Of a DNA stretch of 39,136 nucleotides, positions 1-39,136 are shown one piece after another. The notes under the pieces were generated by a model that saw nothing but the letters and a program-made list of their open reading frames with translations, searched no databases and was not told where the DNA came from. How positions within the stretch are numbered: the first letter of the stretch is position 1; every line of letters starts with the position of its first letter. The position numbers were made by a program, and so were the translations under genes. This DNA comes from Alphaproteobacteria bacterium (GTDB lineage: Bacteria; Pseudomonadota; Alphaproteobacteria; Thalassobaculales; Thalassobaculaceae). The stretch spans positions 1 through 39,136 of the forward strand of contig JABMNR010000080.1 in NCBI GenBank assembly GCA_013203465.1. The letters run 5' to 3'.

Positions 1-1
1 G

Positions 2-994
2 ACCGGCACCATTTCGCTGTTCGCCGACAACGTTTCCTCGGGGCTGGAGCCGGTGTTCAGCTTTACCTACGACCGCACCGTGTTGATGCCGGACGGCCGC
101 CGCAAGACCGAGGAGGTGAGCGATTTCGCCTACCGTCTGTTCCGCCAACTCAAGGGCGAGACGGCCCCGCTGACCGACGCCTTTGTCGACGTCCAGACCT
201 TGATGCCGCGTGATCACGTGGTGATGCAGGCGGCGGTGCAGAAATACGTCGACAGCTCGATCTCCAAGACCATCAACTGCCCCGAGGACATCTCCTTCGA
301 GGCGTTTCGCGACGTCTATCGGCAGGCCTACGCCCTGGGCTGCAAGGGCTGCACGACCTACCGGCCGAACGCGGTCACCGGCGCGGTCTTGGCCACCAAG
401 CGCGAGGAGCCGGAGCAACCGGTTGTCCCCGTTACTGAACTCGGCGCCGAGCCGAGGGGGCAGGAAATCATCCACCTGATGGAGCCGCTGGACCGGCCGG
501 GTGCCTTGCCGGGGCGGACCTACAAGATCAAATGGCCGGACAGCGATCACGCGATCTACATCACCCTCAACGACATTGAGCAGGCGGGGCGTCGGCGGCC
601 GTTCGAGGTGTTCATCAACTCCAAGAACATGGAGCATTTCGCCTGGACCGTGGCGCTCACCCGGATGATCAGCGCGGTGTTCCGGCGCGGCGGCGATGTG
701 TCCTTCGTGGTCGATGAGCTGAAGGCGGTGTTCGATCCACGCGGCGGTCATTGGATGAAGGGCAAGTACGTGCCGTCGCTGTTGGCGGCGATCGGCGGGG
801 TGATCGAGGAGCATATGCTGGAGATCGGCTTCCTAACACCACGCGACAATCTGGAGCTTGATCTCGGCAAACCACGGCAGGTGGTCAATCTCGGCGGCGC
901 GCCGGGTCAATGCCCGAGCTGCGGCTCGGTGGCGCTGATACGACAGGAAGGCTGCGATCTGTGCACCGCCTGCGGGTATTCGAAGTGTGGGTGA
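2..994 (+). CDS. nrdJ: Class II (adenosylcobalamin-dependent) ribonucleotide reductase, C-terminal part
   Basis: This enzyme reduces ribonucleotides to deoxyribonucleotides with a coenzyme B12 radical. Only the C-terminal ~330 residues are present; the reading frame is open to the window edge, so the gene starts upstream. The frame opens with the conserved TISLFADNVSSGLEP stretch of the catalytic barrel. Further on are KTINCPEDISFE, GCKGCTTYRPN and, at the C-terminus, CPSC...CTACGYSKCG. This paired-Cys tail is typical of the long bacterial NrdJ type and serves in re-reduction of the active site. The gene end overlaps the GTG start of the next gene by 8 bases. Family assignment is firm; the substrate level (NDP or NTP) cannot be read from this fragment. 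Confidence 0.95.
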   Translation, partial: TGTISLFADNVSSGLEPVFSFTYDRTVLMPDGRRKTEEVSDFAYRLFRQLKGETAPLTDAFVDVQTLMPRDHVVMQAAVQKYVDSSISKTINCPEDISFEAFRDVYRQAYALGCKGCTTYRPNAVTGAVLATKREEPEQPVVPVTELGAEPRGQEIIHLMEPLDRPGALPGRTYKIKWPDSDHAIYITLNDIEQAGRRRPFEVFINSKNMEHFAWTVALTRMISAVFRRGGDVSFVVDELKAVFDPRGGHWMKGKYVPSLLAAIGGVIEEHMLEIGFLTPRDNLELDLGKPRQVVNLGGAPGQCPSCGSVALIRQEGCDLCTACGYSKCG

Positions 995-1961
995 ATCTGA
1001 CGGCGACGGATGGCGTCCGCCGCCCGTGATCGGCGACGTTAAGCCCACCAATCCGGCGGTGTTGTCCCGCCGCCGCCGTGCCACGTTGATTGGATTTACC
1101 GCCGTCCTGATGTGGGCGCTCCTGGCGCTTCTCACCGCCCTGTCCGGCCGGGTGCCGCCGTTCCAGCTCCTGGCGATGACCTTCAGCGTCGCCACCGTGA
1201 TCGGGGTGGTGGCCAGTCTGGCGCGCGGGACCAATCCGCTGGTCCATCTGCGTCAGGCGTGGCCGGTCTGGGTGCTCGGGGTCGGCGGCCTGTTCGGCTA
1301 TCACTTCTTCTACTTCCTGGCGCTGCGCAACGCCCCGGCGGTCGACGCCAGCCTGATCGCCTATCTCTGGCCCTTGCTCATCGTGGTGTTCTCGGCGTTG
1401 TTGCCGGGAGAGCGGTTGCGCTGGTTCCACCTGGCGGGAGCACTGCTTGGCTTGGTCGGCGCGGGGTTGCTGGTGACCAAGGGTGAGGCGCTGGCGTTCG
1501 ATGCGCGCTACACGTTGGGCTACGCGGCGGCGGCGGTGTGCGCGGTGACCTGGTCGACCTACTCGATCGTCTCGCGGCGCCTCGGCCATGTGCCGACCGA
1601 TGCCGTGGCCGGATTCTGCGCCGTGGCGGCGGCTCTGGCGGTGCCGTCGCATCTGATCTTCGAGACCACGGTCTGGCCGGCCGGTCCCGGCGAGTGGCTG
1701 GCGGTTCTGGCGCTTGGCATCGGGCCGGTCGGCGGGGCGTTCTTCACCTGGGACATCGGGGTCAAGCACGGCGACATCCAAGCGTTGGGGGCGGCGTCCT
1801 ACGCGGCGCCGCTGCTGTCGACCGTGGTGCTGGTGGTGGCTGGGCTGGCGGTGGCGAGCTGGGAGGTGTGGGCCGCGTGCCTGCTGATCGTCGCGGGCGC
1901 GGTACTCGCCGCCAAGGAGCTGATCCGGCGCAAACCGTCGCCGTCCGGGAGTGCGGGATGA
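987..1961 (+). CDS. EamA/DMT-family exporter, YddG-like
   Basis: An inner-membrane drug/metabolite transporter of about 324 residues with roughly ten hydrophobic segments from residue ~34 to ~312 and two EamA repeats. The stretch FYFLALRNAPAVDASLIAYL, followed by WPLLIVVFSALLPGE, matches the YddG branch, whose known members export aromatic amino acids. The substrate here is inferred only. The chosen GTG start overlaps the nrdJ stop; a second GTG at 1026 would remove only the polar N-terminus and cannot be excluded. The stop overlaps the next ATG (ATGA), so it is translationally coupled to the glycosyltransferase. Confidence 0.85.
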   Translation: MGESDGDGWRPPPVIGDVKPTNPAVLSRRRRATLIGFTAVLMWALLALLTALSGRVPPFQLLAMTFSVATVIGVVASLARGTNPLVHLRQAWPVWVLGVGGLFGYHFFYFLALRNAPAVDASLIAYLWPLLIVVFSALLPGERLRWFHLAGALLGLVGAGLLVTKGEALAFDARYTLGYAAAAVCAVTWSTYSIVSRRLGHVPTDAVAGFCAVAAALAVPSHLIFETTVWPAGPGEWLAVLALGIGPVGGAFFTWDIGVKHGDIQALGAASYAAPLLSTVVLVVAGLAVASWEVWAACLLIVAGAVLAAKELIRRKPSPSGSAG

Positions 1962-3583
1962 CACCGGGGCGATCCGCTATCTTGTACGACACGGCGGGCC
2001 TCGACCCGGCGCGTGAGCGGCTGACCGGGCTCGCGGTGGCGACCCGGGATTTTCTGCGCGCGCATCTCGATCACGGCGCGCCGGGGCCGCTGTTCGTGCA
2101 CCCCACGACCGACGTGACCGAGGCGGCGGTCCGTACCCGGTTTCCGACCGATCGGGCGATCCGGATCATTCCCCGTGTGCAGGCCCGTGCATTGGCCGAG
2201 CCCGGTGGGCTGTTCGTACCCGGTCCGGTGTTGGCACCCTTCGCCTGGCGCCGCCGACATGCGGGCGACACCACCTACGCCCTGACCGGCATCACCCACA
2301 CCATGTCGACCGCCCGGGCGTTGGACGCGGTGCGCGAGCTTATGGTCGCGCCGGTGCAGCCGTGGGATGCGCTGATCTGCACCTCGGCCGCGATTCATGA
2401 TCTGGTGTCACGCTGCCTGGAGCAGCAGGCCGCCTATCTTGCCGAGCGCTTCGGCATCGCGGCACCGATGGTGCGACCGATGCTGCCGGTCATCCCGCTG
2501 GGCGTGGAGCCGGAGGCGATCCGGGCCACGCCGGATCGTCGCGCGGCGTTTCGTGCCCGGCACGGCATCGCCGATGGGGATGTGGCGGTGCTCTACCTCG
2601 GCCGGTTGGCGGCGCACGCCAAGGCGCATCCGATTCCGATGTTCCGCGCCCTGGGTTTGGCGGCGGCGCGCGGCTCAGCACCCTTGGTCTGCGTGTTGGC
2701 TGGATGGTTTCACGACGATGTGTCGCGGGCGGCGTTCCTGACGGCCGCCGGGGCGTTGGCGCCAACCGTCCGGGTGATCCATGTCGATGCCCGTGACCCT
2801 GTGGTTAAGAACGACGCGTTGGCGGCGGGTGATGTGTTCCTGTCGCTGGCCGACAACGTGCAGGAGAGTTTCGGGCTGACCCCGATCGAGGCGATGGCGG
2901 CCGGCCTGCCCTGCGTGGTGTCGGACTGGGACGGCTACAAGGACACGGTGGTCGAGGGCGAAACCGGGTTTCGCGCGCCGATCCATCTGCCGCCCGGCGG
3001 CAGCGGCGCCGATCTGGCGTGGCGTCGGCTGTCCGGGTTCGACAACGAAGCCACGTTTCACGCGCAGATGGCGCAGACGATCGCGGTGGATGTCGAAGCG
3101 GCGGCACGGGCGTTGGTCGTCCTGGCGGACGATCCCGCCCTGCGGCGGCGTATGGGCGAAGCGGGCCGTGTGCGTGCCCGTTCGGTCTATGGCTGGTCGG
3201 TAATCATTCGGCGGTATGAGGAGCTATGGGCCGAACAACGCGCCCGGCGGGAGCGGGCGATCCAGGATGGCGTGGCGGGTCCGACCGGCCCGAGCACGGC
3301 GGCGGCGGATCCGTTCGCGCTGTTCGGCGGGTTCGCCTCGCGCGATTTGGCGTCCGGGGCACGGTTCAGCCTCGCGACGGAAGCGCCATTGGACGACTTC
3401 GAGACGCTTGCCGCCTTGCCGATGGCGGTGCTCGATCCCCGCTTGCCCGACCGCGGCCGGGCCCTGCTCGATCACGTGATGACCGCCGGGTCTGTACGCC
3501 TCGACGTCACCTCGGAGCCACTCACATGGCGCACCGCGCTCTGGCTCGCGAAACTCGGGTTGCTGCGGATCGAGCCGCTCTGA
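1958..3583 (+). CDS. GT4-family glycosyltransferase with C-terminal extension
   Basis: A predicted retaining glycosyltransferase of 541 residues. The ATG at 1958 overlaps the previous stop (ATGA), which decides the start. The C-terminal Rossmann half has the GT4 signature around 2830-2970: VFLSLADNVQESFGLTPIEA, then MAAGLPCVVSDWDGYKDTV and EGETGF, with the donor-binding Glu pair. The upstream VLYLGRLAAHAKAHP is the usual start of that half. The long N-terminal half (SRCLEQQAAYLAERFG region) is poorly conserved, as expected for the acceptor domain. About 90 residues after the usual end (from ~3310) match no domain I know. The acceptor is unknown; the gene lies outside any obvious polysaccharide cluster. 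Confidence 0.8.
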   Translation: MTPGRSAILYDTAGLDPARERLTGLAVATRDFLRAHLDHGAPGPLFVHPTTDVTEAAVRTRFPTDRAIRIIPRVQARALAEPGGLFVPGPVLAPFAWRRRHAGDTTYALTGITHTMSTARALDAVRELMVAPVQPWDALICTSAAIHDLVSRCLEQQAAYLAERFGIAAPMVRPMLPVIPLGVEPEAIRATPDRRAAFRARHGIADGDVAVLYLGRLAAHAKAHPIPMFRALGLAAARGSAPLVCVLAGWFHDDVSRAAFLTAAGALAPTVRVIHVDARDPVVKNDALAAGDVFLSLADNVQESFGLTPIEAMAAGLPCVVSDWDGYKDTVVEGETGFRAPIHLPPGGSGADLAWRRLSGFDNEATFHAQMAQTIAVDVEAAARALVVLADDPALRRRMGEAGRVRARSVYGWSVIIRRYEELWAEQRARRERAIQDGVAGPTGPSTAAADPFALFGGFASRDLASGARFSLATEAPLDDFETLAALPMAVLDPRLPDRGRALLDHVMTAGSVRLDVTSEPLTWRTALWLAKLGLLRIEPL

Positions 3584-3593
3584 TCGCCTGCCG

Positions 3594-4046
3594 TCAACCG
3601 GCCGTCGGACGCGGGGTCGGTCGCCAATCGGGCGGCGCCATCTCGAACCCGGCGAACTCGAAGGCGGGCGCCACCGTGCAGCCGCACAGCGTCCACGCGC
3701 CCAGCGACGCCGCTGTCTGCCACCAGCCGGGGCGTACCACCACGTGCGGTGTTTGACCGGTCAACACATCGCCCCCCAACGTATGGGCCTCGGCGTCGTG
3801 GCCGCCCGGTGACAGGGTGAGGGTGAGCGGCGCGCCGGCGTAATGGTGCCAGATCTCGGTCGCGTCGGTCACCCGGTGCCAGGCCGACACCTCGCCTGCC
3901 GCGAGCAGATAGAAGATCTGGGTAACCGCCCCCCGTTCGCCGCCATCCGGGGCATCGCGATAGGTTTCGCGATACCAGCCACCCTCCGGATGGGGTTCCA
4001 ACCGGAGGGTGTCGATCAGGCGGCGGGTTTCGACCGAGACGCTCAT
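3594..4046 (-). CDS. Cupin-fold DUF985 protein
   Basis: A 150-residue single-domain cupin of the DUF985/YML079w-like family. Visible signatures are HPEGGWYRETYRD near the N-terminus, AWHRVTDATEIWHHYAG, then VVRPGWWQTA and FEFAGFEMAPPDW at the end. Members bind small ligands, but the reaction is not established. The ATG at 4046 overlaps the upstream GST stop (ATGA), so I prefer it over longer upstream starts. It is the last gene of a gloB-GST-cupin run and converges on the glycosyltransferase with 10 bases between stops. I recall DUF985 cupins beside gloB in other alphaproteobacteria, so a link to aldehyde or glutathione chemistry is a reasonable inference. Confidence 0.85.
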   Translation of the reverse strand: MSVSVETRRLIDTLRLEPHPEGGWYRETYRDAPDGGERGAVTQIFYLLAAGEVSAWHRVTDATEIWHHYAGAPLTLTLSPGGHDAEAHTLGGDVLTGQTPHVVVRPGWWQTAASLGAWTLCGCTVAPAFEFAGFEMAPPDWRPTPRPTAG

Positions 4047-4657
4047 GCCGCCTTTGGCGCGGTGGCCTGCATCGACGGCCGGGCCGAGAACCGGGCGTAC
4101 CACGCGGCAAGCGCCGGGCGGCCCGCCCGCCAATCCTTGTCCGCATAGCGGAAATCAAGGTAGCCGAGCGCGCAGCCCACGGTGATGGTGCCGATGTCCA
4201 CCCGGTCGCCCAGCGTGCCGGCCTTGCTTTCCAGATCATCGAGCGCGCCGTCGACCTTGGCCATTTGCGCGTCGACCCAGGGTTGATAGCGCTTGTCCTC
4301 GGGCCGGATGCGGCCCTCGTAGATCCCGAGGATGGCGGCGTCCATCAGCCCGTCACCCAACGCCTGCAGACGCAACGCCTCCCACCGGGCGGGACCAACG
4401 GCGGGGAACATTTTGGCGCCGCTGTGTTGGCTGTCGAGATACTCGCAGATCACCGGCGAGTCGAACAACGTCATGCCGTCATTGGTCGCCAGCGCCGGAA
4501 TCTTCTTCACCGGGTTAACCGCGGCGACGCCCGGATCGACCTGCACCGGCGATGTCGCGACGGTTTCGAGATCGATCTGGTCAACGATGCCGGTCTCGTG
4601 AGCCTGAGCCAGGACTTTTCGCACGAAGGGCGAGGCGGCGGCGTAATAGAGCTTCAT
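4043..4657 (-). CDS. Glutathione S-transferase family protein
   Basis: A cytosolic GST-fold protein of 204 residues. The thioredoxin-like N-terminal domain starts MKLYYAAASPFVRKV, with the SPFVRKV helix start carrying the likely catalytic Ser. The cis-Pro motif KIPAL and the glutathione-binding FDSPVICEYLD follow. The all-helical C-terminal domain begins near residue 85. A GGAG lies about 9 bases before the ATG. The gene sits 35 bases after gloB and overlaps the cupin by 4 bases. The substrate is unknown. Together with GloB it suggests glutathione-dependent detoxification. Confidence 0.88.
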   Translation of the reverse strand: MKLYYAAASPFVRKVLAQAHETGIVDQIDLETVATSPVQVDPGVAAVNPVKKIPALATNDGMTLFDSPVICEYLDSQHSGAKMFPAVGPARWEALRLQALGDGLMDAAILGIYEGRIRPEDKRYQPWVDAQMAKVDGALDDLESKAGTLGDRVDIGTITVGCALGYLDFRYADKDWRAGRPALAAWYARFSARPSMQATAPKAA

Positions 4658-4670
4658 TCGCTAGGTCTCC

Positions 4671-4695
4671 CAAAAGATGACCGGCAATCCGGTCA
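4671..4695 (-). terminator. Hairpin with T-tract at the gloB stop codon
   Basis: On the minus strand the gloB stop codon TGA is the first part of the stem TGACCGG, loop ATTG, stem CCGGTCA, followed directly by TCTTTT. This is a compact intrinsic-terminator shape lying between gloB and the GST gene, so it may partly uncouple the two genes. The stem is only 7 bp, so strong termination is uncertain. Confidence 0.5.
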
Positions 4696-5463
4696 GAAAT
4701 TGTCCTTGCCGGCGCGGATGGCGGCAAACACCGTGACCGGATCGGCACCGGCCTTGCCGACGGCGGCGGCGATCGACGGGTCGTCGGCGCGCAGGAAAGG
4801 ATTGGTATCCAACTCCTCGCCAAGCGTCGAGGGAATGGTTGGCTGGTCGGCGGCGCGCAGCCGTTTGATCTCGGCGGCGCGGGCCTGGAGCTTGGCGTTG
4901 CCGCCGTCGATCGACACCGCATAGGCGGCGTTGGCGGCGGTGTACTCGTGGCCGCAATAGATCCTGGTCGCGGCCGGCAGCGCGCGCAGCTTCTTCAGCG
5001 ACGTCCAGAACTGCTCCGGCGTGCCCTCGAACATCCGGCCACAGCCCAGCGCGAACAAGGTATCGCCGCAGAACAGCGCCTGGGAATCCGCGAAGTAGAA
5101 GGCGATGTGCCCGGTGGTGTGGCCCGGTGTGTCGAACACCTGGGCAACATGGCCATCCAGATCGTAGGTGTCGCCGTCGCCGACCGTGACGTCCATGTCG
5201 GGAATCCGCGCGGTCTCGGCGCGTGGGCCGATGATCGGCACACCGTACTTCGCCTTCAGCGCGTCATTGCCGCCGATGTGATCGTGGTGGTGATGGGTGT
5301 TCAGGATGTGGGTCAGGGTCCAGCCGCGCGCCGCCAGAGCGGCTTCCACCGGCGCGTCATCGGCCGGATCGACCACCGCCGTGGTGTTGCTGGCGCTATC
5401 GTGCAGCAGGTAGACATAGTTGTCGGACAGCGCCGGAACCAGGACGATTTCTAGGGCAGCCAT
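4693..5463 (-). CDS. gloB: Hydroxyacylglutathione hydrolase (glyoxalase II)
   Basis: Hydrolyses S-D-lactoylglutathione to D-lactate and glutathione, the second step of methylglyoxal detoxification. The 256-residue length is standard. The metallo-beta-lactamase motif THHHHDHIGG binds the two metals. GHTTGHIAFYF, FCGDTLFALGCGRMFEG and YCGHEYT are the further conserved blocks of GloB. The ATG at 5463 follows a GAGG ribosome site, and the protein then begins at the family's usual first residues; the frame is open further upstream but that stretch looks non-coding. First gene of a minus-strand gloB-GST-cupin run and divergent from the enolase-superfamily gene. Confidence 0.95.
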   Translation of the reverse strand: MAALEIVLVPALSDNYVYLLHDSASNTTAVVDPADDAPVEAALAARGWTLTHILNTHHHHDHIGGNDALKAKYGVPIIGPRAETARIPDMDVTVGDGDTYDLDGHVAQVFDTPGHTTGHIAFYFADSQALFCGDTLFALGCGRMFEGTPEQFWTSLKKLRALPAATRIYCGHEYTAANAAYAVSIDGGNAKLQARAAEIKRLRAADQPTIPSTLGEELDTNPFLRADDPSIAAAVGKAGADPVTVFAAIRAGKDNF

Positions 5464-5627
5464 GCGCTTTTCCTCTAGGTCGGACAGGCGGGGATGCCGT
5501 CGACTAGGACGACGGAGTGGGCGACGGATCGGGAACCTAGCATTAAGATTTGCCGCTCGCCACAAGATGGCGCGTTATCCTTTCCGGGTTGATGCTGGTC
5601 ACCCGTCCGTCCAATCTGGAGGTCCCG

Positions 5628-6722
5628 ATGAAGATCGCCCACGTCGAAGCCGTGCCGCTGCGCATCCCCTTCAACCACAGCGGCCCGGTGAAGGATTTCG
5701 CCACCGGTAAATGGCAGGTGCTGGACTTCTGTTTGGTCAAGGTGACCACGGACACCGGTCTGGTCGGCTGGGGCGATGCCTTCGGGTATCACTGTCTGGA
5801 CGCGGTGACGGCGGCGGTGACCCACATGATCGCGCCGGCGGTGATTGGCGAGGACGCGCGCGACATCGCCGGGCTGAACCACCGTTTGCAGCAAAAGCTG
5901 CATCTGTTCGGCCGGCACGGCATCACCTTGTTCGCACTATCCGGCCTGGACATCGCCCTGTGGGACATCGCCGGCAAGGCGGCGGGATTGCCGCTGGCGC
6001 GTCTGCTGGGCGGCACGACCGAGCGCAAACTGCCGGCGTATGCCTCGCTGTTCATCCTGCGCGACGTCGACGCGGTGGTGCGCGACGTCAAGGCGTCGCT
6101 GGCCCAGGGCTACCGCTACATCAAGCTGCACGAGATCGCCGAGGCCGAGGTCGGCGCCGCCCGGATCGCCGCCGGCGACGATATCCCGATCATGGTCGAT
6201 GTGAACTGTCCCTGGACGCCGGAGCGGGCACGGCACATGGCGGTGGCGCTGGATGCGTTCGATCTGCACTGGCTGGAGGAGCCGATTTTCCCACCGGAGG
6301 ATTTTGCCGCCCTGGCCGAGCTTCGGCGCCAGACCGGTGTGCCGATCGCGGCGGGGGAGAACTGGTGCACGGCCATGCAGTTCGCCCAGGCGGTCCAGGC
6401 CGGCGCCATCGACTACGCCCAACCGAGTGTGACCAAGGTCGGCGGCATCACCGAATTCCGCAAGGCGGCGGCGGTGTGCGAGGCGGCGGGCGTGCAGGTG
6501 ATGCCGCATTCGCCGTATTTCGGCCCCGGCTTCCTGGCGACCCTGCATCTGGCGGCGGCGCTGCCGAACCCCGGGCTGATCGAGCGGTTTTACGTCACGC
6601 CCGAGGCCATGCTGTACGACCGCTGGCTCGATCCGGCGGAGGGCGATTTCGCGGTTCCCGATGGCCCCGGCCTGGGCGCCGATCCGAACCCCGACGTCAT
6701 TCGCGACTATCGAGTAAGTTGA
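5628..6722 (+). CDS. Mandelate racemase/muconate lactonizing enzyme family protein
   Basis: An enolase-superfamily enzyme of 364 residues: an N-terminal capping domain (MKIAHVEAVPLRIPF) and a TIM barrel. The three metal ligands are visible: D191 (MVDVN), E217 (LEEP) and E244 (AGENW). By my alignment to mandelate racemase, the first K of the K-x-K pair is kept (K166) but the second is H168 (IKLHE). The catalytic His is H294, but its partner Asp is replaced by Ser (S267 in QPSVTKVGG). Metal-assisted proton abstraction is therefore likely, but substrate and product cannot be named. The ATG at 5628 follows TGGAGG. A small ABM-fold gene follows 33 bases downstream, probably co-transcribed. Confidence 0.85.
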   Translation: MKIAHVEAVPLRIPFNHSGPVKDFATGKWQVLDFCLVKVTTDTGLVGWGDAFGYHCLDAVTAAVTHMIAPAVIGEDARDIAGLNHRLQQKLHLFGRHGITLFALSGLDIALWDIAGKAAGLPLARLLGGTTERKLPAYASLFILRDVDAVVRDVKASLAQGYRYIKLHEIAEAEVGAARIAAGDDIPIMVDVNCPWTPERARHMAVALDAFDLHWLEEPIFPPEDFAALAELRRQTGVPIAAGENWCTAMQFAQAVQAGAIDYAQPSVTKVGGITEFRKAAAVCEAAGVQVMPHSPYFGPGFLATLHLAAALPNPGLIERFYVTPEAMLYDRWLDPAEGDFAVPDGPGLGADPNPDVIRDYRVS

Positions 6723-6755
6723 TGAGTGATGACGGCAACAAGAGGGGAGGGAACA

Positions 6756-7115
6756 ATGACCGAGCAGGTGCATTGGCTACTTGAGGTTGACATCAAGCCG
6801 GGGCAACTGGAGGCATTCCGCGCGCTGATGCGGGAGATGGTCGCGGCGACACAGGCCAACGAGCCCGACACCCTGAACTACGAGTGGCTGATCGACGCCG
6901 ACCAGAAGACCTGCCACATCTACGAGCGCTATCGGGACTCCGCCGCCACCCTGATCCATCTTGGAACGTTCGGCGCCACGTTCGCCAAGCGGTTCATGGC
7001 CGTCACCGATCACAAGCGGATTGTGGTCTATGGCAACCCAAACGCCGATGTCACCAGGGCTCTCGATAGGATCGGCGCGGTCTACCTGACACCGTTCGGC
7101 GGTTTCGCGCGTTAA
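6756..7115 (+). CDS. ABM-fold (antibiotic biosynthesis monooxygenase-like) protein
   Basis: A 119-residue dimeric ferredoxin-like ABM domain protein. Characteristic parts are the beta strand VHWLLEVDIKPGQLEAF, then NEPDTLNYEW, CHIYERYRDSAAT and FMAVTDHKRIVVYG. Family members include cofactor-free quinol monooxygenases and small-molecule isomerases, so the exact reaction is open. The ATG at 6756 has a strong ribosome site (AGGGGAGGG), which decides against earlier in-frame starts. It lies 33 bases after the enolase-superfamily gene, suggesting one transcription unit; a shared catabolic role is an inference. Confidence 0.75.
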   Translation: MTEQVHWLLEVDIKPGQLEAFRALMREMVAATQANEPDTLNYEWLIDADQKTCHIYERYRDSAATLIHLGTFGATFAKRFMAVTDHKRIVVYGNPNADVTRALDRIGAVYLTPFGGFAR

Positions 7116-7163
7116 CGCCCACGACGGCGCATGTCGGGGGCACTAGCGGACGCGCCGGTCTGC

Positions 7164-7176
7164 TACACTGCGCTCA
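7164..7176 (+). promoter_or_regulatory. Possible -10 element for a leaderless transcript
   Basis: TACACT at 7164-7169 resembles a -10 hexamer. It ends 6 bases before the methyltransferase ATG at 7176, so transcription would start at or next to the A of the start codon. No good ribosome site precedes this ATG, which fits leaderless translation. The -35 region is poor, so this is tentative. Confidence 0.3.
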
Positions 7177-7958
7177 TGTTCGTCGACGCCATCGATCTGC
7201 GGGAATTCTACGACGGGACGCTCGGTCATCTGGCCCGGCGCATGATCCGCCGCCGGATACGCGCGCTCTGGCCCGACCTGCGCGGCCAGTCCCTGCTCGG
7301 CCTTGGCTATGCGGGTCCCTATCTGAGGCCGTTTCGTGGTGAAGCGGAGCGAGTGATCGCCTTCATGCCGGCGCAACAGGGGGGGCTGGCCTGGCCGCCG
7401 GAGGGTGCCAATCACGCGGCCCTGGTCGACGAGGGCGAGCTGCCGCTGGAGGACGCCTCGATCGATCGTATCGTGCTGATCCATGCCTTGGAGGGAACCG
7501 AGCAGCGGGCCGCCATGATGGCCGAGGCGTGGCGGGTGCTGGCGGCCAATGGGCGCATGTTGGTGGTGGTGCCGAACCGACGCGGCTTGTGGGCGCGGTT
7601 CGATCACACACCGTTCGGCCATGGCCAGCCCTATACCACCGGCCAGTTGTCGCGGCTGCTGCGCGACGGCCGTTTCACGCCGACCCGGACGGAATCGGCG
7701 CTGTTCGCCCCGCCCTATACCTCGGGGCTGATCATCCGGTCGGCGCCGGCGATCGAACAGATTGGCAAGCGCTGGTTCACCACCTTCGCCGGAGTGGTCA
7801 TGATCGAGGCACAGAAGCAGGTCTATGCCGTGCGGCGCGACCGCAAGCGGGTCCTGGCCCGGGCCCGCGAGCTGATCCCGGTGCCTAGTCCGGCCCCCCG
7901 CCCCGCGCATCTGGGTCAGGATGCGTATGAACACACCACCGAGATAAGGAAGAAATAA
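7176..7958 (+). CDS. Class I SAM-dependent methyltransferase-like protein
   Basis: A 260-residue protein with a methyltransferase-like Rossmann core. Motif I is variant (LLGLGYAGPYL). The acidic strand and motif IV region read LPLEDASIDRIVLIHALEG, followed by EAWRVLAANGRMLVVVPNRRGLW, as in methyltransferase type 11 proteins. I recall this subfamily next to gloB in alphaproteobacteria, where its substrate is unknown. The ATG at 7176 gives the expected N-terminus (MFVDAIDLREFYDG); an upstream ATG at 7131 would add 15 unlikely residues. It is followed 3 bases later by another small ABM gene, so the two are coupled. Confidence 0.75.
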   Translation: MFVDAIDLREFYDGTLGHLARRMIRRRIRALWPDLRGQSLLGLGYAGPYLRPFRGEAERVIAFMPAQQGGLAWPPEGANHAALVDEGELPLEDASIDRIVLIHALEGTEQRAAMMAEAWRVLAANGRMLVVVPNRRGLWARFDHTPFGHGQPYTTGQLSRLLRDGRFTPTRTESALFAPPYTSGLIIRSAPAIEQIGKRWFTTFAGVVMIEAQKQVYAVRRDRKRVLARARELIPVPSPAPRPAHLGQDAYEHTTEIRKK

Positions 7959-7961
7959 GCC

Positions 7962-8246
7962 ATGTATGTCGTTGCCGTGAACCTGGTCGTCGATCCGTCC
8001 AACGCCGACGCCTTCGCCGAACGCCTCAAGCAGCACGCCAAGAACAGCCTGACCCAGGAGGGGTGCCTCGGCTTCTCGGTTTCGGCCGATCACGACCGTG
8101 CGGGCTCGTTCCACCTGTGGGAGGTTTATAAGGACGCCGCCGCGTTCGAGGACCACAAGAACGCCGATTTCATGGCCACGTTCCGGGAGTACTCGGCCCC
8201 GTTGGTGCTGAACCGGGTCTTGGCGACCGGTGACCAGATCGGCTGA
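7962..8246 (+). CDS. Putative quinol monooxygenase (ABM fold)
   Basis: A 94-residue single ABM domain: MYVVAVNLVVDPSNADAF, EEGCLGFSVS-like core (here QEGCLGFSVSADH), FHLWEVYKDAAAFEDHK and FREYSAPLV. This layout matches the YgiN/LsrG-like small monooxygenase group. The ATG lies 3 bases after the methyltransferase stop, with AAGGAAG as ribosome site inside the end of that gene. It converges on metW with 7 bases between stops. It is the second ABM gene in 1.5 kb and shows no close similarity by eye to the first. Confidence 0.75.
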   Translation: MYVVAVNLVVDPSNADAFAERLKQHAKNSLTQEGCLGFSVSADHDRAGSFHLWEVYKDAAAFEDHKNADFMATFREYSAPLVLNRVLATGDQIG

Positions 8247-8253
8247 ACGCCGC

Positions 8254-8874
8254 TCAATCCTTCCGGAGCAGGAACACCCCGGTCTCGCCGATGAGGTTGG
8301 CGAGACGGCCCGCGGCTCCAACGCGTAGTGGCTGGCCCGAGGCGTCCAGCGCCAACCCGCGTTCGATCACGATTCCCATCTCGGCGGCGAGTTCAACGAA
8401 GTCGGCGATGGTGCACAGATGAATGTTCTGGGTCGACCACCACGCGTCCGGCAGCGCCGGGGTGGTCGGCATCCGGCCGTGGAACAACAGCCGAAGACGC
8501 ACCCGCCACTGGCCGAAATTCGGGAAACTGACGATCGCCCGCCGGCCGATGCGCACCAGATCCAGCAACACCGCCTTCGGATCGCGCGTCGCCTGCAACG
8601 TCAGCGACAGGATGACGTAGTCGAACGCGTCATCGGGATAGTCGGCGAGGTCGGTGTCGGCATCGCCCTGGATGACCGACAGGCCGCGCGCCACACACGC
8701 GTTGACGCCGGATTGCTTGATCTCGATACCACGGCCGTCGACTTCCTTCTCGCGTGCTAGATGGGTCAACAGCGCACCATCGCCGCAACCAACGTCGAGC
8801 ACGCGGGAGCCGGGCGCCACCATGGCGGCGACTTGCGCCAGGTCGGCGCGCCAGGTCGGTTGCGCCTCGGCCAC
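8254..8874 (-). CDS. metW: Methionine biosynthesis protein MetW
   Basis: A 206-residue methyltransferase-fold protein of the MetW family, which works with MetX in homoserine acylation. Motif I is VLDVGCGDGALL, followed by the MetW-typical GRGIEIKQSGVNACVARGL, IQGDADTDL, FDYVILSLTLQAT and SFPNFGQWRVRL. The GTG start at 8874 lies 2 bases after the metX stop, with GGAAC as a weak ribosome site, so translation is coupled. The metX-metW pair is standard in proteobacteria that make O-acyl-homoserine without MetA. Confidence 0.93.
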   Translation of the reverse strand: MAEAQPTWRADLAQVAAMVAPGSRVLDVGCGDGALLTHLAREKEVDGRGIEIKQSGVNACVARGLSVIQGDADTDLADYPDDAFDYVILSLTLQATRDPKAVLLDLVRIGRRAIVSFPNFGQWRVRLRLLFHGRMPTTPALPDAWWSTQNIHLCTIADFVELAAEMGIVIERGLALDASGQPLRVGAAGRLANLIGETGVFLLRKD

Positions 8875-8876
8875 GC

Positions 8877-10088
8877 TTACGTTCCGGACCCGGTGACTGA
8901 GACTGGCAGCTTAGCGTGCTCGGCACAGCCTTTGAGGAAGCCGTCGAGCACCCGGAAGAACTCCGGCTCATCCAATAGAAAACTGTCGTGGCCTTTGTCG
9001 CTTTCGACCTCGACGAAGCTCACATTGGCCGCCACCGCGTTGAGCGCGTGCACGATCTTCCGGCTCTCGGTCGTCGGGAACAGCCAATCGGAGGTGAACG
9101 AGATCAGGCAGAACCGGACCGGGGTGTCCTGGAACGCGTTGGCCAGCACGCCGCCATGCTCGGCCGCCAGGTCGAAATAATCCATCGCCCGGGTGATGTA
9201 GAGATAGGCGTTGGCGTCGAACCGGTCGACGAAACTGCTGCCCTGATGACGCAGATAGGATTCGACCTGAAAATCCGCGTCGAAGCCGAAGGACACGCCA
9301 CTCCGGTCCTGCAGGTTGCGGCCGAATTTGCGGTGCAGCGCCGGCTCCGACAGATAGGTGACATGCGCGGTCATCCGCGCGACCGACAGCCCGCGGCGGG
9401 GATCGGTCCCCTCTTCCAGGTAGCGCCCGCCGCGCCACTCGGGATCAGCCATGATCGCCTGACGCCCCACCTCGTGGAACGCGATGTTCTGGGCGGTGTG
9501 GTGCGCGGCGCCGGCAATCGGCACGCTGGCGAACACCCGCTCGGGATAATCCGCCGCCCATTGCAGCGCCTGCATGGCGCCCATGGACCCGCCGATCACC
9601 GCGAACAATTTGTCGATCCCGAGATGATCGATCAGCCGCACCTGCGCCCGCACCATGTCGGCGATGGTGATCACTGGAAAATCCAGGCCATAAGGCTTGC
9701 CGGTGGCCGGGTTGATATCGGATGGGCCGGTCGATCCCATACAGCCGCCGATCACGTTGGCGCAGATCACGAAGAACCGATCGATGTCGATCGGCAATCC
9801 CTTGCCGATGACCTGTTCCCACCAACCGGGTTTGCCGGTGATCGGATGCGGCTCGGCGGCGTAATGATCGCCGGTGAGGGCATGACACACCAGGATGGCG
9901 TTCGAACGCTTTGCGTTCAACGTGCCGTAGGTGGTGTAGGCGACGGTCGCAGGACCGAGCGACACACCACGGTCGAGCGGCAACGGCTCATCGGCGGGGA
10001 TCGTCAGCCGCCGGCCGGGCAGCCGGTGCCGCAGCGCCGCCAGCTCCTGCACGCTGCTGATCGTCGAGAGTGTGGTCGCGGTTGTCAT
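8877..10088 (-). CDS. metX: Homoserine O-acyltransferase MetX
   Basis: Transfers an acyl group to homoserine in the first committed step of methionine synthesis. The 403-residue alpha/beta-hydrolase fold has the nucleophile elbow GGSMG (Ser168), catalytic Asp334 (TSDWLFP) and His367 (KGHDSF), all intact. Other family blocks are [20 protein letters not shown] and [11 protein letters not shown]. Whether acetyl-CoA or succinyl-CoA is used cannot be settled by eye. It heads the metX-metW operon, divergent from the aromatic amino-acid operon. I looked for a SAM-II riboswitch in the 198 bases upstream and did not recognise one. Confidence 0.95.
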
Positions 10089-10286
10089 GGAACCGGAAGA
10101 TGGGCGGAAGCGGCGTCAAGTGCAACGGCGTTTCGCGACGACATCCGCGTCGGCCGCTTGCCTTCCGCCGCGTGCTTCGATACCTGTTGGTCGGTATAGG
10201 CGCGGTGCTCCCGCGCCGACCTCGCTGCCACCGTCCTGAAATCCCCGCCGGCACAGGGGAAGCCTGGACGACCACAAGGAACGCGG

Positions 10287-11042
10287 ATGGCCAATCCGTC
10301 ACCATTACCGGTGGCTTCCAAGTTGGAGGATTTGCGCGCCGAGATCGATGCGATCGACGACGAGTTGTTGGACCTGCTCGAACGGCGGATCGCTATCGGT
10401 CGCCGCGTAGCGGATGCCAAGGGACCCTCGAGCGGGCCATTTTTGCGCCCCGGCCGCGAGGCGGCGATCCTGCGGCGGCTGGCGGCGGCGCCGGGCGGTC
10501 TAGATGTCCCAGTGCTTGAGCGTGTGTGGCGCGAGATCCTGGCGGCCAATTTGGCGCGCCAGATCGACCCGATCTATGCCGTCTGGGCACCCGAAGGCGC
10601 GGAAACCGTCGCCGATCTCGCCCGTGCGCGCGGCGGGGTGTCGACCGAAATCCGAATGGTGGCGGACGCGGCCGCCGCGTTGAGCGCGATCACGGTCGAG
10701 CGTGCGACCCTCGCCGTGCTGCCATGTCCGACCCTGACCCGTTGGCGGTGGTGGCCTCAATTATTGATCGAGGGGTTGGCGAGGCCGCGTATTGTTGCGC
10801 GGCTTCCGCTTTTTGGCGATGTGGCCATACCAGCGGTCTGCGTCGCCGGCCAAGATCCTGATCCATCCGGCGACGACGACACGTTGTACGCCGTTCCCGG
10901 CTCGATCTCCGGTGCGTTGGACGTGGCGCCGGCACCGCGGGGTGGCGTGTGGTCGCTGATGGTGACCGAGGGCTTCGTTGGTCCGGCGTCGCTTCCGACC
11001 GGCGCGCGCGTGGTTGGCGCCTACGCCCGCCCCGGGCACTGA
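10287..11042 (+). CDS. AroQ-type chorismate mutase with uncharacterised C-terminal region
   Basis: Converts chorismate to prephenate. Residues ~12-92 form the AroQ helical domain: LEDLRAEIDAIDDELLDLL, ERRIAIGRRVADAK, RPGREAAILRRL and NLARQ, which supply the usual Arg/Lys/Gln active-site set. The following ~160 residues (from PIYAVWAPEGAETV) are less familiar. Their length and position recall the prephenate dehydratase half of a P-protein, but I do not see the dehydratase signature motifs, so catalysis there is doubtful. The gene leads chorismate mutase-hisC-tyrC, consistent with tyrosine synthesis. Confidence 0.85.
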   Translation: MANPSPLPVASKLEDLRAEIDAIDDELLDLLERRIAIGRRVADAKGPSSGPFLRPGREAAILRRLAAAPGGLDVPVLERVWREILAANLARQIDPIYAVWAPEGAETVADLARARGGVSTEIRMVADAAAALSAITVERATLAVLPCPTLTRWRWWPQLLIEGLARPRIVARLPLFGDVAIPAVCVAGQDPDPSGDDDTLYAVPGSISGALDVAPAPRGGVWSLMVTEGFVGPASLPTGARVVGAYARPGH

Positions 11043-11086
11043 CTTCGAAACCAATTGGCCCAAGAACCGTTGCCGAAGGTACGCCG

Positions 11087-12235
11087 ATGCCCAGCGTCGA
11101 CCCTGACCAAGCCATAGGGCGGGAACCCTCCGTACTCCCGAAAGCCGCGATTGCCGATCTTGTGGCGTACAAGCCGCCGCTGTCGCCGATGGGCAGCAAG
11201 CGTGTGATCAAGCTTAACCTGAACGAGGGCGCGCTGGGGCCGTCGCCGAAGGCGATGGCCGCCATGACGACCGTCGCGGCAACCATGCACCGTTACCCAC
11301 CGGTTGAAGCGTCGGGCCTGATCCAGGCCATTGCCGAACGTCACGGGGTCGACGCTCAACGGATCGTCGTCGGGTGCGGGTCGGACGAGTTGATCCAAAC
11401 CTTGTGTCTGGCGTTCCTGGAACCCGGCGACGAGGCGATCCACACGCAATATGGCTTCCTGTTGTTCCCGTTGGCGATCAAGGTGGCGGGTGGTGTGCCG
11501 GTCTCGGCGCCCGACGACGGCTACACCGCCAGCGTGGACGCTATTCTGGCGGCGGTGACCGAGCGCACCAAGCTAGTGTTCCTGGCCAACCCGAATAACC
11601 CGACCGGCACCTACGTATCGAGCGACGAGGTGCGCCGGCTGCGCGCCAACCTGCCGAGCCGGGTGCTGTTGGTGCTGGACGCCGCTTACGCCGAGTACGT
11701 CCAACGGAAGGACTACACGGCCGGGATCGAGTTGGTCGAGGAGACCGACAACACGGTCATGCTGCGCACCTTCTCGAAGATGTACGGCATGGCGGGGCTG
11801 CGGTTGGGCTGGGCCTATTGCCCGAAACCGATCGCCGATGTGCTGTATTCGATCAAGCCACCGTACGGCGTGAACTACCCGGCATTGGCCGCCGGGATCG
11901 CGGCACTGCGCGACACGGAATTTTATGACCGCTCGCTGGCTCACAACACCCGGTGGATGCCCTGGCTGCAGGAGGCATTCCGCAAGCTCGGTCTCACCCC
12001 GCAACCGACCGTTGCCAATTTCATGGTGCTGACCTTTCCCGACACGCCGGGCAAGACCGCCAAGGAGGCTCGGCTTTTTCTGGCGAGCCGCGACATTCTG
12101 GTGCGCGACCTGGCGAGTTACGGCATCCCTGACGCGGTTCGCCTGTCGGTTGGAACCGTGGAGGAGAACCGCGCTCTGGTCGACGCCCTGCGCGTCTTCA
12201 TGACCCGTAATGCGCGGGATGGAGACTCCGTGTGA
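11087..12235 (+). CDS. hisC: Histidinol-phosphate/aromatic aminotransferase
   Basis: A fold-type I PLP aminotransferase of 382 residues in the HisC family. Landmarks are KLNLNEGALGPSP, VGCGSDELIQ, FLANPNNPTGTYV, LDAAYAEYV, the PLP lysine in RTFSKMYGMAGLRLGW, and the C-terminal Arg in DAVRLSVGTVEEN. Sitting between chorismate mutase and the prephenate dehydrogenase gene, it may mainly transaminate prephenate or aromatic keto acids and may also serve histidine synthesis; that dual role is inference. The ATG at 11087 with GAAGG upstream fits the family N-terminus. It is about 20 residues longer at the N-terminus than many HisC proteins. The stop overlaps the next GTG. Confidence 0.9.
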   Translation: MPSVDPDQAIGREPSVLPKAAIADLVAYKPPLSPMGSKRVIKLNLNEGALGPSPKAMAAMTTVAATMHRYPPVEASGLIQAIAERHGVDAQRIVVGCGSDELIQTLCLAFLEPGDEAIHTQYGFLLFPLAIKVAGGVPVSAPDDGYTASVDAILAAVTERTKLVFLANPNNPTGTYVSSDEVRRLRANLPSRVLLVLDAAYAEYVQRKDYTAGIELVEETDNTVMLRTFSKMYGMAGLRLGWAYCPKPIADVLYSIKPPYGVNYPALAAGIAALRDTEFYDRSLAHNTRWMPWLQEAFRKLGLTPQPTVANFMVLTFPDTPGKTAKEARLFLASRDILVRDLASYGIPDAVRLSVGTVEENRALVDALRVFMTRNARDGDSV

Positions 12236-13161
12236 GTGCATCCCCCTCCGCTGACACGGTGTTCGACCGGGTCGCCATCATCGGGTTCGGCAACCTCGGC
12301 TCGTCGATCGCCCGCGCGGTGCGCAAGTTTGGCGCTGTCGCCGAGGTGGTCGCCTGTGACGTCGACGCGGCGGTCCTTGAGCGGGCGCGGGAGCTGGGGC
12401 TCGCCGACGCCTACGTCACGGATCCGGCGGCGGCCGTCGCGGGTGTCGATCTGGTGGTGATCTGCACGCCGGTGGGCACCTACGCGACGATTGCCCGGAT
12501 GATCGCCCCGCATCTCGCGCCCGGTGCCGTGGTGACCGATGTCGGCTCGGTTAAGCAGGCGGTGATCCACGCGATCCGCCCGCACATGCCCAAGGGCGCG
12601 GTCTTCGTGCCCGGCCATCCGATCGCCGGGTCCGAGAAATCGGGCCCCGATGCCGGGTCCGGCGATCTGTTCGAGGGGCGGTTTTGGATCCTGACCCCGG
12701 AAAGCGGAACCGATCCGGACGCCGTCACGCGGATCACCACGCTCTGGGCACGCTGTGGCGCGATCGTCGAGACCATGTCGGCGGACTACCACGACAAGGT
12801 ACTGGCCGTGACCTCGCACTTGCCGCATCTGATCGCCTACACCATCGTCGGCACCGCCTTCGACCTGGAGGGGCAGGAGCAGCGCGACGTGATCCGGTTC
12901 TCGGCCGGCGGTTTCCGCGATTTCACCCGGCTGGCGGGGTCGAGCCCGGAGATGTGGCGCGACGTGTTCCTGAACAATCGGGAATCGGTGCTGGAGATGC
13001 TGCAGCGGTTCACCGAGGACCTGACGTATCTGCAGCGCGCCATTCGCTGGGGCGAGGGTGACAAGCTTTTCGAGTTGTTCGCCCGAACCCGTGGTGTCCG
13101 GCGCGACGTGATCGAGGCCAAGCAGTCCGATCCGTTCCCCGAGGGCGACAGCGCCGACTGA
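12232..13161 (+). CDS. tyrC: Prephenate/arogenate dehydrogenase
   Basis: Oxidative decarboxylation of prephenate or arogenate, leading to tyrosine. The 309-residue protein begins with a Rossmann motif (AIIGFGNLGSSIA), then VVICTPVG, VVTDVGSVK and the active-site GHPIAGSEKSGPD. The helical C-terminal half contains HLPHLIAYTIV and FRDFTRLAGSSPEMW. The GTG start overlaps the hisC stop (GTGA), with GGAG upstream. The alphaproteobacterial tyrC type is often arogenate- or dual-specific; specificity is not visible here. It is convergent with DUF2125, 33 bases between stops. Confidence 0.9.
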   Translation: MSASPSADTVFDRVAIIGFGNLGSSIARAVRKFGAVAEVVACDVDAAVLERARELGLADAYVTDPAAAVAGVDLVVICTPVGTYATIARMIAPHLAPGAVVTDVGSVKQAVIHAIRPHMPKGAVFVPGHPIAGSEKSGPDAGSGDLFEGRFWILTPESGTDPDAVTRITTLWARCGAIVETMSADYHDKVLAVTSHLPHLIAYTIVGTAFDLEGQEQRDVIRFSAGGFRDFTRLAGSSPEMWRDVFLNNRESVLEMLQRFTEDLTYLQRAIRWGEGDKLFELFARTRGVRRDVIEAKQSDPFPEGDSAD

Positions 13162-13194
13162 GCGCTTGAGTCTCCGTGTCGTCAGCGGGCGCCT

Positions 13195-14286
13195 TTATTG
13201 CGCGATCGAACCGATCCGCGCCAGCACCGCCGAGCCAATCGACAACCGGCCGTCGCGGATGCGAACCGGCGCCCGGACCACCTGCCCCACGCCGTCCGAC
13301 GCGGGCTTGGCGAAGGCCGCGGCCGCCAGTTTGAGCACGGCGGCGGCGCCAGGCTCGATCCGCCCGCGCGCGGCCAAGCGGTCCACCGTGTCAGCCAATC
13401 CTCGGATTTCCGCCACGGCGTCCCCTTCGGGCCGCAATAGCTGATCGAGGGTGAAATCCCCCTCGGCCGTCACGTCGAGCGGCAACCAGTCGAGACGCAG
13501 CCGCTCAATCACCAGGGCGCCGCCGGAATCACGCCATTCAGCCAACCCCGCAACGCCATCCCCCGGGTCGATCCGCCCAAGCATGACGGCCCGCAGGGTG
13601 CCATTCGCCCGGCCGTCGAACGGCGGATCCACCACGCCCGCCGGCAGCACGCCTTGCACCGCCGCCGTGACGCTCAGGCTTCGCGACGGCCGGCCGGTGC
13701 CGGCGTTCGGATCGGCGGCCGGTGTCGGATCGACCGTGGCGCGCACCCACTCAACCGACGCAAGCGCGACATCACCCGGCAGGGTGAGGTCGAGATCGCG
13801 CAGGGTGAACCGGATCTCCTCGGCCGCCCGTCGCCCGAGATCGATCTCGAACGATGCCCGCGCGCTGTCGCCGGTCAAGGTTCCCAACAGCCCGGAGACG
13901 CTCGCCCGCACGCCGGTAGGCGCCTGGACCACCAATGTGCCGGGCCGCCAAGGCGTGGCGCTGACGATCAGATGCGGCGTCGCGCCGACCAGCAGGGTGT
14001 CACCGTCCTTTCGGCTCCAATGCACGGCGTTGACCGTGATGTCGACCGACAAGGGGAAACCGGACAACACCATCGGGCCATGCTCCAGCGTTTCGCCGGC
14101 GGCCCGACGCGCCTCGACCCAGCCGTCGACGGTGGCCTGCGATCGTGCCGCGACCAACTGCCATGCCACGGTCCAACCGATGGTCAGCAGCCCGCCGGCG
14201 ATGACGAGGAGCCAGATCCAGCGCCGCCGGGAGGGGCGCTGGGCAGGATCGGCGGTCATTGGATGGCTTGTGTCGGGCGCTGTCAT
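13195..14286 (-). CDS. DUF2125 domain protein, membrane-anchored
   Basis: A 363-residue protein with one N-terminal membrane anchor (WIWLLVIAGGLLTIGWTVAW, about residues 23-42) followed by a periplasmic beta-rich domain. The stretch VDGWVEARRAAGETLEHG, followed by SGFPLSVDI, is the DUF2125 signature. The rest (LVVQAPTGVRASV, LTAEGDFTL-like repeats) resembles AsmA-like envelope proteins, but no function is established. Two in-frame ATGs at 14286 and 14259 are possible starts. The neighbours tyrC and the ChaC gene are, as I recall, common neighbours of this family in alphaproteobacteria. Confidence 0.8.
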   Translation of the reverse strand: MTAPDTSHPMTADPAQRPSRRRWIWLLVIAGGLLTIGWTVAWQLVAARSQATVDGWVEARRAAGETLEHGPMVLSGFPLSVDITVNAVHWSRKDGDTLLVGATPHLIVSATPWRPGTLVVQAPTGVRASVSGLLGTLTGDSARASFEIDLGRRAAEEIRFTLRDLDLTLPGDVALASVEWVRATVDPTPAADPNAGTGRPSRSLSVTAAVQGVLPAGVVDPPFDGRANGTLRAVMLGRIDPGDGVAGLAEWRDSGGALVIERLRLDWLPLDVTAEGDFTLDQLLRPEGDAVAEIRGLADTVDRLAARGRIEPGAAAVLKLAAAAFAKPASDGVGQVVRAPVRIRDGRLSIGSAVLARIGSIAQ

Positions 14287-14372
14287 GGCCTAGGTGCGAT
14301 GGGTCTGGATGGGCGCGGACATTCCTAACGGTTTGACCCCGGATAAGGAAGCGTCCCGAAGAAGGAAACGGT

Positions 14373-14978
14373 GTGGCGGACGGCGATCTCTGGGTGTTCG
14401 GCTATGGCTCGCTGATGTGGCGGCCGGGGTTTCCGTATCGCGAGCGGGCGACCGCCCTGGTGCGCGGGCTGCACCGCCGGCTGTGCGTGGTCTCGCGCCA
14501 CCATCGCGGTACCGTGGCGCGGCCGGGGCTGGTCATGGGGTTGGATCGGGGCGGGGCGTGCCGAGGGGTGGCCTATCGGGTGGCGGCGGATGACGTGGCC
14601 GCGACCCTCGATTATCTCGACGAGCGCGAGATCGCCCACTATTCCGCCTACCGCCGGGCCGAGGTGACCGTGGCGTTGGACACCGCCGCGCCATCCCGTG
14701 CCGGTGTCCGTGCCGGTGTCCGTACCCGGGCGATCACCTACACCGTCGACCGGCGCGACGCCGATTACGCCGGCGCGCTGACGGTCGCGCAGCAGGCGGC
14801 GCTCGTGGCGGGGGCGGCGGGTCTTTCCGGCTCGAACCCGGATTATGTCGCCGCCGCGGTGGCGCATATCCGGGAATTGGGCCTGCGCGACCGGCGGCTG
14901 GAGGCGGTGCTGGCGTGCCTGGAGGGTCAGCCGTCCGACCAGGGTCGCAGGAACACATCGTCGACCGGCACCTTGTAG
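14373..14978 (+). CDS. ChaC-like gamma-glutamylcyclotransferase
   Basis: Releases 5-oxoproline from gamma-glutamyl compounds, in ChaC proteins chiefly glutathione. The nucleotide-like loop FGYGSLMWRPGFPY (residues 9-22) and the catalytic Glu in YLDEREIAHYSAY (E86) are present, and the C-terminal helices include LGLRDRRLEAVL. The GTG start has GAAGGAAA upstream. A perfect 12-bp tandem repeat at 14697-14720 encodes RAGVRAGV in a variable loop. The 3' end overlaps the convergent AhpD-like gene by 52 bases, which adds a nonconserved tail. Confidence 0.88.
   Translation: MADGDLWVFGYGSLMWRPGFPYRERATALVRGLHRRLCVVSRHHRGTVARPGLVMGLDRGGACRGVAYRVAADDVAATLDYLDEREIAHYSAYRRAEVTVALDTAAPSRAGVRAGVRTRAITYTVDRRDADYAGALTVAQQAALVAGAAGLSGSNPDYVAAAVAHIRELGLRDRRLEAVLACLEGQPSDQGRRNTSSTGTL
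14697..14720 (+). repeat. Two copies of a 12-bp in-frame tandem repeat
   Basis: CGTGCCGGTGTC occurs twice in direct succession, followed by CGT, inside the ChaC-like gene. The repeat is in frame and encodes a repeated R-A-G-V. It is probably a slippage expansion in a surface loop. Confidence 0.8.
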
Positions 14979-15349
14979 GCCTCGGCCAGGGCGTTGGTCT
15001 GGTTGAACATGCCGACCACCGCCAGCAGCTCGCCGTACTCGGCGTCGCTCATCCCGAGCTTGCGGGCGGCGGCGGTGTGGCTGCGGGTGCAGTAGTCGCA
15101 ACCGTTGGTCACCGACACGGCGACGGCGATCATCTCCTTGAATTTCGGGTCGAGCGCGCCGGGCGCCATCACCTCCTTGAGCCCGTACCACAGACGCCTC
15201 AGGGTCGGCGGGTGGCTGGCGAACACCTTCCAGGCGTTGGGCACGAAATCGAGACCCTTGGCCGCCATGATGTCGTCGAACACCGCCCGCACCGCCTCCG
15301 ACGCGTCGGCGTACTCGACCATCACCACGGTCGCCGGTTCCTGGCTCAT
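14927..15349 (-). CDS. AhpD-like/carboxymuconolactone decarboxylase family protein
   Basis: A 140-residue helical protein with the AhpD-type redox motif E-x11-C-x2-C-x3-H: Glu72, Cys84, Cys87 and His91 in EMIAVAVSVTNGCDYCTRSH. Such proteins act as peroxidase-like or disulphide-reducing partners; the physiological substrate is not known. The start ATG at 15349 has AAGGAGA 6 bases upstream. The end overlaps the ChaC-like gene tail-to-tail by 52 bases. Both genes are plausible throughout, so the overlap appears real. Confidence 0.85.
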   Translation of the reverse strand: MSQEPATVVMVEYADASEAVRAVFDDIMAAKGLDFVPNAWKVFASHPPTLRRLWYGLKEVMAPGALDPKFKEMIAVAVSVTNGCDYCTRSHTAAARKLGMSDAEYGELLAVVGMFNQTNALAEAYKVPVDDVFLRPWSDG

Positions 15350-15409
15350 GGTTTTCTCCTTGGGTAGGATCGTGATTTAGCTCGTCGTGACGACACTTCC
15401 ACGCATTCC

Positions 15410-15480
15410 CCGAGGCGAAGCCATCCGGGATCCAGGATATAAGATTCCGGACCCCGGCTCTCCGGCCGGGGATGCGAAAA
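15410..15480. repeat. Possible dispersed intergenic palindromic element
   Basis: The segment from about 15410 to 15480 has the look of proteobacterial dispersed intergenic repeats (ATTCCCCG..., GATTCCGGACCCCGGC). It contains a GC hairpin, CCCCGGC TCTCCG GCCGGGG, at 15452-15471. No coding frame covers it. Only one copy is in the window, so the repeat status is from resemblance only. Confidence 0.35.
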
Positions 15481-15504
15481 AGCGGAAATGCGGCGAAGCA
15501 GGAA

Positions 15505-15536
15505 GGGGCGGGCACTCACATCGCAGCCGCCGCCCC
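15505..15536 (-). terminator. GC hairpin directly after phaB
   Basis: Immediately after the phaB stop codon the minus strand reads GGGGCGG, an 18-base loop, CCGCCCC, then TTCCTGCTTC. This could end the phaA-phaB transcript. There is no clean T-run, so the call is modest. Confidence 0.35.
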
Positions 15537-16259
15537 TCAATACATATGCTGGCCGCCGTTGATGCTGAGGGTCGAGCCGGTGACGAAGCCGGCGTCGTCG
15601 GCAACCAGGAACACCACGCCGCGGGCGATCTCGCTGGCGTGGCCGAGACGGCCGACCGGGATGCGGGCCTTGATCTTCTCCAGCACGTCGTCCGGCACGG
15701 CGGCCACCATGTCGGTGTCGATGTAGCCGGGGGCGATGGCGTTCACCGTGATGCCGGCGCGGGCACCCTCTTGGGCCAGGGCCTTGGTGAAGCCGTGGAT
15801 GCCGGACTTGGCGGCGGCGTAGTTGACCTGGCCGTACTGACCGGCCTGGCCGTTGATCGAGCCGATGTTGACCACCCGGCCGAATTTGCGCGTCCGCATG
15901 CCCTCGATGGTCGCCCGGCACATGTTGAAGCAGGAGCCGAGATTGGTGTCGATCACCGCCTGCCAGCTCTCGTGGCTCATCTTGTGGATGGTGCCGTCAC
16001 GGGTGATGCCGGCGTTGTTCACCAGAATATCGATCGGCCCGACATCGGCCTCGACCTTGGCCACGCCGGCCTGACAGGCGTCGAAATCGGCGACGTCCCA
16101 TTTGTAAGCCGGAATGCCGGTGCGCCCGGTGAATTCCTTGGCCCGCGCGTCGTTGCCGGCGTAGGTCGCCGCCACATTACAACCCGCCTCCTTCAGCGCG
16201 ATCGAGATCGCCTCGCCGATGCCTCTCGTGCCGCCGGTCACCAGTGCCACGCGTGCCAT
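15537..16259 (-). CDS. phaB: Acetoacetyl-CoA reductase (NADPH)
   Basis: Reduces acetoacetyl-CoA to (R)-3-hydroxybutyryl-CoA, the monomer for PHB synthesis. It is a short-chain dehydrogenase of 240 residues, the normal PhaB length. Visible parts are the cofactor motif VTGGTRGIGEAIS, NNAGITRD, the catalytic Ser in NIGSINGQAGQYGQ, and Y-x3-K in NYAAAKSG. The family end is GSTLSINGGQHMY. The ATG at 16259 follows AGGGAGGA. It lies downstream of phaA on the same strand with a 94-base gap that holds a hairpin and an A/T-rich tandem repeat. Confidence 0.95.
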   Translation of the reverse strand: MARVALVTGGTRGIGEAISIALKEAGCNVAATYAGNDARAKEFTGRTGIPAYKWDVADFDACQAGVAKVEADVGPIDILVNNAGITRDGTIHKMSHESWQAVIDTNLGSCFNMCRATIEGMRTRKFGRVVNIGSINGQAGQYGQVNYAAAKSGIHGFTKALAQEGARAGITVNAIAPGYIDTDMVAAVPDDVLEKIKARIPVGRLGHASEIARGVVFLVADDAGFVTGSTLSINGGQHMY

Positions 16260-16292
16260 GTGAAATCCTCCCTGTGAGCTTTTATCGTTGTC

Positions 16293-16340
16293 GGGATGGC
16301 CGTTCGCCGCCATCCCACTTTATTTTTCGTTTATTTTTCG
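16293..16340. repeat. Hairpin and AT-rich tandem repeat between phaA and phaB
   Basis: GGGATGGC and GCCATCCC form a perfect 8-bp stem with an 8-base loop at 16293-16316. Right beside it, TTTATTTTTCG is repeated twice without a gap at 16319-16340. Read on the plus strand this is a hairpin followed by T-rich DNA, which is terminator-like against antisense transcription. On the phaA-phaB mRNA it gives an A-rich segment followed by a hairpin. Confidence 0.6.
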
Positions 16341-16353
16341 TTTCCGCCGACGG

Positions 16354-17532
16354 TCAGTCGCGCTCGACGCACAGGGCGACCCCCATGCCGCCGCCGATGC
16401 ACAGGGTCGCCAACCCCTTCTTGGCGTCGCGCTTCTGCATCTCGTGCAGCAGAGTGACCAGCACCCGGGCGCCGGACGCGCCGATCGGATGGCCGAGCGC
16501 TATGGCGCCGCCGTTGACGTTGACCTTGCTGGTGTCCCAGCCGAGACCCTTGTTGACGGCGCAGGCCTGGGCGGCGAACGCCTCGTTGGCTTCGACCAGA
16601 TCGAGATCGTCGGCCGACCAGCCGGCCTTTTTTAGCGCCAGCTTGCTGGCCGGGATCGGGCCGGTGCCCATGATCGCCGGATCGACCCCGGCGGTCGCCC
16701 AGGACACGATGCGGGCCAGCGGGGTAACCCCGCGCTTGGCCGCGTTCTCCGCCGACATCAGCACCGCCACCGCCGCGCCGTCGTTGATGCCCGAGGCGTT
16801 ACCGGCGGTCACCGTGCCGCCGTCGCGCAGGAAGGCCGGCCGCAGCTTGGCCAGGCTCTCGGCGGTAGTGTCGGGCTTCGGGTACTCGTCGGTGTCGACC
16901 ACGGTCTCGCCCCGGCGGGTCTTGATGGTGACCGGCGCGATCTCGTCGGTGAACCGGCCCGACGCCATGGCGGCACCCGCCTTCTGCTGGCTGCCGAGCG
17001 CGAACGCGTCCTGGTCCTCGCGGGTGATCTGATATTTCTCGGCCACGTTCTCGGCGGTGTTGCCCATGTGATAGCCGTTGAAGGCGTCCCACAGGCCGTC
17101 GCGGATCATGGTGTCGATCATCTGGAAGTCGCCCATGCGCTGGCCGGTGCGTAGGTGCTGGGCGTGCGGCGCCAGGCTCATGCTCTCCTGGCCGCCGCAG
17201 ACCATGACCTCGGCATCGCCGAGCTTGATCGCCTGATAGCCGAGTGCCACCGCCCGCAGGCCGGAGCCGCACAGCTGGTTGATGCCGTAGGCCGTGCGCT
17301 CGACCGGTATGCCGGCGCCGATCGCCGCTTGACGCGCCGGGTTCTGGCCGGCAGCGGCGGTGAGGATCTGACCCAACACCGCCTCATCCACTTCGCCGGG
17401 CTCGGTCTTGGCGCGCTCCAGCGCCGCGCGGATCGCCACCTCGCCGAGATAGCTGGCGGCCACGGTGCTCAAGCTGCCGTTAAAGGCGCCGACGGGGGTA
17501 CGGGCCGCGCCCGCGATCACCACTTCGGTCAT
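16354..17532 (-). CDS. phaA: Acetyl-CoA acetyltransferase (beta-ketothiolase)
   Basis: Condenses two acetyl-CoA to acetoacetyl-CoA for PHB synthesis. The 392-residue length is canonical. The acyl-accepting Cys is in [22 protein letters not shown] follows, and the catalytic His and second Cys are in [12 protein letters not shown] and [13 protein letters not shown]. The ATG at 17532 follows CTGGAGAG. The promoter region just upstream contains TATTAT and TGC-rich dyads suited to PhaR control. It is the first gene of phaA-phaB. Confidence 0.95.
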
Positions 17533-17550
17533 GGGTTCTCTCCAGTTTTT

Positions 17551-17568
17551 GTGCAGTGCAGCATAATA
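17551..17568 (-). promoter_or_regulatory. phaA -10 element overlapping a TGCA-repeat operator candidate
   Basis: On the minus strand TATTAT (17568-17563) could be the phaA -10 hexamer. It is followed by GCTGCACTGCAC (17562-17551), which holds the odd palindrome TGCAcTGCA at the expected transcription start. A repressor bound here would block phaA. TGC-rich dyads are the reported kind of target for PhaR proteins, so PhaR is the obvious candidate. Confidence 0.45.
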
Positions 17569-17631
17569 GGCGTCGCGAATCGCCAAGGTTGTCCAATTCT
17601 GTCCAGTACCGCGCGGCGCCTGTTCACCTTC

Positions 17632-17640
17632 TGCACAGCA
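17632..17640. promoter_or_regulatory. Second TGC-N3-GCA dyad upstream of phaA
   Basis: TGCACAGCA has the form TGC-N3-GCA. It lies about 70 bases upstream of the likely phaA transcription start. Its spacing matches the GTTGC-AAA-GCAAC dyad before phaR, and resembles the CTGC-N3-GCAG site described for Paracoccus PhaR. Short and therefore only suggestive. Confidence 0.35.
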
Positions 17641-17678
17641 CAATAGTGATGCGCCCGACCTGCCACAACCGGAGTCCG

Positions 17679-17704
17679 AAGACGTTGATCTGAATCAGCG
17701 TCTT
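17679..17704 (-). terminator. Hairpin after the alpha-hydroxy-acid dehydrogenase gene
   Basis: Six bases past the stop codon the minus strand forms AAGACG ... CGTCTT with an inner GAT/ATC pair. There is no T-run after it, so it may be a weak terminator or a processing hairpin. Confidence 0.3.
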
Positions 17705-17709
17705 TCGAT

Positions 17710-18843
17710 TTAGTAGGTGTAGTCGTCGTCGCTCAGCAGCGGGTACTGGCTCCACACATGCGGCGGACCGACCGGCTCGGCCGGATGCAGGTGGTCGGGT
17801 TCAAGTTGGTCGAAGCTATTGACGCCGAGCAAGCCGAGGTCGATGCGGACTTCTTCCTCGAGAAGCTCCAGCACTCGGGCCACGCCTGCGGCACCCCCGG
17901 CGGCGAGGCCACAGCACAGCAGCCGGCCGATCCCGACCACATCCGCACCCAGCGCCCGCGCCTTGACGATGTCGCTGCCGCGGGTGACACCGCCGTCGAC
18001 GGCGACCGCCGCCCGTCCGGCCACCGCGTCCACCACCTCGGGCAGCACGTCGAGCGCACCCCGGCCGTGATCCAATTGGCGGCCGCCGTGGTTGGAGACG
18101 AAGATCATCTCGGCGCCGTGCTCGACCGCAAGGGCGGCGTCCTCGGCGGTGGCGATGCCCTTGAGGATCAGCGGGATGTCATAGCTCTTCTTGAACCGTT
18201 CGATATCGGCCCAGCTCAAGGCCTTCTGCCAGTCCATGCCCGGCACCTGACGCCACGGCTTGATAAAGCGGTTGGCGATGTCGCGTTCGCGCCGGCTGTA
18301 CCAGGCGCTGTCGACGGTCAGCGCGAAGGCGTCGAAGCCGGTGTCGATCGCCCGGCCGATCACGGCGTCCAACCAGGCGTCGTCGCCGCGTTTGTACAGG
18401 CAGAACACCTTGGTGCCGCCGATGGCGCCGACATCTTCCAGCGGCACGGTGCCGACCGAGGACAGGAACAGCGGCACGCCATAGGCGGCGGCGGCGCGCA
18501 TCGCCTGAAGCGGGCCGTCCTCGGCGAAACTTTCCAAGCTGCCGATCGGGCACAACACCAGCGGCAGCCGGCACGCGTGGCCGAGGAACGACCCGCTGGT
18601 GTCGACCTGCCGCATGTCGCGCAGCACCCGTGGCCGGAAGGCGATCGTGTCGAACGCCAACCGATTGCGCTTGGTTGTGGTCTCGCTCTCGGTGCCGCCC
18701 CGCATGTAGTCCCAGATGTTGCGATGCAGGGTGGCGCGCGCGTGCTTCACCACCTCGTGCAGCGTCTGAAAAGCATCGCGGGCCGCCGCCATGTCGGCGT
18801 CCGCAATGCCGGCGTCGTGCGATGGTGGGGTGGCGTCGTTCAT
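17710..18843 (-). CDS. FMN-dependent alpha-hydroxy-acid dehydrogenase/oxidase
   Basis: A 377-residue TIM-barrel flavoenzyme of the L-lactate dehydrogenase/glycolate oxidase family. Conserved parts are the N-terminal WDYMRGGTESETT, FRPRVLRDMRQVDTS, LCPIGSLESF, the active-site SNHGGRQLDHGRGAL with catalytic His and Arg, and VDGGVTRGSDIVKARALGAD for phosphate binding. The ATG at 18843 overlaps the PhaC-like stop (ATGA) and has AGGAGA upstream, so it is preferred over the ATG at 18861. It normally oxidises a 2-hydroxy acid to a 2-keto acid. Its tight coupling to the PHA synthase-like gene is unusual. The substrate is unknown. Confidence 0.88.
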   Translation of the reverse strand: MNDATPPSHDAGIADADMAAARDAFQTLHEVVKHARATLHRNIWDYMRGGTESETTTKRNRLAFDTIAFRPRVLRDMRQVDTSGSFLGHACRLPLVLCPIGSLESFAEDGPLQAMRAAAAYGVPLFLSSVGTVPLEDVGAIGGTKVFCLYKRGDDAWLDAVIGRAIDTGFDAFALTVDSAWYSRRERDIANRFIKPWRQVPGMDWQKALSWADIERFKKSYDIPLILKGIATAEDAALAVEHGAEMIFVSNHGGRQLDHGRGALDVLPEVVDAVAGRAAVAVDGGVTRGSDIVKARALGADVVGIGRLLCCGLAAGGAAGVARVLELLEEEVRIDLGLLGVNSFDQLEPDHLHPAEPVGPPHVWSQYPLLSDDDYTY

Positions 18844-20159
18844 GCGGGTTTCTCCTGCCAAGTCTCGTCCAACCAGTCGGCGAGCGTCGTCCAGGCGCGA
18901 CGCTTGGCGCCGGCGCTGACCGCCATGCCGATATGTCCCAGTGCCACGTCGGCCCGAACGGCGTTCGGCATCCGGTCGGCCAGCGCCCGGGCCGAGGCCG
19001 GCGGCACGATGCGGTCGCGGGCCGGGATCATCGCCAGGGTGGGGGTTGTCACCCGCTCCGGGGTCACCGGCCGGCCGGCGACGCGCCAGGTCCCGGCGGC
19101 GGGGGTGTTGCGGCCATACCAGTCGAACAGCGTCTCACGCGCCACCGGGGCGGCCAGGGGAACCCCGTCGTTCAACCAATCCTCCAGGGCCACGAACTCA
19201 AGAGCGTTATCGCTGTCCGGCGCCAGCTCGGCGAAGCTGAGAAATTTCCGGATCACCAGCATCGGATCGAGCGAGAAGAACAGGGTCTGGATCATGTCGG
19301 TCGGCAGCCAGCCGGTCGCGTCGATCGTGGCGGCGAGCCACGGCTCGACCATCGGCAAGGCAGCGGCGACCGGCGGCGCGTCGGCGGCGAAATCCCATGG
19401 AGTGGCCAACAGCGCCAAGGCGCCGGTATCGCGTGGCCGGCGCTCGGCCAGCGCCAACGCCAGCAAACCGCCCATGCAATAGCCCATCACCGCCGGTGCC
19501 CGACCGGTGATGGCCAGAACCGCTTCCAGCGCCGATTCCAACCGCCCGGCGATGTAGTCGGTCAGGGTGAACCGCCGCTCCGCCTCGCCGGGGAAGCCCC
19601 ACTCGACCAGGAAGGGACGGAACCCGCGTTCGACCAGCCAGCGCATCAGTGAGCGGTCGTTCGACAGATCCAGCACATAACCGCGGTTGACCAGCGACGG
19701 CACCACCAGGATCGGCCGGCCCTCGGTCCCGCCGTCGCGCAGCGGGCCGTAATCCAACAACCGGGTCGAGCCTTCTTTCCAGCAGACCGGCGGTTCATCC
19801 ACGACGCGGCGATAGGGATGGGCACGATAGGCCTCAATGCCGCCGAGAAAAGCGCCAAACCGGCGGCGTACCTCCTGGTCCAGCGCGGTATCGAACGCCG
19901 CTGGACTAGGGTTGTCGCTTGGTTTGCCGACGTTTGGTTGCTTCAGCGCCGCTTCCAGCGCGTCGAGTTGGTTTTTCAGGCTGGCCGCCGCCTCGCTTGA
20001 GCCGGGCTTCCAGGTCAGCGATCCGTTCCTCCAGGCGGCGGAGCTCGCGTAGGACGAGAGCCAGGTCGTCGCCGCCGTCGTCAGATACAACGGCAACGGG
20101 CGCGGCCCCGGCCGTTGGCCGTCCGTGTGTTCGCCTCGCGTCTGATCCCCGTCGCTCAT
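18840..20159 (-). CDS. PHA synthase (PhaC)-like alpha/beta hydrolase
   Basis: Predicted to polymerise (R)-3-hydroxyacyl-CoA, or to act in a related way. The core from about 19850 down has PILVVPSLVNRGYVLDL, RSLMRWLVERGFRPFLVEWG, the PHA-synthase lipase-like box GYCMGG with the nucleophilic Cys (codon 19478-19476), Asp in PARDRIVPP, and His in LGHIGMAV. The core is too short for class I PhaC and closer to class III or related alphaproteobacterial proteins. The start is a problem: no ATG, GTG or TTG lies in this frame between the PhaE-like stop (19906) and a GTG well inside the conserved N-terminal region. The listed ATG at 20159 therefore overlaps the PhaE-like gene by about 250 bases. A frameshift or fusion is discussed in the findings. 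Confidence 0.75.
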   Translation of the reverse strand: MSDGDQTRGEHTDGQRPGPRPLPLYLTTAATTWLSSYASSAAWRNGSLTWKPGSSEAAASLKNQLDALEAALKQPNVGKPSDNPSPAAFDTALDQEVRRRFGAFLGGIEAYRAHPYRRVVDEPPVCWKEGSTRLLDYGPLRDGGTEGRPILVVPSLVNRGYVLDLSNDRSLMRWLVERGFRPFLVEWGFPGEAERRFTLTDYIAGRLESALEAVLAITGRAPAVMGYCMGGLLALALAERRPRDTGALALLATPWDFAADAPPVAAALPMVEPWLAATIDATGWLPTDMIQTLFFSLDPMLVIRKFLSFAELAPDSDNALEFVALEDWLNDGVPLAAPVARETLFDWYGRNTPAAGTWRVAGRPVTPERVTTPTLAMIPARDRIVPPASARALADRMPNAVRADVALGHIGMAVSAGAKRRAWTTLADWLDETWQEKPA

Positions 20160-20409
20160 AGGTGCCATCATAAGCCGTTCGAGGGTCGGGTGCGTAGCCC
20201 GGTTGCAGGCCGTCCGGTGCCGGGGGGTGCTGTCCCGGGGCACCGACGCCGGGCGCGAATCCTGGCGGACGCATCGTTCCGGCCCACAACGCCGTCCATC
20301 GGCGGACGGCGTCGCCGAGTTCGGGGTCCGTGGCCATGGCCTGCACCTGATCCTGCCAGAGATCCAGGAACCGGCGCGCGATGTCGTGCGGGTCGGGTGG
20401 GGTCGACAT
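19906..20409 (-). CDS. PhaE-like small protein with C-terminal coiled coil
   Basis: A 167-residue protein. The N-terminal helix PHDIARRFLDLWQDQVQAMA, followed by a proline/glycine-rich linker (residues ~47-110), a coiled coil LALVLRELRRLEERIADLEA (116-135) and a basic tail (TKRRQTKRQP). This layout resembles PhaE, the non-catalytic subunit of class III PHA synthase, and its position directly before the PhaC-like gene supports that. It is shorter than classical PhaE and the match is by pattern only. The start ATG at 20409 is preferred to a start at 20451 on composition. It diverges from phaR. Confidence 0.6.
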   Translation of the reverse strand: MSTPPDPHDIARRFLDLWQDQVQAMATDPELGDAVRRWTALWAGTMRPPGFAPGVGAPGQHPPAPDGLQPGYAPDPRTAYDGTYERRGSDARRTHGRPTAGAAPVAVVSDDGGDDLALVLRELRRLEERIADLEARLKRGGGQPEKPTRRAGSGAEATKRRQTKRQP

Positions 20410-20533
20410 GATGGCCGAGTATGTCACGCGAACCGGGGTCGGCCAAGCCACCGAACACCCCGGTGAATGGCTATTCTATCGCGTCGCGGCATCGCCGAGA
20501 GCCGCTGAAATCCACGGCTTATCGATGATTGCC

Positions 20534-20546
20534 GTTGCAAAGCAAC
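20534..20546. promoter_or_regulatory. Dyad GTTGC-AAA-GCAAC, candidate PhaR operator
   Basis: A perfect 5-bp inverted repeat with a 3-base centre lies in the intergenic region between the PhaE-like gene and phaR. The TTGC-N3-GCAA form has the same spacing as the CTGC-N3-GCAG site described for Paracoccus PhaR. It sits 63-75 bases upstream of the phaR ATG, so autoregulation and control of the divergent synthase operon are plausible. Confidence 0.45.
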
Positions 20547-20572
20547 AAACGAACGCGCATCGTTATCCACAA

Positions 20573-20587
20573 TTGGTGCAGCACCAA
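20573..20587. promoter_or_regulatory. 15-bp perfect palindrome TTGGTGC-A-GCACCAA
   Basis: A perfect inverted repeat with a single central base, 22 bases before the phaR start codon. The core TGC-A-GCA resembles the other TGC dyads near the PHA genes. It could be a second operator half-site cluster or a regulator site of its own. Confidence 0.45.
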
Positions 20588-20608
20588 CGCGGAGCGATCG
20601 ACCTCGTT

Positions 20609-21271
20609 ATGGCGGAATCATCGAAAGAGGCCCGTGCCAAAAACGGACGGCCGGTGGGTGGAAAGATGGGCAAAACCGGCGCCGACGGCGTGGTCACCAT
20701 TAAAAAATACGCGAACCGTCGGCTCTACAACACGGCGACCAGCAGCTACGTCACCTTGGACCATCTCTGTCTGATGGTGAAGGACGGTGTGGATTTCGTG
20801 GTGTACGACGCCAAGACCGGCGACGACATCACCCGGGCGGTGCTGACGCAAATCATCGTCGAGGAGGAGGCCAAGGGGCAGAACTTGCTGCCGATCAGCT
20901 TCCTGCGACAGCTTATCGGCTTCTATGGCGACAACCTGCAGCTGGTGTTGCCGAAGTATCTTGAAAGCGCGATGGGCGCCTTCGCCGAGAACCAGGGGCG
21001 GATGCGCGGCTACATGCAGGGCACGTTCGGCAGCATGTATCCATTTAGCTCGTTCGAGGACATGACGAAGAACCATCTCGCCATGTTCGAGCAGGCCATG
21101 AAGCTGTTCCAGCCGGGCGAGGCCGGTGTCGGCACGCCCGATCACGGGACGGCGGCGACGCCGAAAGCCGAGAGCGATCCGACCACGGCAGCGGTGCGGA
21201 CCCTGCAGGAGCAGGTCGAGCGGCTTCAGGATCAACTCGACAAACTCGGCGATAAATCGGGCGGTACGTGA
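20609..21271 (+). CDS. phaR: Polyhydroxyalkanoate synthesis repressor PhaR
   Basis: A DNA- and PHB-binding repressor, 220 residues from this start. The DNA-binding domain is VTIKKYANRRLYNTATSSY, then VTLDHLCLMVKDGVDFVVYD. The PHB-binding repeats follow (LLPISFLRQLIGFYGDNLQ, LPKYLESAM, MTKNHLAMFEQAM), and the C-terminal coiled coil is TLQEQVERLQDQLDKL. When PHB accumulates, PhaR proteins leave DNA and bind granules, which derepresses target genes. The ATG at 20609 has no strong ribosome site. The ATG at 20666 (MGKTGADG) with GGTGG upstream is an alternative that keeps the whole conserved domain. Two dyads upstream suggest autoregulation. Confidence 0.92.
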   Translation: MAESSKEARAKNGRPVGGKMGKTGADGVVTIKKYANRRLYNTATSSYVTLDHLCLMVKDGVDFVVYDAKTGDDITRAVLTQIIVEEEAKGQNLLPISFLRQLIGFYGDNLQLVLPKYLESAMGAFAENQGRMRGYMQGTFGSMYPFSSFEDMTKNHLAMFEQAMKLFQPGEAGVGTPDHGTAATPKAESDPTTAAVRTLQEQVERLQDQLDKLGDKSGGT

Positions 21272-21302
21272 TCACCGGTGTTGTGGTTTCGCCGGCCGGC
21301 CG

Positions 21303-21330
21303 TTAACGATTTTACAAGCTACGCTATGCT
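21303..21330 (+). promoter_or_regulatory. Candidate sigma-70 promoter for the proline-rich gene
   Basis: TTAACG (21303-21308) and TATGCT (21325-21330) are separated by 16 bases, in a stretch clearly less GC-rich than its surroundings. It precedes AGGGAGG and the start codon of the next gene. Confidence 0.4.
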
Positions 21331-21364
21331 AGCCTAAGGCGATGTTAGGTCATCTTAGGGAGGC

Positions 21365-21931
21365 ATGATCGTCGTGCTGCCCCCCCTCACCGTGCCGGCT
21401 AACGTTCCAGGCCCGCTGTCGGCGGTTGCGGGCCGCGTGACGGGCCAGGGACAGCGGATACCCGCGGTTGAGCCTGGGCAGGATCCGCGCGCTCGGGCGG
21501 CGGATGCTACCGCCGATGATCGCCGCCGCGTCCCACCACCGCCTCGTGGCGAACCGACACCAGCCGAACGCGCCCTAAGGGGCGACCGGGCCGATGCCGC
21601 CGATCCACGGCTGTCTCGGCGAGATGGGGCGACGGGTCGGAGCAATCCGTTCCAAGGCTCGTCGGAAGCCTTTCGGCGACCGATTTTTACGCGCCCGCCA
21701 GGGGTCTTTGATGCGGCCGCCGACGCGAGCGACATCGGCCGGCGCCGCCCGCGCCCATCCAGCGCATTTCTGGCCCAGATCATTGGCCAGGACGTTGCCG
21801 GCCGGCTCGGGGCCGTCGGCCGCAATCCCGAGAACGCGACTCAGCTCTATCGCCGGACCGAGGCCGTCACCGAGCGGGAGCGGCAGCGCGCCGAAGGTGT
21901 CGTGCTTCCGCTGCCGTCTGATAGGGTTTGA
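21365..21931 (+). CDS. Hypothetical protein, proline/arginine-rich
   Basis: A 188-residue protein I do not recognise. The first ~110 residues are low-complexity, rich in Pro, Arg, Ala and Asp (e.g. DDRRRVPPPPRGEPTPAER). The C-terminal ~60 residues look folded or peptide-like: RPSSAFLAQIIGQDVAG, then NATQLYRRTEAV and a terminal VVLPLPSDRV. The ribosome site AGGGAGG is only one base from the ATG at 21365, so the in-frame GTG at 21374 may be the true start. A promoter-like sequence lies upstream. It ends 4 bases from the convergent DUF2333 gene. I see no signal peptide or membrane segment. Confidence 0.55.
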   Translation: MIVVLPPLTVPANVPGPLSAVAGRVTGQGQRIPAVEPGQDPRARAADATADDRRRVPPPPRGEPTPAERALRGDRADAADPRLSRRDGATGRSNPFQGSSEAFRRPIFTRPPGVFDAAADASDIGRRRPRPSSAFLAQIIGQDVAGRLGAVGRNPENATQLYRRTEAVTERERQRAEGVVLPLPSDRV

Positions 21932-21935
21932 TGAG

Positions 21936-22919
21936 CTATTTTTGCAGAATGTTGGAAATCTCGCGCAGTTGGGTCCGCGCGCGCAGCAGATAGAACCCCT
22001 GCACCGCCAGATGGCTCGGGAAATAGACGCCGTCCGGCGCGCCGTTCATCACCACGATCGGATCAAGCACCGCCGCTTGGCGGATCGAGTCCAGCATCTG
22101 GGTCCAGGCCGAGACCACCTGCTTGTCGCCGAGGACGGACCCGAAATCTTGGCCCAGCATGTCCAACAGGCGGTAGTAGGCATAGAGACGGCCCTTTGTC
22201 TGATAGAAGATGTCGTCGACCTCGGTGTCGAAAAACCCGGGGCTGGGCTCGGCCAGATGCTGATCGATGGTCGCCGAGGTCGATCCCAGATCGGCGGCGA
22301 TGCGGTCCAGGGTCCCGAGCAGATTGTCGGCCCGGCGTTCGAAGACCGCCTCTCCCGCCGCCAGCCGCTTGTTGTAGGACGCCAACGCGCGCGCCGCCGC
22401 GCGGTACTGTGATTCCGACGAGGCCGTCGGCATCAGCGACGTGGACAGATTGAAAATCCACACGTCCCCGGGATATTTCAGCAGGCCCGCCGCCGTGTCG
22501 AGATCGGCATCGACCTCGGAGGAGCCTCGGGTGCGGCCGATCTGGTCCGACATCTCGATGGCGAAGCGCGACAGAGCATAGACGATGCCCTGTTGGAAAT
22601 TCGGCGTGTTGTCGAGCACGGCCGAGGGAAAGAAGAACGGGTCGTTGGCGACCCAGAAGTAATCGTCGATTTCGCGCCGGATCAACGCCTCGGCGACCGC
22701 GACCGCCTTGCTCGCGCCGGCCGGCACCTCGGCGGCGGCGAAATCCGGATCGTCGTCGACCCGGTGCATCACCACCATGCCGACGGCGTAGTACAGCATT
22801 GTGGCGACCACCAAGGCGATCAACGAGACGCCGCTCCAACGCGCCACCCCTCGGCCCGGCAGCAACCGGCGGGGACCGGCGGAATACTCGTCGTCCCAAT
22901 CGATCGATGGTTTGGTCAT
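21936..22919 (-). CDS. DUF2333 family membrane protein
   Basis: A 327-residue protein with a cytosolic N-terminus, one membrane segment (VSLIALVVATMLYYAVGMVVM, about 30-50) and a large periplasmic helical domain. The conserved blocks ALIRREIDDYFWVANDPFFF, then LDNTPNFQQGIVYALSRFAIE and YRLLDMLGQDF, match DUF2333. The function is unknown; proteins of this family occur across alpha- and gammaproteobacteria. The ATG at 22919 is chosen because the protein then begins MTKPSIDWDDEY; an earlier ATG at 22946 adds nine residues. It diverges from the receiver-agmatine deiminase pair. Confidence 0.82.
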   Translation of the reverse strand: MTKPSIDWDDEYSAGPRRLLPGRGVARWSGVSLIALVVATMLYYAVGMVVMHRVDDDPDFAAAEVPAGASKAVAVAEALIRREIDDYFWVANDPFFFPSAVLDNTPNFQQGIVYALSRFAIEMSDQIGRTRGSSEVDADLDTAAGLLKYPGDVWIFNLSTSLMPTASSESQYRAAARALASYNKRLAAGEAVFERRADNLLGTLDRIAADLGSTSATIDQHLAEPSPGFFDTEVDDIFYQTKGRLYAYYRLLDMLGQDFGSVLGDKQVVSAWTQMLDSIRQAAVLDPIVVMNGAPDGVYFPSHLAVQGFYLLRARTQLREISNILQK

Positions 22920-23015
22920 GCGACTCTCCACAAGATATCCCGACACAAATAGGGATTCTCTGTTGTTCTGTCACCGTCGGCGACGGCAACTCACCGGTGA
23001 TGTTGCGCACACGAC

Positions 23016-23032
23016 CGATCGCGTCGCGATCG
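23016..23032. promoter_or_regulatory. 17-bp perfect palindrome upstream of the receiver gene
   Basis: CGATCGCGTCGCGATCG is a perfect inverted repeat around a central T in the 227-base divergent region between DUF2333 and the receiver gene. It might be an operator. CG-rich DNA yields such palindromes by chance more often, so this is tentative. Confidence 0.3.
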
Positions 23033-23146
23033 CGGATGACTTTCCGGGTTGGCGCGTTTCGCGTAGTTTCCTTGTGCATTCCCGTCGGGTTTGGCGACTA
23101 TTCTGACATTTCGACACCGGCTGTACTCGCAACCTACTTCGAGGCA

Positions 23147-23632
23147 ATGACACAGGCCGCGCCAAAGAAACTGACCCGGGTGATGGATGGGCTGTTCGCT
23201 CATTTCCACTATGAGGGTTTGCGTGTCCTGGTGATCGAGCCGGACGAAGACAGCCGGGCGGCCCTGGTGCGTGCCCTGGACGCCTTGGGTTTGCCGCTGC
23301 CGTCAGAGGCCGCGACGGCTGACGAGGCCTTGGCCATGGCGGCGGATTTCGAAACCGATTTGGTGATCTGCGACGCCGCTCTCGACCGGCCGAGTGGCGG
23401 CGATGATGGGCTGGAGTTGTTGCGCCGCATCCGCGATGATTCCACCGCCCTGGCGTGCAACGTGCCGGTCATCCTGCTGACCGGTGAGACCGGCGACTTC
23501 GGCGTGATGGAGGCCAAGCGCCTGGGTGTCGATGGATTTCTGGTCAAGCCGGTACCGGCGAAGCGGCTGCGGGCACGGCTGAACGCCATACTCATGCGCC
23601 GGTTTCCCGATCGGGTGGTCTGGAACACATGA
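23147..23632 (+). CDS. Stand-alone response-regulator receiver protein
   Basis: A CheY-like single receiver domain of 161 residues. The acidic pocket is IEPDEDS (D33, D35), the phosphorylation site is D76 in LVICDAALD, and the switch Thr112 (LLTGE) and Lys134 (FLVKP) are in place, so it should be phosphorylatable. No output domain follows. The ATG at 23147 has a GAGG only 2 bases away; a start at the ATG of MDGLF (codon 13) is also possible. Its stop overlaps the agmatine deiminase start (ATGA). No histidine kinase is nearby. Confidence 0.82.
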   Translation: MTQAAPKKLTRVMDGLFAHFHYEGLRVLVIEPDEDSRAALVRALDALGLPLPSEAATADEALAMAADFETDLVICDAALDRPSGGDDGLELLRRIRDDSTALACNVPVILLTGETGDFGVMEAKRLGVDGFLVKPVPAKRLRARLNAILMRRFPDRVVWNT

Positions 23633-24717
23633 GCGATGCGCTCGGCTCGACCCCGGCAACCGATGGGTTCCATATGCCGGGAGAGTTCGAGCCCCACGCC
23701 GGCACCTGGATGTTGTGGCCCGTACGCGGCGACACCTGGCGCGAGGATGCCCGGCCGGCGGAGGAAGCCTTCGCCGCCGTGGCCGAGGCGATCGCTGTGG
23801 TCGAGCCGGTGACCGTTGGTGTGCTTCCGGCCCGCATGGATCGGGCGCGGGCCGCTCTATCCGACGCCGTTAAGGTGGTGCCGCTGGTCACGAACGATGC
23901 CTGGATGCGCGACGTCGGCCCAACCGTGGTGGTGAACGGCGCGGGCGAGCGGCGGGCGGTTGACTGGATCTTCAACGCTTGGGGTGGCGCGGTTCACGGC
24001 CTTTATGACGACTGGGCCGATGATGATCGGGTAGCCGTCGCCGTGGCCGATGCCGAGGGGATGCCACGCTATCGCTGTCCATTGATCCAGGAGGGCGGCG
24101 GGCTGCACGCCGATGGGCAGGGCACGTTGATCGTGACCGAGGAATGTGTGTTGAGCGCCGGGCGCAACGCGGCGCTGGGTCGGGGCGGAGCCGAAGCCTT
24201 GCTGTGTGCCTATACCGGCGCCGAGCGGGTGATCTGGTTGCCCGAGGGCGTGGTCGACGATGAGACGACAGGCCATATCGACAATCTGATCCATCTGGTG
24301 GCCGCGGACCTGGCGCTGCTCACCTGGCCAACGGACGCGCGCGATCCTCAGCGCCCGCGATCCGAGGCGGCGCAACGGGAGCTGGAGCGGGCCGGGGTGG
24401 AGGTGCGCCGATTGCCCATGCCTGGCCCGTTGTTCATGACGGTGGAGGAAGCGGCGGGATTGGTTCCTCGGCCGGATGCCAAACCACGCCGGGCCGGAGA
24501 CCGATTGGCGGCGTCCTACGCTAATTTCTACCTGTGCAACGGCCGCGCGGTGGTGCCGCTGCTTGACCCGCGCACGGACGAGGCGGCGCTTCGCATCATT
24601 GCCGAGGCCTTGCCGGATCGCGCGATCGTCGGTGTTCCAGGGCGGGAGATTTTACTCGGTGGCGGCAACATCCATTGCCTCACCCAGCAGATACCAGTAG
24701 GAGCAGCTCAAGGCTGA
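23629..24717 (+). CDS. aguA: Agmatine deiminase
   Basis: Converts agmatine to N-carbamoylputrescine and ammonia, a step from arginine to putrescine. The 362-residue protein belongs to the PAD-like family. Visible parts are GEFEPHAGTWMLWP, NDAWMRDVGPTVVV, IQEGGGLHADGQGT, HIDNLIHLV with the catalytic His, and the nucleophile Cys350 in GGGNIHCLTQQ. The ATG overlaps the receiver stop by 4 bases, so the two are co-translated. No aguB or arginine decarboxylase gene is in the window. Confidence 0.92.
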   Translation: MSDALGSTPATDGFHMPGEFEPHAGTWMLWPVRGDTWREDARPAEEAFAAVAEAIAVVEPVTVGVLPARMDRARAALSDAVKVVPLVTNDAWMRDVGPTVVVNGAGERRAVDWIFNAWGGAVHGLYDDWADDDRVAVAVADAEGMPRYRCPLIQEGGGLHADGQGTLIVTEECVLSAGRNAALGRGGAEALLCAYTGAERVIWLPEGVVDDETTGHIDNLIHLVAADLALLTWPTDARDPQRPRSEAAQRELERAGVEVRRLPMPGPLFMTVEEAAGLVPRPDAKPRRAGDRLAASYANFYLCNGRAVVPLLDPRTDEAALRIIAEALPDRAIVGVPGREILLGGGNIHCLTQQIPVGAAQG

Positions 24718-24866
24718 CCTTTCGCTGGGATTAGCTTATGGTGGTGGGTGTGATGACGAAGCGGGCCCGCGCGGAGATCGTGCCGGCGGGCTGGTTTGGC
24801 CGTCACGCCTCCGGCCGGGTCTACCGGCCTGCCTTACACCTGCTATCGCCATTATAGGAGCCGCCA

Positions 24867-26105
24867 ATGGCGCCCGATACCCTTGCGTCGCTCACCAACC
24901 GCCCAATGAAGCGCGGTCGAAAATTCCTCAACACCCCTGGGCCGACCAACATCCCGGCGCGGGTGCAGAACGCCATGCACCGCGACACCATGGATTTGAG
25001 CGATCCGGAGTTTATCGAAGCCGCCGTCGCCTCGTTGGGGATGCTGAAACGGGTGTTCCAGACCGAGGGCGAGATCCTGCCTTACATCTCCAACGGCCAT
25101 GGCGCCTGGGAGGCGGCCTTGGTCAACACCCTCGCTCCTGGCGATGTGGCGCTGGTGCCGGAGACCGGGCATTTCTCCGGCAGTTGGAGCGACATGGCCC
25201 AGGCTCTGGGCATCGAGATTCGCACCGTGCCCGGCAGTTGGCGCCGGGCGCTCGATCCCGAGGCGGTGGGTCAAGCCTTGGCCGATGACACCGCCCGCGA
25301 GATCAAGGCGGTGCTGCTGGTCCAGACCGATACCGGCACCAGCATCACCAGCGATGTGAAGGCGGTGCGCGAAGCGATGAACCGCAGCGGTCACCCGGCG
25401 CTGTTGCTGTGCGACACCATCGCCTCGCTCGGCACCATCGATTACCGCATGGACGAGTGGGGCGTTGATGTCACCATCGCCGCTTCGCAAAAGGGCCTGA
25501 TGATGGCGCCGGGCCTCGGCTTCGTGGCCGCCAACGAGAAGGCCATCGCGGTGCATCAGAAGTGCCCGAACCCGAAGCGGTACTGGGATTGGACACCACG
25601 GATGAAGGGGCCGGGCTATCGCACCTTCTGCGGTACCGCGCCACAGCTGCACATCTTCGGCCTGCGCGAGGGTTTGACCTGTCTGTTCGAAGAAGGCCTG
25701 GAGCGGGTGTTTCAGCGCCACCGCGTGCTGGCCGAGGCGACGTGGAAGGCGGTTGATACCTGGGCCGGCGCCGGCGCGGTTGAGCTTAACGCGTTGGAGC
25801 CGTCGGAACGCTCGCATGGCGTGACCACGATCCTGGTGCCTGAAGGCACCGACGCCGAGCAAATCCGTACCGTCTGCCGCGACGAGATGATGGTTGGCAT
25901 TGGCGGTGGCCTGGGCCAGTTGGGCGGTAAGGCGTTCCGCATCGGCCACATGGGCGATATGAACGCGCCGATGCTGTACGCGGCGCTGGGGGCGGTGGAA
26001 TCAACGCTCGACTATTTGAACATCCCCTACACGCCAGGAGGTGTCACCGCCGCCGTCCAGCACATCAGCGCTTTCAAGAAGGCCAACAGTCCGACCACGT
26101 TCTGA
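24867..26105 (+). CDS. Class V aminotransferase (serine-glyoxylate/alanine-glyoxylate type)
   Basis: A PLP-dependent aminotransferase of 412 residues related to SgaA and AGT1. The N-terminal LNTPGPTNIPARVQNAMHR, then SNGHGAWEAAL, LCDTIASLGTIDYRMDEWGVD, the PLP lysine in AASQKGLMMAPGL, and FRIGHMGDMNAPM near the C-terminus are family hallmarks. It probably makes glycine from glyoxylate with Ser or Ala as donor. A TAGGAG lies 7 bases before the ATG. A GGCCGG/CCGGCC hairpin at 24813-24829 lies in its leader. A long GC hairpin follows the gene. Confidence 0.88.
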   Translation: MAPDTLASLTNRPMKRGRKFLNTPGPTNIPARVQNAMHRDTMDLSDPEFIEAAVASLGMLKRVFQTEGEILPYISNGHGAWEAALVNTLAPGDVALVPETGHFSGSWSDMAQALGIEIRTVPGSWRRALDPEAVGQALADDTAREIKAVLLVQTDTGTSITSDVKAVREAMNRSGHPALLLCDTIASLGTIDYRMDEWGVDVTIAASQKGLMMAPGLGFVAANEKAIAVHQKCPNPKRYWDWTPRMKGPGYRTFCGTAPQLHIFGLREGLTCLFEEGLERVFQRHRVLAEATWKAVDTWAGAGAVELNALEPSERSHGVTTILVPEGTDAEQIRTVCRDEMMVGIGGGLGQLGGKAFRIGHMGDMNAPMLYAALGAVESTLDYLNIPYTPGGVTAAVQHISAFKKANSPTTF

Positions 26106-26129
26106 GTCCGGGCAAGAAGCGACTCTAGC

Positions 26130-26161
26130 CCCCGGATCGGCGCCGATGGCGCCGTCCGGGG
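26130..26161. terminator. Long GC hairpin between convergent genes
   Basis: CCCCGGA at 26130-26136 pairs with TCCGGGG at 26155-26161, and an inner GGCGCC/GGCGCC pair extends the structure. It lies between the convergent aminotransferase and di-haem genes, where a bidirectional terminator would be expected. There is no T-run. Confidence 0.5.
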
Positions 26162-26174
26162 TCCAGCTGCCCGA

Positions 26175-27350
26175 TCAACCGCCGCCGCAGGGCACGGGCG
26201 GCGGCGGGGATGGCTGGCGCGGCGACAGGCTGCGCAGGAACGCGAGCAGGTCGGCCTTTTCCCGGTCGGTTAGGCCGAGCGGGCGGATCACCCGTTCACC
26301 GTCGGTGTGCAGCCGGTCGAGTGGCGGGTCATTATAGTGCTCGATCACCTCGGCCAGGGTCGTGAGGCTTCCGGCGTGCATGTAGGGCGCGGTCTCGGCG
26401 ACGCCGCGCAGCGACGGCACCCGGAACGCACCGAAATCGGCGTGGCGCGGCCGCACATACCGGGTCGCGAAACCGGTCACCCCCCCGGCATCGTCGCTCC
26501 ACGGGCCGAGACGGGTAAGCTGGCTGGCTTTCAACGCCGCCAGCCCGCCGTGCCGGCCGGGGTCGACCACCCCGCGTTCGAGGAAATACGGCATGCCCAC
26601 GTCGTGAAACTCACCGCTGGAGAACCGTGGTCCGACATGACAGAAGGCGCAGCGCGCCCGACCGACGAACAGCGCCGCCCCACGCCGCGCCGCCTCGGGA
26701 TAGACCGCCGCGCTGTCCAGCTCGCCCGCCGCCAGCGCGTCGCGAAACCGGTCGAACGGGGTTGGTGGGCTGACCAGGGTTTCCTGCCAAGTGGCCAGCG
26801 CCTTGGCCACGTCGACCAGCACGTCGTCCGCCGGCACCTCGGCCGCCGCGCGTCCGAACGCCGCCCGATAACAGGCGGCGAGGCCGGCATCCTGGCGGAT
26901 CAGCCGTGCCACGTGACCGGCGTCGCTCGCCATCTCATCCGGCGCCAGGATCGGCCGGCGGCTCTGCGCCCAGAGATTGTCGTTGCCGCCGTCCCAACCG
27001 AACCAGCGCTGTCCACCGACGTTCCATAGGCTGGGCGTGTTGCGCGTTAGCAGCGTTCGACCTTCGCTGCGCGCCTTGGGTTCGGCGAAACCGTAATCCG
27101 GTCGGTGGCAGGAGGAACAGGCAAACCGCTGATCGGTCGACAATCGGGTGTCGTCGAACAACGCCGCGCCCAGCCGGATCGCCGCCGGATCGCCGGATAC
27201 CCGGTTGCTCGGGTCGCGGACCGGTTCGGGCGGCCAGGACCCGTGCGACAAGATCGCTTCGACCGTTTCATCGTCAAGGCCCAGTACCGCGACCTCGGCC
27301 GATGTTGAAGCCGGCCACAGCAATCCAAGCAGGATCAGCAGTCGGATCAT
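26175..27350 (-). CDS. MauG-like di-haem cytochrome c peroxidase family protein
   Basis: An exported di-haem protein of 391 residues with a signal peptide (LLILLGLLWPASTSA). There are two c-type haem motifs, CSSCH near residue 79 and CAFCH near residue 235. Between them is the conserved RNTPSLWNVGGQRWFGWDGG, then DNLWAQSRRPI. FRVPSLRGVAETAPYMHAG follows the second haem. The family covers hydrogen-peroxide reductases and MauG-type enzymes that modify partner proteins; which applies here is unknown. It ends in a Pro/Gly-rich tail (SPPPPVPCGGG). The ATG overlaps the stop of the YtkA-like gene, making it third in a coupled trio. Confidence 0.87.
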   Translation of the reverse strand: MIRLLILLGLLWPASTSAEVAVLGLDDETVEAILSHGSWPPEPVRDPSNRVSGDPAAIRLGAALFDDTRLSTDQRFACSSCHRPDYGFAEPKARSEGRTLLTRNTPSLWNVGGQRWFGWDGGNDNLWAQSRRPILAPDEMASDAGHVARLIRQDAGLAACYRAAFGRAAAEVPADDVLVDVAKALATWQETLVSPPTPFDRFRDALAAGELDSAAVYPEAARRGAALFVGRARCAFCHVGPRFSSGEFHDVGMPYFLERGVVDPGRHGGLAALKASQLTRLGPWSDDAGGVTGFATRYVRPRHADFGAFRVPSLRGVAETAPYMHAGSLTTLAEVIEHYNDPPLDRLHTDGERVIRPLGLTDREKADLLAFLRSLSPRQPSPPPPVPCGGG

Positions 27351-27742
27351 GGCACCGTCCGGTCCAGCGTGAGCCGGTCGACGGTGCCATGGCTCTCGAC
27401 CTCAACCGCGATGCGCCACGCGCCGGGCATGTGGAACAGGAACCCGTCGGCTCGCCAGCGCCCGTCGTCCAGTCGTGTGACCTCGGGCCGGTAGTTCATG
27501 CCATGCCGATGCCTTGGCATGGTGGCGTCGAGGGTGATCGCCTCCGCAGCCGTGTCGCCGACGACCGGGCACACCTCGACGATCAGGGAGAATGGCGCGT
27601 TGAGCGGAATCGTCGAGGGCTGGGTGATAACACGAGCGGCAAAGCGGTCGCCCCGGGCGTCCGGCTGCTCGATGGGGCAGGCCATGGCGGCCGCCGGCCA
27701 GACCACGATCGCCAGAAGCGCCGCGCGGATCACTCGCCGCAT
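27347..27742 (-). CDS. Exported YtkA/FixH-like protein
   Basis: A small (131-residue) exported protein: signal peptide RAALLAIVVWPAAAMA, then a compact Ig-like beta domain. PLNAPFSLIVEVCP, LDATMPRHRHGMNYRP, WRADGFLFHMPGAWRIAVEV match the YtkA-like/FixH-like pattern. The His/Met cluster MPRHRHGM could bind copper, but that is inference. The start is fixed by TAATG overlap with the amidohydrolase stop, and its own stop overlaps the di-haem gene's ATG. Such domains often accompany copper or haem enzymes, so it is a plausible accessory subunit. Confidence 0.7.
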   Translation of the reverse strand: MRRVIRAALLAIVVWPAAAMACPIEQPDARGDRFAARVITQPSTIPLNAPFSLIVEVCPVVGDTAAEAITLDATMPRHRHGMNYRPEVTRLDDGRWRADGFLFHMPGAWRIAVEVESHGTVDRLTLDRTVP

Positions 27743-28560
27743 TATTCCCCGAGGCCCCACGCCGCCAGGGTTTCGGCGTTCTCGTAGGCGATCCGCCGGG
27801 CCAACTCCGGTGGCAGATCGGCCAGCCAGGCGCGGGTCCACGTGGCGTGCGGGCCGACGTAATACCAGCGCTCCGGCGTATAGGTGTCGGTGCCGATCAT
27901 GAAGCGGTCGGGGAAGCGGTCAAACAGCCCGCGCCAGACCGATGGCACCGTGCCGTCGGCGCCGTGCTCGCTGCGGAAGGCGAGATCGGCCCACAGGTGA
28001 TCGTATTTGGCCAACAGGGCACCGATCGCCTCGGGTTGATCGAACCCGGAATGAGCCCAGAGAACGCGCGCGTCGGGGTCTTGGGCGAACACCCGTTCCA
28101 CCGCCTCGGCATCGCCGTGCAGATGCAGGAACACGTGATGCTTGGCGGCAAGCCGCACCACAGCGCGCATCACCGGCAGATCGGCGTTGGCGCTGAACAC
28201 ATGGAACTCGCCGATGCCGGCGTAGCGGTTGCGCTGCATCAGCGCTTCCAGCATCGTCGGCACCGTGTCGTCGCGCAGCCAGCTGCTGGTCTCGCCCCGG
28301 GCGCGGTAAGGCCGCAAGACCGGGACGATGAGATCGGGGGCGAGGGCGTACAGCTTCTGGGTTCCCTCGTCGCTGGAACTGGAGACGAAGGCGCGTTTCA
28401 GCCCCGCCGCGCGCAGCGCCGCCACCGCGTCAACCGGCGGCAGCAGATCCCAGGCATCGTGGCTGTAATGAATATGAGCATCGATCAGAGGCACCGGTTC
28501 GGCGGCGAGGGTCGGCCTCCAGGCCAGAAGCAGCAGAGAAAAAGCGAGCAGCGTGCGCAT
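27742..28560 (-). CDS. Exported amidohydrolase-family TIM-barrel protein
   Basis: A 272-residue metal-dependent hydrolase of the amidohydrolase-2 type with an N-terminal signal peptide (LLAFSLLLLAWRPTLAA). Metal-site motifs are visible: DAHIH (H29, H31), FLHLHGD, LWAHSGFD and MIGTDTYTPERWYY near the C-terminus. Periplasmic members of this superfamily are less common than cytosolic ones. The substrate is unknown. The start is set by the signal peptide; the frame stays open upstream without coding character. First gene of the coupled trio (TAATG, then ATGA). Confidence 0.8.
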   Translation of the reverse strand: MRTLLAFSLLLLAWRPTLAAEPVPLIDAHIHYSHDAWDLLPPVDAVAALRAAGLKRAFVSSSSDEGTQKLYALAPDLIVPVLRPYRARGETSSWLRDDTVPTMLEALMQRNRYAGIGEFHVFSANADLPVMRAVVRLAAKHHVFLHLHGDAEAVERVFAQDPDARVLWAHSGFDQPEAIGALLAKYDHLWADLAFRSEHGADGTVPSVWRGLFDRFPDRFMIGTDTYTPERWYYVGPHATWTRAWLADLPPELARRIAYENAETLAAWGLGE

Positions 28561-28637
28561 GAGCGGCCTCCGTGGCGGTATTTCTTGGAAGCATGGCGCG
28601 ATTCCAGTCCGAGACAACCCCGTGCGCCTTTTCGGGC

Positions 28638-29381
28638 TCAGACAAGGCTCAGAACCGGATCGAAGCGGGTCATATCCTCGAAGGTACAGAATACCGGCGG
28701 GCCGATCACGATCTCGGGGACCGAGGCACGAAACCGGTCGACCAGGATTGTCTGGGCCCGCCCGAGGTCGTCGGCCTGTTCCTCGGACAGCCAGGCGATC
28801 TGGTAACTGAGCGTGATGTGGAAGCGGTAGCCGGCGTGGTTCGGCTTGGTCATGATCAACCGTTGGGACAGGGCATCCCGCGCCGCCCGTAGGGCGCGCT
28901 CGGCGATCTCGCCGGCGCCGGCCAACACCAAGACCGAACCGCCGCGCGGGCTGCACGACAGCCACTCCGGCGTCAGGCGAAAAGGCTCCGGGAGCGTCAG
29001 GCCGTCGAGCCGGTTGCGAAAGGCCGTGGTCACCTGGTCGAGCGGGGTGTCCAGCGGCAGGTCGGTCGGCCAACGCTCGGTGAGGCGTTCCGAATCGTTC
29101 ACCCCTTCGAACAGCGTCATGTGAAAGCTTGAGGGCGGCAGGAACGCGAAACATCGCGCGAACGAACCCACCTTCAACCCGTCCTGCAGCGCGATCAAGG
29201 CGGCCATCAAGGGCGAGGCCGGCGGCACCGGACAGATCACCGTGTTGCCGGCGAACCGGCGCACTCGGCCGTTGATCTCGAACTTGTGGCCCACGGCATG
29301 CGGATAGGGCGAGCCGTCACCGGTGACATGGGCGAGACCGGGCGGAAACGGGTCGATCGACGGCGGCGGTGTGTTGGGCAT
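28638..29381 (-). CDS. DUF1868 protein (2H phosphoesterase-like)
   Basis: A 247-residue protein with two H-x-T motifs, SFHMTLFEG and FHITLSY, about 100 residues apart, as in the 2H phosphodiesterase/ligase fold. The conserved blocks KFEINGRVRRFAGNTVIC near the N-terminus and FYCTFEDM-like VFCTFEDMTRFDPV at the end match DUF1868. It is probably active on a cyclic nucleotide or RNA 2'-phosphate; no substrate is known. The ATG at 29381 has AGGAC upstream. It is divergent from the SDR gene and stands 77 bases upstream of the amidohydrolase gene on the same strand. Confidence 0.8.
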   Translation of the reverse strand: MPNTPPPSIDPFPPGLAHVTGDGSPYPHAVGHKFEINGRVRRFAGNTVICPVPPASPLMAALIALQDGLKVGSFARCFAFLPPSSFHMTLFEGVNDSERLTERWPTDLPLDTPLDQVTTAFRNRLDGLTLPEPFRLTPEWLSCSPRGGSVLVLAGAGEIAERALRAARDALSQRLIMTKPNHAGYRFHITLSYQIAWLSEEQADDLGRAQTILVDRFRASVPEIVIGPPVFCTFEDMTRFDPVLSLV

Positions 29382-29489
29382 GGGTCATCGTCCTGTGCGT
29401 GCCGGAGTGGCGCTATGATGGGGGTGCGCGCGGAGTGTGTCGCGGTATAGTCGCGGCATCCAAGGTGAACACCACAAGGAGGATCGGCG

Positions 29490-30245
29490 ATGGCCGACAG
29501 CAAGATCGCGATCGTGACGGGGGCAAGCGCCGGGATCGGCAAGAAGACGGCGCTGGCGCTGCTGGCCGATGGCTGGTCCGTGGCCTTGGCCGGGCGCCGC
29601 GCCGACGCGCTTCAGGCCGCCATCGTCGAGGCCGGCGCCGATGGCGCGCGGGCGTTGGCGGTGCCGACCGATGTCAGCGATCCAGCTTCGGTCAAGGCGT
29701 TGTTCGACACCGCCGTGGCGAACTTTGGCCGGCTCGATCTGGTGTTCAACAACGCCGGTCAGAACGCGCCAGGCGTGCCCTTGGAGGAGTTGACCGATGC
29801 GCAGTGGCGCACCGTGGTCGACGTCAATCTGACCGGGGTGTTATGGTGTATTCGCGAGGCGTTCCGGGTGATGAAGGCGCAGTCGCCGATGGGCGGGCGG
29901 ATCATCAACAACGGCTCGATTTCGGCCCACACGCCGCGCCCGGACAGCTCGCCCTATACCGCCACCAAGCACGCGGTCACCGGCTTGACCAAGACCGCCG
30001 CGCTCGACGGCCGTAAATACGATATCGCGGTCGGCCAGATCGACATCGGCAACGCCGAAACCGAGATGGCGGCGCGGATGAGGTCCGGCGTCAAGCAGGC
30101 CGACGGCGAGATCAAACCGGAGGCGATGATGGACGTGGGTGAGGTTGCCCGCGCCGTGGTGCACATGGCCAGCCTGCCGCTGGACGCCAACATCCTGACC
30201 CTGACGGTGATGGCGACCAAGATGCCGTTCGTCGGCCGCGGCTGA
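29490..30245 (+). CDS. Short-chain dehydrogenase/reductase
   Basis: A 251-residue NAD(P)-dependent SDR. The cofactor motif is [13 protein letters not shown], followed by [23 protein letters not shown], the catalytic Ser in [12 protein letters not shown] and Y-x3-K in PYTATKHAV. The end differs from classical SDRs ([16 protein letters not shown]) but is usual in one uncharacterised subfamily. A strong ribosome site (AAGGAGGA) precedes the ATG. TATAGT at 29446 may be its -10 element. It converges on the MFS gene; substrate unknown. Confidence 0.88.
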
Positions 30246-30251
30246 TCGCGG

Positions 30252-31466
30252 TCATTCCCGTTCGGTATCCCGACCCACCAATAGGTCGATGACAAGGGCG
30301 ACCACGAACGCGACGACCCCGGCGGCGAACAACAGCGTGTAGTCGCCGGTTTGGGCGAACACCCAGGACAAGGCGTAGGCGGCGGCGGCCTGACCCAATG
30401 CGAAGGCGGCGGTTCCGAGACTCCAGGCCGCGCGCTGCTGCTTCGGTTCCGGCGGGGCGAGCGCGCGCACCCGACCCAGCACCAACGGCACCACGCCCGG
30501 CACGAAGGCGCCGACGATGGCGCTTGAGGCCAGCAGGGCGGGCCAGCTCTGATCGATCAGGATCAGCCCGGTGGCGGCGGCCTGGATAATGAAGGCGAGG
30601 CGCAAGGCACGCACGAAACCGATACGGTCGGCCACGGCCCCGGCGGCGGTTGGGCCAAGTATGGCGCCAATGCCGAAAGCGATCCAACAGAGCGCGCCCG
30701 CCGCGATCCCGCGATCGAGGCCCCGGGCCACGAAATCCACCAGAAAAACCATGTGCGGCACCAAACCCACCGCGTTCAGGCCGTAGGTGACGTAGACGCC
30801 ACGCAGCGCGCGGCGCGCCCTCGACGTGGTGCCGCGCGACAGCGCGGCGGGGGTTGCGGGTGCGATGGAGGGTGTGCTGCTTGGCCACTGGGTCCAGGCG
30901 AGGGCGGTGAGGGCGAGGCACAAAACCCCCAACCCGATCCAGGCGGCTTCAATGCCTTGGGTCAGCAGCAGCGGCACCAACGAGCCCGACGCCGCGATGC
31001 CAAGCCCGACCCCGGTGAAGATCACACCGCCGGCGAACCCACGCCGCGCCATCGGAACCAACGGCAATACGGTGGGCGCGGCCAACACCATCAACGCGCC
31101 ACCGGCGATCCCGGCCGCCAGGCGCCAAGCAAAGAACCAAACGAACGACACGGGGGTGGCGCAAGCGAGCATGGCGACGCTCGCCACCAGCATCATGGCC
31201 CGAAGCACGTTCACCGCCGGCCATCGTGACGCCAGACGGGAAGCCAACAGCGCACCGATCAGGTAACCCGCGAGGTTGGCGGCGCCGAGATAGACCGCCG
31301 CCGCCGGTTCGAACCACCCGGCATCGATCACCGCCGGGATCAGCGGCGTGTAGGCGAACCGCGCCAGACCGATGCCGACAAAGACCGCCGCGGCGCCAGC
31401 CAACGTCGCACGCCACGGATGCGGGCCGGCCATGGTGTCGAGGGTGGTGTCATGACGAAGGGTCAT
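30252..31466 (-). CDS. YbfB/YjiJ family MFS transporter
   Basis: An inner-membrane transporter of 404 residues with about 12 hydrophobic segments. The N-terminal FVGIGLARFAYTPLIPAVI is the hallmark of the YbfB/YjiJ branch. It continues with YLGAANLAGYLIGALLASRL, FTGVGLGIAASGSLVPLLL, and a cytosolic loop after helix 6 (WPSSTPSIAPATPAALSRG). The substrate is unknown. The ATG at 31466 is used; an ATG at 31433 would shorten only the polar N-terminus. It lies downstream of the LysR gene on the same strand, separated by 76 bases that carry an inverted repeat. Confidence 0.87.
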   Translation of the reverse strand: MTLRHDTTLDTMAGPHPWRATLAGAAAVFVGIGLARFAYTPLIPAVIDAGWFEPAAAVYLGAANLAGYLIGALLASRLASRWPAVNVLRAMMLVASVAMLACATPVSFVWFFAWRLAAGIAGGALMVLAAPTVLPLVPMARRGFAGGVIFTGVGLGIAASGSLVPLLLTQGIEAAWIGLGVLCLALTALAWTQWPSSTPSIAPATPAALSRGTTSRARRALRGVYVTYGLNAVGLVPHMVFLVDFVARGLDRGIAAGALCWIAFGIGAILGPTAAGAVADRIGFVRALRLAFIIQAAATGLILIDQSWPALLASSAIVGAFVPGVVPLVLGRVRALAPPEPKQQRAAWSLGTAAFALGQAAAAYALSWVFAQTGDYTLLFAAGVVAFVVALVIDLLVGRDTERE

Positions 31467-31510
31467 GGGCGCAGGCTAGGCGGTTGCCATGATCGGGGAA
31501 AACGATTTTT

Positions 31511-31529
31511 AGTGATCACGGCGATCACT
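31511..31529. promoter_or_regulatory. Inverted repeat AGTGATC-N5-GATCACT
   Basis: A perfect 7-bp inverted repeat with a 5-base centre lies between the LysR stop and the MFS start, 45-63 bases before the MFS ATG. No T-run follows on the minus strand, so an operator for the MFS gene is more likely than a terminator. Confidence 0.4.
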
Positions 31530-31542
31530 TGCAGAGATAACT

Positions 31543-32427
31543 TTAGGCCGCGTCGACCCGGGTGAGCGCCGGGCGGGCGTGATCAAGAAAAGCGCGCAAC
31601 GCGCTGGAAACATAGCCGTCCCGACGGCGTACGAACACGGTGTCGACCAACGCGTCGCGCGGCGCCAGTGGGTGCACCGCCACGCGGCCATCACGCCAGA
31701 CCGGGCCGATCAATCCGCGCGGCAGCAAGGTGACGCCGATACCGGCGGCCACACAGCCGATAATGGCTTCCAGGGTGCCGAATTCCAGCCGGCGCAACCC
31801 GACCACCCCGCGCCGAGCCAGGATGTCCTCTAGGCGCTGACGGTAGGAACAGCCCTCGCGCAACACCACGATCTTGACGCCGGTCTCGGCGCTCAACGCC
31901 TGTATACCGTCGACCCCTGGGGCGGTCAGCAGCGCCAACTCCTCCCGGAATACCGTTTCGGCCTCCAGCTCGCCGTGGACAACCGGGCCACAGACGAACG
32001 CCCCTTCGATCCGTCGCGCCAGGACGTCTTCGATCAGCTCACACGTCGTGCCGGTGCGCAGCGCGAGATCGACCGCCGGATGGGTGCTGACGAAGGAGGT
32101 CAGAATTGGTGACAGGCGCAGGGCCGCCGTGGTCTCCAGGGACCCAATCGTCAGCGCCCCCGCCAGGTCGCCATCGTCGAGCGTGGCGCGCCGTGCGTCG
32201 GCGAGCACCGCCTCCACCATCGAGGCGTAGGGCAACAGGCGCCGGCCGGCCGATGTCGGCGTCACGCCTCGGCTGTGCCGTTCGAACAGCGTGGCGCCCA
32301 ACTCATCCTCCAACCGGCGGATGCGGGCGGTCACGTTGGATTGCACGGTGTTGAGTTCGGCCGCCGCCCGGCCCATGCCACCCAACCTCGCCACCGCCTC
32401 GAACACCTTCAGGTCGGATGCGTCCAT
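31543..32427 (-). CDS. LysR-family transcriptional regulator
   Basis: A 294-residue LysR regulator. The N-terminal winged helix-turn-helix is MDASDLKVFEAVARLGGMGR, then AAAELNTVQSNVTARIRRLE, DELGATLFERHSRGVTPTSAG. The C-terminal inducer-binding domain runs from about residue 88 and includes AAGIGVTLLPRGLIG. The ATG at 32427 gives the standard LysR N-terminus and has GGAGCGAGG upstream. It diverges from the CmcJ/NvfI-family gene across 181 bases with AT-rich direct repeats, and lies upstream of the MFS gene. It probably regulates one or both. Confidence 0.9.
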   Translation of the reverse strand: MDASDLKVFEAVARLGGMGRAAAELNTVQSNVTARIRRLEDELGATLFERHSRGVTPTSAGRRLLPYASMVEAVLADARRATLDDGDLAGALTIGSLETTAALRLSPILTSFVSTHPAVDLALRTGTTCELIEDVLARRIEGAFVCGPVVHGELEAETVFREELALLTAPGVDGIQALSAETGVKIVVLREGCSYRQRLEDILARRGVVGLRRLEFGTLEAIIGCVAAGIGVTLLPRGLIGPVWRDGRVAVHPLAPRDALVDTVFVRRRDGYVSSALRAFLDHARPALTRVDAA

Positions 32428-32548
32428 ACCTCGCTCCATGCATGATGCCGCGTCAGGATACCGCGCCGCGCCTTGCCGAGAAAGCGTACCATGGCGCCCG
32501 GCGGCCAGGCGGAATGGACGGAACGGATCGGCACTCATGCTGTTTTTG

Positions 32549-32579
32549 GCATTAATTACGAGCATAAATGCATTAATTA
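32549..32579. promoter_or_regulatory. Direct repeats GCATTAATTA, 21-bp period
   Basis: GCATTAATTA occurs at 32549-32558 and 32570-32579, exactly 21 bases apart, two helical turns. Each copy contains the palindrome ATTAAT. The block is strikingly AT-rich and lies just upstream of the CmcJ/NvfI-family gene, opposite lysR. It fits a LysR binding region overlapping a promoter. Confidence 0.5.
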
Positions 32580-32608
32580 TAGCGTGAACGGAAACGGAGG
32601 TTCTCGTC

Positions 32609-33475
32609 ATGGCTTCGCATCAGGCATCCGCCCGCCCGGCAGCGGGCGATCCCGCGCGCGACGTTCGCGCCAAGCTAACCTTTATCGTCCCCCAGGACAC
32701 CAAGCCGAGCTTTCACTCCTCGGCCCTGACCGGCGGTGAGCCGAAGATTTTTTTCGCGACCGAAGATCGTGAGGTGGCGATCGCCGACATGCGCGCCATC
32801 GCCGAGGAGCTGTCGATCGAGCGCGAGGGTTTCGAGTTGCGGCGTCATGCGACGACAGTCGACGATCTTTACGACGACGACGCGATCGCCCGGGTGTACG
32901 AGCCGGAAATCGAGGCATTGCTGAAGGGCATGACGGGCGCCGATCGGGTGGTGATCTTCGATCACACCCGCCGCTCCGACACCCCGGCTGGGGCCAAGAA
33001 CCCCGATGGCTCGCGCGGCCCAGCCAGTCGCGTTCATGTCGACTACACCGTCGCTTCAGGTCCGCAACGCGCCAAGGATTCCTTGGGCGCCGAAGAGGTC
33101 GAGCGGGTGCTGAATTCCGGCGGTCGGATCGTGCAAGTCAATGTCTGGCGACCGATCACCGGGCCGGTCCAGCGCAGCCCGCTCGCCCTCGCCGATGCCA
33201 CCAGCATCGGGCCGGATGCGTTGGTTGCTACCGACCAGGTGTTCCCGAACCGGGTCGGAGAGATCTATCAGGTCGCGCATGGCGCCGGCCAACGCTGGTA
33301 CTGGGCTTCGGAGATGACACGCGACGAGATTATCCTGATCAAGGGCTGGGACAGCCTGCAGGACGGTCGTGCCGTCTTCACCCCGCATGGTGCGTTCCAG
33401 CTACCGGACCAGAACCCGAAGGCGCCCGCGCGCGAGAGCATCGAGACTCGAACCTATCTTGTGTTCGAGGGGTAG
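32609..33475 (+). CDS. CmcJ/NvfI family oxidoreductase
   Basis: A 288-residue protein of the CmcJ/NvfI (AsaB-like) family, known from secondary metabolism and once labelled methyltransferase. Characteristic parts are VVIFDHTRRSDTP, the RVHVDYT strand with metal-ligand candidates, VNVWRPITGPVQRSPLALAD, and the C-terminal RESIETRTYLVFEG. Fungal NvfI is an iron/2-oxoglutarate-type isomerase/oxygenase; the bacterial role is unknown. The ATG follows ACGGAGG. It is divergent from lysR and is followed by a strong hairpin at 33525, so it is likely monocistronic. Confidence 0.8.
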   Translation: MASHQASARPAAGDPARDVRAKLTFIVPQDTKPSFHSSALTGGEPKIFFATEDREVAIADMRAIAEELSIEREGFELRRHATTVDDLYDDDAIARVYEPEIEALLKGMTGADRVVIFDHTRRSDTPAGAKNPDGSRGPASRVHVDYTVASGPQRAKDSLGAEEVERVLNSGGRIVQVNVWRPITGPVQRSPLALADATSIGPDALVATDQVFPNRVGEIYQVAHGAGQRWYWASEMTRDEIILIKGWDSLQDGRAVFTPHGAFQLPDQNPKAPARESIETRTYLVFEG

Positions 33476-33524
33476 GCGCGCCGATCAAGCTCTGGATTGC
33501 CTTAACGCACTGGGACATTTATCG

Positions 33525-33548
33525 GAAACCGACCCTTCGGTCGGTTTC
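33525..33548 (+). terminator. 10-bp stem hairpin after the CmcJ/NvfI gene
   Basis: GAAACCGACC, loop CTTC, GGTCGGTTTC form a perfect 10-bp stem with a tetraloop, 50 bases past the stop codon. There is no T-run after it. It likely ends the transcript or protects its 3' end. Confidence 0.55.
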
Positions 33549-33673
33549 GGGGCAGCAAGGGGGTCGGATCGTCTCTAGGCATAGTGCTGGAACGACGCGT
33601 CGGGATCGGCGCCTCAACGTGCAGCCATCGACCGGGTACGCCGCCGGTTACGGCCGCGCTTCAGGAGCCCCAC

Positions 33674-34798
33674 ATGGCCCAGTCACCGGTTTTGTCGATC
33701 TCCCGGCGTATTCGGAGTACGCCGTTCACCCGCCGCGTCGAAGCGGCCGGCGTGAAGGGGTACACCGTCTACAATCACATGCTGTTGCCCACCGTGTTCG
33801 ACACGTTGGAGAGCGATTATCACCACCTGAAGTCGAAGGTGCAGGTGTGGGATGTGGCGTGCGAACGGCAGATCGAGGTTCGCGGCCGCGATGCCTTGCG
33901 ATTGGTCCAGATGCTGACCCCGCGCGATCTGCGCGGCATGAATCCGGGAGCGTGTTACTACGTGCCGATGGTCGACGAGACCGGCGGCATGTTGAACGAC
34001 CCGGTGTTGCTGAAGCTCGCCGAGGACCGGTACTGGATCTCGATCGCTGATTCCGATCTGTTGTACTGGATCAAGGGCATCGCCTACGGCTTCCGGCTTG
34101 AGGTCGACGTGGTCGAACCGGATGTGCACCCGCTCGCCGTGCAGGGGCCGTTGGCCGAGGATCTGATGTCCCGGGTGTTCGGCGAGGCGGTGCGCGACAT
34201 CAAGTTCTTCCGCTTTACGCCGATGCCGTTCGAGGGAACCTATCTAAACGTCGCGCGGTCTGGGTACTCGAAGCAGGGCGGTTTCGAAATTTATGTCAGC
34301 GACGCTGCATTGGGCGAACCGCTGTGGGACCGGTTGTTCGCGGCCGGTGAGGATCTTGATGTTCGCCCCGGCTGCCCCAATCAGATTGAGCGCATCGAGG
34401 GCGGTCTTCTGTCTTACGGCAACGACATGACCCGCGAGAACACACCACACGAATGCGGTCTGGGCCGGTTCTGCGACACCACCCTGGCGATCGGCTGCGT
34501 CGGCCGTGACGCTTTGTTGCGGGTGGCGAGCGAGGGCCCGATCCGCCAAATCCGCAGTGTCGCCATCGACGGCGATCCGGTGCCGACCTGTACTGATCCG
34601 TGGCCAATCCTCGCGAACGGCGAAAGGGTTGGCCGCATCAGCTCGGCGGTCTGGTCACCGGATTACCAGACCAATGTCGCCCTGGGGATGATCCGGATGA
34701 CCCATTGGGCACCCGACACCAGGGTCGAGGTCGAGGCGCCCGACGGCATGCGGACCGCGGTGGTGCAAAAAGGCACCTTCAGCCAACGCGCTGTCTGA
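33674..34798 (+). CDS. dmdA: DmdA-like GcvT-fold protein (probable DMSP demethylase)
   Basis: A 374-residue tetrahydrofolate-dependent aminomethyltransferase-fold protein. The N-terminus SISRRIRSTPFTRRVEAAGV, then KGYTVYNHMLLPTVFDTLE, DYHHLKSKVQVWDV, closely follows DmdA of marine bacteria as I remember it. Other blocks are DPVLLKLAEDRYWISIADSD, SGYSKQGGFEIYV, IEGGLLSYGNDMT, TPHECGLGRFC. DmdA moves a methyl group from dimethylsulfoniopropionate to tetrahydrofolate, giving methylmercaptopropionate. DmdA-like paralogues acting on other methylated compounds exist, so the substrate is not certain. The ATG at 33674 has AGGAG upstream. No dmdB, dmdC or dmdD is in the window. Confidence 0.65.
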   Translation: MAQSPVLSISRRIRSTPFTRRVEAAGVKGYTVYNHMLLPTVFDTLESDYHHLKSKVQVWDVACERQIEVRGRDALRLVQMLTPRDLRGMNPGACYYVPMVDETGGMLNDPVLLKLAEDRYWISIADSDLLYWIKGIAYGFRLEVDVVEPDVHPLAVQGPLAEDLMSRVFGEAVRDIKFFRFTPMPFEGTYLNVARSGYSKQGGFEIYVSDAALGEPLWDRLFAAGEDLDVRPGCPNQIERIEGGLLSYGNDMTRENTPHECGLGRFCDTTLAIGCVGRDALLRVASEGPIRQIRSVAIDGDPVPTCTDPWPILANGERVGRISSAVWSPDYQTNVALGMIRMTHWAPDTRVEVEAPDGMRTAVVQKGTFSQRAV

Positions 34799-34819
34799 AG
34801 GGTGGGCTCACGGTCGCGG

Positions 34820-34848
34820 TTTAACCGGAACGGTCAATCCGATACACT
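34820..34848 (+). promoter_or_regulatory. Candidate sigma-70 promoter for the signalling module
   Basis: TTTAAC (34820-34825), a 17-base spacer and TACACT (34843-34848) lie about 52 bases before the first gene of the partner-switching cluster. This is the best-formed -35/-10 pair I found in the window. Confidence 0.5.
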
Positions 34849-34900
34849 GCGGACCTGGGGAGAATCATCGGCGTGGCGATTCTGAGGGCACCTTGAAGAC

Positions 34901-36028
34901 ATGGGGCGGGTGAAGCTGATGGGTCGAGCGACGACCAACCGGCTCGAGGCGTTTGAAACACTGCACGCGGCGCTGAAGCGTGCGTTGGCGGACCCGCTGG
35001 CCACCAGCGGCACGGTGGCTCTAGCGGCGGCGCGTCTCGATGATCATGCCGCCAAATGCCGATCCTTATTGGCGGGTGACAGTGCGGAGCGCCTCGCTGT
35101 GCGGGCGGCGATCGAGGAGATATCCACCCTAGCGAATGCCAAGGTCAAACCGCGATTGGCGGCGTATTTCGCCGACCAGAACGTGTTTCTGCGGAACGAC
35201 CTCAAACCGGTCGATACGCCATGGACTGTACCGGTGGCAGAGGTGGTGGCGTTTTTGAAGGCGCTGGTTGCTTGGGAGCGGCGGCTTGGTGCCGGCGCCG
35301 AGCTAAACGCATTCATGGCCCGGGTCTGCGATGAGGCGTTGGCGTTGTCGGTCCGATGCGTCAAGGAATTCAAACAGCTGCAATCGCCTGACGATTTCCC
35401 CGACTATCGGACAGCGGCGCACAATCTGCTCAAGCTGGATTCGGTGGCATTGCTTCTGGTCGAACTCGACCGGCTGAAACAGGCCGAGGAAGTGCGGCGA
35501 CTGAGCCACCATCACGGCAAGATCGCATTGCTCTCCGCTTTGGATGTGATCGACCGGCATGTGGCTTCCAAGGACATCTACGCGCATTTCGACATCGCGG
35601 CGATGCTGGTGTCATTCGAGGATATCGTCATGGTGATCACGCAAGTGTCCGCGCTGGTTGATCAAGAGCGCGGGGAAAACCCCCATCCCTATGTCGAAAC
35701 GTTGAGCGAACACGTGCTTCTCCGGTTCGAAAAAGGGCTGTTCCAGCTTACTCGGAGTTATCTGCAGTCTTTCGACAAGGCGATGTCCGACGACGCCGGG
35801 CAGGCACCGAGTATCATCCTGTCGATTGTCCGCATCCTGGTGCAGATCGCGCGAATCGCGACCCTGTTGCAGCACCTGACGGGATCGAAATCGTTGGCGG
35901 GTGTGGTGCGCAAAATCAGCACTGCTCTGAACGCCGGTGCGGAGCGCGCGATGGGCCTTTTGGCGAGATCGCCGGACAGACAGAAACGGCTCCGCGAGAT
36001 CTATGCGGCGCTTGAGGCGTTGGGGTGA
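34901..36028 (+). CDS. Unrecognised helical protein upstream of a partner-switching module
   Basis: A 375-residue protein I do not recognise. It looks soluble and almost entirely alpha-helical, with regular Leu/Ala heptad-like stretches (LHAALKRALADPLAT, LLVELDRLKQAEEVRRLSHHH, IILSIVRILVQIARIATLLQ). There is no signal peptide; the C-terminal hydrophobic helix is probably buried. A polar patch, RRLSHHHGK followed by DVIDRHVASKDIYAHFD, might be functional. The ATG at 34901 is used; the ATG at 34919 with GGGGCGGG upstream is equally possible. It is 52 bases before the phosphatase/kinase gene on the same strand and behind a good promoter, so it is probably part of the same pathway. Confidence 0.7.
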   Translation: MGRVKLMGRATTNRLEAFETLHAALKRALADPLATSGTVALAAARLDDHAAKCRSLLAGDSAERLAVRAAIEEISTLANAKVKPRLAAYFADQNVFLRNDLKPVDTPWTVPVAEVVAFLKALVAWERRLGAGAELNAFMARVCDEALALSVRCVKEFKQLQSPDDFPDYRTAAHNLLKLDSVALLLVELDRLKQAEEVRRLSHHHGKIALLSALDVIDRHVASKDIYAHFDIAAMLVSFEDIVMVITQVSALVDQERGENPHPYVETLSEHVLLRFEKGLFQLTRSYLQSFDKAMSDDAGQAPSIILSIVRILVQIARIATLLQHLTGSKSLAGVVRKISTALNAGAERAMGLLARSPDRQKRLREIYAALEALG

Positions 36029-36080
36029 ACTGTAGGCGACGCCATGTTGTGGTGGACCACCGGCTCGACACGCGATCCCG

Positions 36081-38471
36081 ATGAGAGCGATGTCCTTTCG
36101 CGCGCGGTTGATCTTGCTCGTTACCGGTTTGATCGTCCTCTCCGTGATGACGATCACCGGCGTGTTGACGTGGCATGCGCGTCAAGAACTGCTGCACGCG
36201 GCGGAGCGCGAAGGCCACCAAATCGCCGTGTTGTTGGGCCGGAGTGTCGGTCTTGCTAGCACCGTGCCGATCGAGATCGAGGGGCTGGTTGAGGATCACA
36301 TGAAGGTGGGGGCCCTGCTGGCGGCGCATCTGCTGCAGGCGGCCGAGGGCAAGGGCGAGACGGTTGAGGCGATCGCGCGGCGGTTCGACGATGTGGTCGC
36401 GCGATCGGTGGCCGAAGAATTCTGGGTCATGGAGGCGGATGGCCGGACCTACATTCATGACAGCGCCGTCACGGACCCGGCCTTGGATCCAGGCTTGAAC
36501 AGCGCAGCGCATCCCGACGATTTCCTGCCGCTCTTCGCCGGCGAGGTTGATGCCGTGGATCACCGGCACCAGAAGACGGGAGCGGACAAGCGGTTGTTCA
36601 AATACACCGGCGTCGCGGCCTTGGACGCGCCGCGCGTCGTCCAGGTTGGCGTGGAGGTCTCTTATCTGACCGATCTCGCCCAGCGCGTCGGCGTGCAGCA
36701 CATCATCGATGAGCTTCTGGAGGAAGACGACATCGACGCGGTGTGGGTGTTCGACCAAGACATGGCCGGCATCGCCGCTAGCCATGGTCCCAACGCCCGT
36801 CCATCCGATCGAGAGTTGACTGAACTGGCCGCCGTCATCGAGACGCAGCGTGCCGTATCCTTTCTCACGGACGTCGCGTTGACCGTGATCGTTCCGATTT
36901 CCTCTCACGAGGGTGCTGCGATCGGCGCCACGATCGTTCGTCTGTCGACCCGTCATTTGAACACCACGCTTCGCGATGCGCTTGTGCTGTCGGCGGGTAC
37001 TTTCGCGCTCGTGGTCCTGTTCGGCGTTGTGATGGCGGCGGTGACCGGGCGTTGGCTGTCGAACCCCATCAACGTGGTGGCTGTGGCCGCTCGGGCCGTC
37101 GAGGACAAGACCTTCCGTCCGGAGTTGCTCGATGCCGTGGCTGGGCGGACCGACGAATTCGGCCAGTTGGCGGCGACTTTCGGCTCGATGGCGCGGGAGG
37201 TTCTCGATCGCGAGGAGATCCTTGCCGGCCTCGTGCGCGAGCGTACCCACGAGTTGGCCGATAAGAACCAACAGCTTGAGGCCGCCCAGGCGCGGATCGC
37301 CGAGGAACTGAGGATCACGCAAGAGTTGCAGATTTCCATCCTGCCTACCCAAACGCTGGAGACCGAAACCGTTCGCGTCTTCGGCACCATGACACCGGCA
37401 CGCGAGGTTGGCGGCGATTTCTACGATTTCGTTCGGCTCGACGAAGATCGGATCGCGATCATCATCGGTGACGTGTCGGGCAAGGGAGTTCCGGCCGCCT
37501 TTTTCATGGCGATCGCCCGCACCATCTTGCGTCGTCTGGCCCTGTCAGGCGAGGGACCGTCGGCCTTGGTCGAGCGTGCGAACAACGAGCTGTGCGAGGT
37601 CAATCCCCTGGAGTTGTTCGTTACCGTATTCTTCGGCATCTACGACGCGCGTGACGGCTCCCTGGTCTACGCCAACGCCGGACACAGCCCGCCGTGTCGT
37701 GTGCACCGTGACCGATCGGTGTCGTTCATCGAACGGACCGGTGGAATGGCGCTTGGTGTGATGGAGAACGTATCTTACCGGCAGGCCTCGGTGACGCTGG
37801 AGTCAGGTGAGTCCGCCTTTCTCTATACCGATGGCGTCACCGAAGCATTCAACGCCTCGGGCGAGGCATTCGGCGACGATCGTATGGTGGAGTTGCTTGG
37901 TGAAAAGACCGGCGCGGCGGTCGACGTGGCGCGGCATGTCCTGGATGCGGTCGAGCGGTTTTCCCAGGGGGTCGAGCAATCCGACGATATCACCATGCTG
38001 TGCCTTGATCGCAAGGCGGCGTCCATGCCCGGCCCCGCGTTGGTTCGCGCCAGCCTGCGCCTGTCCATCGCCAATCAGCTGTCGGAATTGCAAAGGCTCA
38101 CCGCGGAGATCGGCGGTTTCACCTCCTCTCACGCGCTGTCCACCAAGGAAGCGTTTCACCTCGGCATGTGTCTGGAGGAGGTGGTGTCGAACGTGATCAA
38201 CCACGGCTATGACGACGACAAGCCACATTCGATCGATGTGCATCTTGACCTCGTCGGGGACAATTTGAACGTCCTGGTGAGGGATGACGGCAGACCCTAC
38301 GATCCGTTGACGGACACTCCGCCACCCGACCTTGAGACCGATGTCGCGAACCGGCGGGTTGGCGGGCTTGGAGTCCATTTGGTCAAGACTCTGATGAGGG
38401 AGGTCCGCTACCGGCGCCTGGACGGCAGTAACGTGCTGTCTATGACCATGCACGTGCGTCAAACGACATGA
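36081..38471 (+). CDS. Membrane sensor with HAMP, SpoIIE-type PP2C phosphatase and anti-sigma-type kinase domains
   Basis: A 796-residue signalling protein. Order: membrane helix (~10-32), periplasmic sensor (~33-298), second helix (~302-324), HAMP and coiled coil (~325-415), SpoIIE/RsbU-type PP2C domain (~430-645), HATPase_c_2 domain (~655-795). The phosphatase keeps its metal motifs (EVGGDFYDF, IGDVSGKGVPAAFFM, ANAGHSPPC, SDDITMLCL). The kinase domain keeps the N-box (LEEVVSNVINHGY), RDDGRPYDP and GGLGVHLVKTL. It should both phosphorylate and dephosphorylate a STAS partner according to a periplasmic signal. That partner is encoded 67 bases downstream. Two nearby ATGs (36081, 36090) are possible starts, neither with a strong ribosome site. 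Confidence 0.88.
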   Translation: MRAMSFRARLILLVTGLIVLSVMTITGVLTWHARQELLHAAEREGHQIAVLLGRSVGLASTVPIEIEGLVEDHMKVGALLAAHLLQAAEGKGETVEAIARRFDDVVARSVAEEFWVMEADGRTYIHDSAVTDPALDPGLNSAAHPDDFLPLFAGEVDAVDHRHQKTGADKRLFKYTGVAALDAPRVVQVGVEVSYLTDLAQRVGVQHIIDELLEEDDIDAVWVFDQDMAGIAASHGPNARPSDRELTELAAVIETQRAVSFLTDVALTVIVPISSHEGAAIGATIVRLSTRHLNTTLRDALVLSAGTFALVVLFGVVMAAVTGRWLSNPINVVAVAARAVEDKTFRPELLDAVAGRTDEFGQLAATFGSMAREVLDREEILAGLVRERTHELADKNQQLEAAQARIAEELRITQELQISILPTQTLETETVRVFGTMTPAREVGGDFYDFVRLDEDRIAIIIGDVSGKGVPAAFFMAIARTILRRLALSGEGPSALVERANNELCEVNPLELFVTVFFGIYDARDGSLVYANAGHSPPCRVHRDRSVSFIERTGGMALGVMENVSYRQASVTLESGESAFLYTDGVTEAFNASGEAFGDDRMVELLGEKTGAAVDVARHVLDAVERFSQGVEQSDDITMLCLDRKAASMPGPALVRASLRLSIANQLSELQRLTAEIGGFTSSHALSTKEAFHLGMCLEEVVSNVINHGYDDDKPHSIDVHLDLVGDNLNVLVRDDGRPYDPLTDTPPPDLETDVANRRVGGLGVHLVKTLMREVRYRRLDGSNVLSMTMHVRQTT

Positions 38472-38538
38472 CGCGACTGAAACCCGCCGCTACCCTTCAA
38501 CATGGGTCTGCAGGCGGAACACCGGGGAGAATAGGGCG

Positions 38539-38874
38539 ATGGAGATCGAGATGTCCGACCATGGCGGTGTCCTCGTCGTCGCTCCGCAAGGGCGGCTGGA
38601 CAGCAACTCGGCGCCGGAGTTCGAGGCGGTTCTGCTTGGCCGTATCGAGAGCGGTGACCGTAAGCTGGTCATTGATTTTTCGGGTATTCACTATGTCTCA
38701 AGCGCCGGCTTGCGGGTGTTGCTGATGGCCGCGAAACGTACGATAGCCGTCGGCGGCTCCTTCGCCATCCATTCCATGTCGGACACGATTCATGAGGTTT
38801 TCGATATCAGCGGGTTCTTGTCGATCTTCGCGGTCTACAACTCGCTTGACGAGGCCCTTCGCCAAGTTGGCTGA
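38539..38874 (+). CDS. STAS-domain anti-sigma factor antagonist
   Basis: A 111-residue SpoIIAA/RsbV-like protein. APQGRLDSNSAPEFE, LVIDFSGIHYVSSAGLRVLL and IHEVFDISGF are the STAS landmarks. By alignment to SpoIIAA the phosphorylated residue is Ser55 (YVSSAG). It is the obvious substrate of the phosphatase/kinase just upstream. GGGGAG precedes the ATG at 38539; an ATG at 38551 would remove four residues. No sigma factor or further effector is in the window, so the output of the switch is unknown. Confidence 0.9.
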   Translation: MEIEMSDHGGVLVVAPQGRLDSNSAPEFEAVLLGRIESGDRKLVIDFSGIHYVSSAGLRVLLMAAKRTIAVGGSFAIHSMSDTIHEVFDISGFLSIFAVYNSLDEALRQVG

Positions 38875-38879
38875 ACGGC

Positions 38880-39107
38880 AATCGGATCAGCCCGTCGCTC
38901 AATATCGTATTCCATGTCCAGGATCACGCCGGTAGAGGCGTGATACAGGATCTGGCAATGGAACGGCCAATGCCCGGACGCGGCCTTGCCGTTTACCGCG
39001 ATCGCCCGCCTGCGAACGGCTTCGTGTCTCCGCCCGTCATACGGGGCACCCCTCTGCCGGTACGATGATAATCGACAGGCAGGCCTCGCCCGCGCTGATC
39101 GGGTCAA
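38880..39107 (-). pseudogene. Decayed C-terminal fragment of a multicopper oxidase
   Basis: On the minus strand the frame reads GHWPFHCQILYHASTGVILD, which resembles the last copper-binding motif of multicopper oxidases (G-x-W-x-x-HCH-x-x-x-H-x-x-x-GM). The HCH is changed to HCQ and the Met after the final Gly is lost. The preceding ~45 residues (RSARARPACRLSSYRQR...) do not resemble the oxidase, so the frame is broken there. A frame opened at a TTG at 39107 runs on into the STAS gene on the other strand. I judge this a remnant; the rest, if any, is beyond the window edge. Confidence 0.45.
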
Positions 39108-39136
39108 CCAAACCCGGATTACTCTTCGGCGATGAA

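Follow-up and report, generated by a model that had tools for sequence, protein, structure and literature searches.

Class III PHA synthases and overlapping bacterial genes

In class III PHA synthase loci, a phaE-type gene lies directly upstream of phaC. Canonical PhaE ends in a coil followed by a basic tail, and class III PhaC has an alpha/beta-hydrolase fold and a conserved Cys box; the locus described here is alike in each respect. In haloarchaea, phaE is immediately upstream of phaC and is indispensable, according to an excerpt of the source (PMC13038957). The small gene analysed here also lies directly upstream of phaC, and by eye its product carries a coil and a basic tail. We call it PhaE-like because its position and architecture match the canonical class III phaE layout.

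Real out-of-frame overlaps between bacterial genes include rpmH-rnpA of Thermus and comS inside srfA of Bacillus. Overlapping genes are known as a kind, and what is new here is an enzyme and its probable partner coded by one shared stretch. Within the excerpted text of a survey of 338 genomes, no co-directional overlap longer than 60 bp is accepted as real, and holD-rimI of the Enterobacteria is the longest real one below that length (Palleja et al., 2008; PMC2478687). Background on overlap phase is given in an excerpt of PMC2542354. No description of an overlap between a PhaE-like gene and phaC was found in the literature searched, which consisted of open-licence PMC papers. The best reading of the locus is that a conserved, undescribed PhaE-like small protein is dual-coded with its synthase.

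Two earlier reports touch on possible carriers. Judging by the operon layout in the excerpted report, phaC1 of Rhodospirillum rubrum may belong to the overlap group (PMC4026134). An Azospirillum phbC mutant is described in an excerpt of PMC10383645, where phbC is placed on the strand opposite phbAB; it is not used here because an opposite-strand phbC may be another copy of phaC.

Organization of the locus

The window is a stretch of 39,136 nucleotides of alphaproteobacterial DNA, and its relevant features are collected in Table 1. We hold with high confidence that the PhaE-like gene and phaC are two intact, separate genes of one PHB operon that share an out-of-frame overlap of 254 nt, with PhaC initiating internally. 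In the operon, the PhaE-like gene and phaC are followed by genes for a lactate-dehydrogenase-like enzyme, PhaA and, probably, PhaB; phaR lies beside them in divergent orientation. The PhaR domain match begins only at about 20696, so the true phaR start is probably further in than the mechanical ORF suggests. A gene for an FMN lactate-dehydrogenase-like enzyme is situated between phaC and phaA, and its ATG overlaps the PhaC stop codon (18840-18842).

Table 1. Features of the PhaE-like/phaC locus, in window coordinates
Feature	Position	Strand	Basis
PhaE-like small protein gene (167 aa)	19906..20409	-	ORF, ATG 20409 to stop 19906; homologues in the same relative frame
PhaC, PHA synthase catalytic subunit, class III-like (439 aa from ATG 20159)	18840..20159	-	Family matches, conserved residues, fold matches
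Out-of-frame overlap, dual-coding stretch, 254 nt	19906..20159	-	Both frames constrained; controls
GPRPLPLYL, PhaC N-terminal motif within the PhaE-like gene	20082..20108	-	Columns mostly invariant or nearly so in two alignments
Predicted long helix with coiled-coil heptads, PhaE-like residues 113-140, over the PhaC N-terminus	19990..20073	-	AlphaFold2; profile versus synonymous null
N-terminal helical pair, PhaE-like residues 7-45, IARRFLDLWQDQ motif, upstream of the overlap	20275..20391	-	AlphaFold2; Trp18 the same in all 58 sequences
FMN-dependent lactate-dehydrogenase-like gene, overlapping the PhaC stop at ATGA	17710..18843	-	NCBIfam matches below cut-off
phaA-type acetyl-CoA C-acetyltransferase	16354..17532	-	TIGR01930 above cut-off
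Probable phaB, short-chain dehydrogenase, TGGTRGIG	15537..16259	-	Named by sequence and position
Divergent phaR (mechanical ORF)	20381..21271	+	TIGR01848 above cut-off; PF07879 and PF05233

The window PhaC belongs to the PHA synthase superfamily by its Cys box, Asp and His residues and alpha/beta-hydrolase fold. Its best-scoring NCBIfam model is that of class III PhaC (TIGR01836; E 1.5e-52), at 178.7 bits against a curated cut-off of 365.3 bits, and Pfam PhaC_N matches above cut-off. Cys228, in a lipase-like GYCMGG box, Asp382 and His409 are conserved in PhaC alignments; these we take to be the catalytic residues. Solved PHA synthases are the top fold matches of the PhaC model (TM-score 0.50-0.60 by query length). 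Two additional, distant PhaC homologues are encoded elsewhere in the same genome, on contigs C75 and C133 (E 2.6e-16 and 1.2e-17), so the synthase of the overlap locus is probably not the only one in this genome.

AlphaFold2 predicts helices in the overlap-encoded segments of both proteins. The mean pLDDT of the PhaC model is 90.8. Two of its helices, residues 22-44 and 55-71, fall within the 84 dual-coded residues; ten-residue mean pLDDT is 75-91 across these helices and 46 at residues 1-10, and pLDDT drops to about 57-65 over residues 71-90. The alignments related to structure comprise the window and, thinned by eye, 57 of the 73 named loci with references (80 named loci in total); one locus, L009, was omitted from one protein alignment.

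Distribution of the overlap

The overlap is widespread in the class of the window. PhaC is matched in 22 of 36 genomes of the window's family, one of which (G025) matches by a distant PhaC only, and all 21 loci from the remaining 21 genomes carry the overlap. An evenly drawn sample of 385 genomes of the class yielded 160 with a PhaC match at E<=1e-60, 150 of which were read. Of 251 loci searched in six frames with a PhaE-like profile, 233 gave the match in the same relative frame and four in another, two of these four being antisense; the remaining 14 gave no match. The profile was seeded with that frame from the 21 family loci, and the search was informed by it and not limited to it; duplicates were kept among the 251 loci, and the window is present twice (L001 and L112).

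Measured from the PhaC motif, the PhaE-like frame extends at least 100 nt further in all 21 family loci, in 79 of the 80 named loci and in 127 of the 150 loci of the class sample; of the 70 class-sample families that bear this PhaC, 60 have such an overlap. A cruder anchor, which falls too deep where the PhaC N-terminus is unaligned, gave 123 of 150 loci and 57 of 70 families; re-anchoring on the motif raised the locus count from 123 to 127, the old anchor being kept for 11 class loci without a detectable motif. GC content ranges from 41 to 73% across the 123 loci defined by the cruder anchor. From the chosen PhaC start to the PhaE-like stop, the overlap measures 146-329 nt, with a median of 215 (175 of 181 loci). 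The preliminary description left fused and separate genes as alternatives, and relatives carry two separate overlapping genes in those 127 class-sample loci. Relatives keep both frames open and conserved, with the register unchanged.

Named carriers include Thalassobaculum, Nisaea, Azospirillum, Magnetospirillum, Pelagibius, Nitrospirillum, Reyranella and Novispirillum. In Azospirillum plasmid records (five opened of seven matches; L171-L175), the small ORF is present and is absent from the gene table, which is known to be incomplete; the annotated PhaC starts at GTG, is overlapped for 230 nt by the small ORF and is named solely as an alpha/beta fold hydrolase. A phylum-wide search of 249 genomes returned 11 matches at E<=1e-70, none of them outside the class of the window.

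Selection on both reading frames

An open second frame is a poor guide to coding in this DNA. PhaC alone might code in the overlap, the open PhaE-like frame being a by-product of high-GC codon usage, and openness is in keeping with such an account: 68% of 1269 windows of 126 nt from the PhaC body are open in the +2 frame, the PhaE frame survives synonymous resampling of PhaC codons with a median probability of 0.54, and in the window it stays open in 27.7% of 300 draws. Because about half of the resampled draws retain an open frame, openness was dropped as evidence. What the frame encodes nevertheless makes a PhaC-only overlap very improbable. A coil profile, cross-validated between data halves, scores the window at 64.7 bits, compared with at most 45.5 in 20 resampled copies; the median is 54.2 bits in real loci and 14.0 in resampled ones. 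The 99th percentile of the resampled scores is 41.3 bits, and 156 of 181 loci score higher. The overlap is also kept in loci of 41-47% GC (L268, L289, L270).

Silent divergence of PhaC is reduced in the overlap and is not reduced in the controls, which also counts against PhaC-only coding. Over 87 disjoint pairs, 675 of 2247 four-fold silent sites are changed in the overlap (0.300) and 5480 of 13355 beyond it (0.410), and the overlap is the less divergent part in 66 pairs. The contrast is strongest in the 30 pairs of at least 80% identity (158/1002 versus 1719/5811; lower inside in 28). It is weak in the 34 pairs below 65% identity (310/643 versus 2081/3941; lower in 21; p 0.03), as expected near saturation. 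The PhaE-like frame is constrained in turn, with 387 of 2210 silent sites changed in the overlap (0.175) and 343 of 884 upstream (0.388), the overlap being lower in 52 of 57 comparable pairs. No 5' drop is seen in alphaproteobacterial phaC without the overlap (54/89 versus 241/386; 4 pairs) or in canonical class III phaC (133/298 versus 663/1431; 14 pairs). Fisher tests on these counts assume independent sites.

The silent-site set was reduced from 251 loci to 195, of which 181 are unique. Excluded were 14 loci without a PhaE-like match, four with a match in another frame, eight with an unaligned PhaC N-terminus, five with an overlap below 100 nt, 23 without the regex motif, one containing N and one that was short. 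A narrower motif regex, which excludes the window (185 usable loci, 173 unique, 84 pairs), gives the same direction.

Constraint on silent sites is by itself equally compatible with an RNA element and with a second protein, and a regulatory RNA element at the phaC start could in principle produce it. Two observations speak against this account, to which we give very little credence. PhaC-silent changes in the overlap cause mild amino-acid substitutions in the other frame (mean BLOSUM62 -0.07 observed, -0.36 expected; n=418), which likewise tells against PhaC as the sole coding frame; in the PhaC body the same measure shows a small effect (-0.84 observed, -0.91 expected; n=3725). None of the 418 changes in the overlap creates a stop, a result not counted as evidence because the loci were selected for an open frame. 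The part of the PhaE-like frame upstream of the overlap shows protein-level conservation: in close pairs, 82 of 877 residues are changed, compared with 104 of 431 silent sites. Together, these substitution patterns indicate that both frames are under purifying selection in the overlap, and from sequence we infer that both proteins are made from it.

Translation starts

The PhaC start very probably lies inside the PhaE-like gene, as indicated by the conservation among relatives of the PhaC N-terminus (GPRPLPLYL and the stretch that follows). The preliminary description had placed the nearest PhaC ATG about 250 bases inside the PhaE-like gene, in agreement with the overlap length measured here, and re-reading of the sequence bears out its coordinates and the lack of a PhaC start codon between the PhaE-like stop and a GTG deep in the gene. 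By eye, ATG, GTG and TTG are absent from the PhaC frame from 19906 down to 19800-19802, where a GTG falls within a conserved HPYRR-VV-DEPP stretch. Besides the nearest ATG at 20159, the frame offers ATG 20168, ATG 20171 and GTG 20243 farther upstream, so the exact PhaC start is not certain.

Under two-gene expression of the locus, ribosomes initiating at 20409 would make the small PhaE-like protein, while other ribosomes initiating at 20159 or at a nearby in-frame start would make PhaC, with no need for a frameshift. The second half of the PhaE-like gene would then double, in another frame, as code for about the first 84 PhaC residues. At the ATG nearest before the PhaC motif, median Shine-Dalgarno pairing is -4.9 kcal, and 38% of 160 sites reach -6 or better. 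The corresponding values are -2.4 kcal and 8% of 2378 for ATGs in the PhaC body, and -2.6 kcal and 13% of 905 for random same-frame codons upstream. Pairing above background at the PhaC ATG makes internal initiation likely across the locus set, as far as sequence can indicate. PhaE-like starts are not distinct (median -2.4 kcal versus -2.2 at random positions), and in the window pairing is weak at both starts (-1.8 and -1.7 kcal). A start codon is absent within the searched stretch in 6 of 181 loci.

A programmed +1 frameshift at or near 19995 would instead yield a PhaE-PhaC fusion, besides or in place of a separate PhaC. The PhaE frame is one base-skip from the PhaC frame, and the heptad of the preliminary description can be drawn through the junction. 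Such a fusion, given there as about 560 residues, skips the PhaC residues upstream of 19995, and leaves unexplained both their conservation (at 180 loci, identity to the window averages 0.46, with 0.38 just after the site and 0.54 in the body) and the constraint on the PhaC frame there. PhaC moreover has its own start, with pairing above background in the set as a whole, and in relatives that lack the PhaE-like overlap the N-terminal motif of PhaC, or a close variant, is still present. The fusion was rejected on account of the conserved PhaC N-terminus, and programmed frameshifting seems scarcely credible. A sequencing error or recent frameshift mutation, by which one fused gene for PhaE and PhaC, or two genes at normal spacing, had been misread, is conceivable on paper in a draft assembly of 238 contigs where the proposed join can be made, but is refuted to near certainty because relatives share the arrangement, in over 200 loci and many independent assemblies, cultured strains included. 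Among the four explanations in the preliminary description, the real long overlap is thus the one supported, with the same relative frame in over 200 loci, and sequencing error, recent frameshift and programmed frameshifting find no support.

The PhaE-like protein

The PhaE-like protein is predicted to consist of an N-terminal helical pair, a variable linker of low confidence, a long C-terminal coiled-coil helix and a basic tail. The N-terminal helices bear a conserved LARRYLDLWQDQ-type motif that includes the invariant Trp18. Overall confidence in the AlphaFold2 model is low (mean pLDDT 70.8, pTM 0.30).

Homology to canonical PhaE was sought through Pfam, NCBIfam and hhalign and was not established. 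The window protein matches no family at cut-off in Pfam or NCBIfam. The PhaE model PF09712 does not match it, finds nothing in the window's own genome and has no match above cut-off in 10 overlap-bearing genomes; the model does detect PhaE, in 31 of 120 genomes of the phylum. PF09712 is also absent among the best 25 of the 58 Pfam families matched by 58 PhaE-like members. Within those 25, the commonest weak match is DUF7310, a generic coiled-coil model, in 35 members (best E 3.4e-4). NCBIfam matches of members other than the window were taken from the best 25 of 30 families. By hhalign, the PhaE-like coil shows no significant similarity to canonical PhaE (probability 5.5%), and a second insignificant alignment pairs the N-termini.

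By analogy with PhaE in class III enzymes, the small protein is probably an accessory or granule-side partner of the synthase, a role that we propose with moderate confidence; the partnership itself is inferred. A more specific and rather unlikely extension is that the overlap-encoded PhaC N-terminal helices and the PhaE-like coil touch in the finished synthase across the class, the two halves of the interface being locked together by the overlap. Such an overlap may have arisen by overprinting, with PhaC becoming extended N-terminally into phaE at an early stage of alphaproteobacterial evolution.

Exceptions and origin of the overlap

In the class sample, 23 of 150 loci lack an overlap of at least 100 nt, and 14 of these have no PhaE-like profile match. 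Among the 14, three are cut by contig ends (L236, L255, L294), and two (L264, L266) were missed by the profile and show by eye a FLDLWE-type ORF, likely a short relative. A short PhaE-like protein ends before the PhaC motif in L258, L267 and L277, and no PhaE-like gene was seen in L220, L225, L263 or L274. In family f13 (L303-L306; 4 of the 11 phylum-search genomes), the GPRPLPL motif or a close variant is kept, the next N-terminal segment of PhaC is missing and no PhaE-like ORF was seen upstream, so that neither half of the overlap is present.

Two further cases involve damaged frames. In L105, a named locus from a MAG, a stop codon precedes a still recognisable coil in the PhaE-like frame (3693-4077). 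In L009 and L023 (G030, contig 6), two TGA codons split the PhaC match into separate pieces, and the PhaE-like frame is intact; PhaC there is either a broken gene or an assembly error.

By comparison with canonical loci, the N-terminal extension of PhaC may be the newcomer. Against this, alphaproteobacterial branches without a PhaE-like gene retain the PhaC motif or a close variant. On a quick FastTree tree with weak deep support, the overlap label changes 16 times (shuffled mean 34), or 13 times after re-anchoring.

Implications

When two bacterial genes on one strand overlap over a long stretch, the overlap is often put down to faulty annotation. With a median of 215 nt, a presence in 60 of 70 families and constraint on both frames, the PhaE-like/phaC overlap offers a clean natural system for the evolution of two proteins on one sequence. 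A probable synthase partner may also have been missed in annotated genomes. The small gene is unlisted in the Azospirillum records. Constructs of phaC made from such bacteria may therefore lack it, and knock-outs extending into the first 84 codons of phaC would damage the small protein as well.

Comparison with known systems

Thermus rpmH-rnpA and Bacillus comS-srfA resemble the present locus in that two proteins come from one stretch on one strand; they differ in involving other genes, with one gene inside the other. The holD-rimI overlap is likewise co-directional, out-of-frame and conserved, but in the excerpted survey it reaches at most 56 bp (PMC2478687), whereas the PhaE-like/PhaC overlap spans 146-329 nt (median 215) class-wide. 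In canonical class III loci, by contrast, phaE and phaC abut within a few nucleotides in 28 of 30 loci that show both, judged by eye with PhaC taken from its usual Met; in two canonical loci (L145, L148) the open PhaC frame extends farther back than that Met. The window's small protein is about half the length of canonical PhaE and goes unrecognised by PF09712. Canonical class III PhaC has a short N-terminus, whereas that of PhaC at the overlap locus is extended and dual-coded.
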